DNA from: Candidatus Zixiibacteriota bacterium | Lineage (GTDB): Bacteria; Zixibacteria; MSB-5A5; GN15; JAAZOE01 | NCBI GenBank assembly: GCA_030668485.1 | Contig: DAOUTW010000012.1 | Span: forward strand, 1-64,000 | Direction of reading: 5' to 3' | Length of the DNA stretch: 64,000 nucleotides | Shown here: positions 1-64,000 of the stretch, piece after piece | Layout of the letters: the number at the start of each line of letters is the position of its first letter | How positions within the stretch are numbered: the stretch's first letter is position 1 | The notes under the pieces: generated by a model | Told to the model about the DNA's origin: nothing | Databases searched by the model: none | What the model saw: only the letters and a program-made list of their open reading frames with translations | Position numbers and translations under genes: made by a program

Positions 1-81
1 ATAATGATCTTTGGGAATGAATTCTTCCAGAGAGGGAAGAAGCATCATACCCGAGTCCAGTCCTTCTCGTTTTGTCTGCAT
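1..81 (-). CDS. Transposase N-terminus, cut by the window edge
   Basis: Reading leftwards from an ATG at 81, 27 open codons run off the window. The translation contains MMLLPSLEEFIPKDHY, which resembles the opening of IS1182/IS5-type transposases (LLP.SLEE.VPEDH), the segment before the DUF772 domain. The sequence just upstream may include the end of the insertion sequence, but no terminal inverted repeat can be defined because the other end lies outside. Family assignment rests on this short motif alone. Confidence 0.45.
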   Translation of the reverse strand, partial: MQTKREGLDSGMMLLPSLEEFIPKDHY

Positions 82-242
82 GAGTTTATTGAAACACTCC
101 CAGACCCTTAAATCAAGACTTTTTCAACAAGCCCCTTGCTGAGGGAGAGAAACACCAAGCTCAGAAGCGCGGAAACTCAAACCCAATGGTTCCAAAATCG
201 TTCAATACGGGGTATTTATTTTGTTTGGGCCGATGAAGAAAC

Positions 243-890
243 CTATTCTGCCAGCCACGATTCTAGAATGTCTGTTACTTCAAATAGATCATCGGTAATA
301 ATATACTCAGATGCCTTTCCTGTCAAAGCATCGGAATAATTGATGGCAATTGACCTTCCGCACTTTCCAAAGATGGCGATGTCTGATTCACTATCGCCAA
401 CCGCCACACAATGTTCCAAACTGATGCCGGATTTTATACAATAATCTGTCAGGCAATTTAACTTGCCGTCGTCACCAAGGTGAGTTATAATCTTTCCGGT
501 AAATTTGTGATTTTTCACCTCATATTCACTGCCGTAGACATTGTCGAAGCCAAATTTCTTTCCGAGGATGTCGGCAACCTGAGTCGGTCCGGCGGTTATC
601 AGCACAGATCCTATTTGTCTTTGCTTTAAGAACGATAACACCTTGTCTATATTCTGAATAAGCTGTATAATCTTCGCGAAATTGTCTTTGATCGCCTCAA
701 GTTCAAGGCCTTTGATAAGTTTTGCCTTAAGATAGTCCGCCTCGATCCACGAAATGCTCCCGTCGTTCTCACGGCCTTGTATTCCTTCAAGCTCTTTCAA
801 TTTGTTATTAAGCATACAAAGATATCTTACGGAATCGGTGTTCCTGATTAAAGTACCATCCATATCGAAACTAACGGCCTTAATCTTCAT
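243..890 (-). CDS. HAD-superfamily phosphatase (phosphoserine-phosphatase-like)
   Basis: The 215-residue protein has the HAD motifs in order: motif I FDMDGTL near residues 8-14 (nucleophile Asp and general-acid Asp), motif II LITAGPT near residue 98, and motif IV VAVGDSESDIAIF near residue 163. The segment between motifs I and II is helical and of type-I cap size, as in HAD-IB enzymes such as phosphoserine phosphatase. The substrate cannot be read from the sequence. It is a single gene on the minus strand, flanked by an insertion-sequence edge and a repeat-rich intergenic stretch, so it is probably transcribed alone. Confidence 0.85.
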   Translation of the reverse strand: MKIKAVSFDMDGTLIRNTDSVRYLCMLNNKLKELEGIQGRENDGSISWIEADYLKAKLIKGLELEAIKDNFAKIIQLIQNIDKVLSFLKQRQIGSVLITAGPTQVADILGKKFGFDNVYGSEYEVKNHKFTGKIITHLGDDGKLNCLTDYCIKSGISLEHCVAVGDSESDIAIFGKCGRSIAINYSDALTGKASEYIITDDLFEVTDILESWLAE

Positions 891-1086
891 TGGCGGAAAT
901 CCTTTATAATAACAATTAGCTATTCGGAAAAATATTACACATTAATTCTTGAATGTAGTGTAGTTTGCCGCATAGCTATTGGCAAGAGGAATCAATGAAA
1001 AACAATATTGCCAAAGATAGTCATTTCTGCACTTGTGGATATGCTCAGCGCACAAAGCTTCAGATCATTCTCGAGAAAACCTAAAT

Positions 1087-1185
1087 CCGGCCCCTGCCGG
1101 CGCGACAGCCTAAAACAGGCCATTGCCTGCGCGACAGCCTAAATCCGGCCCCTGCCGGGAGTGTGGCCCGGAGCTCTGCTCCGGG
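1087..1185. repeat. Hairpin repeat array 1 (29-bp period)
   Basis: Three units start at 1087, 1116 and 1145, exactly 29 bp apart. Each is a 5-bp stem with a 4-base loop: CCGGC-CCCT-GCCGG, CAGGC-CATT-GCCTG, CCGGC-CCCT-GCCGG. The linker is GCGCGACAGCCTAAA or close to it. Stem bases change in pairs between units, so the fold rather than the sequence is kept. The array ends in a stronger hairpin at 1167-1185 (CCCGGAGC-TCT-GCTCCGGG) followed by TTTCT. The function is unknown. Confidence 0.75.
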
Positions 1186-1280
1186 TTTCTAAGGATATAA
1201 ATCGATTGTATCTTCATCTGTCAGGTCACCGCGACATTTGATCGCGGTTAGCAATCTCAATCTTAGATCATCCTGCGCGA

Positions 1281-1362
1281 CAGCCTAAAACAGGCCCTTG
1301 CCTGCGAGAAAACCTAAATCCGGCCCCTGCCTGCGCGACAGCTTAAAAACGCCTTCTGGCGC
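1281..1362. repeat. Hairpin repeat array 2 (29-bp period)
   Basis: A second run of the same units starts at 1291 (CAGGC-CCTT-GCCTG), 1320 (CCGGC-CCCT-GCCTG, one mismatch) and 1349 (CGCC-TTCT-GGCG core), again exactly 29 bp apart and joined by CGACAGC[CT]TAAA linkers. Related single units lie at 1539-1552 (GTGGC-CCCT-GCCAC) and 55607-55624. Confidence 0.7.
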
Positions 1363-1447
1363 CCCGGCCTGCAAAATCGACATAACTTCTGCGTTGATCC
1401 CGGCCACATCTCTATTATTGAACCTGATCATTTAAGGAGTCTTACCT

Positions 1448-1579
1448 ATGCGCTCAACAGAAATGAAATATACGGCCACAGAAATAGTATCATCTTCGCA
1501 TCAGCAGATTGGTAACCCGTCTGCGCGACAGCCAAAAAGTGGCCCCTGCCACCGGCCCCTGCCGCTGGTCCTGAGCTAA
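1448..1579 (+). CDS. Small ORF (43 codons) in dispersed element copy 1
   Basis: An ATG at 1448 follows a strong Shine-Dalgarno AAGGAG (1434-1439) at 8-nt spacing and opens 43 codons beginning MRSTEMKYTATE. The other copy of the element has an equally placed AAGGAGT and an ORF beginning MHVNEMK, so the start and the EMK residues are shared. The 3' part reads through a hairpin repeat unit and is unlikely to be a conserved protein. It may be a degenerate gene start. Confidence 0.3.
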   Translation: MRSTEMKYTATEIVSSSHQQIGNPSARQPKSGPCHRPLPLVLS

Positions 1580-1668
1580 TGCGATGAATGGTTTCGACAA
1601 TCCTTTGCTCCCATATATGGTCAATTACGCGACAGCAGAAGACCGGCGAGCCGGAAAAAACTTTAAAA

Positions 1669-1734
1669 ATGAGCGACCAAAGCCAAATGTCTTACAACCA
1701 CAAACACAACAACCTCTTATGGAACATGAAATGA
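1669..1734 (+). CDS. Conserved 21-codon ORF, copy 1
   Basis: This ORF begins MSDQSQM and ends LLWNMK-stop. The second copy (55853-55918) has the same length, the same start and stop, and keeps MSDQSQ..YN.K....LW..K. It starts in a 33-bp block identical between copies and is followed 4 nt after its stop by a palindrome. No Shine-Dalgarno is obvious (AACTTTAAAA precedes the ATG). It is either a real micropeptide or a sequence conserved for another reason. Confidence 0.3.
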   Translation: MSDQSQMSYNHKHNNLLWNMK

Positions 1735-1738
1735 CGCT

Positions 1739-1763
1739 GGGTGTATGTAAAATACATACACCC
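1739..1763. terminator. Perfect palindrome, possible terminator or operator
   Basis: Arms GGGTGTATGT and ACATACACCC (10 bp, perfect) flank the loop AAAAT. The same palindrome with 9-bp arms is at 55924-55946, each time directly after the 21-codon ORF. There is no T-run, so a regulatory or mobile-element role is as likely as termination. Confidence 0.5.
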
Positions 1764-1987
1764 GGCACACCATATATGGTGGCTAACTATCTGCCATAAA
1801 GCTACAAAGCCGATATCCGCCGGGGCGGATTGGGTCATGTTTAAGCTTGACGATCAGTCCGTTAATTCATAACTTAATTTATCAGCATCGGGCTTCACAT
1901 CTCTGGAAATATAATAGCTCTCACGACAATCGTTTTCGTGAGGGGCATCAGTTTCGATCATTAATAATCTCAACAGAGGATGATATT

Positions 1988-2839
1988 ATGGACAATACCG
2001 TGATCAGCCCCCAAAGCACAGGCCTTGAATATCTCAATGACCTCTATGTTTTCAAGGGGAGGCCGCAAAACCTCGACGAAGAGCACGAAGTGGTAAATCT
2101 CGTCAACCATGGTTATACCGTAGGCTTTTCACCACACCGGATGCAGCCTATTTGGGCCGCTTACCGTGTTGCCGGAAGCGACAGAGATGTGGATTATGAC
2201 CGGCCTCATTTGTACTACGATGACGCTCGCCTGCCCGAGGATCAAAGAATCGGTGCCAACACCTTCGGGAAGAAAGATAATATCCAGTATCATGTGGGAC
2301 ATATGGTGCCGAATCAAGCGACTAATCGACAATTCGGACGCCTGGCCCAGATGGAGACGTTTTTCATGTCCAACATGAGTCCTCAGCGCGGATACCTTAA
2401 TACCGGGATTTGGAAAAGATTGGAAGACTCGATTCGTAATATAGAAGATACCGGCAGTCGCGACCATGTCTGGGCGATAGTTGGTCCTATTTTCGCAGAA
2501 GACCCTGATGATATCGAATATATAGATCGTCCCAATGGAACCCGTGTTCCGATACCTGAAAGCTATTTCTGTATTACCGTCGATCCATACAGATATCCCT
2601 ATGACAGACTTAGTAATGTTGAAATTCTTTGTCTTATCATCCCTCAGGATGCCGGTAGTGGTGACTCTTTCGAGGATTACACGGTAAGCCTGGAGGAGAT
2701 TGAGCAAAAAACAAAACTGAAGTTTTTCCCGCAATGGGTTGATGCAGGAGTGCTCCCGACAGGGGATGCGGCGCAGCCCGGAGCCGACGTTTTTGCGGAC
2801 ACACTCACGCACCACCGTCTGGCAAATAAGATTATGTAG
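1988..2839 (+). CDS. DNA/RNA non-specific endonuclease (NUC1/EndoG-like)
   Basis: ATG at 1988 is chosen because AGAGGA (1974-1979) precedes it; the frame is open upstream but only with a TTG. The 283-residue protein carries the beta-beta-alpha-metal nuclease core: YHVGHMVPN near residues 101-109 (a variant of DRGH, catalytic His105), SNMSPQ at 128-133 with the metal-binding Asn129, and LNTGIWKRLE after it. The family cleaves DNA and RNA with a bound metal ion. No signal peptide is visible, so export is not indicated. It sits between a repeat-rich stretch and a phospholipase-D-like gene on the same strand. Confidence 0.85.
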   Translation: MDNTVISPQSTGLEYLNDLYVFKGRPQNLDEEHEVVNLVNHGYTVGFSPHRMQPIWAAYRVAGSDRDVDYDRPHLYYDDARLPEDQRIGANTFGKKDNIQYHVGHMVPNQATNRQFGRLAQMETFFMSNMSPQRGYLNTGIWKRLEDSIRNIEDTGSRDHVWAIVGPIFAEDPDDIEYIDRPNGTRVPIPESYFCITVDPYRYPYDRLSNVEILCLIIPQDAGSGDSFEDYTVSLEEIEQKTKLKFFPQWVDAGVLPTGDAAQPGADVFADTLTHHRLANKIM

Positions 2840-3005
2840 CATTTTGTCGAGGTTGCTGAATCACCATCGTAGTCGTCCAAGCGGGTAATGAACAGTTAAA
2901 TCAGAATAGTCTTTTATGACATAGCTGAAACGAGAACTTCTCCGGGAATACGATAATCCACATATCAGTGGAAACAGTTAATCTATTTCAGTCAGGAGGC
3001 TGGTT

Positions 3006-4049
3006 ATGCCACTCAAAATCGGAAATGTGGAATTGTACATGGGGCCCGATAATCTCGGTGGCGATGATCTCGAAACCCCGATTATCGATTTTATCAACGG
3101 TGCGAAAAAATACCTCGACATCGCCGTTCAGGAAATCGACAACAAAAAACTGGGTGAAGCGATAGTCAGGGCTCGCCAGAGAAACGTGCTGGTAAAACTG
3201 GTGCTCGAAGCCGATTACCTGCGAGCCAAAACCAGACAGGCCGCTCCCTGGGTTCCGGGCGGGTCGCATGAAGTCAACCGAGAAATTCAAAACGCGATCC
3301 TGCGTACCAAAGCACACGTTCATTCCGATTTCAATCCGCAGATCTTTCATCAGAAATTCGTCGTCCGCGATCGCGAGGAGGTTCTGACCGGGTCGACCAA
3401 TTTTACCGATACCGGGACGCATAAAAACCTCAATAATGTTATAATCGTCCGCGACAAGGATATCGCCATGCAATACTGGCGGGAGTTCAAGGAGATATCC
3501 AAAGGACGGTTCGGAAAAGACAGCGAGATGCATCCGGACGTCCCGAAAATTCATACAGTCTCCAACCTTTATGTCAAGGTCCTGTTCGCTCCCGATCATA
3601 ACCCTGAAATGGAAATAATGAAGCAGATGGCCAAGGGGAAGAAACGGATCGACTTTGCTATCTTCACTTTTTCCAAGTCATCGGGTATCGACGATCAAAT
3701 GGCGGCCATGATGAGGGCGGGAGTCAAGGTTCGCGGAATTCTGGAAGTGAGACAGGGGCGTCAAAAATGGGCGCCATTCAAAGATTTGAAAAAGGAGGGC
3801 GCGGAATTATATCTGACTGGCAGCCATCCCGGCCTGGGCAAACTACACCACAAACTGATGATTATCGACAAGCAGGTGGTCATCCTGGGAAGCATGAATT
3901 TTACCGGTCCGGCGACAAAATTGAATGATGAGAACATATTGGTAATCGGTCAAATGGGCGCCACCGGTGCACAAAAGACGGCACAGGAAAAATTTGCCCA
4001 ATATGCATATGATGAGGTCGATCGGATAATCAAGAAATTCAAAGCCTGA
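3006..4049 (+). CDS. Phospholipase-D-like protein with two HKD motifs
   Basis: The start at 3006 follows CAGGAGG at 2994-3000. The 347-residue protein has two HxK(x)4D motifs, HQKFVVRD (His115, Lys117, Asp122) and HKLMIID (His281, Lys283, Asp288), each followed by the usual GS.NFT. Both halves of a PLD active site are therefore present in one chain. No signal peptide or membrane segment is visible, unlike cardiolipin synthases, so a cytoplasmic nuclease or phosphodiesterase (Nuc/BfiI type) is more likely than a lipid enzyme. It lies 167 bp after a NUC1 nuclease gene. Confidence 0.85.
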   Translation: MPLKIGNVELYMGPDNLGGDDLETPIIDFINGAKKYLDIAVQEIDNKKLGEAIVRARQRNVLVKLVLEADYLRAKTRQAAPWVPGGSHEVNREIQNAILRTKAHVHSDFNPQIFHQKFVVRDREEVLTGSTNFTDTGTHKNLNNVIIVRDKDIAMQYWREFKEISKGRFGKDSEMHPDVPKIHTVSNLYVKVLFAPDHNPEMEIMKQMAKGKKRIDFAIFTFSKSSGIDDQMAAMMRAGVKVRGILEVRQGRQKWAPFKDLKKEGAELYLTGSHPGLGKLHHKLMIIDKQVVILGSMNFTGPATKLNDENILVIGQMGATGAQKTAQEKFAQYAYDEVDRIIKKFKA

Positions 4050-4123
4050 CCGGGGTCCACGCTTAAATGACAATTTGATTTGGAAAGACAATCTGTTATC
4101 TTCTCCCAAAAGGAGAGATAACC

Positions 4124-5242
4124 GTGGATACGGATAGAAATATATTTATCGCCGATATGCATTGCGATACGGTCATGCAAATGCGCCGCGGCTATGATAT
4201 TTCACAACGGCATGATACCTATCATATAGATATTCCCCGGCTGAAACAGGGGGGCGTCGGTTTGCAGGTTTTCGCCTGTTCTCTCAACCCTTTCGTAAAA
4301 GATGATCGTCCGGTGGATACCATTGATGCGCAACTGGATGTACTTCACTCTGAAATAGAAAAGAATGCTGACTCCCTGGATATTTGTCATAATTCGGCTG
4401 AGGTACGAAAAACTATTGATGAAGGTAGAATAGCGGTCGTAGCAGCGCTGGAAGGGGGCGAACCGCTGGAGAACGATCCGGCAAGAGTTAGATATTTCTA
4501 TGATCGCGGCATCCGGTTGATCACCATCGCTCATCAAAGACCCCCGGGATGGTGCACCACCTGGAATGAGCCGGGTGAAGAAACGGACGGTCTCACAGAT
4601 CTCGGATATCAGATGATAGAGGAGATGAACCATCGTGGAATAATCGTCGATTTGTCTCACAGTTCTCGAAACACCTTCCGGAAAGTAATCGAGGCATCAC
4701 GGGCGCCGGTGGTTGCCTCACATTCCTGCGCCGACAGCCTCAGTCCCACGGAGAGAAATCTCACCGACGAACAGATCAAAGCTATCGCTGAAACCGGAGG
4801 CGTGATCGGCGTTAGTTTTATCAATTTTCTGCTTACTCCTGATTTTAATCAACCGGATCGAAAATTCTGGGAAAATCATGCTGTCGAAGGTGAAGAATTG
4901 AAATCACTGTTCGTATCCGCCATTCCTGAAGAAGAGAAGGAGAAGAAGTGGGCGGAGCATGATGATCTGTTTTTGCAGCAGGCAAAAATCCTGGCCGATG
5001 TTATGCCATCAGTCAAAACGGTCGTCGAACATATCGACTATATCTCGAATCTGGCGGGTTACGAACATATCGCCATCGGTTCCGATTTCGACGGTGCTTT
5101 CCCGATGCCGCATGGTCTCGAGGACTGCTCCCGAATGCCGAATCTTATTGAACAATTATCAAGGCGCGACTATTCCGACGGAGATATTGAAAAAATTATG
5201 GGTAGTAACTTCTTGCGGGTCATGACCGAGATCTGCGGATAA
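4124..5242 (+). CDS. Membrane dipeptidase-type peptidase (M19)
   Basis: GTG start at 4124 behind AAAAGGAG. The 372-residue protein matches the renal-dipeptidase family (M19), TIM-barrel zinc enzymes that hydrolyse dipeptides including D-amino-acid ones. Visible zinc-ligand regions are HCD (His13, Asp15), ALEGGEPLE with Glu110, DLSHSS with His179, VASHSCADSL with His200, and GSDFDGAF near the C-terminus. No signal peptide is seen. It stands alone, 74 bp after the PLD-like gene and without an obvious operon partner. Confidence 0.92.
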   Translation: MDTDRNIFIADMHCDTVMQMRRGYDISQRHDTYHIDIPRLKQGGVGLQVFACSLNPFVKDDRPVDTIDAQLDVLHSEIEKNADSLDICHNSAEVRKTIDEGRIAVVAALEGGEPLENDPARVRYFYDRGIRLITIAHQRPPGWCTTWNEPGEETDGLTDLGYQMIEEMNHRGIIVDLSHSSRNTFRKVIEASRAPVVASHSCADSLSPTERNLTDEQIKAIAETGGVIGVSFINFLLTPDFNQPDRKFWENHAVEGEELKSLFVSAIPEEEKEKKWAEHDDLFLQQAKILADVMPSVKTVVEHIDYISNLAGYEHIAIGSDFDGAFPMPHGLEDCSRMPNLIEQLSRRDYSDGDIEKIMGSNFLRVMTEICG

Positions 5243-5359
5243 TGTCTATATTAAAATTTCATAATCGGAGAAACTTTATATTGCTATATCCGTTGTCGAT
5301 AGTAGAATATGGTGTAGCTTGTTGTACCTCCCGGATATTGACATAATAGGGATGGCTCT

Positions 5360-6274
5360 ATGATAGTCCGCAAAATCGTCTTCTGGAATTGGTCTCTCAT
5401 TATAGGACTGTTACTTATAGGCTCCGCTGCCATCGCTGACCGCCCCCCCGAATGCAAATATTGCGGCAAGAAAATAACAGGGCGATACATCGTCAGCGAG
5501 GGGTATAACTACCATGTAAAATGCTACGAAAACCATATAGCTCTACGCTGCGCCCTTTGCGGAGGGATCATAAATGATGAGTATTTTGAAGATTTCTGGG
5601 GCAATACGGTCCACTCCAAACACAAGGGCGAAGTTCCTCAGTGCGAATATTGCCGGAGGTTCATCTCGGATGAAATATCCAAAGGGGGAGTAGAATACGA
5701 TGATGGGCGAAAAGTCTGCGGTATTTGCCGTGAGCATGCAGTCGACGATGTCGCCTATGCGGAGGCGGTCAAAACCAAGCTCACGAAGACACTGAAAGGT
5801 CAGGGGATTGATATCGTCGGGGTAGAGGTTCCTCTTTATCTCGTCAATAAGAGTACGATGACCGAGCTATCGGCCGGATCTCATGCCGATCCGCTCGGGT
5901 TCACTCACTATGAACAGACCAGCTATGCCGGCGGAATTATTGCCGAGAGATCGTTCAAGATTTACATGCTCAACGGCCTGCCCCGCTTTGAATTCATAAG
6001 CGCTCTGGCACATGAACTTATGCATGTTTGGATGTTCACCAACGCGCCCACCGATATCGACCCGGTCCTGCGCGAGGGAAGCTGCAATTATGCCGCCTTT
6101 TTAATTATCAGGAATTATCCCGATAAGGAGGCTAGGTTTGTGGTCGATAACATGACGTCCGACCCCAATCCGGTCTATGGTGAAGGGTTCCGGCGAGTTA
6201 AAAAGTACGTTGATCGCCATGGCGTCTCCAAATGGCTGGAATACCTGAAAAGCAATAAATATCCCCCGTGGTAG
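5360..6274 (+). CDS. Exported LIM-domain/DA1-like zinc metallopeptidase
   Basis: The 304-residue protein has a signal peptide (about 1-26), then LIM-like zinc modules: C32/C35 with H52/C55, C64/C67 with H85/H88, then C95/C98 and C120/C123. The C-terminal half contains SALAHELMHVWMF with HELMH at 218-222 and a downstream LREGSCNY with Glu239. This arrangement (LIM, then HE.MH.W, then EEG.C) is the hallmark of the DA1-like peptidase domain best known from plant DA1 ubiquitin-activated peptidases. In a bacterium without ubiquitin the target must differ; export suggests an envelope substrate. The ribosome-binding site is weak. Confidence 0.8.
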   Translation: MIVRKIVFWNWSLIIGLLLIGSAAIADRPPECKYCGKKITGRYIVSEGYNYHVKCYENHIALRCALCGGIINDEYFEDFWGNTVHSKHKGEVPQCEYCRRFISDEISKGGVEYDDGRKVCGICREHAVDDVAYAEAVKTKLTKTLKGQGIDIVGVEVPLYLVNKSTMTELSAGSHADPLGFTHYEQTSYAGGIIAERSFKIYMLNGLPRFEFISALAHELMHVWMFTNAPTDIDPVLREGSCNYAAFLIIRNYPDKEARFVVDNMTSDPNPVYGEGFRRVKKYVDRHGVSKWLEYLKSNKYPPW

Positions 6275-6426
6275 CCATGCGATTATTTTCGCCAGTCCAG
6301 CCGGGGGAATGGCGTCTTGAATTCCTTTTCCATTGTTTCCTGTTGCACCTTCGTAGAAGATATATATATTAACCAGCATAAAAACGACCCGAGTATGGTA
6401 AATTTGCATCAGGGGCAACCTTCCAT

Positions 6427-6440
6427 TTGACCTAAGTCAA
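6427..6440. promoter_or_regulatory. CRP/FNR-family binding site (FNR/DNR-like)
   Basis: TTGAC-CTAA-GTCAA is a perfect 5+4+5 inverted repeat that fits the FNR/DNR/NnrR half-site pattern TTGNY-N4-RNCAA. It lies 73 bp upstream of the octaheme cytochrome start, a suitable place for activation by an oxygen- or nitrogen-oxide-sensing regulator. Confidence 0.55.
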
Positions 6441-6513
6441 TTTTCGGTGTCGGATGATATATCATATTGTATGCAGGAGAAAATTTAATAGTCTATTTAT
6501 CTGGAGGGGCAAC

Positions 6514-7743
6514 ATGTTTAAATTGTACGCTGTAATATTCACGGTCCTGATACTGTCGATTCCGGTGGCGGCTCAGGACTGTGTGGAGTGCCACAAGGAG
6601 GTCACACCCGGTATTGTCGGCGATTGGCAATTAAGTAAACATTTCGAAAACGATATCACCTGTTCCGAATGTCATGGTGATGGTCACACCTCGGCAGACG
6701 ACGTCTCCAAAGTCACGCTGCCGACTCCCAAGGTCTGCGCTCAATGTCATGACACCCAGGTAGAGCAATATACCAGGGGTAAACACGCCGCCGGATGGGC
6801 CTCTTATAAAGCGATGCCGACGACTCATCAACTGCCGCTGGCTTTGCGGGAAGGGATGAAAGGATGCGGTGGCTGCCACAAAATCGGCCTGAAATCGGAT
6901 GAAGATATTAAGCAATTGAAAGAATCAGGCTCCGGCTTTGGCGTAGCCGCCTGTGACGCCTGTCATACCCGGCACCTGTTCTCAGTTAAGGAAGCTCGCG
7001 AACCTCAGGCCTGCCAGACCTGCCATATGGGCTTCGATCATCCCCAGTGGGAAATGTACTCATCGTCCAAGCACGGCGTTCGCCACCGGCTGAAACAAAT
7101 AGGGGCGTTGCCTGAATCGAGCGCCGCTCCCACCTGTCAAACCTGTCATATGCAGGACGGCAACCATGAAGTCCGTACCGCCTGGGGATTCCTGGCCGTC
7201 AGGCTGCCATTGCCAGAAGATCCGCAATGGAAAGCCGATCAGGTAACTATTTTGCAGGCGCTCGGTGTTTTAGACCCGGAAGGGAATCCGACCGCCCGAC
7301 TGGATGTTGTCAAAGCTGCCGATGTCGCTCGTCTCGACCAGGAATCGTTTGATCGTGAGCGCAACAAAATGCTTGCCACCTGCAGCGAGTGTCATTCGGA
7401 AAACTTCGCCAGAGAAGAAATGGCCAAAGGCGATAATATGATTCGCGATGCCGACCATCTGCTGGCCCAAGCGATCAGGGAAATTGCCGCTTTGTACAAG
7501 GAAGGCGTTCTACCCAAACCGGAATCGTATGCTTATCCCTTCCCGGATCTGTTGACCTTCCACGACGCGCCGACAACGATTGAGCAGCGCCTGTTCGAAA
7601 TGCACCTCAAACATCGGATGCGCGCCTTTCAGGGGACTTTCCATGGCAACCCCGATTATGCTCTTTGGTATGGTTGGAGTGAGATGGTCCGTGATCTGTC
7701 TGAAATAAAGACGATGGCCAAAGAATTGCGCCACAAAAATTAA
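6514..7743 (+). CDS. Octaheme cytochrome c, hydroxylamine oxidoreductase (HAO)-like
   Basis: ATG at 6514 follows GGAGGGG and begins a signal peptide (MFKLYAVIFTVLIL..AQ); a longer reading from 6454 lacks these features. The mature 409-residue protein has eight CxxCH haem motifs (CVECH, CSECH, CAQCH, CGGCH, CDACH, CQTCH, CQTCH, CSECH). HAO-family landmarks include CQTCHMGFDHPQWE..SSKHG and the C-terminal HGNPDYALWYGW. The family includes hydroxylamine or hydrazine oxidases and nitrite-reducing members. Which one this is depends on the P460 tyrosine cross-link, which I cannot place with certainty. Periplasmic. A CRP/FNR-type box upstream suggests control by redox state or nitrogen oxides. Confidence 0.85.
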   Translation: MFKLYAVIFTVLILSIPVAAQDCVECHKEVTPGIVGDWQLSKHFENDITCSECHGDGHTSADDVSKVTLPTPKVCAQCHDTQVEQYTRGKHAAGWASYKAMPTTHQLPLALREGMKGCGGCHKIGLKSDEDIKQLKESGSGFGVAACDACHTRHLFSVKEAREPQACQTCHMGFDHPQWEMYSSSKHGVRHRLKQIGALPESSAAPTCQTCHMQDGNHEVRTAWGFLAVRLPLPEDPQWKADQVTILQALGVLDPEGNPTARLDVVKAADVARLDQESFDRERNKMLATCSECHSENFAREEMAKGDNMIRDADHLLAQAIREIAALYKEGVLPKPESYAYPFPDLLTFHDAPTTIEQRLFEMHLKHRMRAFQGTFHGNPDYALWYGWSEMVRDLSEIKTMAKELRHKN

Positions 7744-7758
7744 TAATTTTGTCATACG

Positions 7759-7793
7759 GAGCAGGACGCAGACGCGTCCTGCTCTATTCTATT
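7759..7793 (+). terminator. Intrinsic terminator after the octaheme cytochrome
   Basis: An 11-bp perfect stem, GAGCAGGACGC (7759-7769) with GCGTCCTGCTC (7774-7784), loop AGAC, is followed by TATTCTATT. Confidence 0.7.
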
Positions 7794-7935
7794 AACCGAA
7801 CTAATCGCTTTTGTAGTCAAGGCTGTCGTTTCCTGTCCCGGCCGCCGGTGAGTCCAATCCTCAAAAAAACATATTGTAACCTTTCCGAAAATCATATACC
7901 ATATGCTCAGAGCATTAAACAATGGAGAGGGTCCG

Positions 7936-9108
7936 ATGCCAAAATCATCAATAATCAATTTGCAGATTATTACACTGTTGTTATTCACCGGCCTGCTGCT
8001 TCCGATCCAAAGTGGTTTGTCTTACGCCTCGGACAGTACCGGTTTAACACAAACGATTCCAAAAAGCGCCACGATCGAAAGAGATTCAACCAGCGACGGT
8101 CCTCATGTTTTCAGACAGAACGATTCCACGATGATCGTTTTTTATCTCTGTAACGATTCGATTATCAGGCAGACCTTTGCGGTAGATGACACTCTCCGCT
8201 TTTTCGGCCTATGCCGGGATACGGAAACAGAATATACGATTACCGCCGACCCGCCCAAGATCGAACCATGCCGCTACGACGGAGTTTCACGAATCATGGC
8301 CCTCAGCGACATCCATGGCGAGTATGAGCATTTGGTCGCCATCCTGATCAAGGGGGGCGTTGTCGATAGCAACTTGATTTGGATATGGGGCGCGGGGCAC
8401 TTGATTATTGTCGGCGATATCTTCGACCGTGGTGATAAAGTTACCGAATGTCTGTGGCTGCTTTACCGGTTGGAAAAGGAGGCCAGGCGTTTCGGCGGTC
8501 GGGTCCATTTTCTTTTGGGAAACCATGAACTTATGGTTCTTCGAGGAGATGACCGCTATATAAATAGCAAATACCTCGACGGTGTTGTTAGAAAATCGAG
8601 AATCGATCACCGGGATCTTTTCGGCCCTGATATGGAACTGGGACGTTGGTTGCGGGTGCGGCATACAGCCATAAAGATAAACGACATTCTGTTCGTTCAC
8701 GGCGGCATCTCGACCTTTTTGATAGAGAAAGAATACAGCCCCGAGTCGCTCAATGAGATCGTCAGGGGAAATATCGACCTACGATCGTCGCAGCTGGCCT
8801 TCAATGATGAAATCCGTTTTCTGTTCGGAAGTAAAGGACCGTTTTGGTACCGGGGGTATCATTATGATATGGAGGGTCGTTATCCCAGGGCGACGGCGGC
8901 CGATATAGACAATATTCTTGATTTCTATGACTCACAATATATTGTTGTCGGTCATACTGAAGTAGACCAGGTATCGACATTGTACGATGGCCGAATTATT
9001 GCGATTGATGTCCCTGTCGAAGAATTGGGCGGACTTCAGGCTTTATTATATGAAAATGGCAAATTATATAAATTTTCCTTCCAGGGTGAACTGATACCGA
9101 TAGATTAG
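7936..9108 (+). CDS. Exported PPP-family metallophosphatase
   Basis: The start at 7936 is preferred over 7903 because GGAGAGG precedes it and it opens directly into a signal peptide (MPKSSIINLQIITLLLFTG..ASD). The 390-residue protein has all calcineurin-like motifs: LSDIHGEYEHL, VGDIFDRGDKV (GDxxDRG), LLGNHEL (GNHE), FVHGGIS and VVGHTEV. The order and wording match PPP-type protein phosphatases of the Shewanella-like/bacterial group, which hold two metal ions. Periplasmic location is inferred from the leader. The substrate is unknown. Confidence 0.85.
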   Translation: MPKSSIINLQIITLLLFTGLLLPIQSGLSYASDSTGLTQTIPKSATIERDSTSDGPHVFRQNDSTMIVFYLCNDSIIRQTFAVDDTLRFFGLCRDTETEYTITADPPKIEPCRYDGVSRIMALSDIHGEYEHLVAILIKGGVVDSNLIWIWGAGHLIIVGDIFDRGDKVTECLWLLYRLEKEARRFGGRVHFLLGNHELMVLRGDDRYINSKYLDGVVRKSRIDHRDLFGPDMELGRWLRVRHTAIKINDILFVHGGISTFLIEKEYSPESLNEIVRGNIDLRSSQLAFNDEIRFLFGSKGPFWYRGYHYDMEGRYPRATAADIDNILDFYDSQYIVVGHTEVDQVSTLYDGRIIAIDVPVEELGGLQALLYENGKLYKFSFQGELIPID

Positions 9109-9158
9109 AGTCGTAACAGTTATAGTAAATCGAAAAAATTAACACCGGGGGAGACTTT

Positions 9159-9731
9159 ATGAAAAAATCACTGGGCGCCAAAACTCTGGCCTTTCCAGCG
9201 CCGGTATGGATTGTCGGAAGCTATGACTCCAAAGGTGAGCCGAATGGTATGGCGGCTGCCTGGGGCGGTATCTGTTGTTCCCGACCGCCGTCGGTAACCG
9301 TCTCACTCAGAAAAGCGACCTATACCTTCGATTGCATTATGGAAAAGAAAGCCTATACCATCAGTATTCTGTCGGAAAAACATACCGCGGAGGCCGATTA
9401 TTTTGGGATGGCCTCAGGCAAAGACCGCAATAAATTTGCTGATACCGGTTTGACACCGGTAAAAAGCGACCTCGTCGAGGCGCCGTACATAGCCGAAGCG
9501 CCGCTGGTTCTCGAATGTAAATTGATCCACACCTATGAAATCGGTCTTCATACGCAGTTTATCGGGGAGATTGTGGATGTCAAGGCCGACGAGGATGTCC
9601 TTGGCGATCATGGACTCCCTGAAATAGAAAAGGTCAGGCCGATTATTTACACAATGACCGGGTCGGCTTATCACGGAGTGGGAGAATTCCTCGGCAAGGC
9701 ATATTCCCTTGGCAAGAAATTCAAACAGTAG
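9159..9731 (+). CDS. Flavin reductase / flavoredoxin family protein
   Basis: ATG at 9159 with GGGGGAG ahead. The 190-residue protein shows the flavin-reductase-like FMN-binding fold: [38 protein letters not shown] at residues 10-50, then YTISIL..H and a C-terminal [10 protein letters not shown]. It resembles flavoredoxins, small FMN proteins that carry electrons or reduce flavins with NAD(P)H. It is followed by an isochorismatase-like gene about 110 bp on; a shared pathway is not evident. Confidence 0.88.
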
Positions 9732-9842
9732 GTAATAATTCTGCGCTAAGGATCGGCCGTCAAAAAACAGATTGCTCAATTTCCTTAATGGATACACTGT
9801 ATTTCACGTATCAGAGGGAAACGAAATTTACTGGAGAAACGG

Positions 9843-10382
9843 ATGCTCAAAATTGAAAATGCGATTCTGGTGGTCATTGACGTTCAAGGAAAACTGGCGA
9901 CCTTGATGCACCGGAAAGAGGAGTTTTATAAAAATGTAGTGCGGATGATCCGGGGGGCTCAGGTCCTCGACATCCCGGTCATTTGGAACGAACAACTGCC
10001 CGACAAACTTGGCCCGACTATTCCGGAGATCAAAGAAGTCCTGGCCGGGTCGGCTCCACTGGCCAAGAAGACTTTCAGTTGTTGCGGCAACAATGAATTT
10101 ACCGTTCAATTGAAGGATTCGACTCGTAAACAGGTCCTGCTGGTCGGTATGGAAACTCATGTTTGCGTCTATCAAACCGCCATCGATCTCGTGGAATCAG
10201 GCTATGAAGTGCATCTTGTCGCCGACGCGGTTTCCTCGAGGATTCCGGAAAATATTAAAATCGGTCTCAATGCCATTAAGGATGCCGGCGCAAAAATAAC
10301 CTGTGTCGAGATGGCTCTCTTTGAATTATTGCAAGTGGCCGAAGGCGACAAATTCAAACAGATCATCAATATCGTCAAGTAA
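9843..10382 (+). CDS. Isochorismatase-family cysteine hydrolase
   Basis: The start at 9843 follows GGAGAAACGG. The 179-residue protein has the family triad: Asp in VVIDVQGKL near residue 13, a Lys in KKTFSCC near residue 78, and the nucleophile Cys in VLLVGMETHVCVYQTA near residue 110. It resembles the YcaC-like group of amidohydrolases; the substrate is unknown. The next gene starts 14 nt after its stop, so the two are probably co-transcribed. Confidence 0.9.
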   Translation: MLKIENAILVVIDVQGKLATLMHRKEEFYKNVVRMIRGAQVLDIPVIWNEQLPDKLGPTIPEIKEVLAGSAPLAKKTFSCCGNNEFTVQLKDSTRKQVLLVGMETHVCVYQTAIDLVESGYEVHLVADAVSSRIPENIKIGLNAIKDAGAKITCVEMALFELLQVAEGDKFKQIINIVK

Positions 10383-10396
10383 GGTCATCGCGCTCC

Positions 10397-11416
10397 GTGG
10401 ATTCAATAACCCAGACCGCGCTTGGCGCAGCGGTAGGAGAGGCGATACTCGGCCGCAAGGTCGGATATCGAGCTGCTCTCTGGGGAGCCATCGCAGGAAC
10501 CATTCCCGATCTCGACATCCTGGCCTATCCGATTCTGGATGAGGTCGCGCGGCTGAGTTGGCATCGCGGATATTCTCATTCACTGCTTTTCGCCGTAGTC
10601 TTTACACCACTTCTGGCCTGGATCATTAATAAGATACACAGAGGCCATGCCTCATGGAGAGATTGGTCGCTTGTGACCTTTCTGGTTCTGTTCACCCATA
10701 TTTTGCTGGATAGTTTCACCGTCTACGGAACTCAATTATTCTTGCCCTTCAGCAATTATATGGTTGGATTAAACAGCATCGCTATCATCGACCCCGCCTA
10801 TACAATACCGCTCTTGCTTGGTGTCATTATCGCCCTGTTCCTGAAACGAACGTCGAACCGGAGGAGGCTGATCAATAATCTGGGCCTGGCCTTGAGCACC
10901 GTGTATTTGCTGCTGACAGTCGGAATTAAATTTCATGTCGAATCGGTAGTCGCTGAATCACTCGACAGCCAGGGAATGGAGCACCGGCGTTATATGACGG
11001 CGCCGACCGTCTTTAACGCCATATTATGGCGAATTACGGTTGAGGTTGAGGATGGTTATCAGGTCGGCTATTACTCTCTCCTTGATACGAGTGACGATCT
11101 TCGATTCCGGTTTCTTCCCCGAAACGCTGAATTGATAAGATCGCTGGCCAATGATGAGGCAATACAAAAGCTGTTATGGTTCTCAAATGGATATTATATC
11201 ATCACCAAAGATTGCGACGCGAATATTTTTGTCGATCTCCGTTTCGGTGAAATTCAAACCGATTTCTCCCGTTCCGGCCAATATACTTTTTCGTGGAAAT
11301 TGATCGAGAATAATGATTATCTTAATAAAAAAATAAGTCTTCACCGATCCGAGGTCGCGCTGGAGGATACCGGTCAGGCTTTTCAGGCCTTCTGGACCCG
11401 ACTTAAAGGGCTCTAA
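10397..11416 (+). CDS. YdjM/DUF457-type inner-membrane protein (putative metal-dependent hydrolase)
   Basis: GTG start at 10397, 14 nt after the isochorismatase-like gene. The 339-residue protein opens MDSITQTALGAAVGEAILG and contains GTIPDLDI, SWHRGYSHSL and FTHILLDSFTVYGTQL, the conserved His/Asp segments of the YdjM/YbcI (DUF457) family. Several hydrophobic helices lie in residues 1-185 and a soluble C-terminal domain of about 150 residues follows. The family is annotated as metal-dependent hydrolase from its His/Asp pattern; no activity is established for this type. Confidence 0.85.
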   Translation: MDSITQTALGAAVGEAILGRKVGYRAALWGAIAGTIPDLDILAYPILDEVARLSWHRGYSHSLLFAVVFTPLLAWIINKIHRGHASWRDWSLVTFLVLFTHILLDSFTVYGTQLFLPFSNYMVGLNSIAIIDPAYTIPLLLGVIIALFLKRTSNRRRLINNLGLALSTVYLLLTVGIKFHVESVVAESLDSQGMEHRRYMTAPTVFNAILWRITVEVEDGYQVGYYSLLDTSDDLRFRFLPRNAELIRSLANDEAIQKLLWFSNGYYIITKDCDANIFVDLRFGEIQTDFSRSGQYTFSWKLIENNDYLNKKISLHRSEVALEDTGQAFQAFWTRLKGL

Positions 11417-11679
11417 GCGGCAATTCTGCATTCATTATCCAATTTTATCTAGAATTTGGGCTCTTCGTGGCATAGCGCTGCGGCCTCAGGTGGTGCCGGC
11501 TTGTGCGATTTTTTCTTTTTTTGGCCATATCAGAGGGGTTAAAAATAACACCGAGTGGCCTAATTCGTTTGACATTTCGCAGGAACCCACGTCATAGAAG
11601 TGAAGTTCAAGCCGTTTTCAGGTCTTGGGAGCCGAAAAACAGGCCCCGAAAAATAGGTTTGGAAAGATTGAGAAAACCG

Positions 11680-11711
11680 TTTGACAGGCAATTGTGAATC
11701 TGTTATATTTG
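11680..11711 (+). promoter_or_regulatory. Promoter, sigma-70 and Bacteroidetes-type consensus combined
   Basis: TTGACA (11681-11686), 17 nt, TATATT (11704-11709) fits sigma-70. The same bases also fit the Bacteroidetes primary-sigma consensus exactly: TTTG (11680-11683), 20 nt, TATATTTG (11704-11711). It lies about 70 bp ahead of the OmpP1/FadL-like gene. The stretch 11417-11679 before it shows no convincing gene. Confidence 0.65.
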
Positions 11712-11780
11712 CGCTTTGCTTAAGGATTTTGGGTGAGAAATAATAGTCTTAGATTGCGATAAACGGGAGGAATACCCCAT

Positions 11781-13265
11781 ATGAAGCCGTTGGTAGGTTT
11801 TATAGCTGCGATGCTAATACTCTGCTCTTCAGTTGTGTTCGCACAAATGAATGATGAGCCTTTACTTGGTTACCCGGCGCTGAAGGAAGTAAGTTATGCC
11901 TATAATGGCGGGAGTGCCCGGGCCATGGGAATGGGCTATGCCTTTGTCGGATTGTCCAATGATGTCTCAAGTGGAATCTGGAACCCGGCTGGTCTCTGGG
12001 TTTTGGAAGGGCCGATAATTTCGGCCTCTTATAACATGTACTCTCCCGCGGGCGAGTTCGAGTCCGATATGACTTCGGGAGTGACCAAGAACGATCTTGA
12101 TATGAGTGCTGTCGGTCACTTCTCCTTTGTTGCCCCGGTTCGTATCAAAGGTCATCCGTGGGTTTTTACGGCCAACTTCAACCGCAATAATGAGTTTTCG
12201 AGTGAGTCGGCTGTTTGGACAAATCCCGAAAATAAACTGGATCCCGATACCTTTGTGGAAGATAATGGGAGTTTGCAATTTTTCAACGCCGGAGCCAGTA
12301 CTCGGATTTACAAACAGTTCTCGATGGGTTTTACCCTCAATGTCATCACTGGGAAGCGAGTTGTTGATCGTAATACCCTGACGCTCGTGGATTCGATTAC
12401 TAATTCCGTCACTGGTGATGCGGTCGAAAAGTACACTACCGATCAGCTTCTCGATTCAACCACTTCGAACGGATTCAATTTTACCGTTGGAATGATGTTT
12501 AAAGGCGAGACCTTCAGTGCCGGAGCGGTAGTCCAGACGCCTTATACGATCAAACATTCGACTGATCGATCTCACTTTGTAAATACAACTGTCGCGGATC
12601 TGGAGGATATCGAAAACACTTCCACCATATTTGTCGTCGACAGTCTTGCCAAGCAGGAGATTCCATTGTCGCTGGCCTTTGGCACCGCTTATTTCCCCGC
12701 CGAAAACTTGACGCTTTCGTTGGATTTGTCATATCAAAACTATGGATCAACCAGTTGGTTTCACCTTGATAGTAGTTTCTTCGCAGCCAACGGCGAGCGA
12801 TTTGATCATTATACGGAATTCCCGATTGACTGGAATAATAATATCGGTTTGGGATTCGGCCTTGAATACCTCCTGAACACCAAGTACGGTGTGGTTCCGC
12901 TTCGGACCGGTTTCCGATACGATCAACTCCCGCAGACCGGTGTAATCACTCAGACCACTTCTAATGTTGATTATGACGACGTCGGTGTCGCTCAGGAATC
13001 GGATAGCGTAACGATTACCCGGGTCGCAAGTGATCGTCAGAACACCGCCAGCTTCAGCCTTGGAACCGGAATCGGTTGGTCCCGAATCAAGCTCGATTTT
13101 GCCTATATGTTCACCACCGGCGCCAAGCTGGAATATACCGAGACCGATATAGCTTGGGGTGGGGAAGATGGCGATGGAAATCCGATCGTGAATGTTGCGA
13201 GCACAAAACGTGCTTGGGATCACAAATCTCATAAGGTCCAGTTCACTTTCACGGGATTTTTCTAG
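11781..13265 (+). CDS. OmpP1/FadL-type outer-membrane beta-barrel protein
   Basis: ATG at 11781 after GGGAGGAA. The 494-residue protein has a signal peptide (to about residue 22, VFAQ) and the typical N-terminal GGSARAMGMGYAFVGLSNDVSSGIWNPAGL of OmpP1/FadL/PorV-like barrels. Many alternating strands and a terminal aromatic (VQFTFTGFF) follow, as expected for an outer-membrane barrel. These proteins move hydrophobic compounds or serve in type IX secretion; the role here is open. It has its own promoter and terminator, so it is monocistronic. Confidence 0.85.
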   Translation: MKPLVGFIAAMLILCSSVVFAQMNDEPLLGYPALKEVSYAYNGGSARAMGMGYAFVGLSNDVSSGIWNPAGLWVLEGPIISASYNMYSPAGEFESDMTSGVTKNDLDMSAVGHFSFVAPVRIKGHPWVFTANFNRNNEFSSESAVWTNPENKLDPDTFVEDNGSLQFFNAGASTRIYKQFSMGFTLNVITGKRVVDRNTLTLVDSITNSVTGDAVEKYTTDQLLDSTTSNGFNFTVGMMFKGETFSAGAVVQTPYTIKHSTDRSHFVNTTVADLEDIENTSTIFVVDSLAKQEIPLSLAFGTAYFPAENLTLSLDLSYQNYGSTSWFHLDSSFFAANGERFDHYTEFPIDWNNNIGLGFGLEYLLNTKYGVVPLRTGFRYDQLPQTGVITQTTSNVDYDDVGVAQESDSVTITRVASDRQNTASFSLGTGIGWSRIKLDFAYMFTTGAKLEYTETDIAWGGEDGDGNPIVNVASTKRAWDHKSHKVQFTFTGFF

Positions 13266-13290
13266 ACGATAATGAAAAGCTGTACAGATA

Positions 13291-13321
13291 AGGCGGAACT
13301 ATTTTAATTCCGCCTTTTTTA
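13291..13321 (+). terminator. Intrinsic terminator of the OmpP1/FadL-like gene
   Basis: AGGCGGAA (13291-13298) pairs with TTCCGCCT (13308-13315), followed by a run of T. Confidence 0.8.
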
Positions 13322-13380
13322 ATCTGGCCGCGACGAAATATCTTCCGATACAGGTAATAACGGATAGGAGATGACAAAGC

Positions 13381-14058
13381 ATGAGACAGAATATAAAAAT
13401 TACCAAGCGGGAAATGAAAGAGGACAAGTTTACCACTTTCATGCTGCAGGCGAAGGATTATTTCTTCGAAAACTGGATATACTTCGTCGGTGGAATCGCC
13501 GCCGTGGTTATTGTCGTCGTCGGCATTACCTTTATTAGGTCAAATCAGGGCAAGCAGCAGGAACAGGCATTAGAGATATATAACCGCGCCATGACTGAAT
13601 ATCGAAGCGGCAGCCATCAGTTGGCTATCGTCGATTTCAAATCCATTGTCGATGACTATGGTTCGGCCTCCTGCGCCGAAGATGCCGCCTTCAACCTGGG
13701 CAATGCCTATTTCGCCGCCAGGAATTTTACCGAATCAAAAGCAGCCTTTGAAAACTATCTGAATGATTGCTCCGGCGATCTTTATTTCGTCACCTCGGCC
13801 ATGGCCGGGATTGCCTCCTCAATGGCCGGACTCGGTGATATGCAGGATGCTGCCGATAAATATCGGGAAATAGCCGAGACCTATCCCGAATTTAAACTGG
13901 CTGGTGAATATTATTACCAGGCAATGCATTATTACATCAAAGCCGACCAGATGGAATCGGCCAGAGTTATTTTTGCCAAACTGGCCAAGGATTTCGAGGA
14001 CAGTAAGCAACACCTTGATGCGTCACGGTTAGCAGCAGAATATAAAATCACGCTGTAA
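13381..14058 (+). CDS. TPR protein with one membrane anchor (YfgM/CpoB-like)
   Basis: A 225-residue protein: cytoplasmic N-terminus of about 30 residues, one membrane helix near 33-53 (YFVGGIAAVVIVVVGITFI), then tetratricopeptide-type repeats facing the periplasm (ALEIYNRAMTEYRSGSHQLAIVDFKSIVDDYG; AFNLGNAYFAARNFTESKAAFENYL; AADKYREIAETYPEFKLAGEYYYQAM). It resembles YfgM-like ancillary factors. The GH57 gene starts 8 nt after its stop, and a co-transcribed run of four genes follows to 17464. Confidence 0.8.
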   Translation: MRQNIKITKREMKEDKFTTFMLQAKDYFFENWIYFVGGIAAVVIVVVGITFIRSNQGKQQEQALEIYNRAMTEYRSGSHQLAIVDFKSIVDDYGSASCAEDAAFNLGNAYFAARNFTESKAAFENYLNDCSGDLYFVTSAMAGIASSMAGLGDMQDAADKYREIAETYPEFKLAGEYYYQAMHYYIKADQMESARVIFAKLAKDFEDSKQHLDASRLAAEYKITL

Positions 14059-14065
14059 GGCGGTT

Positions 14066-16216
14066 ATGGGGGCACGAATGCTTAAGGTCGCTTTCCTGTG
14101 GCATATGCACCAGCCTTATTACCGGGACCCGGCCACCGGAAATATGTTCCTCCCCTGGGTGCGTCTTCACAGCCTTAAAGATTATTACGATCTTCCGGCC
14201 CGGGTCGGCGAATTTGAACGTCTGAAAATGACCTTCAATCTGGTTCCCTCGCTTGTCGAGCAAATTGATCTTTACTGCCGGCAGGAAACATCGGACCGCC
14301 ATCTGGACCTTACCCGCATACCGACCAGTCAACTATCCCGCCGTGATAAAGCGGAGATTTTCAAGATTTTCTTTTCTGCCAACCCCGATACCATGATTGA
14401 GCCGTATCACTGCTATGCCCGTCTCTATAAGAAGCTCAAAGACTGCAATATGAACTCGGAAATGGCTGCCAGGACCTCTTCATCTGCCGAGATAAGGGAT
14501 CTTGTGGTATGGGCCAATCTGGTCTGGATCGATCCGATTTTCCGTCGTCAATCACCTTTCAAGGAGCTTTTCGAGAAAGGTGAGAAATTCACCGAGGAAG
14601 ATAAAAACTGTCTGGTCGAGGCCCAACTCAAAATCATGGCCAAGATCATCCCTACTTATAAGTCTTTGATGGAAGCGGGCAAGATCGAAGTCTCCTTTTC
14701 GCCGTATTTCCATCCGATTCTGCCGCTGCTATGCGATACCGATGCGGCACGTGAGACTCTGCCCGGGATATCTTTGCCGAAAAACCGTTTCTGTTTTCCG
14801 GAAGATGCCGATAAGCAGGTCGCCCTCGCCATCGAAATGTACCGCGAAAAGTTTGGGCGAGATTTGACCGGAATGTGGCCCTCGGAGGGTTCGATCTCGG
14901 AGCAGATGGCTGCTATTCTTGCCAGGCATGGTATTCAGTGGATGGCTTCGGACGAGCAGGTATTGTATGGCTCTCTGGCCAAATCCGGCCTATCCCACGA
15001 AAAGACCTCGCCACACGCCATATATCAACATCCGACCGAAAACGGTCCGATCAATATTTTCTTCCGCGATCATGCTCTGTCGGATCGCATCGGATTCGTC
15101 TATTCAGCGTGGGATGAGGAAAAGGCCGCTGATGATTTTGTCAATCATCTCCATCAGCTACGGCAGGCACTGGGAGGAGACAGCGATAATGCCATCGTTC
15201 CGGTTATCCTCGACGGAGAAAACTGCTGGGAATATTATCGCAATGATGGGGATCTCTTCTTGAATCTTCTTTTTGAAAAACTTGACCGGGATGAGCAGAT
15301 TGAAACCGTAACCATGGAAGAAGCCTGCCGAACACTGCAGCCACGCGGGCTTACTAATATAAAGGCCGGATCATGGATCAATCATAATTTCCGGATCTGG
15401 ATCGGTCATGCCGAAGACAATACTGCCTGGGATCTTCTCTGGGAAGCCCGTCGCGCCCTGACTCAATTTAAAAGAGACAATCCCGATTTCGATCCCGGGA
15501 GGATCGCGCTGGCTGAAAAATCGCTGATGGTGGCGGAAGGTTCCGACTGGAATTGGTGGTATGGAGACGAACATCGCGGCCAGCAAAATGATGCTTTTGA
15601 CCGCATCTACCGGGCTCATGTCAGTTCCGTTTATACTGCCCTTGGCTTGAAAATTCCCAAAGCGCTTATGGCGCCGATATCATCCGGATTCCCCGAATCG
15701 TATTTAACCGAACCGGAAGGAACGGTAACGCCCATTGTTGACGGAAAATTAACCCACTATTATGAATGGCTCGGAGCCGGGCGATTCGACTGTCTGAAGG
15801 CGGGTGGGGCTATGCACCGCGCCGGCCGGATCATGTCAGCGATTTTTTATGTCTCCGACGATGATTATATCTATTTGCGAATAGATTTCTCGGAAAGAAG
15901 CTTTTTAGTTGACAACGGCGACAAACGGCTCAAAGTTGAAGTTCTGAACCCCGGTCGGGGAGAAATGGTCTTCGGGGCCGACGGTATCGAGTCGCTGCCT
16001 GGCTGGGCCGGAGATAAAGACAGGATTCTGTATGGAGTCGGCGATATCGCTGAGATTGGAATCAAAAAGAAAATATTCTTTCCCGACGGACGAGGTGAGA
16101 TATTTTTTAGAATTGCCGTTACCGACGGTGAAGAAGATATTGAGGTGTGGCCGCAGGGGGATCCAATCCGATTCCCGTTCTCCGGCCAGGGCGAAGAAAT
16201 AGTTTGGGATCTATAG
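14066..16216 (+). CDS. Glycoside hydrolase family 57 enzyme
   Basis: The 716-residue protein opens with VAFLWHMHQPYY, the GH57 signature at the first barrel strand, and has GMWPSEGSISEQMA near residue 272, where the Glu is the expected catalytic nucleophile. DGENCWEYY is near residue 385, and an all-beta C-terminal domain follows. GH57 members include alpha-amylase, 4-alpha-glucanotransferase and branching enzymes; the exact reaction cannot be settled by eye. No signal peptide, so cytoplasmic, probably glycogen or maltodextrin metabolism. ATG 14066 is used with AAGGCGG ahead; ATG 14078 is an alternative. The next gene starts 13 nt downstream. Confidence 0.88.
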   Translation: MGARMLKVAFLWHMHQPYYRDPATGNMFLPWVRLHSLKDYYDLPARVGEFERLKMTFNLVPSLVEQIDLYCRQETSDRHLDLTRIPTSQLSRRDKAEIFKIFFSANPDTMIEPYHCYARLYKKLKDCNMNSEMAARTSSSAEIRDLVVWANLVWIDPIFRRQSPFKELFEKGEKFTEEDKNCLVEAQLKIMAKIIPTYKSLMEAGKIEVSFSPYFHPILPLLCDTDAARETLPGISLPKNRFCFPEDADKQVALAIEMYREKFGRDLTGMWPSEGSISEQMAAILARHGIQWMASDEQVLYGSLAKSGLSHEKTSPHAIYQHPTENGPINIFFRDHALSDRIGFVYSAWDEEKAADDFVNHLHQLRQALGGDSDNAIVPVILDGENCWEYYRNDGDLFLNLLFEKLDRDEQIETVTMEEACRTLQPRGLTNIKAGSWINHNFRIWIGHAEDNTAWDLLWEARRALTQFKRDNPDFDPGRIALAEKSLMVAEGSDWNWWYGDEHRGQQNDAFDRIYRAHVSSVYTALGLKIPKALMAPISSGFPESYLTEPEGTVTPIVDGKLTHYYEWLGAGRFDCLKAGGAMHRAGRIMSAIFYVSDDDYIYLRIDFSERSFLVDNGDKRLKVEVLNPGRGEMVFGADGIESLPGWAGDKDRILYGVGDIAEIGIKKKIFFPDGRGEIFFRIAVTDGEEDIEVWPQGDPIRFPFSGQGEEIVWDL

Positions 16217-16229
16217 ATCCGGAGGGCTT

Positions 16230-16625
16230 ATGTCTGATTCGTTTTTTGACCATAATCAATCCGAGGGTGATCTGTCCGGGAAGGGTGAAATTCCCAATCT
16301 GGATGGTGAGGATACAGCCGGGCACCCGTCCGAAGAACGCCGGATGGCGGCGGTGATGGCTTATATACCATTTCTGTGCTTTGTTCCCCTGATTAAAATG
16401 CGCGATGATCCGTATGCCTATTTTCATGGTCGGCAGGGGATTGTCCTGTTTTTCCTGGAGATAATCGCCGTTCTCTTTATGATCCCCCGGCTCAGTGCGC
16501 TATTTTGGACGGTGGTAATAATTGCCTGTATTGGAGCCGCTGTGGCCGGTATTATTTTTTCTTTCCAGGGCAAGAAATATAAACTGCCGATCATAGGTGA
16601 TCTTGCCGACAAATTAAAAATGTAG
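16230..16625 (+). CDS. Small membrane protein, DUF4870-like
   Basis: A 131-residue protein with an acidic soluble N-terminus of about 45 residues, then AAVMAYIPFLCFVPLI, a polar stretch ending YFHGRQG, and two further hydrophobic segments (LFFLEIIAVLFMI; ALFWTVVIIACIGAAVAGIIF). The pattern matches DUF4870/Tic20-like small membrane proteins of unknown function. It sits between the GH57 gene and an M48 lipoprotein gene with 13- and 8-nt gaps, so it is part of that operon. Confidence 0.7.
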   Translation: MSDSFFDHNQSEGDLSGKGEIPNLDGEDTAGHPSEERRMAAVMAYIPFLCFVPLIKMRDDPYAYFHGRQGIVLFFLEIIAVLFMIPRLSALFWTVVIIACIGAAVAGIIFSFQGKKYKLPIIGDLADKLKM

Positions 16626-16633
16626 GATTCTTT

Positions 16634-17464
16634 GTGCGCTGTTATTATATCAATCGGATAATGGTTGCAACTCTGCTGGCTGCGATGCTGCTGGTTGTAT
16701 CATGCGCCACCACCGGTCCGGGTGGCAAAAAATCATTCATTATGATCTCCACCGATCAGGAAGTTTCCATCGGGCGGCAGATGGATCAGCAATTGCGCAA
16801 AACCGAAAAAATTCTCAACGATCCTCTCTGGCAGAATTATATCAATGAATTGGGACAAAAAATAGTCGCCGTTTCCGATCGCCGTGACCTTCAATTTCAA
16901 TTTGCGGTGATCGAATCGGATCAGATAAATGCCTTTGCCGCTCCCGGTGGTTATGTCTATTTCTACACCGGGTTAATAAACGAAATGAACCAGGAATCTG
17001 AACTGGTGGCAGTTATGGCGCATGAGATCAGTCATGTCGTTGCCCGCCACAGCATCAAACGATTGCAATCAATCATGGGCATCTCCATCGTGCTGGATCT
17101 GGCTCTGGGCGGAAGTTCCGACAACACCAAAGCCCTGGCCGGGACGGCGCTGGGGATTGCGATGTCGGGATATTCTCGAGCCAATGAAACCGAAGCCGAC
17201 AATTATGGGACTTTATACATGACCCGAGCCGGATGGCATCCGCAGGGGATGGTTGCGATGTTCGGAAGGCTCCAGGAATTATCCGGTCATCGCCAGATGG
17301 ATCTCTTTGAGATGCTTGCCTCGACGCATCCCGCAACCGAAAACAGAATCGCGGCAACCAAAATTCAGATCTTCGAAATGGGCAATCTCGGTACAAAGTT
17401 AAAAAAAGATACGCCCCGATTCCAAGAATTGAAAAAACGCCTGCCCCACAAGCCCGGTGGCTGA
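16634..17464 (+). CDS. M48-family metallopeptidase lipoprotein (BepA/LoiP-like)
   Basis: GTG start at 16634 or ATG at 16661; both give a lipoprotein signal with lipobox VVSC. The protease domain contains MAHEISHVVARHS with HEISH near residues 131-135 (numbering from the GTG) and a third-ligand Glu in ANETEADNYG; the QMDQQ..... start of the domain is also typical. Such lipoproteins act in outer-membrane quality control, for example degrading stalled barrel proteins. It is the last gene of the 13381-17464 run. Confidence 0.9.
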   Translation: MRCYYINRIMVATLLAAMLLVVSCATTGPGGKKSFIMISTDQEVSIGRQMDQQLRKTEKILNDPLWQNYINELGQKIVAVSDRRDLQFQFAVIESDQINAFAAPGGYVYFYTGLINEMNQESELVAVMAHEISHVVARHSIKRLQSIMGISIVLDLALGGSSDNTKALAGTALGIAMSGYSRANETEADNYGTLYMTRAGWHPQGMVAMFGRLQELSGHRQMDLFEMLASTHPATENRIAATKIQIFEMGNLGTKLKKDTPRFQELKKRLPHKPGG

Positions 17465-17596
17465 ACCGATTGATTCACAACGGAATACGGTAGCGCCTCG
17501 ATCTATTGCCACTTGATTTAGTCTTCTATTCACCTAAGTACCGTACATGTGGGCAATTATCCATATTATTTTTTTTACCTCTTTGCATTTATTTAA

Positions 17597-17626
17597 TTGA
17601 CAATCAGTTATAAACATGTGTACAAT
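17597..17626 (+). promoter_or_regulatory. Possible sigma-70 promoter in long intergenic region
   Basis: TTGACA (17597-17602), 18 nt, TACAAT (17621-17626). It is 400 bp ahead of the next gene, so it might drive a long leader or an unannotated RNA. Otherwise 17465-18025 holds the regulatory sites listed and no convincing gene. Confidence 0.35.
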
Positions 17627-17654
17627 AAATAATAGTTGGCTTAGACCTGTAAAT

Positions 17655-17671
17655 AGTTCACGTTTTGAACA
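17655..17671. promoter_or_regulatory. Candidate PrsR/enhancer site (17-bp inverted repeat)
   Basis: AGTTCA-CGTTT-TGAACA. The same motif occurs upstream of three PEP-CTERM genes (60086, 61187, 62291). Here it is about 305 bp ahead of the sigma-54 promoter of the PorV-like gene. Confidence 0.5.
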
Positions 17672-17802
17672 GCCCAATAGAGGGCAATTATTTCATGGTT
17701 AGATCAATCGGAGGAAACGGTCCGAGATTGAACAATACTTCATAAGTCATAAATTAATAATGACTTAAAAGCTTTGTGGGCCTTTTTTACGTTCTGGTGA
17801 TC

Positions 17803-17817
17803 TGCTGTTGAACAGCA
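17803..17817. promoter_or_regulatory. 15-bp palindrome, possible operator
   Basis: TGCTGTT-G-AACAGCA is a perfect inverted repeat about 160 bp upstream of the sigma-54 promoter at 17977. It shares the GAACA half-site with the motif at 17655 and may be another activator site. Confidence 0.35.
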
Positions 17818-17976
17818 AATTTTGACAGTATTACTTAGTAGTTGGTTAGCGAGTATGATTAGAGGGCTTTGGATGCCCCCGGCGTTCTTTTATAATCGGC
17901 TGGGGTTCAATGTGGTACGTCGACGAACAAGTACTGACCCAAACATTTGCTCCATTTCATCGGGGATAGACAGGGG

Positions 17977-17992
17977 TGGCATACCTGTTGCA
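17977..17992 (+). promoter_or_regulatory. Sigma-54 (-24/-12) promoter of the PorV-like gene
   Basis: TGGCATACCTGTTGCA has GG and GC exactly 10 nt apart, matching TGGCAC-N5-TTGCA closely. It lies 33 nt before the ATG at 18026, leaving room for a start site near 18003 and the Shine-Dalgarno. Confidence 0.75.
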
Positions 17993-18025
17993 ATTACCCG
18001 ATATATAATGAAATGGAGTAGGTGA

Positions 18026-18955
18026 ATGATGAAGACAATCAAAATTATTATCGCGATCTGGGTTTTTGCTGCATTTATCGCCGGTGTGTTTGGAGACATA
18101 ACCGTTGCCGGTGAGCTTGGTTCGACTACTGCCGGTTTTCTAAATATCGGTGTTGGGGCTAGGGCTTTGGGAATGGGAGGCGCCTTTACTTCGGTGGCCG
18201 ACAATTCCTCGGCTGTATACTGGAATGCCGCCGGTCTCCGCCGTCTGGAAAATTCTCAGGCGGAATTTTCTCATCAAAGCTGGTACCAGGATGTAACCAT
18301 CGAAAACCTGCTAATTGCCTTTCCGGGACGAAAAGTGTCTTTTGGTGCCGGTCTGACTTATCTAAATTTCGGTCAGATTCAATCGTTCGACGCCGCAGGC
18401 AATCCGGGGGAAGAGCTGTCGATGTACAACTTGGCCTTTAGCGTCAGTGCGGCTACCGATATCGCGGAAAACGTTTCGGTCGGCGCCACGATAAAGTATA
18501 TTGAGCAATCGTTTGATATTGTTAAGGGTACCGCCTTCGCCGGCGATATCGGAGTGATGGCCAATCATAGCGGAGTCTCCCTCGGTCTTGCTGCAGTTAA
18601 TTTTGGAACCAAGATGACTTATATCTCCGAAAAAGAAAATTTGCCCGCTGCAATCAGATTTGGACTGTCCTTCCGCCAGTTCGACAACAAGGCGCTCTTT
18701 TCCTTCGATGCATACTCTCCCTTTGAAGGCCAGCTATCTTTGCGCCAGGGGCTGGAAATGAATCTTTACGACCAGTTGTATGCCCGTTCAGGGCTTATCT
18801 ACCAAACTGAAACCGTTTCCAATGCCGATGCCTTGAGCTACAATTTGGGGCTTGGTCTCGGTTACGGTGCCGGTAAATTCGACTATACCTTTATCCCATC
18901 TGATGATTATGGAACGGATGCCGTTCATAATTTCTCTATAAGCTTCTCCTGGTAA
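18026..18955 (+). CDS. PorV/PorQ-family outer-membrane protein (UPF0164-like)
   Basis: ATG at 18026 (a second ATG follows) with GGAG upstream. The 309-residue protein has a signal peptide of about 29 residues, then TTAGFLNIGVGARALGMGGAFTSVADNSSAVYWNAAGL, the hallmark of PorV/UPF0164 barrels, and beta-strand-rich sequence ending FSISFSW. PorV-type proteins act in surface-protein secretion in FCB bacteria. A sigma-54 promoter and an upstream inverted repeat shared with PEP-CTERM genes place it in the same regulon. It ends in a strong terminator and appears monocistronic. Confidence 0.88.
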   Translation: MMKTIKIIIAIWVFAAFIAGVFGDITVAGELGSTTAGFLNIGVGARALGMGGAFTSVADNSSAVYWNAAGLRRLENSQAEFSHQSWYQDVTIENLLIAFPGRKVSFGAGLTYLNFGQIQSFDAAGNPGEELSMYNLAFSVSAATDIAENVSVGATIKYIEQSFDIVKGTAFAGDIGVMANHSGVSLGLAAVNFGTKMTYISEKENLPAAIRFGLSFRQFDNKALFSFDAYSPFEGQLSLRQGLEMNLYDQLYARSGLIYQTETVSNADALSYNLGLGLGYGAGKFDYTFIPSDDYGTDAVHNFSISFSW

Positions 18956-18994
18956 ATATCTTAGACTCATTTGGGCGTGAATCGGGAACAAAAT

Positions 18995-19030
18995 AAAATG
19001 ACCGCTATTCTCCGGAATAGCGGTCATTTT
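18995..19030. terminator. Strong bidirectional hairpin terminator
   Basis: AAAATGACCGCTATTC (18995-19010) pairs perfectly with GAATAGCGGTCATTTT (19015-19030), loop TCCG; a 16-bp stem with A and T flanks. Confidence 0.85.
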
Positions 19031-19032
19031 CA

Positions 19033-19077
19033 TGCAAATTGATGCACCTTTGCATGGAAGATTTGCATCCAATTGCA
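19033..19077. promoter_or_regulatory. Cluster of five TGCA sites
   Basis: TGCA occurs at 19033, 19043, 19051, 19064 and 19074, mostly as TTGCAT or ATGCAA, with spacings of 8-13 bp, near one helical turn. It lies about 185 bp upstream of the sigma-54 promoter at 19259, where enhancer sites are expected. The rest of 19078-19258 shows no gene. Confidence 0.35.
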
Positions 19078-19258
19078 TCTTATATGACTCCACATTCAGC
19101 AATCGGCCCAAACAGAATCAACAAGAAAATAATAATAAATTAATAGCGATCTAAATAGTCCACAAACCACTCTGTAATGCATTGTATTGCAATATATTAA
19201 GATATGGTTGTTTTGGCTGTTTTTCGAAACTGCTTTATTGTCCAATTTCCGATCATCT

Positions 19259-19274
19259 TGGCAATCGATTTGCT
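19259..19274 (+). promoter_or_regulatory. Sigma-54 (-24/-12) promoter of the sugar transferase gene
   Basis: TGGCAATCGATTTGCT has GG-N10-GC spacing and TTTGC at -12. It is about 73 bp before the ATG at 19347. Confidence 0.7.
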
Positions 19275-19346
19275 AAAATCAGGCTAATAACTACAAGGTA
19301 AATAGAATCTTAAACTCTCAATACCCATAATATAGGGGTGTGTTAA

Positions 19347-20243
19347 ATGCATAACCTGGTAGGTGTACAGGGAAGACGCGAGATAGCGATAGGGAGCCGG
19401 TCGTCGCAAAACACCTTTGGGATACGTGGGTTAAGTGGCGAGCATCATCGGAACCTCGGGTTCAGGGTAAAGTATTTCCTGGCCGAACATATCTGGGCCA
19501 ATTTAATGCTCGCTTTCGCGATTATATTCAATTCCACCGCTTCCGCCAAGCAAACTCATAGCGTCTATCGACAGTTTGGCTTTGTTTTCAAGCGCTCGCT
19601 CGATATTGTTGGGTCTCTCGTCGGCCTGATTTTGTCCGCCCCGTTTTTCATTATGTTGCCGATTTTGATTAAGCTCGATTCTCCAGGACCTGTCTTTTAC
19701 AAACAGGCACGCGTCGGTCACAATCGTCGTCGGGGATCTCGCAGAACTGATAATGGATCCGACCTCGGACGTACGGCTCGTGATCGCCGTCGGCGGGACC
19801 TGAGGGGCTGTCCCTTTAGCGTTATCAAATTCCGTACTATGGTGGCTGATGCCGAGAGAAAATGCGGACCGGTATGGGCGACCAGGAATGATCCCAGGAT
19901 AACCCGTTTGGGACACATCCTGCGCAAAACCCGTCTTGATGAAATCCCTCAATTCATCAATGTTTTGATGGGGCAAATGTCGCTGGTCGGACCTCGTCCG
20001 GAACGTCCGGTATTCGTCGAGGAACTGTCATCTCAAGTGGAAAATTACCAGAAGCGTCTTGACGTCAAACCGGGATTGACCGGACTTGCTCAGATTGAAA
20101 ATGGATATGATTCCTCAATAGCTTCGGTCGTCAAAAAGGTACATTACGATCTTCAGTACATTCAAAACTGGAGTGTCTGGCAGGATGTCAAGATCCTGAT
20201 GCGTACCGTGCTGGTGGTAATTACGGGCAGAGGCGCCTTCTAA
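19347..20243 (+). CDS. Polyprenyl-phosphate sugar-1-phosphate transferase (PF02397)
   Basis: The 298-residue protein has a poorly conserved N-terminus, then FKRSLDIVGSLVGLILSAPFFIMLPILIKLDSPGPVFYKQARVG from about residue 80, and later FSVIKFRTMVADAE, DPRITRLGHILRKTRLDEIPQFINVLMGQMSLVGPRPERP and KPGLTGLAQI. These are the catalytic landmarks of WcaJ/PssY-type enzymes, which start exopolysaccharide repeat units on undecaprenyl phosphate. It is the short monotopic form without the multi-helix domain. An Arg-rich insertion of about 28 residues sits between GHN and FSVIKFR. A sigma-54 promoter links it to the PEP-CTERM regulon, where EPS genes are usual partners. Confidence 0.9.
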   Translation: MHNLVGVQGRREIAIGSRSSQNTFGIRGLSGEHHRNLGFRVKYFLAEHIWANLMLAFAIIFNSTASAKQTHSVYRQFGFVFKRSLDIVGSLVGLILSAPFFIMLPILIKLDSPGPVFYKQARVGHNRRRGSRRTDNGSDLGRTARDRRRRDLRGCPFSVIKFRTMVADAERKCGPVWATRNDPRITRLGHILRKTRLDEIPQFINVLMGQMSLVGPRPERPVFVEELSSQVENYQKRLDVKPGLTGLAQIENGYDSSIASVVKKVHYDLQYIQNWSVWQDVKILMRTVLVVITGRGAF

Positions 20244-20385
20244 AAGCGATGTTATTCCCTCATAATCGGGGGAAGACCTCTTTTAAGGGGCAGGTTTTAA
20301 TTACAGTTGTTTGTGTAGTTTTTATTGCCAACTTATCAAGGAAATCATATATTCTCCCGAAATTAAGCAAAAAGGGACTTTGCTT

Positions 20386-21120
20386 ATGAATATGGCCACA
20401 AAAAGGACTTTGACGGCCCTCATCGTCTGTTGTCTAATCACCTTGTCACAGAATGCCGTTTCGCAGGAATCGGGAAACGTTCTGATCAATACCGATCCGC
20501 AGGGAGCGCTGGTTAAACTCTCCGGCGAATTAACTCTGTCCGGTGTTACCCCCGTGAAATTCGATCGCGCCTTGTCCGGACAATATCAGGTCGACGTGAT
20601 CCGGAATGGGTATGAAAATTATCAGAGTACAAATTACTTTTCCGAAACACAAGAGTCTCAACTCAGTATCCAGTTGATTCCCAAGACAAGAAACAAGGCG
20701 TTTTTCAGATCGGTGATAATTCCAGGGTGGGGACAGAGGTACTACGGAAATAAAACCAAATCGGCTCTGTTTGCCGTTGGTACCATCGCTTCGGTCATCG
20801 GGTATGTTTTTGTGAAAGATGATTACAATTCCAAGGCAGATGAATACCATGTGAAAAAAGCGGCTTATGAAAGCGCCACCCTTTACAGCGATCTGCGACC
20901 ATTGGAATTGGAATTACGAGATGCCCAGGAAAAAGCAAATGACGCCGAAAACAAAGTTAATATCATGACTGCTGTGGCGGCCAGTATTTACTTGTTCAAC
21001 CTGCTCGATTCGTTCTTGTTCTTCCCCGATTTTGATCGGTATACCGAGTACAAGGCGATAACTGCGGCACCGGAAATTGACGCCGATAAAGCAGGGATCA
21101 AGCTGTCGGTGAACTTTTGA
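20386..21120 (+). CDS. PEGA and DUF5683 domain envelope protein
   Basis: The start is placed at ATG 20386, which opens a signal peptide (to about residue 27, AVSQ); the frame is open upstream. Residues 30-85 form a PEGA domain (GNVLINTDPQGALVKLSGELTLSGVTPVKFDRALSGQYQVDVIRNGYENY). Then FRSVIIPGWGQRYYGNKTKSALFAVGTI marks a DUF5683-like membrane region with a coiled-coil-like stretch (ELELRDAQEKANDAENKV). PEGA domains are found in surface or cell-wall-associated proteins. Its stop is 8 nt before the next gene's ATG, so the two are co-translated. Confidence 0.8.
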   Translation: MNMATKRTLTALIVCCLITLSQNAVSQESGNVLINTDPQGALVKLSGELTLSGVTPVKFDRALSGQYQVDVIRNGYENYQSTNYFSETQESQLSIQLIPKTRNKAFFRSVIIPGWGQRYYGNKTKSALFAVGTIASVIGYVFVKDDYNSKADEYHVKKAAYESATLYSDLRPLELELRDAQEKANDAENKVNIMTAVAASIYLFNLLDSFLFFPDFDRYTEYKAITAAPEIDADKAGIKLSVNF

Positions 21121-21128
21121 GGATGGTT

Positions 21129-23051
21129 ATGGGAAAAAAGCTAATTGCCGTTTTATTGCTGCTGGTTATGATTCTTGTCGGCTGCAGCAATGAAATCGAA
21201 GCCCCCAGCGGAGTCTCGAATCTTCCGCCCAAACCGGAAACGCCCTGGGGATTAACTGCCTCGCTCGGGAATGGTCAAGTTCAGTTGAGTTGGGCGGTCA
21301 ACCATCCGGAGAACAACAAATGGTATGTCATCTATTACTCCGACTCGGCGGCTGAAGATATGCTGGTTTTTGATACCGTCTCGGAGCAGACCGGAGTTGT
21401 GGAAGAACTGGTTAACGGACGCCGTTATTATTTCCGTGTCTCCGCTGTTGACTTATCCGGTATCGAGGGAGATCAATCGACACCAGTGGTGGTTACTCCG
21501 GGAATATTCTCGATCTCCATCGCCGGCGGCAAACAGTACACCAATAAGCGATCGACTACTATAGGGCTGACGGCGCCTCAGGGCACCAATCTGGTACAGC
21601 TTTCCGAAGACACGCTTTTTGCCGGGGCGCATTGGGAGACATTCAGCGTTAGCAAAAATTTCGAGCTCTCAGACGGTGATGAAACCAAAACTGTCTATGC
21701 CCAATTTGAACTTGAAGCCGGCGGAACTTCCGTAGAAGTCATCTCCGATAGTATCACTCTTGACCGCAAGGCGGTCATAGATAGTGTCTTTATCTTCCTT
21801 GATGACGTCGAAATTACCTCCGCCACTCTTCTTGCGGGTGGTGATATCCTCAGGTTTGAGGTTTATGTCTCGGAAGAAAGTAATCAGGCTTTGATCGATA
21901 TTGAAGGCCTCGAGGTGGTCACTTTGAATGATTTTGGAATCGGTGGGGACATCGGTTTGGTGCCTGATAGTATTTACGGGGCGGAATATATTATTCCTGA
22001 GGGAACGGAACTTAGCGAAGCAGGGGTTATGGCTCGATTCACCGATGCCGCCGGAAACATTGCACCCGATCTGATATCCGATGTCCGCCTCAATGTCACC
22101 TCGGCACCGCCTGCGGTTATGATCTGGGGCTTTGCCGTTTCCTCGGATGAGATACAGCTTCTCTGGAATCAGTCTCAAATAAATGATTTCTCTCGTTATC
22201 GCCTGTTCAAAGCGGATGTGGATTCTATTATAAATGATATCATTTTCTATTCTGATTCGATATTGGTGACCCAGATTGTCAATGCCGCCGAAATTCGCTA
22301 TCTGCATGGCGGCCTTGAAGAGACATCAAGATATGCATATTGGATTTATGTTGACGATACCCATGGAAATTCGGCACGATCCGAAACTACGGTTCTGGAA
22401 ACAATCGAAAATGCCCCGCCAGCGGCGGTGACGATCTGGGGCTTTGCCATTTCCTCCGATCAGATACAGCTTCTCTGGAATCAGTCGCAAATAAATGATT
22501 TTTCTCGTTATCGCCTGTTCCGAGCGACTTGGGATACCGTTCTTACCGATACCATCTATAATGATGATTCGATCTTGGTGGCCCAGATTGTCAGAGCCGA
22601 CGAAACCCGCTATCTTCAGGGTAGCCTGGAGGAGGCATCGAGATACGCATATTGGATCTATGTTGACGATACCCATGGAAATTCGGCACGATCCGAAACA
22701 GCGTATCTGGAAACGATCAAAAACACCCCCCCGGATACGTTGTCGATAATAACCCTCCTGACCGGCGACTCTTTGACTGTTGAGGTTAATTGGACACAAA
22801 TAACTCAGGCCGAAGATTTTCAGGCATATTATATATTCAGAAATAATGACACTCTTCCATCTTTCGATAGTACCGATCACACCTCTTACCCGGAAGATTT
22901 CCTGATCGAGTTAATCGGAGACCCGCAAACGAAATCGTATAGAGATATAAACGTGCCTGATACCGGAACCTATTATTATCAGGTATATGTCGTTGATCGT
23001 CAGGGGATGGTAAGCCGATCAAACCAGGATTCGATAAACGTGCCCTGGTAA
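21129..23051 (+). CDS. Fibronectin type III repeat lipoprotein
   Basis: ATG at 21129 (an alternative at 21123) behind GAGG that overlaps the previous stop. A 640-residue lipoprotein with lipobox LVGCS near residue 20. It contains several FN3-like domains: one at about 35-125 (PETPWGLTASLGNGQVQLSWAV...YYFRVSAVD), and later two near-identical ones beginning VWGFA-type strands (IWGFAVSSDEIQLLWNQSQ and IWGFAISSDQIQLLWNQSQ), then a last one ending YYYQVYVVDRQG. Probably an outer-membrane or surface adhesin-like scaffold; no enzyme motif is visible. Confidence 0.82.
   Translation: MGKKLIAVLLLLVMILVGCSNEIEAPSGVSNLPPKPETPWGLTASLGNGQVQLSWAVNHPENNKWYVIYYSDSAAEDMLVFDTVSEQTGVVEELVNGRRYYFRVSAVDLSGIEGDQSTPVVVTPGIFSISIAGGKQYTNKRSTTIGLTAPQGTNLVQLSEDTLFAGAHWETFSVSKNFELSDGDETKTVYAQFELEAGGTSVEVISDSITLDRKAVIDSVFIFLDDVEITSATLLAGGDILRFEVYVSEESNQALIDIEGLEVVTLNDFGIGGDIGLVPDSIYGAEYIIPEGTELSEAGVMARFTDAAGNIAPDLISDVRLNVTSAPPAVMIWGFAVSSDEIQLLWNQSQINDFSRYRLFKADVDSIINDIIFYSDSILVTQIVNAAEIRYLHGGLEETSRYAYWIYVDDTHGNSARSETTVLETIENAPPAAVTIWGFAISSDQIQLLWNQSQINDFSRYRLFRATWDTVLTDTIYNDDSILVAQIVRADETRYLQGSLEEASRYAYWIYVDDTHGNSARSETAYLETIKNTPPDTLSIITLLTGDSLTVEVNWTQITQAEDFQAYYIFRNNDTLPSFDSTDHTSYPEDFLIELIGDPQTKSYRDINVPDTGTYYYQVYVVDRQGMVSRSNQDSINVPW
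22108..22725 (+). repeat. Tandem duplication of an FN3-encoding unit
   Basis: Two direct copies of about 309 bp (22108-22416 and 22417-22725) are nearly identical over ATCTGGGGCTTTGCC... and over the ends encoding ASRYAYWIYVDDTHGNSARSE, and diverge in the middle. A recent in-frame duplication. Confidence 0.8.
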
Positions 23052-23090
23052 GTGTGAAGCGGTGGAAAGACTAAGGAAAAGAGGATAGCA

Positions 23091-23945
23091 ATGGCGCAGC
23101 GAGTGCATATGTCGGAATTTTGGTACCTTTATGGTCAGACCTTTCGACTAATGGGCAAGGTAACTTTGTGGATTCCCCTGCTGGTGCAGGGAATACTGGC
23201 CCTGGTTCTGGTTTTAATGCATTATTATGTCTTTGCACCGGTGACCGGATCTATTATCGGGAGTTTGGCCGGACTGATAAATTCCGAATATGCCCCGTTG
23301 ATGTATCATTATCCGTCTCATTTCGCCCTGCTGCCTTATTTCTTTGGTATTATCCGGTTAATATTGAATGTTTTGACTGAGGCCTTTCTGTTTGGAATTG
23401 TCATCGATTTACTGATAGCCATATATCGCGGCGAACGTCCTGCCTTTATGGTATCGGTGGTTGGCGCTCTGCGGAGGTATTTGCAACTGACTTTTGTCTG
23501 GCTGATCCTGATCGCCGTTTTGTACCTTCTTAACAGCTACTTCAATACCTTTATTGAGGATGTCCTGGGGTATTCGTTGCAGGATGCGCCCCGACGAATG
23601 ATGCTGACTCAACTGGTTTCCCGGGGAATGACGGTGCTAATTTACTCCGCCTGTATCTTCCTGCTTCCCAGTATCATGGCCGGAGGAGTCTCTTTCTGGG
23701 AGGCTATCAAAAGGGGTTTCAAAGTCTATGTGCGTCATCCGATAATAGCTTTTGGCCTGGTTCTGATTCCTTACTTGATCGGATTTTTGCCGTCGTGGGT
23801 GTTATCCGATCCGAATAAGATTGTAACCAATTTTTATCCTGAGTTGGTTCTATATCTGTTACTGGTATCTATCGGCGTCGATGTGATCGTCAATTTTATT
23901 CTTCTGGGGACGTCGCTCAAATTTTATATGGATCAGTCCACCTAA
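23091..23945 (+). CDS. Multi-pass membrane protein of unknown function
   Basis: A 284-residue integral membrane protein with about six hydrophobic segments: residues about 24-47, 80-110, 135-155, 180-200, 222-240 and 255-275. I do not recognise a defined family; the pattern (long soluble-like turns with ALRRYLQL and AIKRGFKVYVRHP) recalls DUF4013-type or glycerophosphodiesterase membrane-domain proteins. It ends 3 nt before prsK, so it is probably co-transcribed with the PEP-CTERM two-component genes. Confidence 0.65.
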   Translation: MAQRVHMSEFWYLYGQTFRLMGKVTLWIPLLVQGILALVLVLMHYYVFAPVTGSIIGSLAGLINSEYAPLMYHYPSHFALLPYFFGIIRLILNVLTEAFLFGIVIDLLIAIYRGERPAFMVSVVGALRRYLQLTFVWLILIAVLYLLNSYFNTFIEDVLGYSLQDAPRRMMLTQLVSRGMTVLIYSACIFLLPSIMAGGVSFWEAIKRGFKVYVRHPIIAFGLVLIPYLIGFLPSWVLSDPNKIVTNFYPELVLYLLLVSIGVDVIVNFILLGTSLKFYMDQST

Positions 23946-23948
23946 ACG

Positions 23949-26045
23949 ATGAGCCCGCTGTACTATTTCCATCTGTTTTCGGGACTGGTACTTCTCGGTG
24001 TTACCGTTCTTATTATCATCAAGAAAGGTTTGACACCCTATGTCCGCCCCTTTCTTCTCCTGGTATTAGTAAATCTCGCTGGTATCGCAGCCGTTATCAT
24101 TGAAACCAGCGAGTATTCTTCGCTCTGGATGCCGGGTTATCTGCTGCTTTATTTCCATGTTGCATTTCTCCCCTATGCCTGGCATATGATGGGCAGCCAG
24201 TGGGGGCTGGATCAAAAAGAGCATTCCCGAAGGGATGCCATCATTTCGCGCCTGTTTCTGATTTTCTCGGTGGTCCTGTTCATATACCTGTGGGCCATCC
24301 GGGGAGTCGATCTGGAACTGGCCGATGGTCACTGGATGCTGAATCTGGGTGACTGGAAATTCTGGATCAGCGCCTATTCGATCATCGGGCTGACAGCCGG
24401 AGTCTATGCCATTGAAGCCTGCTACCGATCCTCCCTCGGCCTGTCCCGAGAGAAAATAAAGCGCTCCTTTTTTCCTCTACTGGCATATACCATTGGTCTC
24501 CTGGGAGCGACCACCGCAGGAATTCTGTATGGTCGTATTACCGACCTGATGATTACCGTGTTATACCTATTATTCGCTCTGGTATCGGTGCCGGTAGCGA
24601 GGCATTATATCCTCTTCGATCCGACTCATGACGGTATCATTCTCACCCGGCGGGGGATATATTCTTCCCTGGTCGTGGTCCTGTTCGGCGTATATTTTCT
24701 TATCATCGGCGCGGTCGGCGAATTGCTGGTCAAGTATAACCTTGACGAAGGATTATTCTTCTCGCTGGTGATCCTGATTCTGATGGTTATCACCTTCATG
24801 ATTCTGGTTGTCTCCCAGACGCTTCGAACCCGCCTTCGGCTGGTCTCTACTCCAAAAGCGCCGTTCCGGGATAGAGGGATGTATGACGCCGAATGGAAAG
24901 AGTTTGCCGAGGAAGTGTCGGTCACTCTTAATATGGAAGCCATCTATTCTCGAACCAGCCGTCTGTTGCATCGTCTGCTCAAGATAGACCACAGCCTTTT
25001 TGTCATAAAGGAACCGGCCCCATCGGAAAATTATACTCTTTATACTGGCGATGGAATCGACCGCGGAATTCCCAGGCAACAGCTCGACCTGCTTTCGGAC
25101 TGGCTTTATCGTCTCGGACATGCTGCCGAAGTATCCATGCTCGCCGAAAAAGCTCCCGAAGAAACGACTCAGATTAAGGCGCTTGAAGGAACGGCGCCGT
25201 TTGAGATATTCCTCTTGGTGCCGTTGATCGCCCGGCAGCAATCCCTCGGATTCTGGGGGATAGGATCTCATAGTTCCGGGCGGAGGTTGTCCTCCGATGA
25301 AATCGGATTCATAGAAGCGGCCGCCAATCCGGTAGCTTTGACTATCCTCGGAGCGCGGATGACCGACGAATTGCTGGTGTCCCGCGAGATGGATTCCTTC
25401 CATCGGTTTTCTTCATTTGTTCTTCATGATCTAAAAAACTCGGTGGGAATGCTGTCGTTACTCCTCGAAAATGCCGAAAAAAATATTAGTAATCCCGAAT
25501 TCCAGAAAGAAGCGTTGCTGACCATCAGCAAGGCGGTTAATCGGCAGAAAAAAATAATATCGCGATTGACCGAAGAAAAGACCGATGATAAATTATCACT
25601 GGAAGTAAGCAGGATGTCCGATCTGATTGCTCAAACTCTGGAGCGAGTTCGCCTCGATACGATTAAGACAATTTCGACCAGGGTTGAAGTAGAGAATGAT
25701 TTGAAGGTGATTGTCGACCCCGAAAAGATCGGTTCTGTATTTGATAATCTGGTTATGAACGCTGTCGAAGCAATGCCCGATGGCGGAAATCTGGTGATAC
25801 AGTCGCCGGTTAATGATAAGCCCGGAATGATCGGTGTCACCTTCACCGATACCGGACTCGGCATGACTCAGGATTTTATCGCCACCCGCCTGTTTAAGCC
25901 ATTTAGTTCCACCAAGCCTCATGGGCTCGGGATCGGAATGTTTCAGTCGCGCGAGATTATCCGTGCGCATCGGGGAATCATGGATGTGAGCAGCACACCG
26001 GACAAGGGTACCGAATTTATAATATATCTTCCGGGAAAGGACTGA
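23949..26045 (+). CDS. prsK: PEP-CTERM system histidine kinase PrsK
   Basis: The 698-residue protein has 8-9 hydrophobic N-terminal helices (about 1-285), a GAF-like region (about 320-475), a phosphoacceptor segment SSFVLHDLKNSVGMLSLLLENAEKN with His near 493, and a HATPase domain with NAVEAMPDGG, DTGLGM and GLGIGMFQSREI. The HDLKN segment followed by a NPEFQ..L.T run is characteristic of PrsK, the kinase found only in genomes with the PEP-CTERM/exosortase system. The partner regulator gene starts 1 nt after the stop. It should phosphorylate PrsR in response to an unknown envelope signal. Confidence 0.92.
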   Translation: MSPLYYFHLFSGLVLLGVTVLIIIKKGLTPYVRPFLLLVLVNLAGIAAVIIETSEYSSLWMPGYLLLYFHVAFLPYAWHMMGSQWGLDQKEHSRRDAIISRLFLIFSVVLFIYLWAIRGVDLELADGHWMLNLGDWKFWISAYSIIGLTAGVYAIEACYRSSLGLSREKIKRSFFPLLAYTIGLLGATTAGILYGRITDLMITVLYLLFALVSVPVARHYILFDPTHDGIILTRRGIYSSLVVVLFGVYFLIIGAVGELLVKYNLDEGLFFSLVILILMVITFMILVVSQTLRTRLRLVSTPKAPFRDRGMYDAEWKEFAEEVSVTLNMEAIYSRTSRLLHRLLKIDHSLFVIKEPAPSENYTLYTGDGIDRGIPRQQLDLLSDWLYRLGHAAEVSMLAEKAPEETTQIKALEGTAPFEIFLLVPLIARQQSLGFWGIGSHSSGRRLSSDEIGFIEAAANPVALTILGARMTDELLVSREMDSFHRFSSFVLHDLKNSVGMLSLLLENAEKNISNPEFQKEALLTISKAVNRQKKIISRLTEEKTDDKLSLEVSRMSDLIAQTLERVRLDTIKTISTRVEVENDLKVIVDPEKIGSVFDNLVMNAVEAMPDGGNLVIQSPVNDKPGMIGVTFTDTGLGMTQDFIATRLFKPFSSTKPHGLGIGMFQSREIIRAHRGIMDVSSTPDKGTEFIIYLPGKD

Positions 26046-26046
26046 T

Positions 26047-27402
26047 TTGGAAAAGCACACCATATTAATTGTTGATGACGAAGACGGCCTCAGAACCCAG
26101 CTTAAATGGGCTCTCGCCGATCAATATCAAATCCTGGAAGCTTCCGGTGTTGATGATGCGTTGGAATTGGCCGAGGAACATAAACCGGACGTGGTTCTTC
26201 AGGACATTTCTCTGACACCACGGGAAGGTGCGGCCGAAGGCCTCGACCTGATCGAAAAATATCTCGAACTCAATACCTTTTGCAAAGTTATCATGGTTAC
26301 CGGGCACGCTGAACGAAAAAACGCTCTCAAGGCGATCGGGATGGGCGCTTACGATTTTTTCGGCAAACCGCCGGAAGTAGAAGAACTGAAGCTTATCATT
26401 TCCCACGCCCTGCTGGTAAATTCCTGGGAGAGAGAAAACCGGCAATCGATTTTCGAAGAAGCTCGTGGCAAAACCTTTGAGCAGATCATTGGTGAATCTG
26501 AAAGTATGCAGGAGATGTTCAAGACCATCAAAACCGTCTCCGGCAGCGATTATACCATTTTAATTACCGGCGAATCGGGTACGGGCAAGGAGTTGGTCGC
26601 CAAGGCGATTCATAATTCCAGCCCAAGGAGCAAGCGCCGTTTTGTAACGATCAATTGTGGAGCAATCCCCGAAAACCTGCTTGAATCGGAACTTTTTGGC
26701 CATGAGAAAGGCGCTTTCACCGACGCCCATGCCCAGAAGCGAGGCAAATTCGAACTGGCCGACGGTGGCACAATTTTCCTCGATGAGATTGGTGAATTAA
26801 CTTTGCAGTTGCAGGTAAAACTGTTGCGGGTTCTGGAAGACTATAAAATTGAAAGAGTTGGTGGACAGGAGGAAATCAACCTCGATGTCCGGATTCTTGC
26901 CGCGACCAACCGCGATCTCATGGAGGAAGTTAAAAAAGGGACTTTCCGGGAAGATCTCTATTACCGCCTCTCGGTTATTGCCCTGAGTATGCCGCTCTTG
27001 AAAGACAGGGGAGATGATATTCTCCTTCTTGCGAGAACTTTCCTCAACCGTTATGGCAATGAGAATAATAAGCCTAACCTCTCACTCAACGAAGCGGCTA
27101 CCCGCGCAATTATTGCCTATGATTGGCCGGGTAATGTCCGGGAACTGGAAAACAAAATCAAGCGTGCTGTCGTATTGTCCCCGGACAAGAAAATCAAGCC
27201 CGCCGATTTATTGCTACCGACAGCCGGGGGAGATTCCAAGAAGAGGAAGACCCTTCAGCAGGCCCGCGAGGAAACGGAAAAAACCTATCTGCTTGAATCC
27301 CTGATCAGGGACAATTGGAATATTTCACGGGTCAGCCGTGAACTGGGTACCAGCCGAACCACGCTTTATGATCTGATAGAAAAGTACAAGCTTAAAAAAT
27401 AG
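26047..27402 (+). CDS. prsR: PEP-CTERM system sigma-54 response regulator PrsR
   Basis: TTG start at 26047 with AAGGA overlapping the end of prsK. The 451-residue protein has a receiver domain (phospho-acceptor Asp53 in VVLQDISLTP), an AAA+ domain with GESGTGKE near 175 and FLDEIGEL, and a Fis-type helix-turn-helix at the C-terminus (NISRVSRELGTSRTTLYDL). LTPREGAAEGLDLIEKYL and GAYDFFGKP in the receiver match the PEP-CTERM-box regulator subfamily. The sigma-54 contact loop reads GAFTDA (222-227) rather than GAFTGA. Likely targets in this window are the sigma-54 promoters at 17977, 19259, 58963, 59905, 61005 and 62109. Confidence 0.92.
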   Translation: MEKHTILIVDDEDGLRTQLKWALADQYQILEASGVDDALELAEEHKPDVVLQDISLTPREGAAEGLDLIEKYLELNTFCKVIMVTGHAERKNALKAIGMGAYDFFGKPPEVEELKLIISHALLVNSWERENRQSIFEEARGKTFEQIIGESESMQEMFKTIKTVSGSDYTILITGESGTGKELVAKAIHNSSPRSKRRFVTINCGAIPENLLESELFGHEKGAFTDAHAQKRGKFELADGGTIFLDEIGELTLQLQVKLLRVLEDYKIERVGGQEEINLDVRILAATNRDLMEEVKKGTFREDLYYRLSVIALSMPLLKDRGDDILLLARTFLNRYGNENNKPNLSLNEAATRAIIAYDWPGNVRELENKIKRAVVLSPDKKIKPADLLLPTAGGDSKKRKTLQQAREETEKTYLLESLIRDNWNISRVSRELGTSRTTLYDLIEKYKLKK

Positions 27403-27508
27403 CACCAAACCCTCGGAAATGCTGATTTTTTGAGCATTTACCTCTAAATATAGTCCCCTATTAACCGATTATAGAATTATACCATAATATTCTATGGGGA
27501 TCTTGTGG

Positions 27509-28945
27509 ATGAAGAATGTACTACTTGTTGACGACGACTTAGAAGTATCAAACTCTTTAATAGACCTGTTTGACCCAGAGAGGTATTCTTTTCATCATCT
27601 GGAGGATGGGCAGGGTACATCCGACTACGTTTCCGAACATCTGGATAACCTCGATCTGGTGATGCTGGACGTCAATTTGCCGTCATGCTCCGGGCTCGAT
27701 CTGTTGAAAAATATCAAGAAAATCAACCAGAATCTGCCGGTGATTGTTATCTCCGGATTTATTTCCACCGAAAACGCAATGGAAGCGATGCGCGAGGGGG
27801 CCTACGAATATTTGACCAAACCGTTCGAGGTCAACCGCCTGATCGAGACAGTTAACAAGGCCTGCGGCTTTGGACGCGATCATGTCAAACAGGGCTCGCC
27901 TCCGGATACAACGTTCGAGGAAGATGTCAGTCCGGATGAAATAGTCGGGCAGTCGCCTGAAATCGTTGAAATCGCCAAGTTGATCGGGCAGGTTGCCAAG
28001 ACCGATGCCGCCGTATTGATTTTCGGCGAATCGGGGACCGGAAAAGAACTGGTTGCCCATGCCATCCATCGAAACAGCCGCCGCCGCAACAAAATGTCCC
28101 TGTCGGTCAACTGTGCCGCTTTATCCGATACCCTTCTGGAATCGGAACTTTTCGGACATGAAAAAGGAGCCTTTACCGGAGCCTATTTCAAACGGATCGG
28201 TAAATTCGAGCAATGCGACCAGGGCACAATTTTCCTCGATGAAGTGGCCGACATGTCGATGTTGACACAAGGCAAGGTTCTCCGCGTTTTGCAGGAAAAG
28301 GAATTTGAGCGGCTCGGCGGGAATGACACTATTAAAGCCGACAGCCGTATCATCGCCGCCACCAATAAATCACTAGTGCAATGCATGAAGGAAGGCGCCT
28401 TCCGGGTCGATCTGTTTTATCGCCTGAAAGTGGTTTCTATCTATATGCCGCCTTTGCGGGAGCGAAAAGAGGATGTTTCGCTGCTCGTCGATCATTTTAT
28501 CAAGAAATACAATAAATCATTGGACAAGAATATCCACACTGTATCCAATAAAGCCAAGAACCTGCTCAATAAGTTTATCTGGCCGGGCAATGTCCGAGAG
28601 TTGGAAAACAATGTCCATACCGCGATGGTGATGGCCAAAACCGAAACTTTGCAGGCCGAAGATTTTCCGATATTCAACGAGAACAACGCCAAGGTTGAAA
28701 TCGATCTTGAAGGCCTTCAGGACGATTATACGACCATGTTCGAACGTTTGATCGATCCGATATTCCCCAAGCTGGTTGCCAATGCCGAAGGCCGCGCTTA
28801 TCATATGATGCAATCGGCCATGGAAAAAGCTCTCATTGCCGCCTGCCTCAAGCATTACAACTCCAATCAAGTCAAGGCCTCGGAAATGCTCGGAATTTCT
28901 CGCAACACGTTGCGAGACCGAATCAGCCGGTACGGTATATATTAA
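27509..28945 (+). CDS. NtrC-family sigma-54-dependent response regulator
   Basis: The start is taken at ATG 27509 (MKNVLLVDDD); 27494 is also possible. The 478-residue protein has a receiver domain (Asp54 in VMLDVNLPS), an AAA+ domain with GESGTGKE, an intact GAFTGA loop and FLDEVADM, and a C-terminal Fis-type helix-turn-helix (NQVKASEMLGISRNTLRDRI). No kinase adjoins it other than PrsK, and it follows prsR by about 100 bp, so it may belong to the same signalling unit or answer a distant kinase. Confidence 0.88.
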   Translation: MKNVLLVDDDLEVSNSLIDLFDPERYSFHHLEDGQGTSDYVSEHLDNLDLVMLDVNLPSCSGLDLLKNIKKINQNLPVIVISGFISTENAMEAMREGAYEYLTKPFEVNRLIETVNKACGFGRDHVKQGSPPDTTFEEDVSPDEIVGQSPEIVEIAKLIGQVAKTDAAVLIFGESGTGKELVAHAIHRNSRRRNKMSLSVNCAALSDTLLESELFGHEKGAFTGAYFKRIGKFEQCDQGTIFLDEVADMSMLTQGKVLRVLQEKEFERLGGNDTIKADSRIIAATNKSLVQCMKEGAFRVDLFYRLKVVSIYMPPLRERKEDVSLLVDHFIKKYNKSLDKNIHTVSNKAKNLLNKFIWPGNVRELENNVHTAMVMAKTETLQAEDFPIFNENNAKVEIDLEGLQDDYTTMFERLIDPIFPKLVANAEGRAYHMMQSAMEKALIAACLKHYNSNQVKASEMLGISRNTLRDRISRYGIY

Positions 28946-28951
28946 ATCTAT

Positions 28952-28971
28952 GGGCGGATTAATCTCCGCCC
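28952..28971 (+). terminator. Hairpin after the NtrC-family regulator
   Basis: GGGCGGA (28952-28958) pairs with TCCGCCC (28965-28971), loop TTAATC. There is no long T-run; a weak terminator or attenuator. Confidence 0.4.
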
Positions 28972-29003
28972 CCTTCAATCTTATTTAATTGAACTTGCGA
29001 CCG

Positions 29004-29030
29004 ATACGCTTCATGCGTATATTTTTTTAT
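29004..29030 (+). terminator. Intrinsic terminator abutting the nurA start
   Basis: ATACGC (29004-29009) pairs with GCGTAT (29015-29020), loop TTCAT, followed by ATTTTTTTAT. The ATG of the next gene (29029) lies at the end of the T tract. Confidence 0.6.
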
Positions 29031-30096
29031 GCCGTCTGCCACAGGGGAACATAATCGCCTTGAAAGAAAGGCCGCCGATCAGATTGCCGATCGACTCAAT
29101 TGTCTTTTCGGCGGCGGTCAGGATAATCTCCCGGCCATTCCGTCCGATAATAGCATCGGTTCTCCTCATCTGGTCGATTCTCTCGATGACGCCCCGCCTC
29201 GAATTATCAATTCCAATGGGTCGAAGGTAATTGTCTATGCCATCGACGGCGGATCGACGGTTCTTGCTCGTGGCGGTAATATTGAAGTAATAGCCTGGCG
29301 AGCCGGCATGGTCAAATTTCGAGACTGCAAACGCCTGAGTGAATCTTGTCCCTCTCCAAGAGTTCTTGCTTATAATCGGCTGGCCGTCAAAGATCAGATC
29401 GAAGAATTATTGATTGATTCTCCGGCGCAATATATTGCCTCACAGCCTCCTGCAAAGCTGGTCGACGAATTGCGTTGGCTGGCTGAGTGGCGGCTGATAG
29501 ATGGCGTCATTCATAGCGCAGAAGCGGGATCTCTTGTCCTGATAGACGGGTCATTGCGTTGCAATCCCGCCTTCGATATGAAATTCCAAAGAGGAATACT
29601 TGCCTGGGCGGCTGAGCACGAGATTCATATAGCTGCCATCACAAAGCAGAGTTCCCTGTCGCTATCTCAGAATCTGCCGATCGATCTCAAATCGGACGGG
29701 GGAGAGGTGGTTGCTGATAGATTTCCAAAATGGTATCGTCAACTCAATCGCCCGTTGCCTGCATCCAGCGGCTGGCTGGGTAATATCTTCCTGGCGGGTT
29801 TGCACCCCGATGCCGACAAGCCATACCGGGTCGATATCAACCGTCACGATGAAACCAATACCGAAAAGATATTCTCCATGATTGCGACTGTTTCCGATGA
29901 TATTGAATTTTGCGGTTATCCCTACCCGTTGGCGGCGGCCCATCGTCTGGCCCGGATCGATAACCTGTTCCGGCAAGAATTAATCGGGGTCATCGGGCAG
30001 GCGCTGGACAGAAAGAACTTTGCTCCCCATATATGGGAATATCTCGTGGGCGATATTCATGAAAAACTCAACGCCGATATGGTACAGGAAAAATAA
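29029..30096 (+). CDS. nurA: NurA-domain nuclease
   Basis: A 355-residue protein with the NurA core: VIVYAIDGGSTVLARGGNIEVIAWRAG near residues 65-95 (the first catalytic Asp in DGGS), a second acidic segment SLVLIDGSL near residue 170, and FCGYPYPLAAAHRLARI at the C-terminal end. NurA is a 5'-3' exonuclease that works with the HerA translocase in resecting DNA ends. It begins one nucleotide-spaced run nurA-herA-mre11. The only in-frame ATG at the 5' end sits in the T tract of a terminator with no Shine-Dalgarno, so the start is uncertain. Confidence 0.85.
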   Translation: MPSATGEHNRLERKAADQIADRLNCLFGGGQDNLPAIPSDNSIGSPHLVDSLDDAPPRIINSNGSKVIVYAIDGGSTVLARGGNIEVIAWRAGMVKFRDCKRLSESCPSPRVLAYNRLAVKDQIEELLIDSPAQYIASQPPAKLVDELRWLAEWRLIDGVIHSAEAGSLVLIDGSLRCNPAFDMKFQRGILAWAAEHEIHIAAITKQSSLSLSQNLPIDLKSDGGEVVADRFPKWYRQLNRPLPASSGWLGNIFLAGLHPDADKPYRVDINRHDETNTEKIFSMIATVSDDIEFCGYPYPLAAAHRLARIDNLFRQELIGVIGQALDRKNFAPHIWEYLVGDIHEKLNADMVQEK

Positions 30097-30097
30097 T

Positions 30098-31660
30098 ATG
30101 AGCCAGACATACATCGGAAGGCTGGTCGGCAAATCGGTAGGCGAACTGTACTTCCGCTCTTTTTATGATACCCCCCTTTCCATCGGCGGCATTGCTATGG
30201 CGGTCGATGAACAAACCGGGCGAAAATTCCTCCTGAGGATAACCGACGTGAGTTACGGCCATGAAAGCGCCGAGGCGAACTGGGCGGAGAAAGCGGCCGG
30301 GCGGATGATGGAAGAAGATATTCACGGACGCTCCTACCGTATCCATGATCCCGATCGTCGTCTCTATAAACTGGCTAAATGTTCCCCGTTAGGCTATGTT
30401 TACAACAACCAGTTTCATCGCCCTCGGTCAATCCCTACTCACTTTTCCCAGGTTACTCTTCCTGACCCGCAAACGATGGAGTTTCTCAAAGAATACAGCG
30501 GTGATCTGATTGTCGGCGACCTGCGCTGCGGCGAATCGGTGATGGATATCCCCTTGGGAATAGACGGCCGCTCTCTGGCTCAGCACCTTGGAATCTTTGC
30601 CACCACTGGAATGGGTAAATCGAATTTGATGAAGGTCCTGGCCTCGGCGATTATGGAAAGCGGTCGATATGGACTTTTAATTTTCGATCCCCATGGTGAA
30701 TACCACGACGGCGGCAAGGGGGGAGAAAATAAAGGTCTCGTCGATCATCCGGCGGCTTCCACGCGCCTTTTCTCGTATTCGCGGCGTAAGCTAAAAGGCG
30801 AACATGGAAATCTATCCATCCCGGTGAATGAAATTGAGATCGAGGATATCGAGCAGATTTTCAGTTTCACCCAGGCACAACGCGAGGCCCTCTGGGCGGT
30901 CAGGATTAAATATAATAAAGAATGGCTCCGAAAGCTCTGCCACCTCGATATCGAAACCCTGACCGAAGAGCTCACCGCCGGTAGCTCTACCTTTCAGGAA
31001 TCCACCCTCGGGGTTCTCAAACGCCGGGCACAGCGGATAGAAGATTTCAAATCGGTCAATTTTGATTCTACGCTTTCTACCAAAGGTGACATCGTCGGCA
31101 AATTACAGAACGGCTACACGGTGCTGGTCGACACCGCCAATCTATCCGGGGCCGAGGAAACCATGATGACCTCGATCCTCACCCGGGCGGTCCTCAACAG
31201 CTATCGCTGGAAATATCAAACCGAGGGTGATTTCGACAACCTGGCGCCCTGCCTTATTATGCTGGAGGAAGCCCAACGAGTGCTGGCGGCATCGGCGGGA
31301 GACAGTAATGTCTTTCATCAGGTCGTCCGTGAGGGAAGGAAATTCAAAGTTGGCATGGGTGTCATCACCCAGCAGCCGAAACTGCTTTCCGAAGAACTCC
31401 TGTCGCAACTGAATTCGATTTTTATTCTCGGGCTGGCCGATGAGCGCGACCGCAGTGTGATTCGTTTTTCAGCAAAGCAGGACATCTCGGCTTTGGGAAC
31501 CGAAATTCAGACGCTGGCGGCAGGCGAGGCGCTGCTGACCTCACCCACGGTCCCGTTCGCCTTGCCATTGAAAATTTATCTCTATGAACAATATCTGAAC
31601 CGCTATACCGGGGAGGATAAACCGGGCGGCCGCGATAAGATCGCGGACGACTTCTTTTAA
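30098..31660 (+). CDS. herA: HerA-type DNA translocase ATPase
   Basis: ATG at 30098, 1 nt after nurA (TAATATG). The 520-residue protein has an N-terminal HAS-barrel (residues about 1-90: IGRLVGKSVGELYFRSF...), Walker A TTGMGKS at 169-175, FDPHGEY after it, Walker B CLIMLEEAQRV, and a conserved late motif VITQQPKLLSEELLSQLNSIFILG. HerA hexamers pump DNA and drive NurA during double-strand-end resection. The order nurA-herA-mre11 with almost no spacing implies a single transcript and complex. Confidence 0.93.
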   Translation: MSQTYIGRLVGKSVGELYFRSFYDTPLSIGGIAMAVDEQTGRKFLLRITDVSYGHESAEANWAEKAAGRMMEEDIHGRSYRIHDPDRRLYKLAKCSPLGYVYNNQFHRPRSIPTHFSQVTLPDPQTMEFLKEYSGDLIVGDLRCGESVMDIPLGIDGRSLAQHLGIFATTGMGKSNLMKVLASAIMESGRYGLLIFDPHGEYHDGGKGGENKGLVDHPAASTRLFSYSRRKLKGEHGNLSIPVNEIEIEDIEQIFSFTQAQREALWAVRIKYNKEWLRKLCHLDIETLTEELTAGSSTFQESTLGVLKRRAQRIEDFKSVNFDSTLSTKGDIVGKLQNGYTVLVDTANLSGAEETMMTSILTRAVLNSYRWKYQTEGDFDNLAPCLIMLEEAQRVLAASAGDSNVFHQVVREGRKFKVGMGVITQQPKLLSEELLSQLNSIFILGLADERDRSVIRFSAKQDISALGTEIQTLAAGEALLTSPTVPFALPLKIYLYEQYLNRYTGEDKPGGRDKIADDFF

Positions 31661-31662
31661 TC

Positions 31663-32766
31663 ATGCGAATTATACATTTTGCGGATAATCACCTCGGAGC
31701 CGGTGTCGACCGTCGCCAGCAGGATATCCTCGACAGTTTTGCCGTGGCGATCGATAAAATCATCGAGCTCAAACCCGACCTGGTGATCAATGCCGGCGAT
31801 CTCTTCCATATGGTTCACCCGACCAATCGTGTCATTGCTTTTGCCTCGGAACAACTGATAAAGCTGGGACGAGAAGCAAAAATACCGATGGCGATAATAT
31901 CCGGCAACCATGATGCTCCCAAGCAAAGGCATATCGGCGCTGTCCTGTCAATCTTCAAGGATTATGACAATATCTACCCGATCTATAAATCGCGCTATGA
32001 GCGATTTAATATCGGCGATTGCGCCATATCAGCCGTGCCGCATTGCTTGACTACCGATATCCTGAAGAGTGAATTGGAAAAAATAAAACCAGACCCGAGC
32101 GCTAAATACAATATTCTTATTCTCCACGGTGTCGTCGGGGGAATAAAAGAATTCCAGATGGCTGACCTCTCCGAGCAGGAGATCGCCGCCTCCTATTTCA
32201 ATCTCGGTTTTGACTATGCCGCCCTGGGACATTATCACAACTTTACCGAAATACAGCCGATGGTTTATTACTCCGGATCAACTGAAAGACTTTCGCAATC
32301 CGAGGCCGCCCATGATAAGGGTTTTATAGAGGTCAATTTCGAGTCTGATAGCGACAAAATAGTTTTTCACAAAATTAAATCGCGCGTTATGATTGACCTG
32401 CCGGCGGTGAAAGCAAAAGGGCGCACCGCCGACGAAATAATGGCCGAACTGGAAAAGGCGGTCAAAGACCAAAATCCGGAAGACAAAATCATCCGAGTAA
32501 AATTGACCGATATCCCGGAAGAAACCTATCGCGCGTTGCCGTTCGACAAAATCAACGATTTGAAACATGAAGCTTTTTCGCTTGATGTTCAGTTCCAAAA
32601 GGAGGAGAAGCCGGAAGAAAACCTCTATGCCGATCTCAATCTGGGGCGCCTTGACCAGGCCTTCGAAAAATTCATCGCCTCCAAAGTAATCGAAAATCTC
32701 GACAAGGAAAAACTGCAAAAAATGGCCCTGGATCTCCTGCACCGAGCCGAGAGCGATGAACCCTGA
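31663..32766 (+). CDS. Mre11/SbcD-type DNA-repair phosphoesterase
   Basis: ATG at 31663, 2 nt after herA. The 367-residue protein carries the calcineurin-like motifs in order: HFADNHLG (normally DxH; here DNH), INAGDLFH, ISGNHD, ILHG and ALGHYHNF. The spacing and the SGSTERLS after the last motif match the Mre11/SbcD nuclease. No Rad50/SbcC gene follows within the window. A methyltransferase comes next, after a 50-bp gap. Role: end recognition and trimming together with HerA-NurA. Confidence 0.9.
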   Translation: MRIIHFADNHLGAGVDRRQQDILDSFAVAIDKIIELKPDLVINAGDLFHMVHPTNRVIAFASEQLIKLGREAKIPMAIISGNHDAPKQRHIGAVLSIFKDYDNIYPIYKSRYERFNIGDCAISAVPHCLTTDILKSELEKIKPDPSAKYNILILHGVVGGIKEFQMADLSEQEIAASYFNLGFDYAALGHYHNFTEIQPMVYYSGSTERLSQSEAAHDKGFIEVNFESDSDKIVFHKIKSRVMIDLPAVKAKGRTADEIMAELEKAVKDQNPEDKIIRVKLTDIPEETYRALPFDKINDLKHEAFSLDVQFQKEEKPEENLYADLNLGRLDQAFEKFIASKVIENLDKEKLQKMALDLLHRAESDEP

Positions 32767-32817
32767 TTAAAATCTTCCGGATCTGTTTTGACATGGGTTT
32801 CAATATAGGGGGGAGAA

Positions 32818-33573
32818 ATGGAAAGATCAGATAATAAAGATCGGCGTCGTCTCTACGGAGATTTGGCTTGGACCTGGCCGATTATCAGCCCGCCGGAGGG
32901 GTACGCCGATGAGACTGAAGAGATTATCCGGTCTATCAATAAATATGCCCGGAGTCCGGTCCGGAAAGTTCTAAATCTCGGATGCGGCGGCGGACATAAC
33001 GATTTTACCCTCAAGAAGCACTTTGATGTCCACGGCGTCGATATCAGTGAAGAGATGCTGGCGCTGGCCCGAAAGTTAAACCCCGAAGTCAAATACGTAA
33101 AAGGCGATATGCGCTCGGTTCGGCTGGGGAAAACTTATGATGTCGTCACCATTTTTGATTCGATCAACTACATGACCACGGTCGATGATTTGCGTTCGGC
33201 TCTTGTTACCGCTTATGATCATCTTGTACCCGGCGGAATGTTTATTACCTACCTGGAGGTATGGAAGGAAAGCTTTCGCCAGAACCAGATCAGTCATTTG
33301 ACCCGCAGCAGGGGAGAGATAGAAGTCACATTGGTTGAAAATTATTATGACCCCGATCCTAATGATTTCTGTTACGAGGCAAATTTCGTCTATTTCATAC
33401 GCCGTGCGGGAATTCTGACCGTTGAGCATGACGCTCATCTATTGGGCCTTTTTCCTTTGGATATCTGGCCGGAAATAATAAAGGATGCCGGGTTTGAATT
33501 CGACCGGCATCCGTCATCGATCACGAGCAGCATCGGGGAAAGCTGCCCGGTTTTAATAGGCATCAAGGCCTGA
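32818..33573 (+). CDS. Class I SAM-dependent methyltransferase
   Basis: Starts at ATG 32818 behind GGGGGGAGAA. The 251-residue protein has motif I VLNLGCGGGHN near residue 45, the acidic VHGVDISEEML after it, GDMRSV (motif II) and VVTIFDSINYM. The substrate is unknown. It is on the same strand as and 51 bp downstream of the mre11-like gene, but a functional link to DNA repair is not evident. Confidence 0.88.
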   Translation: MERSDNKDRRRLYGDLAWTWPIISPPEGYADETEEIIRSINKYARSPVRKVLNLGCGGGHNDFTLKKHFDVHGVDISEEMLALARKLNPEVKYVKGDMRSVRLGKTYDVVTIFDSINYMTTVDDLRSALVTAYDHLVPGGMFITYLEVWKESFRQNQISHLTRSRGEIEVTLVENYYDPDPNDFCYEANFVYFIRRAGILTVEHDAHLLGLFPLDIWPEIIKDAGFEFDRHPSSITSSIGESCPVLIGIKA

Positions 33574-33585
33574 GCTTACGGCAGC

Positions 33586-33696
33586 TTATAATTCAGTTTC
33601 ACTGTCATCCGACAGTATTTTCCTGAAGCAATAAAATCCCAGGGTAAGGACGCCGCCCCACATCAGGCCCATCATTATCCATCCACCGGTTTCCAT
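33586..33696 (-). CDS. MetS-like small subunit of an NSS transporter
   Basis: A 36-residue ORF that begins one nucleotide after the stop of the NSS transporter gene (TAA-T-ATG), with GGAAGTGAGG ahead as Shine-Dalgarno. It encodes a single membrane helix (WIMMGLMWGGVLTLGFYCF) followed by a charged tail (RKILSDDSETEL). This is the form and position of MetS, the small subunit required by the MetP methionine/alanine importer of the NSS family. It is short enough to be missed by automatic gene callers. Confidence 0.75.
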   Translation of the reverse strand: METGGWIMMGLMWGGVLTLGFYCFRKILSDDSETEL

Positions 33697-33697
33697 A

Positions 33698-35236
33698 TTA
33701 CGCCTCACTTCCTGTTTGCCGCCGCCGCTTTTGCCAGGCGATTCTGACCAAAATACAAAGGCTAATCAGTAGGGCCACCAGTCCGAGCCGGGTACCGAGT
33801 ATATAGGGCATATCCTCTGCGGGAACGCCCTTCATTAGAATCAGCGGAATCCATTCGTCGTAGAACCAGAATCCCAAAATAGTGAGGAGGAATACCGGGG
33901 TGATATATTTGGTAACGAATTTGTAAAATCGGGGGATGCGGATGCCGGAGCCGACGTGCATCTCTCGCCACATCTTATCGACCCCAAATACCCATGCCAC
34001 CAGTATAATCTCGATAGTAGCCCCAAGGACAATAATGAAACTTCCGCCCCAGAAGTCGAGATCAAAAAGTACACCATTTCCGTAGAACCAGACTGCCGGC
34101 TGGCATATCACGAAAGTGACGGCCGCGAATAACCCCACCGCTTTTTTGCGGGACAGTCGGAACTCATCCTGCAAGAATCCGACCAGCGGCTGCGTTAGTG
34201 AAATCGACGAGGTGACGCCGGCCAGGAAAAGCATGAAAAACCAGAGAAAGCTGAAAAACTGGCCCAGGGTTATAGTCCCGAAAAGGGCCGACATGGTCAC
34301 AAACGGCAGATCGAAAGGTCCTCCGCTGGCTATTTTCTCCAGTACCTGAGGTCCCATCAGAATGAATGCCGCTGGAATCACAATTGATCCACCGAGGATA
34401 ATCTCGGCAAACTCGTTGGTGCTGGCGGCGGTCAATCCGGAAAGGGGAACATCATCGGTTTCCCGCAGAAAACTGGAGTACGACAGGATAACACCCATCC
34501 CCAGCGATAATGTAAAGAATAATTGCCCTGTTGCCGCCAGCCACACTTTGGGCGATTTCAATGCTGAAAAATCAGGGTTCCATAAATGCCCCAAACCGTC
34601 AAACGACCCCCAGTCCAGGGTAATTACCCTTATGGCCAGAAGAACGCCGAAGATCAAAAGGGTGGGCATTGCGATAATGCATATTTTTTCAATGCCGCCC
34701 CTGATCCCGAAATAGGTAATCAGGATATTTATGGCAAAAGTGATAAAAAAGAAAATCAATACTACACCCAATCCGGAGAAGTACTCGTTATGCTCAATCC
34801 CCTGCAGACCTTTGAGAAATGATGTTAGCATTGAGGTATCGCTGGTCCCCCCGAGCGTGCCGGTCAGCGAATAATAGCAGTAGGCGAGGGTCCAGGATTC
34901 GATATAGACATAATACATATAGATAATCAGCGGGCCGAGAATACCGAGGACTCCGATATATTTCATACTCGGATTCTTTTTCCACAATGACTGGAAAATA
35001 CCGGGGGCCGATGAATGGCCGTAACTTCCGCCGTATCGTCCGGCGGTCCACTCTACCCACATCAGGGGAATACCGACCAAAAGCAGCGCCACCAGGTACG
35101 GGATCATAAAGGCGCCGCCGCCGTTATTGGCCGCCTGCACGGGAAATCTCAGGAAGTTACCCAGGCCGACGGCGGAACCGGCCACCGCCAGAACAACTCC
35201 CATTTTGGTGCCCCAACGTTCCCTTTTTTGTGCCAT
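33698..35236 (-). CDS. Sodium-dependent (NSS/SNF) amino-acid transporter
   Basis: A 512-residue inner-membrane transporter with 11-12 helices. The N-terminus RERWGTKMGVVLAVAGSAVGLGNFLRFPVQAANNGGGAF is the neurotransmitter:sodium symporter signature, including the sodium and substrate site GSAVGLGNF. TAASTNEFAEIILG occurs around helix 7. With the adjacent MetS-like ORF, a methionine or small-neutral-amino-acid importer is a reasonable inference. Shine-Dalgarno TGAGG precedes the ATG at 35236, and a promoter lies near 35440. Confidence 0.93.
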   Translation of the reverse strand: MAQKRERWGTKMGVVLAVAGSAVGLGNFLRFPVQAANNGGGAFMIPYLVALLLVGIPLMWVEWTAGRYGGSYGHSSAPGIFQSLWKKNPSMKYIGVLGILGPLIIYMYYVYIESWTLAYCYYSLTGTLGGTSDTSMLTSFLKGLQGIEHNEYFSGLGVVLIFFFITFAINILITYFGIRGGIEKICIIAMPTLLIFGVLLAIRVITLDWGSFDGLGHLWNPDFSALKSPKVWLAATGQLFFTLSLGMGVILSYSSFLRETDDVPLSGLTAASTNEFAEIILGGSIVIPAAFILMGPQVLEKIASGGPFDLPFVTMSALFGTITLGQFFSFLWFFMLFLAGVTSSISLTQPLVGFLQDEFRLSRKKAVGLFAAVTFVICQPAVWFYGNGVLFDLDFWGGSFIIVLGATIEIILVAWVFGVDKMWREMHVGSGIRIPRFYKFVTKYITPVFLLTILGFWFYDEWIPLILMKGVPAEDMPYILGTRLGLVALLISLCILVRIAWQKRRRQTGSEA

Positions 35237-35411
35237 ATTTACCTCACTGCCTCACCGGATTAGCGACCGGAAGTCATCCTCCGTCGCCGATGTATGGGGT
35301 TAAGATCATAGACTTTCCATGCGGAAAATGCGAATATATCGGCTGATCGATGTCGGTGCATTTCTTTTGCGGCATTGTTTTATCGAACCATTTATCTGTC
35401 AAAGTTGTCAA

Positions 35412-35440
35412 ATAGTAGATAGAGGACAGATAATTGTCAA
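35412..35440 (-). promoter_or_regulatory. Sigma-70 promoter of the NSS transporter
   Basis: On the minus strand TTGACA (35440-35435), 17 nt, TACTAT (35417-35412), about 170 nt before the ATG at 35236. Most of the remaining 35237-35542 interval holds the transporter leader and the divergent promoter below. Confidence 0.6.
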
Positions 35441-35477
35441 GGTTAAACTTTTGGGTCACGGCTGCAGGTTGTTTTAG

Positions 35478-35507
35478 TTGACTGTTAGCAATGGCTGTCC
35501 TTATATA
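35478..35507 (+). promoter_or_regulatory. Sigma-70-like promoter of the outer-membrane protein gene
   Basis: TTGACT (35478-35483), 18 nt, TATATA (35502-35507), about 35 nt before the GTG start at 35543 and divergent from the NSS promoter. Confidence 0.5.
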
Positions 35508-35542
35508 AAATACAATGAAATGCATAAGTGAAAGGAGTCATA

Positions 35543-36199
35543 GTGCGAGTGTATAAAATTGTTTTGGTTGTTTTCCTCTTTGTGGCCGCAGGAAACGCAT
35601 CGGCTCAGTTTCTGGGCCAGATGAGTCCGGCCAGTATCGTAGAAACCGAAACCGGCAAAGCCGGCGGGTATTTTATACTGGCCGATGATGCCGTCGCGAT
35701 TGTCGGTTCGGTGCGTTACGGCCTCAGTCAATATACGGAAGGCCGATTCCGTTTGGGACTTTTAGACCCCGACGGAAAGGATGCCGATCCTGGTGTAATT
35801 GTCGGCGCCGATATCAAATATCTCCTCTGGGAATATATTAAGCCGTCCGGCACCGATTCGACCGGCACCACGGAGTATAACAATCCCTTCGATCTTTCTC
35901 TTGGAGGAGCAGTCGAATACGCCAAAATGGATTATGGCGGTATCCTCGGTATCGGCGGCTCCTTTATCGCCTCGGCTCCCTATAAACTGCGCAACAGATC
36001 AGTTATCGAACCGTATGCCAGGCTCAATATCCGGTTTGAACATGTCCAACTGGATAAACAGGACGATGAATCTGATATTGAAATAGGTCTCAATCTGGGC
36101 GCACTATTTTCAGTCACGCCGTTGATAGATTTTACTGCCGAGTTTCAGCTTGATGATCAGAACGCCTTCATGCTGGGTGTCGATGTTGTCGCTTTTTAG
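35543..36199 (+). CDS. Exported beta-rich envelope protein, probably an outer-membrane barrel
   Basis: GTG at 35543 is favoured because AAAGGAG (35531-35537) precedes it at proper spacing and it begins directly with a signal peptide (MRVYKIVLVVFLFVAAGNASAQ). The 218-residue protein alternates short hydrophobic strands with Gly/Asp turns (GGYFILADDAVAIVGSVRYGL, FRLGLLDPDG, NLGALFSVTPLIDFTAEFQL) and ends FMLGVDVVAF, with a terminal aromatic residue. Probably a small outer-membrane barrel; family not recognised. Confidence 0.7.
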   Translation: MRVYKIVLVVFLFVAAGNASAQFLGQMSPASIVETETGKAGGYFILADDAVAIVGSVRYGLSQYTEGRFRLGLLDPDGKDADPGVIVGADIKYLLWEYIKPSGTDSTGTTEYNNPFDLSLGGAVEYAKMDYGGILGIGGSFIASAPYKLRNRSVIEPYARLNIRFEHVQLDKQDDESDIEIGLNLGALFSVTPLIDFTAEFQLDDQNAFMLGVDVVAF

Positions 36200-36256
36200 T
36201 TCTTTCGGCAAAATGAATTCATTGGTCTGCTTGGATAATCGGTGGGCCGCCTGTCA

Positions 36257-37048
36257 ATGACGATTCTTGATGCGATTATCCTCGGTATTATTCAGGGGTT
36301 AACGGAATTCCTGCCGATCTCGTCTTCCGGACATTTGGTCATCGGCGAAGCCCTATTGGGGCTTTCATCGCCTGGGATCAGTCTCGAAGTATGGCTTCAT
36401 TTCGGGACCCTTCTGGCAGTTCTCTTATATTTCCACCGCCGACTAATTGGGCTTGTCGCGACAATATTCGGCGCCGGTGATCCGAAATATCGCGATGCCG
36501 ACCGGAATTTTCTGGGAGCGATTATCATCGGAACCATCCCGGCAATCGTCATCGGCCTGCTGTTTAAATCGGCGATCGAGTCGCTTTTTAATTCCCCGCG
36601 CTTTGCAGCTGCTATGCTGATTGTAACAGGACTGATCTTACTGGCAACCATATTTGCCAAAAAATCGGGGCAGAAAATAAACATGCCGCGCGGCCTGGCG
36701 ATAGGGCTGGCTCAGGCTATGGCCATTCTCCCGGGAATATCAAGATCCGGCAGCACCATCGCCTGCGCCATGTTTGTCGGGGTAGAACCATCAGTGGCGG
36801 CTGAATTCTCCTTTCTACTGGCGGTGCCGATCATAGCTCTGGCTTTTGGATATGATCTGGTGTTTTCCGGATCTCAGTTGTTTGCCTCCGATACGGTGTG
36901 GATTTACCTGGCCGGGACGGCTGTCTCATTCGTCATCGGTTTGCTGGCTATCCATTATCTGTTGAAAGTAATCCGGACCGGAAGATTTTATCTGTTCGGA
37001 TTTTATTGCCTTGTGGCGGGAGTCGTTTCTCTTATATTATTGAACTAA
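36257..37048 (+). CDS. uppP: Undecaprenyl-diphosphatase UppP (BacA)
   Basis: ATG at 36257 gives the usual family start (MTILDAIILGIIQGLTEFLPISSSGHL); a GTG at 36242 is upstream. The 263-residue, eight-helix protein has both signature segments, GLTEFLPISSSGHL at 14-27 and LPGISRSGSTIA near 160. It dephosphorylates undecaprenyl diphosphate to recycle the carrier for peptidoglycan and polysaccharide synthesis. Its stop overlaps the next ATG (TAATG), coupling it to the heptosyltransferase fusion. Confidence 0.93.
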   Translation: MTILDAIILGIIQGLTEFLPISSSGHLVIGEALLGLSSPGISLEVWLHFGTLLAVLLYFHRRLIGLVATIFGAGDPKYRDADRNFLGAIIIGTIPAIVIGLLFKSAIESLFNSPRFAAAMLIVTGLILLATIFAKKSGQKINMPRGLAIGLAQAMAILPGISRSGSTIACAMFVGVEPSVAAEFSFLLAVPIIALAFGYDLVFSGSQLFASDTVWIYLAGTAVSFVIGLLAIHYLLKVIRTGRFYLFGFYCLVAGVVSLILLN

Positions 37049-38610
37049 TGGACACGATTGTTGTTATCCGACTGGGTCGGCTGGGTGACGTTACTCTTAC
37101 CTCGCCGACAATCAAGAATCTCCGGCTTTTATATCCGGAGTCAAAAATTCTGCTGGTTACTCGGGAAATGTATAAACCGCTGGCCGAAATCCTGCCCGGA
37201 ATCAGCCATGTTCTCACCTTTCCCGACACCGGATCGTATTTCGATCTGGTCAAACTGTGTTCCCGTATAGATGAGTTTGAGCCGAAACTGGTAGTCGATC
37301 TGCATAAAAACTTCCGTTCTTTTCATCTGGCGACGCTGACCAAAACCCCTTATAAGGTGGTATATCATAAACGTCGTAAGGAAAGACTGGCTGCCGTTCA
37401 TGAAAAGAAATTCCTGTCCCCGGTACCGCATACGGTCGATCTTTATAATGATATCCTCGGTCAGTTGAAAGGGGAGGTGCTGGCCCGATTGCCCGATTTA
37501 ATGCTGCCCGATGAAGTGCTTGATCGACCAATGCCGGCGCGGGATGCGGTAGCCATTGTCCCCGGAGCCAGTTCGCCGGTTAAGGCATGGGCGGTGGGAA
37601 ATTATGCCAAATTGGCCGAGAGAATAATTCACGATTTCAAGCTTCCTATCCACCTCTATTTGGGTGAGAAAGAAACCGGTCTGGAAAAAGATTTTCTCCA
37701 CCTCCCAAAAGGAAGTATCACCATCTACCGCAATCATCCGCTGGTTGATATCGCTACGCTGCTGTCACAATGCCGGCTGACAGTTTCCAACGATTCCGGA
37801 TTGATGCACGTCTCATCCGCAGTTGGAACGCCGACGGTGGCCCTTTTCGGCCCGACCCATGAGCAACTCGGTTTCTATCCTCTGGGGCTTCATGATCTTC
37901 TGCTTGGTACCGATGACTCCTGCCGTCCCTGCTCACTGCACGGAAGTAAGGCCTGTTATCGAGAGGAGCAATACTGTTTTACCAATCTGAAAATAGATGA
38001 TGTTTACAACCGGGTTGTTTCGGTGATCGAAGGTGTTAAACTTGATCCGGCTGTATTTATCGACCGCGACGGAACCCTTATTGAAGACAAACACTATCTG
38101 GCCGACCCTGAGAAGATAAAATTTCTACCCGGATCACGCGAAAGCGTCGCGCGCCTGAAGCAAGCTGGATATAAAATAGTGATCGTCTCCAACCAATCCG
38201 GTGTCGCCCGTGGATTTTTCCCCACCACTACTGTGGATGAAGTTCATCAACGGATGGCCGAGTTGATGAAAAACGCCGGCTGTGAGCCGGATGATATCCG
38301 TTACTGCCCCCATCATCCCGATGGCGACGACCCGGAATATACCGGCCAATGCGATTGCCGCAAACCGAAAGGCGGCATGCTCGAGGCGGCAGCCATCGAA
38401 CTGGGTATCGATATCAAGCGTTCCTTTATGATCGGGGACAAATTCAGCGATATCCAATGCGGGAAAATTGTCGGGGGACGCTCAATTCTGGTCCGGACCG
38501 GCAAAGGAGCCGAAACCGAAAAGGAACTCCCCGCCGAACCGTATTTGACTCCGTATATTATTAGTGATGATCTGGCTGCTGCCATTGACCATATTTTGTC
38601 TCGGAAATGA
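37048..38610 (+). CDS. Heptosyltransferase (GT9) fused to GmhB-type HAD phosphatase
   Basis: A 520-residue two-domain protein starting at ATG 37048 within uppP's stop. Residues 1-330 are a glycosyltransferase family 9 enzyme (IVVIRLGRLGDVTLTSPTIKNLR; AIVPGASSPVKAW; LSQCRLTVSNDSGLMHVSSAVGTPTVALFGPT). Residues about 340-520 are a D-glycero-beta-D-manno-heptose-1,7-bisphosphate 7-phosphatase-like HAD: AVFIDRDGTLIEDKHYL, IVSNQSGVARG, the zinc loop CPHHPDGDDPEYTGQCDCRKP, MIGDKFSDI. The two activities sit in the same pathway (ADP-heptose supply and transfer to LPS core). Both sets of key residues appear intact. Confidence 0.93.
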   Translation: MDTIVVIRLGRLGDVTLTSPTIKNLRLLYPESKILLVTREMYKPLAEILPGISHVLTFPDTGSYFDLVKLCSRIDEFEPKLVVDLHKNFRSFHLATLTKTPYKVVYHKRRKERLAAVHEKKFLSPVPHTVDLYNDILGQLKGEVLARLPDLMLPDEVLDRPMPARDAVAIVPGASSPVKAWAVGNYAKLAERIIHDFKLPIHLYLGEKETGLEKDFLHLPKGSITIYRNHPLVDIATLLSQCRLTVSNDSGLMHVSSAVGTPTVALFGPTHEQLGFYPLGLHDLLLGTDDSCRPCSLHGSKACYREEQYCFTNLKIDDVYNRVVSVIEGVKLDPAVFIDRDGTLIEDKHYLADPEKIKFLPGSRESVARLKQAGYKIVIVSNQSGVARGFFPTTTVDEVHQRMAELMKNAGCEPDDIRYCPHHPDGDDPEYTGQCDCRKPKGGMLEAAAIELGIDIKRSFMIGDKFSDIQCGKIVGGRSILVRTGKGAETEKELPAEPYLTPYIISDDLAAAIDHILSRK

Positions 38611-39608
38611 TACGCGAAGCATTATATTATACCCGGCTGAATGATAGCCGTGTTCATTGCCGGCTGTGTCCGCTCGAATGCCGCCTGAAACCGGACCGGC
38701 GAGGTATTTGCCGCTCCCGCTTTAATTCCGACGGCATACTCAAAACCGATAATTTTGGCGAAACCGTTACGATCGCGACTGATCCGATCGAGAAGAAACC
38801 GCTCTACCATTTTTACCCGACCGCCAATATTGTTTCAATCGGTCCTAATGGCTGCAATCTCTCCTGCCGTCATTGCCAAAATTGGAATATTTCCCAGGAA
38901 AAGGCGACGACCCGTTACGTCGATCCGGAACGGTTACCTGATATCGCCGCCCAACAAGGCTCAATCGGAATCGCCTATACTTATACCGAGCCGATCATAT
39001 GGTACGAATACATTCTTGAAACAGCGCCGCGTATCAAAGAGGCGGGGATGGTCAATGTCATGGTTTCCAATGGATATATCAACCCCGAACCCCTACAGGA
39101 ACTGTTGCCCGTAATCGATGCCTTCAATATTGATCTCAAAGGTATACGCCCCGAATTCTACCGCAGGGTCTGTCGTGGCAGCCTGGAACCGGTACTTGAG
39201 GCAATTAGTATTATTGCGAAATCGCCGGCTCACCTCGAAGTCACATACCTGATTATTCCCGGCCTCAACGACGACGACGAAGATTTTCATAAGGTGGGCA
39301 AATTCTTGGCCACGGTTGCTTCATCCATTCCCTTGCACCTGTCTGCCTACCATCCCAGCTACAAAGCCGACAGCCCGCCGACATCGCGGGATAAACTGAT
39401 CCGCGCTCATAAAATAGCCAGGGAATATCTGTCCCATGTTTTTATAGGCAATATGGAAATAAAAAACTGTTCCAATAGCTACTGCCCTGAATGTGGGCAA
39501 AGGCTAATCGAAAGATCGTGGTATCGGGTAAGGCTGGATGGAATCGACAGCGACGGTAAATGCAAAAAATGTGGCCATAAATCGACTATTATCCTGTCCT
39601 CAGGATAA
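38607..39608 (+). CDS. amrS: AmmeMemoRadiSam-system radical SAM enzyme
   Basis: ATG 38607 overlaps the previous stop by 4 nt (ATGA). The 333-residue protein has an N-terminal Cys cluster (CRLCPLECRLKPDRRGICRSR), then the radical SAM motif CNLSCRHC (Cys83, Cys87, Cys90) in PNGCNLSCRHCQNWNISQ, and a C-terminal Cys set (CPECGQ, CKKCGH). The wording matches AmrS of the AmmeMemoRadiSam system. The usual AMMECR1 and MEMO partners are not seen here. The reaction of this family is not settled. Confidence 0.92.
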   Translation: MIREALYYTRLNDSRVHCRLCPLECRLKPDRRGICRSRFNSDGILKTDNFGETVTIATDPIEKKPLYHFYPTANIVSIGPNGCNLSCRHCQNWNISQEKATTRYVDPERLPDIAAQQGSIGIAYTYTEPIIWYEYILETAPRIKEAGMVNVMVSNGYINPEPLQELLPVIDAFNIDLKGIRPEFYRRVCRGSLEPVLEAISIIAKSPAHLEVTYLIIPGLNDDDEDFHKVGKFLATVASSIPLHLSAYHPSYKADSPPTSRDKLIRAHKIAREYLSHVFIGNMEIKNCSNSYCPECGQRLIERSWYRVRLDGIDSDGKCKKCGHKSTIILSSG

Positions 39609-39734
39609 TGATCGGAGCCATGGAGTATTTTCGGAAAACGGCCGATATATTTAATTAATAAGCATTTAACCACCCACAGACGTCTAAATGGTGACGCCGG
39701 AGGGAACCGGTGGGGGAGATCAGTCGTTTTATAT

Positions 39735-42545
39735 ATGATGACGGGATTAAAGAGCATAGTCGCAACAACCGGGTTACTGGTACTCCTGCTTCTCATCCAT
39801 GTTACCCCGGCCTTTGGGCAATACTATTTCGGAAAAAACAAGGTCCAGTACACCGATTTCGACTGGCAGGTGATGACCACCGATCATTTTCGGATCTATT
39901 TCTACAGCGAGGAAAGCGATCTGGCCGAAATCGCCGCCCGTTCCGCCGAAGATGCCTACCGGATTCTATCGGCCAAATTCAACCACGAAATCTATGCTAA
40001 AATTCCGCTGATCATATATAGCAACCCTAACCATTTCGTTCAAACCAATGTTACCTGGAGTATGCTGCCCGAAAGCGTCGGCGGGTTCACCGAATTTATC
40101 AAGGGGAGGGTGGTTGTTCCGTTCGGCGGCTCCTATTACCATTTCGACCGCGTGATTCGCCACGAGATGGTTCATGTCTTCATGATTGCCAAAATCAACC
40201 GCATCGGTCGCGAATACGGTCGTCCTTCGGCTGTTTACCCTCCGCTCTGGTTCACTGAAGGTCTGGCCGAATTCTGGTCCCGGGAATGGGACAGCGAAGC
40301 CGATTTGATTGTCCGCGATATGGTCATCAACGGCAATCTCCCGTCGATCAATCAACTCTGGACCGTTCATGGTTCATATTTCATGTATAAACTTGGACAA
40401 TCGCTATGCGAGTTCATAAGCGACCACTACGGTGAAAATAAACTCTCCCGTTTATTCGATAATTGGTACCTGGGTGGTAAATTCGAACGCATTTTGTACT
40501 ATACCCTCGGCGACGATATGGAAACACTCTCCGAAAAATGGAGCTATTTTCTCAAAAAGAAATATTTCCCAGAAATTGCCGATCTCGACCTTCCCGACAA
40601 AAAAGCAACGCGGCTGACAAAAAAGCAGTTCGCCGTTCGTCCGGTTCCGGTTACGATCAAGGATGAAGAGGGTAACGATCAGCAATGGGTTATTTATAAG
40701 GCGAACAAAGTCGGTTATTCGGCCATCTACATGATGCCGGCCAGCGGTGACAGCAAAAAGGCGGTCACTCTTCTCAAAGGCGATCGCTCGGCCAAATTCG
40801 AATCGCTCCATCTTCTCACCAGCGGCGTCGATCAATACGACAACAGGCTGCTGACTTTCTCCTCCAAATCTAAAGAAAAAGATGTGCTCTACCTCTATGA
40901 TTTGGTGGATAAATCGATTATTCGACGTTATGAATTCGATCAACTGGTTGCCATCGCTTCACCCCGATTTTCCCCCGACGGCGCCAGCGTGGTCTTTTCC
41001 GGATGCCGCATGTCGGGCTATTCCGATCTCTATGTTTTAAATCTTTCCGATGGAGGGCTGACTCGGCTGACCGACGATATTTATCAGGATGTCGATCCCT
41101 GCTTCAGCCACGACGGACAATCAGTTATCTTCGTTACCGATCGTGCCGCGAACGGATTCGATGGTTATCTCTCTCTCTACCGCCTTTGGCTGAATGACAA
41201 CAGCATCAAACGGCTGACGTTCGGACCGTATCATGATCGCGGACCGGATGAGAGCCCTGATGGATCGAAAATCATCTTCTCGTCTGATCGGGGAGGCAAG
41301 ACCGCCTTCAATATTTTCGCCCTTGATTCTGATGGCAACCTGTCGCAGGTCACCGAATATATCACCGGCGCCTTTGATCCCAGATTCGGCGATGACCCCG
41401 ATCATATCTATTTCACCGCCTGGCAGCAGCGTGGTTTCCATGTCTTCAAATCAACTCTGGAAGAAACTTCGCCGGTTGCTGTCGAGGTGCCCCGTATCAA
41501 CGATGGCAGATGGCTCCCGGGACGCATAGGGAGTAAGGCGAAGTCAACTACGATGAAATATGAAACCGATTACTCTCTGGATATCGCTCAGTCGGCAGTC
41601 GCCTATGATGAGGTTTACGGTACTTTGGGAGGCGTTCAAGTCGCTATGAGCGATGTTTTGGGGGATAATACCTTTATCTTCCTCGTCTCCAACACTGCCC
41701 GCGACAAATCGGATTTTATGACCAGCTTTAATCTGGCCGTCACCTATCTTCGCCGCACCAGCAGACTCAATTGGGCGATAGGAGGTTTTCATCTTTATGA
41801 CCAATATTACAACAAAATCGACGGTTATTACTTCGAACGTTTAGTCGGCGGTGTCGTCAGCGCCAGTTACCCGTTTTCTAAATTCGACCGGATCGAGACA
41901 TCGGTTTTCGCCCGCTATTCCGACAAAGAGGTCGAATTTATGAACCGCAGCAGAAAAGCAATACCGGTTACCCATACGCTGAGTTTCGTCACCGACAATA
42001 CCCTCTGGGAACCGACCGGACCTTTGGAAGGCCGACGTCTTAATCTCACCGTCGGATATACATACGACTTCAAGTCGGAACGGAATTTCAACCGTCTGGC
42101 CTCGGCCGATCTGAGGCATTATCTCCGCCTGGGATACTTGACCTCGTTCGCCAGCCGGTTCTTTGCCTTCACCTCGGCCGGTAATGAGCCGCAGCGAATA
42201 TATTTGGGCGGAAGCTGGTCATTCCGAGGGTTTGGCCGCAGACATTTTTATAACCGCAATATCCTGTTCAATTCCGAAGAACTGCGTTTTCCGCTCATTG
42301 ATGATTTGCTGATAGCCTTTCCTCTGGGCAATTTTCGTCTGCGAGGTATCAGGGGAGCTCTTTTCCACGATCTTGGAACAGCCTGGGATGACGATTGGAA
42401 TCGTTGGCAGGGGTCATTAGGCGCCTCGGTTAGAATTGCTCTGGGGTACCTGGTCGTTCTCCGTTTCGATGTTTCCTGGCGTCATGATTTCCAGTATGTT
42501 TCCAAAGACCATCGGACCGATTTCTTCTTTGGGTGGAATTTTTGA
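39735..42545 (+). CDS. Peptidase-MA / beta-propeller / Omp85-like barrel chimera
   Basis: A 936-residue protein with a signal peptide (about 1-29). Residues 45-270 are a gluzincin-like (peptidase MA) domain: IRHEMVHVFM with His143, Glu144, His147 and WFTEGLAEFWS supplying the downstream Glu. Residues about 330-620 hold TolB-type PD40 repeats (RFSPDGASVVFSG; CFSHDGQSVIFVTD; ESPDGSKIIFSSDRGG). The last 300 residues resemble an Omp85/BamA-type surface-antigen barrel (IYLGGSWSFRGFGRR; FNSEELRFPL; GALFHDLGTAW). It would be an outer-membrane-anchored protease. The next gene overlaps its stop (TGATG). Confidence 0.85.
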   Translation: MMTGLKSIVATTGLLVLLLLIHVTPAFGQYYFGKNKVQYTDFDWQVMTTDHFRIYFYSEESDLAEIAARSAEDAYRILSAKFNHEIYAKIPLIIYSNPNHFVQTNVTWSMLPESVGGFTEFIKGRVVVPFGGSYYHFDRVIRHEMVHVFMIAKINRIGREYGRPSAVYPPLWFTEGLAEFWSREWDSEADLIVRDMVINGNLPSINQLWTVHGSYFMYKLGQSLCEFISDHYGENKLSRLFDNWYLGGKFERILYYTLGDDMETLSEKWSYFLKKKYFPEIADLDLPDKKATRLTKKQFAVRPVPVTIKDEEGNDQQWVIYKANKVGYSAIYMMPASGDSKKAVTLLKGDRSAKFESLHLLTSGVDQYDNRLLTFSSKSKEKDVLYLYDLVDKSIIRRYEFDQLVAIASPRFSPDGASVVFSGCRMSGYSDLYVLNLSDGGLTRLTDDIYQDVDPCFSHDGQSVIFVTDRAANGFDGYLSLYRLWLNDNSIKRLTFGPYHDRGPDESPDGSKIIFSSDRGGKTAFNIFALDSDGNLSQVTEYITGAFDPRFGDDPDHIYFTAWQQRGFHVFKSTLEETSPVAVEVPRINDGRWLPGRIGSKAKSTTMKYETDYSLDIAQSAVAYDEVYGTLGGVQVAMSDVLGDNTFIFLVSNTARDKSDFMTSFNLAVTYLRRTSRLNWAIGGFHLYDQYYNKIDGYYFERLVGGVVSASYPFSKFDRIETSVFARYSDKEVEFMNRSRKAIPVTHTLSFVTDNTLWEPTGPLEGRRLNLTVGYTYDFKSERNFNRLASADLRHYLRLGYLTSFASRFFAFTSAGNEPQRIYLGGSWSFRGFGRRHFYNRNILFNSEELRFPLIDDLLIAFPLGNFRLRGIRGALFHDLGTAWDDDWNRWQGSLGASVRIALGYLVVLRFDVSWRHDFQYVSKDHRTDFFFGWNF

Positions 42546-43666
42546 TGAAAATACGGCATATTTTGGTTACTGCCCTTATAATTCTGGGAGCTTCCGGTTG
42601 TGGCACCAGCAAACATCTTGATCGCGATCGGGTCTTATTCGAATCGGCCAATAGTCCGATTAAAACCGGTCTAAGGTCATTCCGAACATCAAGTAATACT
42701 TTCAATGGCAGCCTTAATATATTATATGAAAAGAAAATAAAAGGTGTTGCGGATAGTCCGTTTTTGACCTTCGACGGCCACCTGGCTTTTTACACTACCC
42801 GGCACAGGTTTCTGGTGTATGATCAGATGTCCGGTGACAAAGTCTGCCGAATCAAGAAAAGGCGCGGCTTGGTCCTTAATGCGGTAGTTCAGGATTCTCT
42901 TCTGGTCCTCGTCAAAAGATCAAAATATGGGCATATCCAGGTTATCAATCTGTTCACCGGCAAAGTCATCGGCGAAAGGACCTTAATAGAACTCCGCTCC
43001 GGGCCGATAATAGTATCAGATAACCTGATCTACGGCACCAGCAAGGGATTGCTCGCCCTCAGCCTGCCGGATTTGCAAACCGTCTGGAGAAGCGATTCAC
43101 AGGCGATGGTTGATATAGAGGCGGTTTCCGACTCCGATATTATTTACTTTGCGGCCAATGGCACCCTCATGGCTTTGCAGAGTACGGATGGGAGTAAAAT
43201 CTGGCAAACCGATTGCGGGTCGGCGGTGGTGTCTGAATTGAGTATAGGTGAACGGATTTATCTGGGAGTTGCCGACGGTAGAATGATGGCGATTGATAAA
43301 GAAGACGGGCAAGTAGCTTGGGATCAGCAGTTGGGGATTCAAGCCCATGGCGGTGCCGCTGAATCCGATGGTCGGATATTCTTCGGCGGAACCGATAGGA
43401 ACGTTTATTGCCTGTCATCCATCAGTGGTGAGGAAATCTGGAAATATAAGACCGATGGAATTGTAACCGCCTCTCCACTTATTTATGGCCGTGCCGTCTT
43501 GGTCGGATCCCACGATCGCCATTTCTACAGTATTGACAAAACCGATGGCAAACTGATCGACCGGCGTAGATTGGAAGGACCGATTACGCTTGCAGCTGCG
43601 ATCGACAACGACCGGATTTTTGTCACCTGCCGAAAAAAACGGCTGTATTGTTTTGAGGGGAACTAA
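42545..43666 (+). CDS. PQQ-like beta-propeller lipoprotein (BamB-like)
   Basis: ATG at 42545 overlaps the stop of the barrel chimera (TGATG). A 373-residue lipoprotein with lipobox GASGC near residue 18, followed by PQQ-type propeller repeats (GKVCRIKKRRGLVLNAVV; GSKIWQTDCGSAVVSELSIGERIYLGVADG; DGQVAWDQQLGIQAHGGAAESDGRIFFGGTDRNVYCLSSISGEEIWKYKTDGIVTASPLI). It resembles BamB, the lipoprotein scaffold of barrel assembly. Its co-translation with an Omp85-like barrel gene supports a joint outer-membrane role. The HEAT protein gene starts within its stop (TAATG). Confidence 0.85.
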   Translation: MKIRHILVTALIILGASGCGTSKHLDRDRVLFESANSPIKTGLRSFRTSSNTFNGSLNILYEKKIKGVADSPFLTFDGHLAFYTTRHRFLVYDQMSGDKVCRIKKRRGLVLNAVVQDSLLVLVKRSKYGHIQVINLFTGKVIGERTLIELRSGPIIVSDNLIYGTSKGLLALSLPDLQTVWRSDSQAMVDIEAVSDSDIIYFAANGTLMALQSTDGSKIWQTDCGSAVVSELSIGERIYLGVADGRMMAIDKEDGQVAWDQQLGIQAHGGAAESDGRIFFGGTDRNVYCLSSISGEEIWKYKTDGIVTASPLIYGRAVLVGSHDRHFYSIDKTDGKLIDRRRLEGPITLAAAIDNDRIFVTCRKKRLYCFEGN

Positions 43667-45855
43667 TGAATAATTCGATTAATCTCAGTGAGCGGAGCCT
43701 TGCCGCCAATGTAGGCGAACTATCCCGGGAAGTGGTTCATGATTTTTTCGTCGTCAGTCGTAAAGCGGGAATATATACGGTCCAGCATCCGATGGTCAAA
43801 AAAGCAGTCTCAAAACCGTTTCTTAGCATGCAAAAGATTTTCAAATTTAAAAAATATTTTTGTCTGGTCCTAAATGAATCGGAACTATTTGCCAACAATA
43901 TCATTGTGAAAGACATCGGCGTCAGCGACTATATAAAGGAAAAAATGAACGAGTTGGAGATAAGCTCGATTCTTATCGAAGATAATTTGACCGCCTCCGA
44001 CTTGGAAATATTTATCGAACGATTTGTGAAGAAACTGGCAACTTCGAGCACCGATTACTTTATGGACCGATACCTCGAAAATCACAAAGTTTATTCGATT
44101 CAGGCCAACAGCAAGCTGGCTGAAAAACTTTTTCGCACCGGCCTGCGTTATCGCAACGATATCGGGGAAGATCATACGGTACGCCGAATGGTTGCCAATT
44201 ATTTCTCCGGCGATACCCAACTGGCCGTCGATATCCTCAGCTCTCGTTTTGAGTCAACCACCGATCAGGCTGCTGCCACTGGAATCGATTATAACCGGGA
44301 ACTGGTAAAGCATATCCTACCGGAAAAATTCGCTCAACTTCCTCCCTCCGAATTGCTCGACATGGCCGAGCAGATTCTCTCCCATTCGCCTGGGATCGAT
44401 GGCAATGCGCCCGAAAGGCTGGAGGGTCTGGTGAAATCATGCGATTATCATCCCAAAAGGGACGAAATACTGGACCGGATAAGAGAGAAGTTTATTGAGC
44501 GAGGCATTGATGAAAACTTGTTCGCCCAATCGTTGTCCCAAGTCGGGTCTCTGAAACTCGAGGCGGCGCACGCCGTGGATAATATTTATCACCGGATTTT
44601 CTCGGATGATTTTGAATCGACGTTGTATTCCGAATTCCATGACAATTTCATCCGCTTAGTCCGCACCCGCCAGATGGGCAAGGCTGCCAGTATGGCCGAA
44701 ATGGTGATCGAACAACTGGCCTCGGATACCACTCTTTACCGCCAGCATGCCATATATCTGCTGGAGGATATTATCAAGTCCGGCCTGTCGGTCGGCGAGT
44801 ACGATTTTCTTGATGTTATTATCCGTCATATGCAGACTCTTTTCACCCAGGGGAGAGAGACTTTTGAATTTTCACAAATTGTCTCCTTTCTCCTGAAATC
44901 GATGCTTTCGCTACGACGTTATGAACCGGTCGCCGCCTTTCTGGGGATTCTCATGGCGAGTCGACGCGTCGATAACGGAACGACTGTTTATGACTCCATT
45001 ACGGTTAAAAGAATATTCGATGATCTCAACAATGATGAACTGATCGACCGTTTGATATGCGAATTGGAACAACAGGGGAGCACTCAAATAAAGCCGGTGC
45101 GAGATATTCTGGCGGCCATTCAAACCGATGAAGTCGCCATGAAACTGGCAGGTATAGTGACTCACTCATCCCGGGCAGTAAGACAGCACAGCATGAAGGT
45201 ACTTTCCGAACTGGGGTGGCCGGCGGTGAAAATATTTTCGGATATTCTCTGCGACGAATCAAATTTCTTCCGGAATGAAGGTCGCCACGAACTACCCGAC
45301 AAGCAATGGTTTCTGGTTCGCAATGCCATTTTTGTCATGGGTAACTTGGGCCTTCCCGAGGCCTGCAACGCCATGAGGTTGCGCTTGGCCGATCCCGATG
45401 TCCGCGTCCGGCGTGAACTCGTTTCTGCTCTGGAAAAGATCGGCGGAGACGAAGCGCTTGATCTGCTCATGATCCTGGCCGATGATAATGACAATGGAAT
45501 CCGTGAAGCGGCCATTATTGCATCGGGATTATTCAAGCGGCAGGAATTGGCGCGGTTCTTTATCGATCTTCTCCATCGCCACAAAAGCGAAGTTTCGCGA
45601 ATTATAACTGCCATCGCTCTGACCGGCTCGCCGGAGGGTAGCCAATTCCTAAAGGAACTGTTGAATGATAAAGATCGGCTTAAGTCACTATCTTCAGGCA
45701 AAGCCTCAATCAAGGCTATTTACAATCAGATCGAATCGGCCATGAAAAAAGATGAAGAAAAACTTGGCGGAGAAGTAATAACACCTCCTGCCAAAAAATC
45801 GGCATTGAGTAAAACTGCCAGGGTTTTCCTTAATAAATTTCAACCCGGAAAATAA
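43666..45855 (+). CDS. HEAT-repeat protein of unknown function
   Basis: A 729-residue, mostly helical protein without signal peptide, starting inside the stop of the BamB-like gene. The N-terminal 250 residues show no familiar domain (VVHDFFVVSRKAGIYTVQHPMVKKAV near residue 20). From about 500 there are HEAT repeats (SSRAVRQHSMKVLSELG; ACNAMRLRLADPDVRVRRELVSALEKIGGDEALDLLMILADDNDNGIREAAIIASG). The C-terminus is basic. It is presumably a cytoplasmic scaffold; coupling to two outer-membrane genes is unexplained. Confidence 0.8.
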   Translation: MNNSINLSERSLAANVGELSREVVHDFFVVSRKAGIYTVQHPMVKKAVSKPFLSMQKIFKFKKYFCLVLNESELFANNIIVKDIGVSDYIKEKMNELEISSILIEDNLTASDLEIFIERFVKKLATSSTDYFMDRYLENHKVYSIQANSKLAEKLFRTGLRYRNDIGEDHTVRRMVANYFSGDTQLAVDILSSRFESTTDQAAATGIDYNRELVKHILPEKFAQLPPSELLDMAEQILSHSPGIDGNAPERLEGLVKSCDYHPKRDEILDRIREKFIERGIDENLFAQSLSQVGSLKLEAAHAVDNIYHRIFSDDFESTLYSEFHDNFIRLVRTRQMGKAASMAEMVIEQLASDTTLYRQHAIYLLEDIIKSGLSVGEYDFLDVIIRHMQTLFTQGRETFEFSQIVSFLLKSMLSLRRYEPVAAFLGILMASRRVDNGTTVYDSITVKRIFDDLNNDELIDRLICELEQQGSTQIKPVRDILAAIQTDEVAMKLAGIVTHSSRAVRQHSMKVLSELGWPAVKIFSDILCDESNFFRNEGRHELPDKQWFLVRNAIFVMGNLGLPEACNAMRLRLADPDVRVRRELVSALEKIGGDEALDLLMILADDNDNGIREAAIIASGLFKRQELARFFIDLLHRHKSEVSRIITAIALTGSPEGSQFLKELLNDKDRLKSLSSGKASIKAIYNQIESAMKKDEEKLGGEVITPPAKKSALSKTARVFLNKFQPGK

Positions 45856-45884
45856 CTGTCATTTTGTCATAGCTGGCAGACATT

Positions 45885-45903
45885 AACCGCCGTTATGGCG
45901 GTT
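45885..45903 (+). terminator. Weak hairpin after the HEAT-repeat gene
   Basis: AACCGCC (45885-45891) pairs with GGCGGTT (45897-45903), loop GTTAT. No T-run follows, so termination is uncertain. Confidence 0.35.
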
Positions 45904-46052
45904 GATTGCTGTCGATATGGCATAAGGTCTCACCGAAAAAGATTCACTGCAATTATATGTCGTTGTACTATAATGTGTTACGGATTTCGGCACACCATTT
46001 GTTTATACTTCTGACAGATATGGAAATGAAAAACAAAAAAGGAGATAGACAA

Positions 46053-46106
46053 ATGAGACTCGTTTCATATGACAAACTTTTTGATATGCTGGGACCAAAC
46101 TGCTAA
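46053..46106 (+). pseudogene. 5' end of hsp20, separated by an in-frame TAA
   Basis: AAGGAG (46039-46044) leads to ATG 46053, which opens MRLVSYDKLFDMLGPNC and then meets TAA (46104-46106). The same frame continues beyond the stop as FDSSVRRHFRNGSNFPVRMDLIKEED and into the alpha-crystallin domain. This looks like the normal N-terminal arm of a small heat-shock protein split by one stop codon. Confidence 0.6.
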
Positions 46107-46154
46107 TTTGACAGCAGCGTAAGGCGGCATTTCCGCAACGGAAGCAATTTCCCG

Positions 46155-46472
46155 GTGCGTATGGATCTGATCAAAGAAGAAGATTCTTTCAAGATTCTGG
46201 CCGAATTGCCCGGCATGGAAAAAGACAAAATCAAAATCATGGTCGAGGAAGGTCTCCTGACCATCAGCGGCGAGCGAGCCCGCAAGAATGACAATGAGAA
46301 TGAAGTGGTGCAGTCCGAGAGATTCTACGGCAACTTCACCCGTTCTTTCAAATTACCTGAAACAATCGAAAAATCCGGGATATCAGCCGACTATAACAAC
46401 GGTTTGCTTGAGGTAAAACTTCCTCTCAAGGCGGAAGAGAAGCCGAAACAGGTCGAAGTCAAGGTAAGCTAA
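46155..46472 (+). CDS. Small heat-shock protein (Hsp20/alpha-crystallin)
   Basis: 105 residues from ATG 46155: MDLIKEEDSFKILAELPGMEKDKIKIMVEEGLLTISGERA, then ERFYGNFTRSFKLPETI and a C-terminal GLLEVKLPLKAEEKPKQVEVKV. These are the core strands of the alpha-crystallin domain, which binds unfolding proteins as an ATP-independent holdase. The reading frame is open back to 46107, and the natural start appears to be 46053 beyond an in-frame stop, so the present product lacks the N-terminal arm unless the stop is suppressed. Lies just upstream of dnaK. No CIRCE element was found upstream. Confidence 0.85.
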   Translation: MRMDLIKEEDSFKILAELPGMEKDKIKIMVEEGLLTISGERARKNDNENEVVQSERFYGNFTRSFKLPETIEKSGISADYNNGLLEVKLPLKAEEKPKQVEVKVS

Positions 46473-46500
46473 AACTCGCTTTACCATATAGTCAATAGGG

Positions 46501-46523
46501 ACTCCGGCACAAAACGCCGGAGT
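46501..46523 (+). terminator. Hairpin between hsp20 and dnaK
   Basis: ACTCCGGC (46501-46508) pairs with GCCGGAGT (46516-46523), loop of 7 nt, followed by TCTCAATTT. A partial terminator or processing stem. Confidence 0.5.
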
Positions 46524-46548
46524 TCTCAATTTCCCCGGGAGGAATAGT

Positions 46549-48474
46549 ATGAGCAAAAAAATTATCGGAATAGATCTGGGAACCACCAACTCCTGCCTCG
46601 CCGTTATCGAGGGTCAGGAAGCGAAGGTGATCAATAACCCGGAAGGCGGGCGCACCACCCCATCGGTTGTCGCCGTAGATAAAAACGGTGAACGGATGGT
46701 CGGCGCCGTAGCCAAACGCCAGGCGGTCACCAATCCGGAAAATACCGTCTTCTCAATCAAGCGTTTCATGGGTCGCGTTTTTGACGAGGTGACCGAGGAG
46801 ATCAAGAATTTCCCATATAAGGTCGTCCGCAATGGTAACGGCGAAGCCAAAGTTTTGATGACCGGCAAAGAATATGCCCCGCCGGAAATATCGGCCATGA
46901 TCCTGTCGTATTTGAAAAAAGCGGCTGAAGATTATCTGGGTCATGAAGTAACCGAGGCGGTTATCACCGTTCCCGCATACTTCAACGATCGCCAGCGTCA
47001 GGCAACCAAAGATGCCGGAAGGATCGCCGGCCTGGAAGTAAAACGGATTATCAACGAGCCAACCGCGGCCGCACTGGCTTATGGTCTTGACAAAAAGAAG
47101 TCAGGCAAAATCGCCATTTACGATCTCGGTGGTGGTACTTTCGATATCTCCATTCTGGAGCTGTCCGAAGGCGTCTTCGAGGTGCTTTCCACCAACGGGG
47201 ATACTCATCTCGGTGGTGATGATTTCGACAAAAGGATTATCGACTGGCTCGTGGATGAATTCCGCAAAAGCGACGGTATCGACCTGTCCAAAGATCCGAT
47301 GGCGCTGCAACGCCTGAAAGAGGCGGCCGAGAAGGCCAAAATTGAACTCTCCTCGACTCTGGAAACCGCCATCAACTTGCCGTTTGTTACCGCCGACTCC
47401 AGCGGCCCTCGGCATCTGAACCTGAACCTGACTCGCGCCAAATTCGAGCAACTCACCGATGATCTGGTCCAGCGGACTATCACCCCTGCGCGCAAAGCAA
47501 TTGAGGATGCCAAGCTCAATTTCTCCGATATCGATGATGTCGTTCTGGTCGGCGGTATGACCCGCATGCCCAAAGTGGTCGATACGATCAAGAAGCTTTT
47601 CGGAAGAGAGCCGAACAAGAGCGTCAATCCGGATGAAGTCGTTGCCCTAGGCGCCGCGCTTCAGGGGGGGGTGTTGGCCGGTGATGTCAAAGAGATGCTC
47701 CTTCTCGATGTTATCCCGCTTTCACTCGGTATCGAAACTCTCGGTGGTGTCAACACCGTGATCATCGAACGTAACACGACTATCCCGAGTAAAAAGTCGC
47801 AAATCTTCTCGACTGCACAGGATAACCAGGGTACGGTTGAAGTTCATGTACTCCAGGGTGAACGAAAGATGGCCCTCGACAATAAGACCATCGGCCGCTT
47901 CCACCTCGACGGAATACCTCCGGCCCCGCGCGGTATGCCGCAAATCGAAGTGACTTTCGATATCAATGCCGATGGTATCATGCAGGTTTTGGCTCAGGAT
48001 AAGGCAACAGGAAAGCAGCAATCGGTGCGGATCGAGGCCTCATCCGGACTTTCCGAACAGGAAATCGAGAAGATGGTTAATGATTCCAATATCCACGAAG
48101 CCGAAGATAACGAAAAGCATCAAAAAGTCGAAGTTCGCAACCAGGCCGATCAGGCGGTCTTTACGGCCGAGAAGAACCTGAAGGACTTGGGCGACAAAAT
48201 CGATGCTGATACTAAAGCCAAAATCGAGGCGGCGGTCGAGCGTGTCAAAACCGCTCTCAATGGTGAGAACACCGATGAGATCAAAGCGGCGGCCGATGAC
48301 CTTAACACTGCCTGGCATGCCGCTGCGGAGCAAATGTACCAGCAACAGGCGCAGCAGCAGGGAGCCGGGTCGCAACCGGGTCCTCAGCCGGATATGGGAA
48401 ATCAGTCCGGAGGACCAGAGGCCGCAGGCAATGAAAGCGTCGAGGCCGACTTCGAAGTCGTTGACGAAGACTAA
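46549..48474 (+). CDS. dnaK: Chaperone DnaK (Hsp70)
   Basis: A 641-residue full-length DnaK with GGGAGGAA ahead of ATG. Landmarks: [15 protein letters not shown] at the N-terminus, [37 protein letters not shown], the interdomain linker [14 protein letters not shown], and a disordered tail rich in Gln/Gly ending [11 protein letters not shown]-like ([11 protein letters not shown]). It folds client proteins with the J-domain proteins encoded just downstream. A strong terminator follows. GrpE is not in the window. Confidence 0.98.
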
Positions 48475-48478
48475 AGCG

Positions 48479-48508
48479 AAGGGGCCTGAAAAAAGGCCCC
48501 TTTTTTTA
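48479..48508 (+). terminator. Intrinsic terminator of dnaK
   Basis: AAGGGGCC (48479-48486) pairs with GGCCCCTT (48495-48502), followed by T residues. Confidence 0.85.
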
Positions 48509-48556
48509 TGATAGAGTTTGATTGACTATCTGAGGAGGCGGATATAGTTTGAGAGG

Positions 48557-49150
48557 ATGCCGAACGACCCGTTTAAAATACTCGGAATAAGCCGGGATGC
48601 CGAGCCGGATGATATCAGGCGCGCCTTCCGGCAAATGGCGAAAAAATATCATCCCGACATCACCGGCGGTCCCGATGAAAAATTCAGGCGTATTTTGCTG
48701 GCTTATCAGCAACTATCTGGGTTTAATCGGCATCCCGATGGCGATGAAGATCAGTTCGATTATTACATGGATGTCGAAATTGATCGCGAACGAAACAAAA
48801 TCCAGGATGTGTTTGATGATTTCCGCGACGGTATCCTGACCTTTTTCGATATTGACGCCCCGGAATACCTGAACCTGTTCATCGGATTGACTCCGGCCGA
48901 GGCCGGGCGCGGCGGACGGCTGAAACTCGACCTGCCGCTGGTCAGAAAATGCCGTTCATGTTATGGTTTCGGTAAACCATTTTTCATGATCTGCCGTACC
49001 TGTGGCGGAAGCGGCGAGGAAGAGTATAAGAAAGGGACGATTATCGACATCCCGGCCGGCATCGATGATGAATGGCAAATCAGGACGCGGGTCGACAATC
49101 TATATTTGACAGTTGTCCTTAAAATAGAAGATAAGGGAAGTGATAAATAG
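48557..49150 (+). CDS. Short J-domain protein with half a zinc-finger region
   Basis: A 197-residue protein: J domain at 1-65 with HPD at 32-34 (FRQMAKKYHPDITGG), an acidic linker, then two CxxCxGxG-type motifs (CRSCYGFG and CRTCGGSG near residues 131-155) instead of the four in DnaJ, and a short DnaJ C-like strand region (GTIIDIPAGIDDEWQIRTRVDNLYLTVVLKIE). It is a reduced DnaJ that should activate DnaK ATPase but bind clients differently. dnaJ begins directly at its stop (TAG-ATG). Confidence 0.85.
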   Translation: MPNDPFKILGISRDAEPDDIRRAFRQMAKKYHPDITGGPDEKFRRILLAYQQLSGFNRHPDGDEDQFDYYMDVEIDRERNKIQDVFDDFRDGILTFFDIDAPEYLNLFIGLTPAEAGRGGRLKLDLPLVRKCRSCYGFGKPFFMICRTCGGSGEEEYKKGTIIDIPAGIDDEWQIRTRVDNLYLTVVLKIEDKGSDK

Positions 49151-50287
49151 ATGGCCAGGGATTACTACAAAATTCTTGGTGTGGATGAGAAAGCCGCCAA
49201 AGACGACATCAAAAAGAAATATCGTCAACTGGCAAAAAAGTATCATCCCGACCGCAATAACGGCAGCAAGGAAGCTGAGGAGAAATTTAAGGAAATTTCC
49301 GCGGCCTACGATGTCCTCGGTGATGACCAGAAACGGCAGCAGTATGATACCATGCGCCGTTTCGGCGGCATGGATGGAGGACATCCGGGTGCGGGGGGGG
49401 GCCCCGGCGGCGGCCGGTTTTATACCAATGGTGATTTCTCCCAGGCCTTCGGCAGCCAGTTCAATATGAATGACCTCTCCGGCATGGGCGGTCTGGGCGA
49501 TATTTTCAGCGCCATGTTCGGCGATAATATGCGTGCCCGTCAGCGCAGACCCTTCCGGCAACGGCCTCGGGGGCCGATCCGGGGGCGAGACATCCATGCC
49601 AAGATACCGATTACGGTTGAGCAGTCGGTCGATGGAGTCAAAAAGAAAATCAGGCTGGGCGTTCCCGAAACCTGCGCTGAGTGCAAGGGAGCAGGTCATG
49701 TTACCGGGGGAGAGCAGAAGATGTGCCCGCGCTGTCATGGCACCGGTAAGGTGACTCATGCCCAGGGCGGTTTCTCCATCTCGCGGCCATGCCCTTCATG
49801 TCTTGGGCGTGGTGTCACGATGGGACAGGACTGCCGGTCATGCAAAGGTATGGGCACGGTCAAACGAAAAAAACTGATCACAATCAAAATCCCGGCCGGC
49901 ATAAACGATGGTGGCACCATCAAATTGCGCGGGCTGGGATATCCCGGCAAAAACGGCGGCGGTAAAGGCGATCTTATCATAAGGGTGAAAATCATGAGCG
50001 ATCAGAAATATAAACGCGAAGGCAACGACATAAATACGCGTGTCGATATTACTTTCCCACAAGCGGCCCTCGGCGTCAAAGTCCAGGTGCAGTCGTTGTC
50101 GAAAAAGATCATGGTAACGATCAAACCGGGTACCCAACCGGGAACGGTCTTGAAACTAAAAGGCCTCGGCCTCGCCATCGACGACAACACCGGCGACCTG
50201 TTCGTAACGGTCAACGTCACCGTCCCGACAGACTTAACCGACCGCCAGAAAGAACTACTGGAAGAATTCGACAAAGCCGCGGCATAA
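49151..50287 (+). CDS. dnaJ: Co-chaperone DnaJ
   Basis: A 378-residue DnaJ with J domain (HPD at 32-34), a Gly/Phe-rich linker (GGMDGGHPGAGGGPGGGRF), four CxxCxGxG zinc motifs (CAECKGAG, CPRCHGTG, CPSCLGRG, CRSCKGMG, near 175-240), and both C-terminal client-binding domains. It starts immediately after the mini-J gene, so the two J-proteins are made from one message downstream of dnaK. Confidence 0.97.
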   Translation: MARDYYKILGVDEKAAKDDIKKKYRQLAKKYHPDRNNGSKEAEEKFKEISAAYDVLGDDQKRQQYDTMRRFGGMDGGHPGAGGGPGGGRFYTNGDFSQAFGSQFNMNDLSGMGGLGDIFSAMFGDNMRARQRRPFRQRPRGPIRGRDIHAKIPITVEQSVDGVKKKIRLGVPETCAECKGAGHVTGGEQKMCPRCHGTGKVTHAQGGFSISRPCPSCLGRGVTMGQDCRSCKGMGTVKRKKLITIKIPAGINDGGTIKLRGLGYPGKNGGGKGDLIIRVKIMSDQKYKREGNDINTRVDITFPQAALGVKVQVQSLSKKIMVTIKPGTQPGTVLKLKGLGLAIDDNTGDLFVTVNVTVPTDLTDRQKELLEEFDKAAA

Positions 50288-50311
50288 ATAAATTTGCTGC
50301 CCCAATAACTT

Positions 50312-50345
50312 CATGTGGGCGGCAGACGCCCTCGTCTGCCCCAGC
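50312..50345. repeat. Dispersed intergenic hairpin (GTGGGCGG...GTCTGCCCC type)
   Basis: GGCAGACG (50321-50328) pairs with CGTCTGCC (50333-50340) around the same CCCT loop seen in the hairpin arrays near 1.1-1.4 kb. A similar CATGTGGGCGG...GTCTGCCCCAGC segment lies at 55519-55562. Confidence 0.55.
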
Positions 50346-50453
50346 TCGGGTGGCCCGCCATTTATTCCCGTTACGGCAGGTCTTTATCCGCCCATGCAGA
50401 TTGTCACCCGCCGCCATCAGTAACGCCTCAGGCAATACGGCAATAAATACCGC

Positions 50454-50482
50454 TTGACACTTATCACAATACTTGATAGATT
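50454..50482 (+). promoter_or_regulatory. Sigma-70 promoter ahead of the lipoprotein gene
   Basis: TTGACA (50454-50459), 17 nt, TAGATT (50477-50482). The next gene starts at 50673, giving a leader of about 180 nt. Apart from this and the hairpin repeat, nothing coding is evident in 50288-50672. Confidence 0.5.
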
Positions 50483-50672
50483 AAATATAGTTAATGGCAT
50501 GTTGGCATAAACAACTCAGGCATTTCAAAAATTACTAGAGCATAAGTGTCGACTGTTGGTATCTGCTCTGGGAGGGTAGTAAATCGGCTGAATTTAATTC
50601 TACTTTTCAATCTTGAATTTAAAAAAAGAGTAGTTCGGAATTGTTCCGGATTGCCAAACACGGGAGGGTTTT

Positions 50673-51572
50673 ATGAGGATGTACAAGTTATCAATTACGT
50701 TTGCTCTAATCGGTATTCTTATTGCCTTATTGATGGGGTGTGACAGGACTGAATCGCCCGCCTCACCATCAAAGGTGGTTTACACCGGGAGTTCGGAAAA
50801 GGGAATAGGCCCGCCCATTATCCCAATGCCGATATTTACAACCTACTTGCCCAACACGGCAATGATTCAGGTCTGGGAGGCCGACTATATCGGCGGCAAG
50901 ATGGTGATGGAGCTTGACTATCTTCAGGCTCATGAAGAGCAGGAATCGGGTGACATGATAATGAAGGTCACTCCGGATTTTTGTAGTGTTGAGCTATGCA
51001 ATACTGCTGGAGTTCCATTCTATTCTTATACCATTACAGAAGATGGGGGCGTCAATACAACTACAATCTGGTATCAGGATGGAGATTATAGTTATACCTA
51101 TATTGCAGAAAGTGATGGTTCGTATCATCAGGAAGCGTCGGCTGGTGCAACCTCCGATTATATCGAATTCGCCAGCTATGAGGAAATGGAATTGGCCTAT
51201 TCTCTGTATTTGGACATCATCGTTGAGGGGAATGGAAATCAATCGAGCCTGCCTCCGTATGAGGCACAGTTGTTAATCGACCTCGTAGCCTGGGTGGATT
51301 ATCTGGATTCTATTGGAGAGCCGGACTTCACGGTGGCAATCGAAACCGGCTTACTGCTGTTAGAGGACGAAACCTATTTAGCCTTTCTGGATAACAATTT
51401 TGGCGATCAAATCGAGCCATTTAGGGGTATGTTCTGCGACTTCTACCGCGGCATTGATGATATATGTCGTGCAGTAATACGTGCTGGTGAAATAGGGCAG
51501 CTAGATCTTGATGACATATATACATGTACTGCGGCTGGTATTGGAACGATATTATGTAGCCTTTGGCCCTAA
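50673..51572 (+). CDS. Lipoprotein of unknown function
   Basis: ATG 50673 with GGGAGGG ahead. The 299-residue protein has a lipoprotein leader (MYKLSITFALIGILIALLMGCDR, lipobox LMGC). The mature part is acidic, with strands rich in Tyr and Thr (VPFYSYTITEDGGVNTTTIWYQDGDYSYTYI), and has four late Cys residues (GMFCDFYRG, DICRAV, YTCTAAG, ILCSLWP) that could form disulphides. I do not recognise a family. It lies at the left border of the accessory-looking region, well separated from dnaJ and from the radical SAM gene. Confidence 0.7.
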   Translation: MRMYKLSITFALIGILIALLMGCDRTESPASPSKVVYTGSSEKGIGPPIIPMPIFTTYLPNTAMIQVWEADYIGGKMVMELDYLQAHEEQESGDMIMKVTPDFCSVELCNTAGVPFYSYTITEDGGVNTTTIWYQDGDYSYTYIAESDGSYHQEASAGATSDYIEFASYEEMELAYSLYLDIIVEGNGNQSSLPPYEAQLLIDLVAWVDYLDSIGEPDFTVAIETGLLLLEDETYLAFLDNNFGDQIEPFRGMFCDFYRGIDDICRAVIRAGEIGQLDLDDIYTCTAAGIGTILCSLWP

Positions 51573-51594
51573 CCATAGTAATTACTGACTGGTG

Positions 51595-51631
51595 ACCCAT
51601 CCGCCATTTGTTTGCCGAATGGCGGGTGGGT
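51595..51631 (+). terminator. Long hairpin after the lipoprotein gene
   Basis: ACCCATCCGCCATT (51595-51608) pairs with AATGGCGGGTGGGT (51618-51631), one G-T wobble, loop of 9 nt. A probable terminator or mRNA-stabilising stem without a T-run. Confidence 0.45.
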
Positions 51632-51687
51632 TCCCGCTTTCCCCAATATTTACACGGTGCCATCTACTTAGCCAACTGAGCCTGTAG

Positions 51688-51737
51688 CCCGGGAGCCCTG
51701 CCGAAGGTCCTGAGCTAATGCGAAGGGTGCTCCCGGG
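51688..51737. repeat. Dispersed element fragment with CCCGGGAGC inverted repeat
   Basis: CCCGGGAGC (51688-51696) is inverted at 51729-51737. Between them GGTCCTGAGCTAATGCGA repeats exactly a segment at 1566-1583 in the left-hand repeat region. The remainder of 51573-51924 shows no gene. Confidence 0.55.
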
Positions 51738-51924
51738 AATCGTAAGGTGGGGTACAAAGTATTTTGAGTGGCAGTCCAAAAAGTGATTGCGCAGTTATAA
51801 ATACCGCGTATTATACACTATTCGTTGATGTTCAGCATCATGGGGTAATTTCGAGTTCGAGGGTAGTCTATTTAAAATTGGATAAATATCAGAGGTGAAT
51901 GCAATATTAACATAGGGGTGACTC

Positions 51925-54063
51925 GTGGCCAAAGAAGGCAAAGCAAAAAAATACAAAATAATCACTGACTTTGGCGATTCTGAAGTAAGGGCAAAGTCGA
52001 AAGATAACCTACCTAAATATTTTCGCGAATGGTCATCTGTTAGTCTAATACCGCCATTGAGACAGAAAAAATGGAATCAGTCCATTCGCCGAGTAAATGT
52101 GTTAGGCTATCCGCCATTGGACATTTATTCAGAATGGCTAATGGATTTTGCTTCAATAAGCGCCTGTCAATTGGACAGGACTGACTGGGAAAACTTTAGG
52201 CGAAGTATACTGATTCACCTTCCCAAATGCCCACTATACTGCTGGTATTGCTTCAATGATGCGTGGCCTACAAAAAAGGAAGCGAAGGCTGAAGATGATA
52301 TACAGTGTGATAAAATAGTCAGGGCTGAGGAAATCACCGTTTCAAAGCTTCTAGTCGAGTTCAAGAAACTCCATAATGAAAGCCATGATTTCGAAGGGAG
52401 GCAGTACAATCTGTTGCGAATTTCAGGTGGTGAACCATTCACGGAACCTGAATTCATTGAGGAACTCGCACGGGGATTTGGAGAAATATTTGAAAAGACA
52501 GAAGCATTTCTTTGGGTAGATACGAATCTAATACCTTTCACAAAAGGTATAAAGCCCGAACATGAGAAAGCGATTGACGCCATAAAATCATTAGGGAATC
52601 AGGCCGCAATTCATTGCTGCCTTCACGGGGGCGATAACGAATCATACGAGCAAAATACGCTTGCCAAGGTCGACATAAAGGGAATCTATAAAGCGATAGA
52701 AGGAATTTTTAAGAAAAACGTCAATCTTTATCCCAGGATCAACCCCATTGGTCTGACTCCATCACTTGCCAAAGATATCTTTAAAAGTCTGAGCAAGATT
52801 GACGAATCTTTGCCCGCAAAGACGTATTTGGGTCCGGTGGAAATCCATTATGACGCGGCAATAGATCGTATGCTATTATTCCATGGCAAGAATCCTAAAT
52901 GTAATCCGAGGACCAAGCCCTCTCCAAAGGTGAACACTAATCCTCCTGCTTACCACCCACCAAATGCGGTGATCTACGAATGGAATAGGTTAATGAAGCG
53001 AGCCTATGGATTCGGTTACGCTGTTGTCCCCCGCCATCTGGATGTAAAATTCATTGATAAAAATTGGATTGAAAAAGTTGATGTAACCGGATGCAAACAA
53101 AAGTGGGAAGAAATATTTATTGTCACGAAAGGGTGGCGTAAAGAGGTGTATGCACGAAAGCTGCTCGAGTTATTGGCCTTGCCAACTGGGGCAAAAATTG
53201 AAATAGAATATGAGAATAGGTGGGTCGATCCAACCCTCCTTGCCCACATCTACGCAGCCCCCGATTATTATCAAGATAGAAAATTCAATATTTTATTCGT
53301 CGCTTCATTTCAAGATGAATATCGCCTTCCACCAGTAATGCCATTGCGATGGGGAACTTTGCGCAAAGTTCGCACGGAGCATCTTTCCGAAGATCAGTCA
53401 GTTCTATTCGAGGCAACTGTTGATGAATATGCCGTCAATTTCGAGAAATGCATTGGGGCGTCAAAAGAATTGGATGTGGCCGAGAAACTGGCGGAATATA
53501 TTGGATTGAATAATCTGCCGTATCCCAATCCCATTGGGAATTTCTGCCAATTAATTGGAGTTGAGTTAAAACAGGACATAAAAAATGGCCAGCCCCAAGG
53601 ATCGTTCAAAGCTACGGTTGTAAATGTGAGCAATAAAACTCGCAACAAAAATTACGCCAAGTCGCTGAAAGACATATACTACCGCATAAAAAGTATTTCC
53701 TGTGCAAACCCGACCGCGGGAAAGGATAAAGAAGTTCCTCTAAGTGATAGTGGTGATTTAGAGTTGCACGAAAATGACGAAATTGCCATTGAAATTGAGT
53801 CCTGTAATCCACACTTCGGGGATATTGGCTATCCAGACGTTCATGAGGCACAACTTCAAATTCTGTCAAGTCCGCCTGACAAAATTCAAATATCCCCGGA
53901 ACGAATAGCTTTATCCAAATATGGAAGCAATACGATTAGGATAAAATTCCCCAGAGAAGGCTATTTCGAAGGTGAGATTATCGTGCGTCCGGAATCTACT
54001 GAAATCCGTCTCGCTGAGATTAGTATTCCCTTCAAGGTAAATGTGGAGAAAAATGATGAGTGA
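51925..54063 (+). CDS. Divergent radical SAM protein with a large C-terminal extension
   Basis: GTG start at 51925 behind AGGGGTG. The 712-residue protein has a radical SAM cluster motif CPLYCWYC (Cys102, Cys106, Cys109) and LLRISGGEP with GGEP at 167-170, then LWVDTNLIPF, so residues about 95-330 form the SAM barrel. After it come a region of about 250 residues without a familiar domain and a beta-rich Ig-like C-terminus (ISPERIALSKYGSNTIRIKFP...FEGEIIVRPESTEI). The substrate is unknown. Its last 11 nt overlap a HerA-like ATPase gene, so the two proteins are likely partners. Base composition looks more AT-rich than neighbours, suggesting transfer. Confidence 0.8.
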   Translation: MAKEGKAKKYKIITDFGDSEVRAKSKDNLPKYFREWSSVSLIPPLRQKKWNQSIRRVNVLGYPPLDIYSEWLMDFASISACQLDRTDWENFRRSILIHLPKCPLYCWYCFNDAWPTKKEAKAEDDIQCDKIVRAEEITVSKLLVEFKKLHNESHDFEGRQYNLLRISGGEPFTEPEFIEELARGFGEIFEKTEAFLWVDTNLIPFTKGIKPEHEKAIDAIKSLGNQAAIHCCLHGGDNESYEQNTLAKVDIKGIYKAIEGIFKKNVNLYPRINPIGLTPSLAKDIFKSLSKIDESLPAKTYLGPVEIHYDAAIDRMLLFHGKNPKCNPRTKPSPKVNTNPPAYHPPNAVIYEWNRLMKRAYGFGYAVVPRHLDVKFIDKNWIEKVDVTGCKQKWEEIFIVTKGWRKEVYARKLLELLALPTGAKIEIEYENRWVDPTLLAHIYAAPDYYQDRKFNILFVASFQDEYRLPPVMPLRWGTLRKVRTEHLSEDQSVLFEATVDEYAVNFEKCIGASKELDVAEKLAEYIGLNNLPYPNPIGNFCQLIGVELKQDIKNGQPQGSFKATVVNVSNKTRNKNYAKSLKDIYYRIKSISCANPTAGKDKEVPLSDSGDLELHENDEIAIEIESCNPHFGDIGYPDVHEAQLQILSSPPDKIQISPERIALSKYGSNTIRIKFPREGYFEGEIIVRPESTEIRLAEISIPFKVNVEKNDE

Positions 54064-55324
54064 ATTATCTTTGGGCGAAACTGAAGACGACAAAAAGAAA
54101 TTGAAGTGTTTTACAGTCAAGTGTAAGGATTTTTGCACTCATACATTTTTGACAGGTCAGTCAGGATCCGGGAAAACGGAAATTCTTGCCAGAATTATTG
54201 AAGAACTAATTCTTCACGGTTGTGGCAACATCCTTTTGTTTGATTTCAATTATGAATTTATGCATCTCAAAGAAGTCAATAATGATGCATTTAATAAACG
54301 CAAAACAAAATGGATAAAGCAGAATTGCGCGGGGAATGTTCGGAATGAGTTTAATGATGAGTGGAACAAGTTGAACAATGAATTTGAAATACTTGAATCC
54401 AAAGATTTAAAAATACACTACGATGATATCTGTGAAGATTTCTTGATGAAATTGATGGATATAGATGGCAAGAATCATCCTGGGGCTGCCTGGCTTGTGG
54501 ATTTGATCAAGAAAGATCGCGATTTTAGTGAGCAGATTGGGAATGCAGAGAGTTTCAAAAAATTAATCGACAATTTTAGACGGTGGAGCGAGGGACGAAC
54601 ATCGAAGGATGAGCAATCCAAGGTATCCCAAAATCTGTTTAATCAAATTCAACGATTCGCTGATCCTCTTGACTTTACTCGGCTCCGGAACGGCGCCGAG
54701 AAAGTTGTGAACATCGCAAATATTGAATGGGGCAATACTGTAGATAAGAAAAACTCTATCAGTGAGGAGTTTTTGTCAGGGCTATTCGATGACAAACGGC
54801 TGATTTCTTTGGATATGTTAGGTTTTCGATATGATAATCGATTCGTTAGAGACCTTATCGCTCTGCAGGCTCTTAATAATATTTGGAAAATCGCCCGTAA
54901 AAGGTACATTGAAGCGTCTGAAAAAGGTAAAGGCGAGGAGATAACGCCCCCTATCTTCATCGTAATTGATGAAGCGCACAATATCGTTCCGGGGGAGTCA
55001 GCAGATACTCTATTCGCTAAAGAGATTTCTGAGATTATCAGGACAATTGCCGCAGAAGGCAGGAAATTTAAAATATTCCTGATTCTAATATCTCAACGTC
55101 CGGATAAAATCCATCGTTCTGTGATCTCGGAATGCCAGAATTATATTATTATGAAATCAATTCCACCGACCATTGAAAAACTACACGATTTGTTGCCTAG
55201 TAATCTAAATTCCGAACTTGAAAGGCTAATAAATTATAAGAAAGGCGATGCGCTATATTACGGTAAGTTTACAAAATATGATCATAAAAAAGTTAGTGGT
55301 GATATCCGCCGTACGAAGAAATAG
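54053..55324 (+). CDS. HerA/FtsK-superfamily P-loop ATPase
   Basis: ATG 54053 with GGAG at 54044-54047, inside the end of the radical SAM gene (54041 and 54056 are alternatives). The 423-residue protein has Walker A GQSGSGKT (35-42), NILLFDFNYEF after it, Walker B with DEAH near 306-309 (FIVIDEAHNIVPG), and ILISQRPDKIHRSVISECQNYIIMKS, the sensor-like segment of HerA-type ATPases. It lacks the N-terminal HAS barrel of the window's own HerA (30098) and has a charged helical insert at about 80-190. Probably a ring-forming motor on DNA or another polymer. With the upstream gene it forms an isolated two-gene unit. Confidence 0.82.
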   Translation: MMSELSLGETEDDKKKLKCFTVKCKDFCTHTFLTGQSGSGKTEILARIIEELILHGCGNILLFDFNYEFMHLKEVNNDAFNKRKTKWIKQNCAGNVRNEFNDEWNKLNNEFEILESKDLKIHYDDICEDFLMKLMDIDGKNHPGAAWLVDLIKKDRDFSEQIGNAESFKKLIDNFRRWSEGRTSKDEQSKVSQNLFNQIQRFADPLDFTRLRNGAEKVVNIANIEWGNTVDKKNSISEEFLSGLFDDKRLISLDMLGFRYDNRFVRDLIALQALNNIWKIARKRYIEASEKGKGEEITPPIFIVIDEAHNIVPGESADTLFAKEISEIIRTIAAEGRKFKIFLILISQRPDKIHRSVISECQNYIIMKSIPPTIEKLHDLLPSNLNSELERLINYKKGDALYYGKFTKYDHKKVSGDIRRTKK

Positions 55325-55518
55325 AGGCGGATTTTCGTGGTTGGCGTACGTCCCCGTGCCCCAACAATCGGGCTGGCGGACGAGCAATATCCACCGGGGG
55401 CGATTGCTTTTATTGCAGTTAACACCGCATATGTTTTTTGACTGAAATATCATCAGGCTGTAATCCAATCACTTAAATACTGAGTAGCCCGCCCAGGGTT
55501 CGTCGTGGCAAATGTCGG

Positions 55519-55562
55519 GCCATGTGGGCGGTACCCGCCGCGGCGGGCTGGTCTGCCCCAGC
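55519..55562. repeat. Dispersed intergenic repeat (CATGTGGGCGG...GTCTGCCCC)
   Basis: It shares its borders with 50310-50345. The interior contains CCCGCC-GC-GGCGGG. It lies between the ATPase gene and dispersed element copy 2. Confidence 0.5.
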
Positions 55563-55705
55563 GATTACCATAGCAACCGATTCAGATCATCCACGCGACA
55601 GCCAAAAGGTGGCCCCTGCCACCTGCCTGCAAAATCAACATAGAATCGCTGTAGATCCTGTCCCTTTCCCAATTATTGAACCTGATCATTCAAGGAGTAA
55701 TACGG

Positions 55706-55810
55706 ATGCACGTAAACGAAATGAAAATCCCATCGAAGGCCAAAACAGGGAAAAACCTTAATTATGAAAAACGAACCCAAAACCATTGCGATACAAGCAT
55801 ATCAGCCTGA
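55706..55810 (+). CDS. Small ORF (34 codons) in dispersed element copy 2
   Basis: AAGGAGT precedes ATG 55706. The peptide begins MHVNEMKIPSKAKTGKN. The counterpart in copy 1 (1448) shares the Shine-Dalgarno and the residues E-M-K at positions 5-7, then diverges. A second overlapping ORF of 28 codons starts at 55764. Coding status unproven. Confidence 0.3.
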   Translation: MHVNEMKIPSKAKTGKNLNYEKRTQNHCDTSISA

Positions 55811-55852
55811 GACAGAGCCTGAAATGATGCCCAAAAAAGAAAAACTTTAAAA

Positions 55853-55918
55853 ATGAGCGACCAAAGCCAAATCCCTTACAATCCCAAGCGCGACAAACCA
55901 TTATGGGACATAAAATGA
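55853..55918 (+). CDS. Conserved 21-codon ORF, copy 2
   Basis: It begins MSDQSQIPYNPK and ends LWDIK-stop; same length and same start and stop as the ORF at 1669. It is followed 5 nt later by the palindrome 55924-55946. See the copy-1 entry for alternatives. Confidence 0.3.
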   Translation: MSDQSQIPYNPKRDKPLWDIK

Positions 55919-55923
55919 CGGCG

Positions 55924-55946
55924 GGTGTATGTAAAATACATACACC
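55924..55946. terminator. Perfect palindrome, copy 2
   Basis: GGTGTATGT and ACATACACC around AAAAT, identical in core to 1740-1762. Confidence 0.5.
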
Positions 55947-55970
55947 TGCCTGTTTCGTGATGGATTCTTG

Positions 55971-56023
55971 TGCCCGGCATATGTCCACATCTGCCGGGCA
56001 ATCGGGCACATGTGGACATGTGC
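55971..56023. repeat. Pair of strong inverted repeats
   Basis: TGCCCGGCA (55971-55979) is inverted as TGCCGGGCA (55992-56000), directly followed by GCACATGT-GG-ACATGTGC (56006-56023). Rough outer complementarity (CACCTGCCTGTTTCGTG near 55943 with CACAAAGACAGGTG near 56028) would close them into one large structure. The rest of 55325-56211 shows no gene beyond the small ORFs listed. Confidence 0.5.
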
Positions 56024-56211
56024 TACGCACAAAGACAGGTGCCCCGTGGTCGTCAGACCTGGGAATATAGCCGGAGTTTTATGCTACGCTAAGCTGTTAC
56101 GTCTCTGTGCATTATCTATACAAAATTGCGTCTAATAATCGGTAAAGATATGAGGCCTCCGGTCGAATCTATTGGTAAGTGCACCTTTTTTAATCGATTA
56201 AGGAGGCAGTA

Positions 56212-56817
56212 ATGAAGAAGTGTATGTATGTGCTCGTGGCTATGTTTGTTCTGACTTCGGTCGCCTCGGCCCAGAACCCTAATCCGTTCAATCTGTACCT
56301 CGGCGGAGCCATCTCGATTCCGAATTCGCCGGCTGAATTCGCCGATAGTTACAAAACCGGATTACACGGTTTTGTCGGTGTTGGCTATTCAGTGATGCCG
56401 AATTTGCAGGCGATTGGCAAGATCGAATTCAATCGTTTCCCACTTGATCTCGGATCAGATCAGTCCTTCCTGGGTGAAGATATTACAGGTGGGCATAATA
56501 ATATGTGGATGTTCGGTGTCGACGGTCGTTATACCTTCAGTCTTCCGTCCGCTCCGATCAAACCGTTCCTTCTTGGCGGCGTCGGCCTCGCCCGGATATC
56601 GCCGACTCAATTGGAAGGCACCAGCGATCTGGTCGCCAGTCTGAATGAATTCCAGCCGGATACTCAAAATAAAGTTTATTTCAATGTCGGCGCCGGTATC
56701 GAACTGAAGGCGGGACCGATGTGGCAGGTGTTTGCCCAGGTTCGCTATGTCTCCGTCGCTACCGAGGGGGACCCCGCAACATTTATCCCGGTCAGCCTTG
56801 GTCTCAAGTTCTTCTAA
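56212..56817 (+). CDS. Outer-membrane beta-barrel protein (OmpW/opacity-like)
   Basis: AAGGAGGCAG precedes ATG 56212. The 201-residue protein has a signal peptide (to about residue 20, ASAQ), then eight-strand-barrel-like sequence: FNLYLGGAISIP, GLHGFVGVGYSVMPNLQAIGKIEFNRF, MWMFGVDGRYTF, KPFLLGGVGLARI, VYFNVGAGIELKAGPMWQVFAQVRYV, ending PVSLGLKFF with a terminal Phe. Function unknown. It converges on the PEP-CTERM operon and shares a bidirectional terminator with it. Confidence 0.82.
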   Translation: MKKCMYVLVAMFVLTSVASAQNPNPFNLYLGGAISIPNSPAEFADSYKTGLHGFVGVGYSVMPNLQAIGKIEFNRFPLDLGSDQSFLGEDITGGHNNMWMFGVDGRYTFSLPSAPIKPFLLGGVGLARISPTQLEGTSDLVASLNEFQPDTQNKVYFNVGAGIELKAGPMWQVFAQVRYVSVATEGDPATFIPVSLGLKFF

Positions 56818-56848
56818 AGCAGACTATACGGTATTGTTACTCCAATAA

Positions 56849-56878
56849 AAAAAGGGCGCCTCTTTGAGACGCCCTTTA
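56849..56878. terminator. Bidirectional terminator between the barrel gene and the PEP-CTERM operon
   Basis: An AAAGGGCG...CGCCCTTT stem (56851-56858 with 56870-56877), with A-run on one side and TTTAAATTT on the other. The same hairpin follows the other PEP-CTERM genes. Confidence 0.75.
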
Positions 56879-56906
56879 AATTTGTGCTCTTGTTACGATC
56901 TTGCTA

Positions 56907-57548
56907 TTATTTCATGCGCTTGCGGAATCTGGCACCCATACCGATCAATCCGAGGCCGAGGAGGGCCATAGTGGTCGGTTCCGGAACGGCGGAGGGGCTG
57001 TAAACGCCGCTGGCATCGCCGGACATATTGTCGACAATCCACCAATTACTTTCACTCTCCATAGTGACATAGGCGATATCGCTCATCCCCGTTGCCACCG
57101 TCAGATAAAACATTCCGTTTTCATTACCGTCCTGATACCTCAAATTGCTCGGGCCGGAAATATAACTGAGTAGATTATCATTGATATCGTAGGCTTTAAG
57201 CGTAAAGGTCATGTATGTACTATAACCGGTGGTAAAAAAAGAAGCATCGGCGTTGTCAAAATCGATACGGCCCATTTGCATAAAGGAGCCAGCAACCCCA
57301 ACATAGCCCTCCATCCAATACTGTCCGGTCGACCATTCGAGGCCAAGATCATAGCTGGAGAAGCCCCAGTTATCCGTGGTTGCATCGGCGTAAGACATGT
57401 CGCTGGAAAAATTCAGGCCGGGAACCCCCGATTGAATCTGTTCGAGGTCATGTCCAAGCCCCCACTCGAAGTCGAGGAACCAGGCATGGCTGGTGCCGGT
57501 GAAGGCGAACAAAGCGACCATTAAAACCAGTATCTTTGCCGTTCTCAT
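56907..57548 (-). CDS. PEP-CTERM sorting-domain protein, paralogue A1
   Basis: A 213-residue protein: signal peptide MRTAKILVLMVALFAFTGTSHA, then AWFLDFEWGLGHD, a beta-rich domain with GRIDFDNADASFFTTGYS, AYDINDNLLSYISGPSNLRY and WWIVDNMSGDASG, and the C-terminal sorting signal VPEPTTM, a hydrophobic helix and RFRKRMK. PEP-CTERM tails are recognised by an exosortase (not in this window) that processes and anchors or releases the protein, usually with exopolysaccharide. Last gene of a three-gene minus-strand operon; 39-nt gap from A2. Confidence 0.92.
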   Translation of the reverse strand: MRTAKILVLMVALFAFTGTSHAWFLDFEWGLGHDLEQIQSGVPGLNFSSDMSYADATTDNWGFSSYDLGLEWSTGQYWMEGYVGVAGSFMQMGRIDFDNADASFFTTGYSTYMTFTLKAYDINDNLLSYISGPSNLRYQDGNENGMFYLTVATGMSDIAYVTMESESNWWIVDNMSGDASGVYSPSAVPEPTTMALLGLGLIGMGARFRKRMK

Positions 57549-57587
57549 CGTGTAACCTCCAAATTTATTCTTTGTTGCAGCTTTATA

Positions 57588-58226
57588 CTATTTCATGCGT
57601 TTGCGGAGTCTGGCACCCATACCGATCAAGCCGAGGCCGAGGAGGGCCATTGTGGTCGGTTCGGGAATGGGGCTAGACACGCCACTGGCATCGCCGGACA
57701 TATTGTCAGCAATCCAACTATTACTACCTGTAGGACAACCCATAGTGACATAGGCAATATCGCTCATTCCCGTTGCCACCGTTAGATAACCCATTCCTGC
57801 ATCATTATCGTTTATATACCTCAAATTGCTTGGGCCGGTAACAAAACTGAGTAGATTATCATTGATATCGTAGGCTTCGAGGGTAAAGCTATAGAAGGAA
57901 CTATAACCGACGGTGAAAAAAGAAGCATCGGCGTTGTCAAAATCGATACGGCCTATTGCTGCGGAGGAAGTAACCCCAACATAGCCTTCGATCCAAAACT
58001 CTCCGAGATTCCACTCAAGACCAAGATCGTAGCTGGATGTATTCCATAAATCGCTCATAGCATCGAGGTAATACAATTCATCACCAAAGTCCATACCCGG
58101 GATACCCGATTGAATCAACTCATAGTTATGACCCAAGCCCCACTCGAAGTCGAGGAACCAGGCATGGCTGGTGCCTGCGAAGGCGAACAAGGCCACCATT
58201 AAAACCAGTATCTTTGCCGTTCTCAT
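57588..58226 (-). CDS. PEP-CTERM sorting-domain protein, paralogue A2
   Basis: 212 residues, closely similar to A1 and A3: the same signal peptide, AYDINDNLLSFVTGPSNLRY, IADNMSGDASG, IPEPTTM and RLRKRMK. Differences concentrate at residues about 35-85 and 140-170, the probable exposed loops. The gaps on both sides (39 nt) are almost identical in sequence, including the Shine-Dalgarno GGAGG and the start, showing tandem duplication of a unit of about 680 bp. Transcribed with A3 and A1. Confidence 0.92.
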   Translation of the reverse strand: MRTAKILVLMVALFAFAGTSHAWFLDFEWGLGHNYELIQSGIPGMDFGDELYYLDAMSDLWNTSSYDLGLEWNLGEFWIEGYVGVTSSAAIGRIDFDNADASFFTVGYSSFYSFTLEAYDINDNLLSFVTGPSNLRYINDNDAGMGYLTVATGMSDIAYVTMGCPTGSNSWIADNMSGDASGVSSPIPEPTTMALLGLGLIGMGARLRKRMK

Positions 58227-58265
58227 TGTGTAACCTCCAAATTTATTCTTTGTTGCAGCTTTATA

Positions 58266-58901
58266 CTATTTCATGCGTTTGCGGAGTCTGGCACCCATAC
58301 CGATCAAACCGAGGCCGAGAAGGGCCATAGTGGTCGGTTCCGGAATGGGGCTAGACACGCCACTGGCATCACCGGACATATTATCAACAATGCAATAATG
58401 ATCCCTACCATGCATCAAGACATAGGCAATATTGTTCGATCCCGTTGAAACAGTCAGATAGCCCATTCCTGCAGAGTTACCATCTGCATACCTCAAATTG
58501 CTCGGGCCGGAAACATAATTGAGTAGATTATCATTGATATCGTAGGCTTCTAGTGTAAAGCCTTCGTAGGCACTATAACCGGTGGTGAAAAAAGATGCAT
58601 CGGCGTTGGTAAAATCGATACGGCCGATTCCATCCGAGAGTGGAGCAACCCCAACATAACCTTCGATCCAATACTGTCCGGTTCCCCATTCGAGGCCAAG
58701 ATCGTAGCTGGAGAAGCCCCAATTGCCCGCGCTTGCGTCGCAGTATTGCGCACTATCGGAAAACGTCAGGCCGGGAATCTCCGATTGAATTCGCTCTCTG
58801 TTGTGTCCCACACCCCATTCGAAGTCGAGGAACCAGGCATGGCTGGTGCCGGTAAAGGCGAACAAAGCGACCATTAAAACCAATATCCTTGCCGTTTTCA
58901 T
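58266..58901 (-). CDS. PEP-CTERM sorting-domain protein, paralogue A3
   Basis: 211 residues, first gene of the three-gene operon. Signal peptide MKTARILVLMVALFAFTGTSHA, core AYDINDNLLNYVSGPSNLRY and CIVDNMSGDASG, tail IPEPTTM and RLRKRMK. GGAGG lies 7 nt before the ATG. A sigma-54 promoter is 62 nt upstream of the ATG (58978-58963). Probable surface or EPS-associated protein. Confidence 0.92.
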   Translation of the reverse strand: MKTARILVLMVALFAFTGTSHAWFLDFEWGVGHNRERIQSEIPGLTFSDSAQYCDASAGNWGFSSYDLGLEWGTGQYWIEGYVGVAPLSDGIGRIDFTNADASFFTTGYSAYEGFTLEAYDINDNLLNYVSGPSNLRYADGNSAGMGYLTVSTGSNNIAYVLMHGRDHYCIVDNMSGDASGVSSPIPEPTTMALLGLGLIGMGARLRKRMK

Positions 58902-58962
58902 TGTGTAACCTCCAAAATGACTCAGTAGTCAAAGCAGTTATTATGTAATTTATCTTAATTAT

Positions 58963-58978
58963 AGCAAGTGACGTACCA
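58963..58978 (-). promoter_or_regulatory. Sigma-54 promoter of the PEP-CTERM A operon
   Basis: On the minus strand TGGTACGTCACTTGCT, GG-N10-GC, matching TGGCACG-N4-TTGCT with one change. Start site predicted near 58952, about 50 nt before the ATG. Just upstream, CACGTTATTAACAG (58993-59006) resembles the GTTCA-N5-TGAAC motif. The interval to 59137 otherwise shows only a small hairpin near 59085-59103. Confidence 0.75.
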
Positions 58979-59137
58979 AAATGGATAACTTGCACGTTAT
59001 TAACAGGTTAACAAATATCACTTTTGCAAATTAGCATTATACGACCCCGATGTGTAGTAATAATGTACAGTGTGTCATGGCTAAGCCCTTTATATATAAG
59101 GGGCGGCGGCGAAATATGGGTATTTTGGGTAGAAAAA

Positions 59138-59162
59138 AAGGGCGTCTTTATGAGACGCCCTT
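59138..59162 (-). terminator. Terminator of PEP-CTERM B1
   Basis: AAGGGCGTCT (59138-59147) pairs with AGACGCCCTT (59153-59162), loop TTATG. The minus-strand transcript continues into a U-run. Confidence 0.8.
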
Positions 59163-59192
59163 CAAATTTGTGCTCTTGTTACGATCTTGATA

Positions 59193-59837
59193 CTATTTCA
59201 TGCGCTTGCGGAGTCTGGCACCCATACCGATCAAGCCGAGGCCGAGGAGGACCATGGTGGTCGGTTCGGGGATACCCGGGCTGTAGACGGCGGAAGCATC
59301 ACCGGACATATTGTCCAGGGTGAAAAAGTTGCCACCATCATGAACCAGAATGTAAGCGATATCGGAGGGCGCCGAGGCCACGGTTAGATAACCAATAGAA
59401 GTGCCGCCAGCACTCACTGTATTGGCCGGACCGGAAGCGATATCAAGAAGATTGTCACTGCCATCATAAGCTTCCAGGTAGAAAGTTGAAATAGAGCTGT
59501 ATCCGATGGTAAAAAAAGAACCGTCCTGATTCAGGAAGTCGATTCGACCGCTGCCCTGAGTAGTACCGAGCCAGGTACTGACATTGCCGCCTACAAAGTA
59601 GTTACCGCTGCCATAGACGTCTCCATTGTCGCTGGTGGCATTGTAACCGCCGGTGGTGATGTCCGCGTACATCCAGTCGTAACCGTCAGTGGTGGTGAAC
59701 TGCAGTCCCGGAACGCCGGTAGCCACGGTTCCACCATCATTGCCAAGGCCCCACTCGAAATCGAGGAACCAGGCTTGACTGGTGCCGGTAAGCGCAAAGA
59801 TCGCGATCACTAATACGAAGATCCGTGCGAGTTTCAT
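59193..59837 (-). CDS. PEP-CTERM sorting-domain protein, paralogue B1
   Basis: 214 residues: signal peptide MKLARIFVLVIAIFALTGTSQA, AWFLDFEWGLGND, then a B-type core (TVATGVPGLQFTTTDGYDWMY; GRIDFLNQDGSFFTIGYSS; AYDGSDNLLDIASGPAN; FTLDNMSGDASA), and tail IPEPTTM with hydrophobic helix and RLRKRMK. Same fold as the A proteins but a separate subgroup. Monocistronic with its own sigma-54 promoter, upstream sites and terminator. GGAGG precedes the ATG. Confidence 0.92.
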   Translation of the reverse strand: MKLARIFVLVIAIFALTGTSQAWFLDFEWGLGNDGGTVATGVPGLQFTTTDGYDWMYADITTGGYNATSDNGDVYGSGNYFVGGNVSTWLGTTQGSGRIDFLNQDGSFFTIGYSSISTFYLEAYDGSDNLLDIASGPANTVSAGGTSIGYLTVASAPSDIAYILVHDGGNFFTLDNMSGDASAVYSPGIPEPTTMVLLGLGLIGMGARLRKRMK

Positions 59838-59904
59838 AATTTAATCCTCCTGATTTGATTTTATGTTTGCCCTAATTTGTTTTCAAAAGAACATTAATCG
59901 TATT

Positions 59905-59920
59905 AGCAAGCGATGTGCCG
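59905..59920 (-). promoter_or_regulatory. Sigma-54 promoter of PEP-CTERM B1
   Basis: On the minus strand CGGCACATCGCTTGCT, with GG-N10-GC and TTGCT at -12; 67 nt before the ATG. Confidence 0.75.
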
Positions 59921-59983
59921 AGGTGTGTAAGGAGTAATAATGCAATAAGTTACACCAAACGCGACGGCATTGGAGGGATCGCT

Positions 59984-60102
59984 GGTGTCAAAAACATGTT
60001 TTGATAAGCGACACCGATTCACAGGGGAATAGATAAGAGTCATAGATTTCTTTGTAAAGCAACGTATTAGAAAGACTTCTTAAAGTGTTCATGTTTTGAA
60101 CA
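59984..60102. promoter_or_regulatory. Upstream activator sites of PEP-CTERM B1
   Basis: Two elements are kept at fixed distances from the sigma-54 box in all three B copies. The first is AAAACATGTTTT (59991-60002), framed here by GGTGTC (59984) and GACACC (60010). The second is TGTTCA-TGTTT-TGAACA (60086-60102), about 167 bp from the -24 box. Both contain CATGTTTTGA. Confidence 0.5.
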
Positions 60103-60239
60103 AGATATGATACGGGATGAAATTTCCACTCCCTTGTGCGGGTATTACGGGCTTCGGGAGCCCGTAAATACTGGATTCCTGCGAAAATAAATCAAGAAAC
60201 CGTTAAAAAATACAAATTGCAGCCTTTGAGGGGATAAAA

Positions 60240-60266
60240 AAAGGGCGTCTCTTTGAGACGCCCTTT
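60240..60266 (-). terminator. Terminator of PEP-CTERM B2
   Basis: AAGGGCGTCT (60241-60250) pairs with AGACGCCCTT (60256-60265); the A-rich stretch before it becomes a U-run on the minus strand. Confidence 0.8.
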
Positions 60267-60293
60267 AAATTTGTGCTTGTTACGATCTTGCTA

Positions 60294-60938
60294 CTATTTC
60301 ATGCGTTTGCGGAGTCTGGTACCCATACCGATCAAGCCGAGGCCGAGGAGGACCATGGTGGTCGGTTCGGGGATACCCGGGCTGTAGACAGCGGAAGCGT
60401 CACCGGACATATTGTCCAGGCCGAAGTAGTTACCATCATCATGTACCAGAATGTAAGCGATATCGGCTGCAGCGGAGTTCACGGTCAAATAACCGAGAGA
60501 AGTATAACCTTCCCATTGGGTATTGGCCGGGCCGGAGACTACATCAAGAAGATTGTCACTGCCGTCATAAGCTTCCAGGAAGAATTCCGAAGCGGAACTG
60601 TATCCGATGGTAAAGAAGGAACCATCCTGATTCAGAAAGTCGATTCGACCACTGCCCTGAGTAGTACCGAGCCATGTAAAGACATTGCCGCCCACATTGT
60701 AACGGCCGCCAAGATAAGTGTCGCCGTTGTCGCTGGTGACATTATAACCACCGGTGGTGATATCACCATACATCCAGTCGTAACCGTCAGTGGTGGTGAA
60801 CTGCAGTCCCGGAACGCCGGTAGCCACGGTTCCACCATCATTGCCAAGGCCCCACTCGAAATCGAGGAACCAGGCATGACTGGTGCCGGTCAGCGCAAAG
60901 ATCGCAACCACTAAAACGAAGATTCGTGCGAGTTTCAT
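60294..60938 (-). CDS. PEP-CTERM sorting-domain protein, paralogue B2
   Basis: The ATG at 60938 is chosen because GGAGG precedes it and the signal peptide MKLARIFVLVVAIFALTGTSHA starts there; the frame is open 16 codons further. 214 residues, nearly the same as B1 and B3 (GRIDFLNQDGSFFTIGYSSASEFFLEAYDGSDNLLDVVSGPANTQWEG; YFGLDNMSGDASA), tail IPEPTTM and RLRKRMK. Own sigma-54 promoter and terminator. Confidence 0.92.
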   Translation of the reverse strand: MKLARIFVLVVAIFALTGTSHAWFLDFEWGLGNDGGTVATGVPGLQFTTTDGYDWMYGDITTGGYNVTSDNGDTYLGGRYNVGGNVFTWLGTTQGSGRIDFLNQDGSFFTIGYSSASEFFLEAYDGSDNLLDVVSGPANTQWEGYTSLGYLTVNSAAADIAYILVHDDGNYFGLDNMSGDASAVYSPGIPEPTTMVLLGLGLIGMGTRLRKRMK

Positions 60939-61004
60939 GTTTAATCCTCCTAATTGGATTTTATATTTGCCATATTTTGTTTTCAAAAGAACATCAATAA
61001 TATT

Positions 61005-61020
61005 AGCAAGCGATGTGCCG
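61005..61020 (-). promoter_or_regulatory. Sigma-54 promoter of PEP-CTERM B2
   Basis: Minus-strand CGGCACATCGCTTGCT, identical to that of B1; 66 nt before the ATG. Confidence 0.75.
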
Positions 61021-61091
61021 AGGTGTGTAAGGAGTAATAATGCAATGAGTTATGCCAAGCGTGACGGCATTGGAGGGATGGCTGATGTTAG

Positions 61092-61203
61092 AAAACATGT
61101 TTTGATAAGCGACACCGATTCACAGGGGAATAGAGAAGAATCATAGATTCCTTTGTAAAACAACGTATTAGAGAGACTACTTAAAGTGTTCATGTTTTGA
61201 ACA
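61092..61203. promoter_or_regulatory. Upstream activator sites of PEP-CTERM B2
   Basis: AAAACATGTTTT at 61092-61103 with GACACC at 61111, and TGTTCA-TGTTT-TGAACA at 61187-61203, spaced as in B1. Confidence 0.5.
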
Positions 61204-61342
61204 AAGATATGATACGGGATGAAATCTCCACTCCCGCGTGTGGTATTATGGGCCTCCAGAGCCCGAAAATACTGGGTTCCGGCGAAAATAAATCAAGAAA
61301 TAGGCAAAAAAAATAAAAATTGCAGCATTTGAGGGGAAAGAA

Positions 61343-61370
61343 AAAGGGCACCTTAAATAAGACGCCCTTA
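61343..61370 (-). terminator. Weaker terminator of PEP-CTERM B3
   Basis: AAGGGC (61344-61349) pairs with GCCCTT (61364-61369). The stem is shorter than in B1 and B2 because the inner bases have diverged. Confidence 0.55.
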
Positions 61371-61398
61371 AATTTGTGATCTTGTTACGACTTTGCTA

Positions 61399-62043
61399 CT
61401 ATTTCATGCGCTTGCGGAGTCTGGCACCCATTCCGATCAAGCCAAGGCCGAGGAGGGCCATGGTGGTCGGTTCGGGGATACCCGGGCTGGAAACGGCGGA
61501 AGCGTCACCCGACATATTGTCGAGGCCGAAGTAGTTACCACCATCGTGCACCAGAATGTAAGCGATGTCGGCGGCACCGGAAGTCACGGTCAAATAGCCG
61601 AGAGAAGTGTAACCTTCCCACTGGGTATTGATCGGGCCAGTAGCAACATCAAGAAGATTGTCGCTGGCATCATAAGCTTCCAGGAAGAAAATGGAGGCCG
61701 AGCTGTAACCGATAGTGAAGAAGGAACCATCCTGATTCAGAAAGTCGATTCGACCGCTGCCCTGAGAAGTGCCGAGCCAGGTAAAGACATTGCCGCCCAC
61801 ATTGTAGCGGCCGGTGCCATAAACGTCGCCATTGTCGCTGGTGACATTATAACCACCGGTGGTGATATCACCGTACATCCAGTCATAACCGTCAGTGGTG
61901 GTGAACTGCAGTCCCGGAACGCCGGTAGCCACGGTTCCACCATTATTGCCAAGGCCCCACTCGAAATCGAGGAACCAGGCATGACTGGTGCCGGTCAGCG
62001 CAAAGATCGCAACCACTAAAACTAAGATCCGTGCTAGTTTCAT
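61399..62043 (-). CDS. PEP-CTERM sorting-domain protein, paralogue B3
   Basis: 214 residues, closest to B2: signal peptide MKLARILVLVVAIFALTGTSHA, GRIDFLNQDGSFFTIGYSSASIFFLEAYDASDNLLDVATGPINTQWEG, YFGLDNMSGDASA, tail IPEPTTM and RLRKRMK. Own sigma-54 promoter and upstream sites. The long antisense frames over B2 and B3 are by-products of their coding constraint. Confidence 0.92.
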   Translation of the reverse strand: MKLARILVLVVAIFALTGTSHAWFLDFEWGLGNNGGTVATGVPGLQFTTTDGYDWMYGDITTGGYNVTSDNGDVYGTGRYNVGGNVFTWLGTSQGSGRIDFLNQDGSFFTIGYSSASIFFLEAYDASDNLLDVATGPINTQWEGYTSLGYLTVTSGAADIAYILVHDGGNYFGLDNMSGDASAVSSPGIPEPTTMALLGLGLIGMGARLRKRMK

Positions 62044-62108
62044 GTTTAATTCTCCTAAATGGATTTTATGTTTACCGTTTTAAATTTCAAAAGAACAATT
62101 ATTTCATT

Positions 62109-62124
62109 AGCAAGCAATGTGCCG
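62109..62124 (-). promoter_or_regulatory. Sigma-54 promoter of PEP-CTERM B3
   Basis: Minus-strand CGGCACATTGCTTGCT, one base different from B1 and B2; 65 nt before the ATG. Confidence 0.75.
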
Positions 62125-62195
62125 AGAAGCGTAATGAGTTGTAATACAATAAGATACACCGTTTATGGTGGCTTCGGGCGGGTAATTTGCATTAA

Positions 62196-62307
62196 AAAAC
62201 ATGTTTTGATAAGCGACACCAATTTACTCGGGATTATCGGAAAAACAGATATGTGTATGTAAAACAATGCTTTATGAAGATTGTTTAAAGTGTTCACGAT
62301 TTGTACA
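62196..62307. promoter_or_regulatory. Upstream activator sites of PEP-CTERM B3
   Basis: AAAACATGTTTT at 62196-62207 with GACACC at 62215, and TGTTCA-CGATT-TGTACA at 62291-62307, same spacing to the sigma-54 box although the bases around have diverged. Confidence 0.5.
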
Positions 62308-62731
62308 CAGGAATAATGTAAGATGAAATCTACACTCCCGTCTATGATTTAATGGGCTTCCAGAGGGCGAAAATAATGGGATCAGGCTAAAAAAAACAAC
62401 AAATCGATAAATTTAAGATAATATTCACCTATGAAATGATGAATTATGCTATAAGCGAGTCGGTTTGCAGAATATTCCACACTCCGACCAACAGATAATT
62501 ACACACCTTCATTAGCAGCTAAAAGTTGAATTTGTCTATTCATGCCCCATATAACGGTGTTATCGAAGATATTGCCGCCTGGATCAAGTCCCGCCGACAA
62601 CTTCGTTAATCCCCATTCCTGCCCTTGATTTGTAGGGCGCAAATTTGTATATATGAAATTCGTGATAAGGCCCCGGTGGCGGCATAAGGCTGTCGGGATT
62701 GGGAGACTATGATATTTGAGGGCTTTGTGAT
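62308..62731. other. Intergenic stretch without recognisable features
   Basis: Between the outermost PEP-CTERM upstream site and the epimerase gene. I see no convincing gene, RNA or terminator; an 80-codon minus-strand frame here has no support. Confidence 0.5.
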
Positions 62732-63685
62732 ATGACAACAATATTGGTTACCGGTGCGGCGGGCCAGATCGGCTCGGAATTAGCAATCGCACTGCGCAAG
62801 AAATATGGCGAGGAACGGGTGGTAGCGACCGATATCAGGATGCCGACGGATGAGGCGCTCCGTGATTCGGGACCTTTTGAATCGCTCGATGTGCTTGATG
62901 AGAACCAGATCACAAGGGTAATGCAGCAATATAAAGTTGACACCATTTTTCACCTGGCGGCGATTCTGTCGGCTATTGGCGAAACCCGTCCGAATGTCGC
63001 CTGGCGGGTCAATATGGGCGGCCTGTATAATATGCTCGAGGCGGCCCGGCAATATAAATGCTCGATGTTTTTTCCCAGTTCGATCGGAGCTTTCGGGCCA
63101 TCGACGCCGATGGACGATACTCCGCAGGATACGATCATGCGTCCGGAGACGATGTATGGTGTGACCAAATTGTCCGGCGAACTGCTGTGCGATTATTATT
63201 TCCAGCGGTTCGGAGTCGATACTCGCGGCGTTCGTTTCCCCGGATTGATTTCGTATGAAACCGAGCCGGGCGGCGGTACCACCGATTATGCGGTGGAGAT
63301 ATTTTTTGAGGCGATCAAGCATCAGAAATATACCTGCTATCTCAGGGATGATTGTTCACTCGATATGATGTATATGCCGGATGCCATCAGGGCGATGATC
63401 GATTTGATGGAAGCCGATCCGAGCCGGCTGGTGCATCGCAACGCATTCAATATCACCGCCATGAGTTTTACTCCGGAAATACTGGCGGCGGAAATACGTA
63501 AATTCATACCGGATTTCGAAATCGGATATAATGTCGATCCGGTGCGGCAGAAAATCGCCGATTCGTGGCCCAATCGGATGGATGATTTGGCCGCTCGCGA
63601 GGAATGGAATTGGGCGCCTGAATATGATTTGCCCAGCATGACCAGTATAATGATTGAGGCTGTGAAGAAAAAATTTGAAGTTTAA
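62732..63685 (+). CDS. NAD-dependent epimerase-type L-threonine 3-dehydrogenase
   Basis: A 317-residue short-chain dehydrogenase: GAAGQIGSE at 8-16 (Rossmann GxxGxxG), IFHLAAILSA, FPSSIGAFGP, and YGVTK (catalytic Tyr and Lys near 142-146). RGVRFPGLISYETEPGGGTTDYAVEIFFEA is diagnostic of the short-chain L-threonine dehydrogenases related to UDP-galactose epimerase. It would oxidise L-threonine to 2-amino-3-ketobutyrate with NAD. A downstream partner (Kbl) is not seen; acpS follows 44 bp later. Confidence 0.85.
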   Translation: MTTILVTGAAGQIGSELAIALRKKYGEERVVATDIRMPTDEALRDSGPFESLDVLDENQITRVMQQYKVDTIFHLAAILSAIGETRPNVAWRVNMGGLYNMLEAARQYKCSMFFPSSIGAFGPSTPMDDTPQDTIMRPETMYGVTKLSGELLCDYYFQRFGVDTRGVRFPGLISYETEPGGGTTDYAVEIFFEAIKHQKYTCYLRDDCSLDMMYMPDAIRAMIDLMEADPSRLVHRNAFNITAMSFTPEILAAEIRKFIPDFEIGYNVDPVRQKIADSWPNRMDDLAAREEWNWAPEYDLPSMTSIMIEAVKKKFEV

Positions 63686-63729
63686 TCCGCCCTGGCGGGT
63701 TGACCACGTAAAGTATATAAGGTGGACAA

Positions 63730-64000
63730 GTGATTTTCGGTATCGGTATAGATCAGGTGGAAGTGGCCCGGGTAAAAAAGAAGCTGGACGATACTGCCGG
63801 GCTGGCCGAAAGACTATTCACCGCAGGAGAGAGAGAATACTGTAATTCAAAGAAATACCCGGAACAAAACTATGCGGCGCGTTTCGCCGCCAAAGAGGCC
63901 TTTTTCAAGGCTATCGGAACCGGATGGCGAAAGGGAATGGGCTTTTGTGATATAGAAATTGTCAATGATGAATTCGGAAAACCAGCATGCGTTTTGCACG
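63730..64000 (+). CDS. acpS: Holo-[acyl-carrier-protein] synthase, C-terminus beyond the window
   Basis: GTG start at 63730 with AAGGTGG ahead; 90 codons are visible. MIFGIGIDQVEVARV carries the magnesium-binding Asp, and YAARFAAKEAFFKAIGTG is the second signature with the catalytic Glu. AcpS transfers 4'-phosphopantetheine from CoA to acyl carrier protein. The visible part covers most of the usual length of about 125 residues. Confidence 0.93.
   Translation, partial: MIFGIGIDQVEVARVKKKLDDTAGLAERLFTAGEREYCNSKKYPEQNYAARFAAKEAFFKAIGTGWRKGMGFCDIEIVNDEFGKPACVLH

Follow-up and report, generated by a model that had tools for sequence, protein, structure and literature searches.

The window, a stretch of 64,000 nucleotides of the Candidatus Zixiibacteriota contig DAOUTW010000012.1, encodes an ordinary, poorly studied member of an already known bacterial family of DA1 relatives. 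The product, translated from an ATG start (Table 1), is most likely a Sec-exported zinc metallopeptidase of the LIM/DA1 family, whose fingers bind or position the substrate or hold the enzyme inactive. In plants DA1 controls seed and organ size; it is latent and activated by ubiquitin, and its regulation is thus hard to study. A compact bacterial relative that has the same finger-plus-peptidase core, and in which no ubiquitin-interacting motif (UIM) was found, could reveal what the fingers alone do for the peptidase, and it offers an example of LIM-type fingers borne by proteins whose site of action seems to be extracytoplasmic.

Table 1. Features of the DA1-like peptidase gene, in window positions; invariance refers to the 30-row family alignment.
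Feature	Residues	Position	Strand	Evidence
Whole ORF, probable exported LIM-like/DA1-like metallopeptidase	1-304	5360..6274	+	304 aa; PF12315 53 bits; single copy in genome (DA1-like profile search)
Export-type N-terminal segment, likely Sec signal peptide or anchor	1-26	5360..5437	+	hydropathy 2.6 over 12 residues; helix 2-24 in model; AIA|D junction read by eye
LIM-type double zinc finger (C32/C35/H52/C55 and C64/C67/H85/H88)	32-88	5453..5623	+	PF00412 21.0 bits, below cut-off 22.9; Foldseek match PINCH1 LIM4-5; Cys ligands invariant
Third zinc site, LIM-like half (C95/C98/C120/C123)	95-123	5642..5728	+	four Cys invariant in 30 rows
DA1-like gluzincin peptidase domain	129-304	5744..6271	+	PF12315 positions 82-128 and 172-211; structural match to M1 aminopeptidases (2.7 A, 151 residues; Z 12.2, below ~13, which can be common for mostly helical models)
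HELMH, catalytic zinc motif	218-222	6011..6025	+	H218, E219 and H222 invariant
EGSC; E239 probable third zinc ligand	239-242	6074..6085	+	E239 and G240 invariant; 16 residues between H222 and E239

The preliminary description had recognised LIM-type Cys/His pairs joined to HELMH and a downstream EG.C, and all of these elements are present in the translation. An alignment of 30 of the 35 extracted family ORFs (L009, L011, L032, L033 and L034 were left out) shows nine invariant finger residues, C32, C35, C55, C64, C67, C95, C98, C120 and C123, and in the peptidase part invariant H218, E219, H222, W224, E239, G240, Y273 and G276. This conservation, together with a DA1-like (PF12315) match of 53 bits against a curated cut-off of 25 (E 4e-14), argues that the layout is not a product of chance. 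The match falls in two pieces of the 213-position profile. The LIM profile scores just under its curated cut-off, and the two zinc sites of the double finger are separated by a linker of 8 residues (C55 to C64), longer than the canonical LIM spacing.

Throughout the family the two profiles occur together. PF12315 is matched by all 30 alignment rows and exceeds the cut-off in 30 of 30 further homologues (lowest score 28.7 bits), while the LIM profile gives an E of 0.01 or lower in 27 of the 30 rows (9.4e-20 at best) and is above the cut-off in 26 of the 30 further homologues. A Pfam scan of the window protein at E up to 1 showed no UIM, and none was among the 25 Pfam families listed for the alignment, both being searches in which short motifs can be missed. 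The window protein had no match in NCBIfam, and its phmmer search of solved structures returned chance zinc-finger matches only. The profile of the family alignment, searched against the same kind of target, found eukaryotic LIM proteins, and among the 60 matches listed only the finger part of the profile was involved.

The structure predicted by AlphaFold2 from the 30-row alignment (mean pLDDT 94.1, pTM 0.84) contains a double zinc-finger LIM fold. Foldseek returned two matches at E up to 0.001, both of them LIM domains, the better being PINCH1 LIM4-5 (E 5.3e-4, probability 0.99); no viral structure matched the model at the same threshold. For residues 129-304, VIA-align gave the M1 aminopeptidase ERAP2 (6ea4) with a Z of 12.2, under the value of about 13 below which, as the tool cautions, matches can be common for mostly helical models. 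The remaining rows comprise angiotensin-converting enzymes, ACE2, clostridial collagenase H, one putative lipoprotein and one putative hydrolase; apart from the last two entries we take all of these to be gluzincins. The fold is thus shared with M1-type gluzincin aminopeptidases (ERAP2, IRAP), although the window protein, with its HExxH-x16-E arrangement, has no sequence match to them in the Pfam scan or by phmmer. As modelled, the HELMH peptidase domain has a gluzincin (clan MA) fold with a distal Glu ligand. The two contrary outcomes named in the preliminary description, a model lacking the LIM fold and HELMH placed in another peptidase clan, were not seen, and its assignment to a bacterial DA1-like LIM metallopeptidase agrees with the PF12315 score and both predicted folds.

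Bacterial DA1 relatives with LIM-like fingers, and the relation of the plant and bacterial proteins, are already in print: in Dong et al. 2017 (PMC5322733), which cites Burroughs et al. 2011, the C-terminal region of the DA1 family is described as highly similar to predicted Roseiflexus proteins, and the LIM-like domain is termed ancient. The same paper gives the active-site motif of plant DA1 as HEMMHx15EE, reports that changes of its His residues abolish cleavage and that peptidase activity is lost when a Cys of the LIM-like domain is changed, and states that the protein carries UIMs. A 2024 paper (PMC11143343) describes interaction in yeast of a DA1 fragment comprising the LIM and peptidase domains with the substrate WUSCHEL. 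Like plant DA1/DAR, the window protein has LIM-like Cys/His pairs N-terminal to an HExxH...E peptidase domain, and its DA1-like score is over the cut-off. It differs in the export-type N-terminus, in the split Pfam match, in lacking a detected UIM, and in having R238 where the HEMMHx15EE motif has the first E of its pair. A difference in spacing between the published x15-EE and the x16-E of this clade was considered and rejected, as the last Glu occupies the same place in both. The Roseiflexus proteins, compared here by their published description, likewise join LIM-like CxxC/H pairs to a DA1-like C-terminal region but belong to another phylum. No purified member of the bacterial family was found in the literature searched, whose coverage leaves out most subscription journals.

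The first 26 residues of the window protein are basic and then hydrophobic, in keeping with the export proposed in the preliminary description, and the protein is probably sent out of the cytoplasm, judging from this segment. A hydrophobic stretch (12 residues with a mean hydropathy of at least 2.4) precedes the first CxxC in 63 of the 75 homologues with complete 5' ends. Among 385 neighbouring ORFs at least 150 residues long, 104 have such a stretch within their first 45 residues; the span measured differs slightly between the two counts. Twelve of the 75 homologues failed this test, some having no N-terminal extension. Eight of them look cytoplasmic (two from Nitrospirota, three from Spirochaetota, and one each from a cyanobacterium, Fusobacteriota and Bacteroidales); of the others, L105 and L116 are borderline, L121 has a cut start and L126 is a fragment. 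On a quick tree of the family, where eight rows are labelled as not exported, the export label switches four times or more. An extracytoplasmic location would be unusual for Cys-rich fingers, which counts against this reading. Prokaryotic LIM domains are reported, by Burroughs and colleagues in 2011, to be partners of membrane-associated peptidases.

From these features we infer that the protein binds zinc, cleaves proteins and is exported, and what its fingers do. The signal peptide would carry the protein across the inner membrane. Three structural zinc sites, predicted in the LIM-type double finger and the LIM-like half finger, would lie N-terminal to the gluzincin domain, in which the fold and the invariant residues suggest that the ligands of the catalytic zinc are H218, H222 and E239, with E219 as the general base. 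Most likely, protein substrates are bound or positioned by the fingers, or the fingers keep the enzyme inactive until they are engaged, and the enzyme may then cut extracytoplasmic proteins by limited proteolysis. That the fingers probably bind the substrate or gate the active site is suggested by analogy with plant DA1, in which the LIM-like part is needed for activity. Switching-on through UIMs, as in DA1, is unlikely, since no such motif was found in the window protein or in the alignment.

The fingers might instead form a redox or zinc switch, by which oxidation or loss of zinc in the periplasm turns the peptidase on or off, the protein being a stress-responsive latent protease. Three complete Cys-rich zinc sites with invariant Cys residues in an apparently exported protein would suit such a switch, as would the loss of plant DA1 activity on changing a LIM-like Cys (Dong et al. 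2017, PMC5322733). Invariant fingers are, however, equally expected for plain structural zinc, and we regard the switch as doubtful. A broader scenario, about as speculative, would have a widespread extracytoplasmic family of bacterial LIM-peptidases whose fingers are sensors of redox state, zinc or misfolded proteins for a latent peptidase, with eukaryotes later taking up a related, probably non-exported member and putting it under ubiquitin control as DA1. The reading preferred here remains that of fingers which bind the substrate or gate the active site.

The homologues from Zixibacteria and Latescibacterota (among loci L004-L050 and L052-L131) reach 47% identity to the window protein and have the same finger and peptidase residues, but most contain an additional canonical LIM1, located between the N-terminal segment and the part in common with the window protein. 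In the 30-row alignment this N-terminal LIM1 is kept by most relatives and is absent from the window copy, an absence that the preliminary description overlooked. The missing LIM1 and the LIM score below the cut-off could be taken as signs of decay into a degenerate or inactive remnant. This is very improbable: the ORF is intact, the catalytic residues and Cys ligands are all kept, the model is of high confidence (AlphaFold2 mean pLDDT 94), and the L022/L066 homologue of another genome likewise lacks LIM1 yet has an intact ORF. On one Zixibacteria chromosome (L009:1450-2325 / L121:3950-4825) the homologue frame starts inside LIM1 and has no signal peptide, which may reflect a frameshift or a sequencing error.

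The preliminary description called LIM domains rare in bacteria, which overstates the case. A protein search found the family in 37 of 98 genomes, including that of the window, and within the window's phylum 40 of 132 genomes gave a match to the DA1-like profile, 37 of them over the cut-off. Elsewhere the counts of the profile are lower: 14 of 386 genomes in the phylum of a cyanobacterial locus, 2 of 198 in that of a Nitrospirota locus and 1 of 8 in that of an Eisenbacteria locus; a control set of 14 well-known genomes contained none. A scan of named genomes yielded 100 relatives. The 80 loci retained belong, by title, to 17 phyla, besides some rows without a class: Zixibacteria, Latescibacterota, Ignavibacteriota, Calditrichota, Fidelibacterota, Spirochaetota, Cyanobacteriota, Nitrospirota, Thermodesulfobacteriota, Bacteroidota, Chlorobiota, Eisenbacteria, Krumholzibacteria, Electryoneota, Verrucomicrobiota, Fusobacteriota and Pseudomonadota. 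Since almost all of these relatives come from metagenome bins, an isolated odd phylum may reflect a binning error. In two relatives of the same class, L044:688-1788 and L049:685-1785, a long series of different CxxC fingers precedes the DA1-like domain, and the tree places both at a distance from the main family. One cyanobacterial bin (RYN_339) encodes three DA1-like paralogues (L088, L116 and L123), of which two show no detectable match to the LIM profile.

The DA1-like profile, presumably derived for the most part from plant proteins, was used as a stand-in for plant sequences in ranking 31 bacterial proteins, namely that of the window together with 30 picked for spread from the 80 named loci. 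The highest scores belong to an Eisenbacteria (L120, 76.6) and a Nitrospirota (L080, 68.1) protein, which by this measure look more plant-like than the window protein, and the lowest to L128 (28.7). The window protein, with 53.0, is 13th and is therefore not especially plant-like. The tree comprises the window protein, 76 of the 80 named loci, L044 and L049; L115, L124, L126 and L130 were dropped as short, and L072 and L119, which have a stop inside the match, were entered up to the stop. Zixibacteria are strongly clustered on it, with 4 changes where shuffling gives a mean of 17.6. As 36 of its 76 inner branches are open, the tree was used only for a loose placement among Zixibacteria: the window row falls there with weak local support and in no starred set, which speaks against a recent acquisition by the lineage. 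The preliminary description had suggested that the gene might be either an ancestral form of DA1 or an acquired one. These bacterial sequences lend support to neither, given the mid-range score and the several homologues elsewhere that lack an export segment on the one hand, and the grouping with Zixibacteria, its weak local support included, on the other. That plant DA1 descends directly from the bacterial form seen in the window, or that this form came from a eukaryote, is scarcely credible: the common LIM-like and DA1-like layout and the reported plant-bacterial similarity are outweighed by the middling rank of the window protein, its place among Zixibacteria, the breadth of the family in bacteria and the UIMs of plant DA1 (both plant statements from PMC5322733), which were found neither in the window protein nor in the alignment.

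Clustering of 471 neighbouring ORFs from 81 loci revealed no conserved operon partner. The largest cluster covers 10 loci, several of which are closely related contigs, and three of the seven window neighbours had any match, each to one other locus; a conserved partner was rejected because the clusters are small and the window neighbours matched single loci. Directly downstream of the peptidase gene lies a gene for a multihaem cytochrome (6454-7743; Multi-haem_cyto, E 3e-24), and upstream one for an M19 membrane dipeptidase (4124-5242); neither matched a neighbour in any relative's locus in the 81-locus clustering. Upstream of both the dipeptidase and the peptidase genes, a DNA/RNA non-specific endonuclease gene (1847-2839, E 3.2e-27) adjoins one for a PLD-domain protein (3006-4049, E 2.3e-44).

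Follow-up and report, generated by a model that had tools for sequence, protein, structure and literature searches.

The locus analysed here raises the question of whether a gene for a radical SAM protein and a gene for a HerA-type ATPase, which overlap on one strand of a Candidatus Zixiibacteriota genome, work together, and if so, whether they do so in defence. We address it on the whole stretch of DNA that was analysed, 64,000 nucleotides in length and called the window below, and on relatives of each protein in other genomes, plasmids and viral sequences. With low to moderate confidence, we conclude that the pair is an uncommon accessory unit, probably of a defence type and acting by modification of nucleotides or nucleic acids.

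The gene pair and its variable spot

The features of the locus are collected in Table 1. The radical SAM gene begins at GTG 51925, with GGGGTGA upstream of it, and ends at 54063. How far it overlaps the ATPase gene depends on the start of the latter. The overlap of 11 nt given in a preliminary description of this DNA, which was made from the sequence alone, holds for a start at ATG 54053, while it becomes 8 nt from ATG 54056 and 23 nt from the longest open reading frame. The AT-richness reported at the same time is confirmed by a GC content of 0.421 for the radical SAM gene and 0.379 for the ATPase gene against 0.480 for the window, and the GC3 values of the two genes, 0.41 and 0.40 respectively, lie below those of the window's other genes, which are mostly 0.48-0.63.

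Table 1. Coordinates of the gene pair, its motifs and the spot that holds it
Feature	Position	Strand	Basis or remark
Radical SAM protein, 712 aa	51925..54063	+	core ~93-307, C-terminal module ~370-712
CPLYCWYC, [4Fe-4S]/SAM binding motif, C102/C106/C109 (CX3CX2C)	52228..52251	+	sequence
GGEP motif of radical SAM core, residues 168-171	52426..52437	+	sequence
C-terminal part from residue 354, without named family	52984..54063	+	relative beside DruA in G095
Overlap of the two genes, 11 nt	54053..54063	+	sequence
HerA/FtsK-type ATPase, 427 aa (423 from ATG 54053)	54041..55324	+	DUF87, PADLOC HerA, mad8, motifs
Variable spot holding the pair, dnaJ to epimerase gene	50288..62731	.	empty in G004, other cargo in G001/G002

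The pair does form an isolated two-gene unit, as had been described. It is bordered by a gene for a lipoprotein-like product (judged by eye), a gene for an outer-membrane protein and an array of PEP-CTERM genes in tandem. This array, at 56907-62043, consists of six similar genes, both of the two scanned having the PEP-CTERM motif, and hairpin-like sequences as well as direct repeats, which reach 300 nt, lie between the genes. A 28-nt inverted repeat, 82% complementary and with 9 nt between its arms, is found downstream of the pair at 55968-56032. The earlier statement that the pair lies between dispersed repeats is true only in a weak sense: the element at about 51684-51738 is present, and the rest of the genome contains a single 85% copy of it, besides a few short stretches that match. 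The window contains no tRNA, and near the genes Rfam gave only microRNA families, all below their gathering scores and taken as chance. The pair does not lie among known defence genes, none of which was seen in the ten neighbours scanned.

Comparison with genomes of the same family reveals that the spot is not fixed. In one of them (G004), dnaJ is directly followed by a homologue of the epimerase gene that lies at 62732-63685 in the window, and the spot is empty. In the second (G002), the genes after dnaJ include a DUF2971 gene and an IS200-type transposase, and in the third (G001), the spot is occupied by a short gene together with a transposase of the integrase-core type. Variability thus extends over the whole 50.3-62.7 kb, which makes the pair accessory cargo. 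The same-strand overlap, the AT-rich composition and a spot that holds transposases and a DUF2971 gene in related genomes all argue for an acquired accessory unit.

The ATPase and the search for a second pair

Members of the HerA/FtsK clade are marked by Walker A and Walker B motifs, a sensor-1 glutamine at the end of strand 4 and an arginine just upstream (PMC10853773). All of these marks, including the glutamine and the upstream arginine, are found in the ATPase, which also matches DUF87 in Pfam (2.8e-9). The Walker A motif GQSGSGKT (residues 39-46, numbered from the longest reading frame) and the DEAH Walker B motif (310-313) are present as previously claimed for a HerA-superfamily ATPase, along with EGRK (339-342) and SQRP (351-354). 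Its best PADLOC matches are HerA (1.7e-26) and the Mad8 model of the MADS system (2.6e-23), likewise short with 314 positions and matched end to end over residues 33-423.

The nearest relative of this ATPase, P0004 of G034, can be aligned with it over almost the full protein at 23% identity, and a further relative of 502 aa occurs in G109. In the stretches read, neither has a radical SAM neighbour; the contig of G034 starts 538 nt upstream of the relative, and those 538 nt encode no radical SAM protein. A motif scan around further ATPase matches likewise revealed no radical SAM gene beside an ATPase. At the G034 locus (L019, 539-4824), the neighbour of the 537-aa relative is a convergently oriented gene whose 834-aa product has weak AAA matches.

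The key check proposed for this locus was whether the two genes stay adjacent across distant genomes. The search for relatives of the radical SAM protein covered three sets of genomes: 387 taken around the host, 194 around an archaeal genome and 179 from another phylum. Plasmids and phages were searched by tblastn, and viral contigs and GTDB genomes by pattern; these pattern scans have low sensitivity, those of genome contigs using exact peptide patterns. Neither the approximately 760 genomes nor the plasmids, phages or viral contigs yielded another radical SAM/ATPase pair, so that conservation of the pair is not supported. The 194 genomes around the archaeal genome gave no relatives of the radical SAM protein in a search run without a positive control, and the family may be common elsewhere. 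The open-licence papers searched hold no description of a radical SAM/HerA system. A pair seen once, with ATPase relatives that have no radical SAM neighbour, is what would be expected if two orphans, a radical SAM enzyme and a HerA-like ATPase, had been acquired as cargo and overlap by chance, with no shared function. We consider such a coincidence only slightly less likely than a joint defence-type function. Against it, the two frames overlap on one strand and have a similar AT-rich composition, and it is only this overlap and shared composition that link the two proteins.

The radical SAM protein and its plasmid relatives

The CX3CX2C and GGE motifs that characterize the core of the radical SAM superfamily are both found in the 712-residue protein, in the forms CPLYCWYC and GGEP noted previously. 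The Pfam Radical_SAM model matches residues 97-266 (3.2e-6) with a score of 27.9, slightly short of the curated cut-off of 29.5, and the assignment of the core is supported by alignment with the plasmid family described below. Comparison with NCBIfam gave no model above its cut-off, and no named family was found that covers the protein in full length. Prokaryotic viperin (pVip), likewise a radical SAM protein, was considered and rejected as its identity: the viperin models match very weakly (E 0.04 and 0.0079; 13.1 bits against a cut-off of 180), and the match is confined to the stretch from the cluster motif to GGEP. Matches in two further genomes (G327 and G068) are by eye HemN-like and glycyl-radical-activase-like proteins and were set aside as generic radical SAM matches.

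A closer family emerged from the 179 genomes of the other phylum, where proteins of 345-354 aa in G748 and G641 align with residues 157-322 and 157-301, respectively. The same family includes plasmid proteins of Nostoc, Aulosira, Tolypothrix and Microchaete, as well as those of Rhizobium and Roseovarius, which had initially turned up as weak matches. When compared by hhalign, a profile of six proteins of this family aligns with residues 93-307 over 183 columns, while a two-sequence profile of glycyl-radical-activase-like proteins covers just 75 columns, confined to the surroundings of the cluster and GGEP motifs. Both profiles are thin and their E-values similar, so the kinship is judged from the longer span and the common motifs rather than from the E-value. 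The family shares the core of residues 93-307, with CWYCF, GGxP, LWxDxNL and CxxGxDxxSxxxNTxA, at about 20-25% identity, but its members are only about 340 aa long and lack the C-terminal half of the window's protein. Since the alignment runs along its length, the radical SAM core is probably related to this unnamed family.

On plasmids of cyanobacteria and alphaproteobacteria, the family is part of a cassette with genes for HTH/XRE, DUF4186, radical SAM, DPPWY, ASCH and P-loop kinase proteins (loci L022, L023, L100, L101, L098 and L099), the DPPWY motif being by eye N6-adenine-methyltransferase-like. The cassette of G748 is reduced to HTH, DUF4186, radical SAM and kinase genes, with no DPPWY or ASCH gene between the last two. 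A genome report is the one paper in which both DUF4186 and radical SAM were found. Members of the family score weakly against viperin models, and a scan of viral contigs with the family gave no match. These partners, DUF4186, the kinase and others, differ from the HerA-type ATPase that accompanies the window's protein. The methyltransferase-like, ASCH and kinase genes beside the nearest radical SAM family suggest that modification rather than killing may be the task of the pair: the radical SAM enzyme would hypermodify the DNA or RNA of the host or element that carries it, the ATPase would serve as translocase, and the outcome would be self-marking or regulation. This appears unlikely, because genes for a methyltransferase, a kinase or an ASCH protein were not observed next to the window's pair. 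Nor do the DUF4186, HTH and kinase genes of the cassette flank it. Even if the pair does not act jointly, the analysis points to an unnamed radical SAM branch that is carried on plasmids of distant bacteria, beside enzymes of nucleic acids and nucleotides.

The C-terminal half had been described as unassigned, and indeed residues 330-712 are covered by no named family. The sole relative of the C-terminal module in the 387 genomes is P0003 of G095, with 21% identity over 112 aa, whose gene follows a DruA gene at a distance of 20 nt (PF14236, 2.5e-66; locus L017, 4671-6880). Unlike the window's protein, P0003 stands without a radical SAM domain and ends in hydrophobic, by eye probably membrane, segments. 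The role of the module cannot be defined from a single relative. Its profile has no match among PDB sequences, its scan of viral contigs was empty, and the possibility that it corresponds to the cassette's 430-aa DPPWY protein was tested and rejected. A structure predicted for the radical SAM protein from its single sequence had a mean pLDDT of 32.1, too low to be of use.

Peptide modification is common among radical SAM enzymes. A peptide-modifying (RiPP-type) enzyme with an ATPase partner would fit these common substrates, and there are profile matches to peptide-modifying enzymes, though generic and weak. We regard it as improbable, because the CX3CX2C motif is the sole cluster-like group among 13 cysteines in total, with no SPASM-like group after C109, and inspection by eye found no convincing precursor-peptide frame in the flanking gaps.

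A proposed joint function and known HerA-type systems

Our best explanation, to which we assign a probability of roughly 0.35, is a horizontally acquired two-gene accessory unit with a joint defence-type function. Its accessory position and the nature of its relatives speak for a conflict-type role rather than a housekeeping one, and the ATPase is best matched by defence models, HerA and Mad8. The explanation is also backed by the alignment of the core with a cassette family that scores weakly against viperin models and lies beside DPPWY, ASCH and kinase genes, and by the relative of the C-terminal module next to DruA. Counted against defence are the lack of a nuclease or other obvious killing domain in the pair, its absence from every other genome searched, the absence of known defence genes nearby and the missing HAS domain.

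We propose that the two genes may have been acquired together by horizontal transfer. The radical SAM protein would use one [4Fe-4S] cluster and SAM to generate the 5'-deoxyadenosyl radical, which could alter a nucleotide or a nucleic-acid base, and its C-terminal half may hold the substrate or the partner. A ring of the ATPase would load on or move DNA and switch on or feed the radical enzyme, as modelled on the HerA rings that drive SIR2 or DUF4297 partners. The net effect would most likely be protection against phage or plasmid DNA. We consider it quite unlikely, taken as a specific claim, that a HerA-type motor drives radical chemistry on DNA or nucleotides in a two-gene defence whose effector is a radical SAM enzyme instead of a nuclease or NADase.

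Among known systems, MADS shares only its Mad8 component with this locus: the ATPase alone matches a mad model among the 13 proteins scanned at 39.7-63.7 kb, which include no mad1-mad7, and no mad model matches the radical SAM protein. Two-gene HerA systems work as a ring ATPase plus an enzyme, and in HerA-DUF4297 the N-terminal HAS domain of HerA is the docking site of the partner (PMC12198126). This domain is absent from the window's ATPase, where only 38 residues precede Walker A and leave no room for an N-terminal HAS barrel. Any complex would thus differ from HerA-DUF4297, and the analogy is incomplete. A relative of the same class has a HerA-type ATPase gene beside a gene that is by eye SIR2-like (L074, 665-3453), probably a SIR2-HerA system. 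SIR2-HerA and HerA-DUF4297 likewise place an enzyme gene beside a HerA-type ATPase gene, but their partners are a SIR2 NADase or a nuclease, whereas the partner here is a radical SAM protein. Joint action of the pair would extend the known range of enzymes driven by HerA-type rings to radical chemistry.
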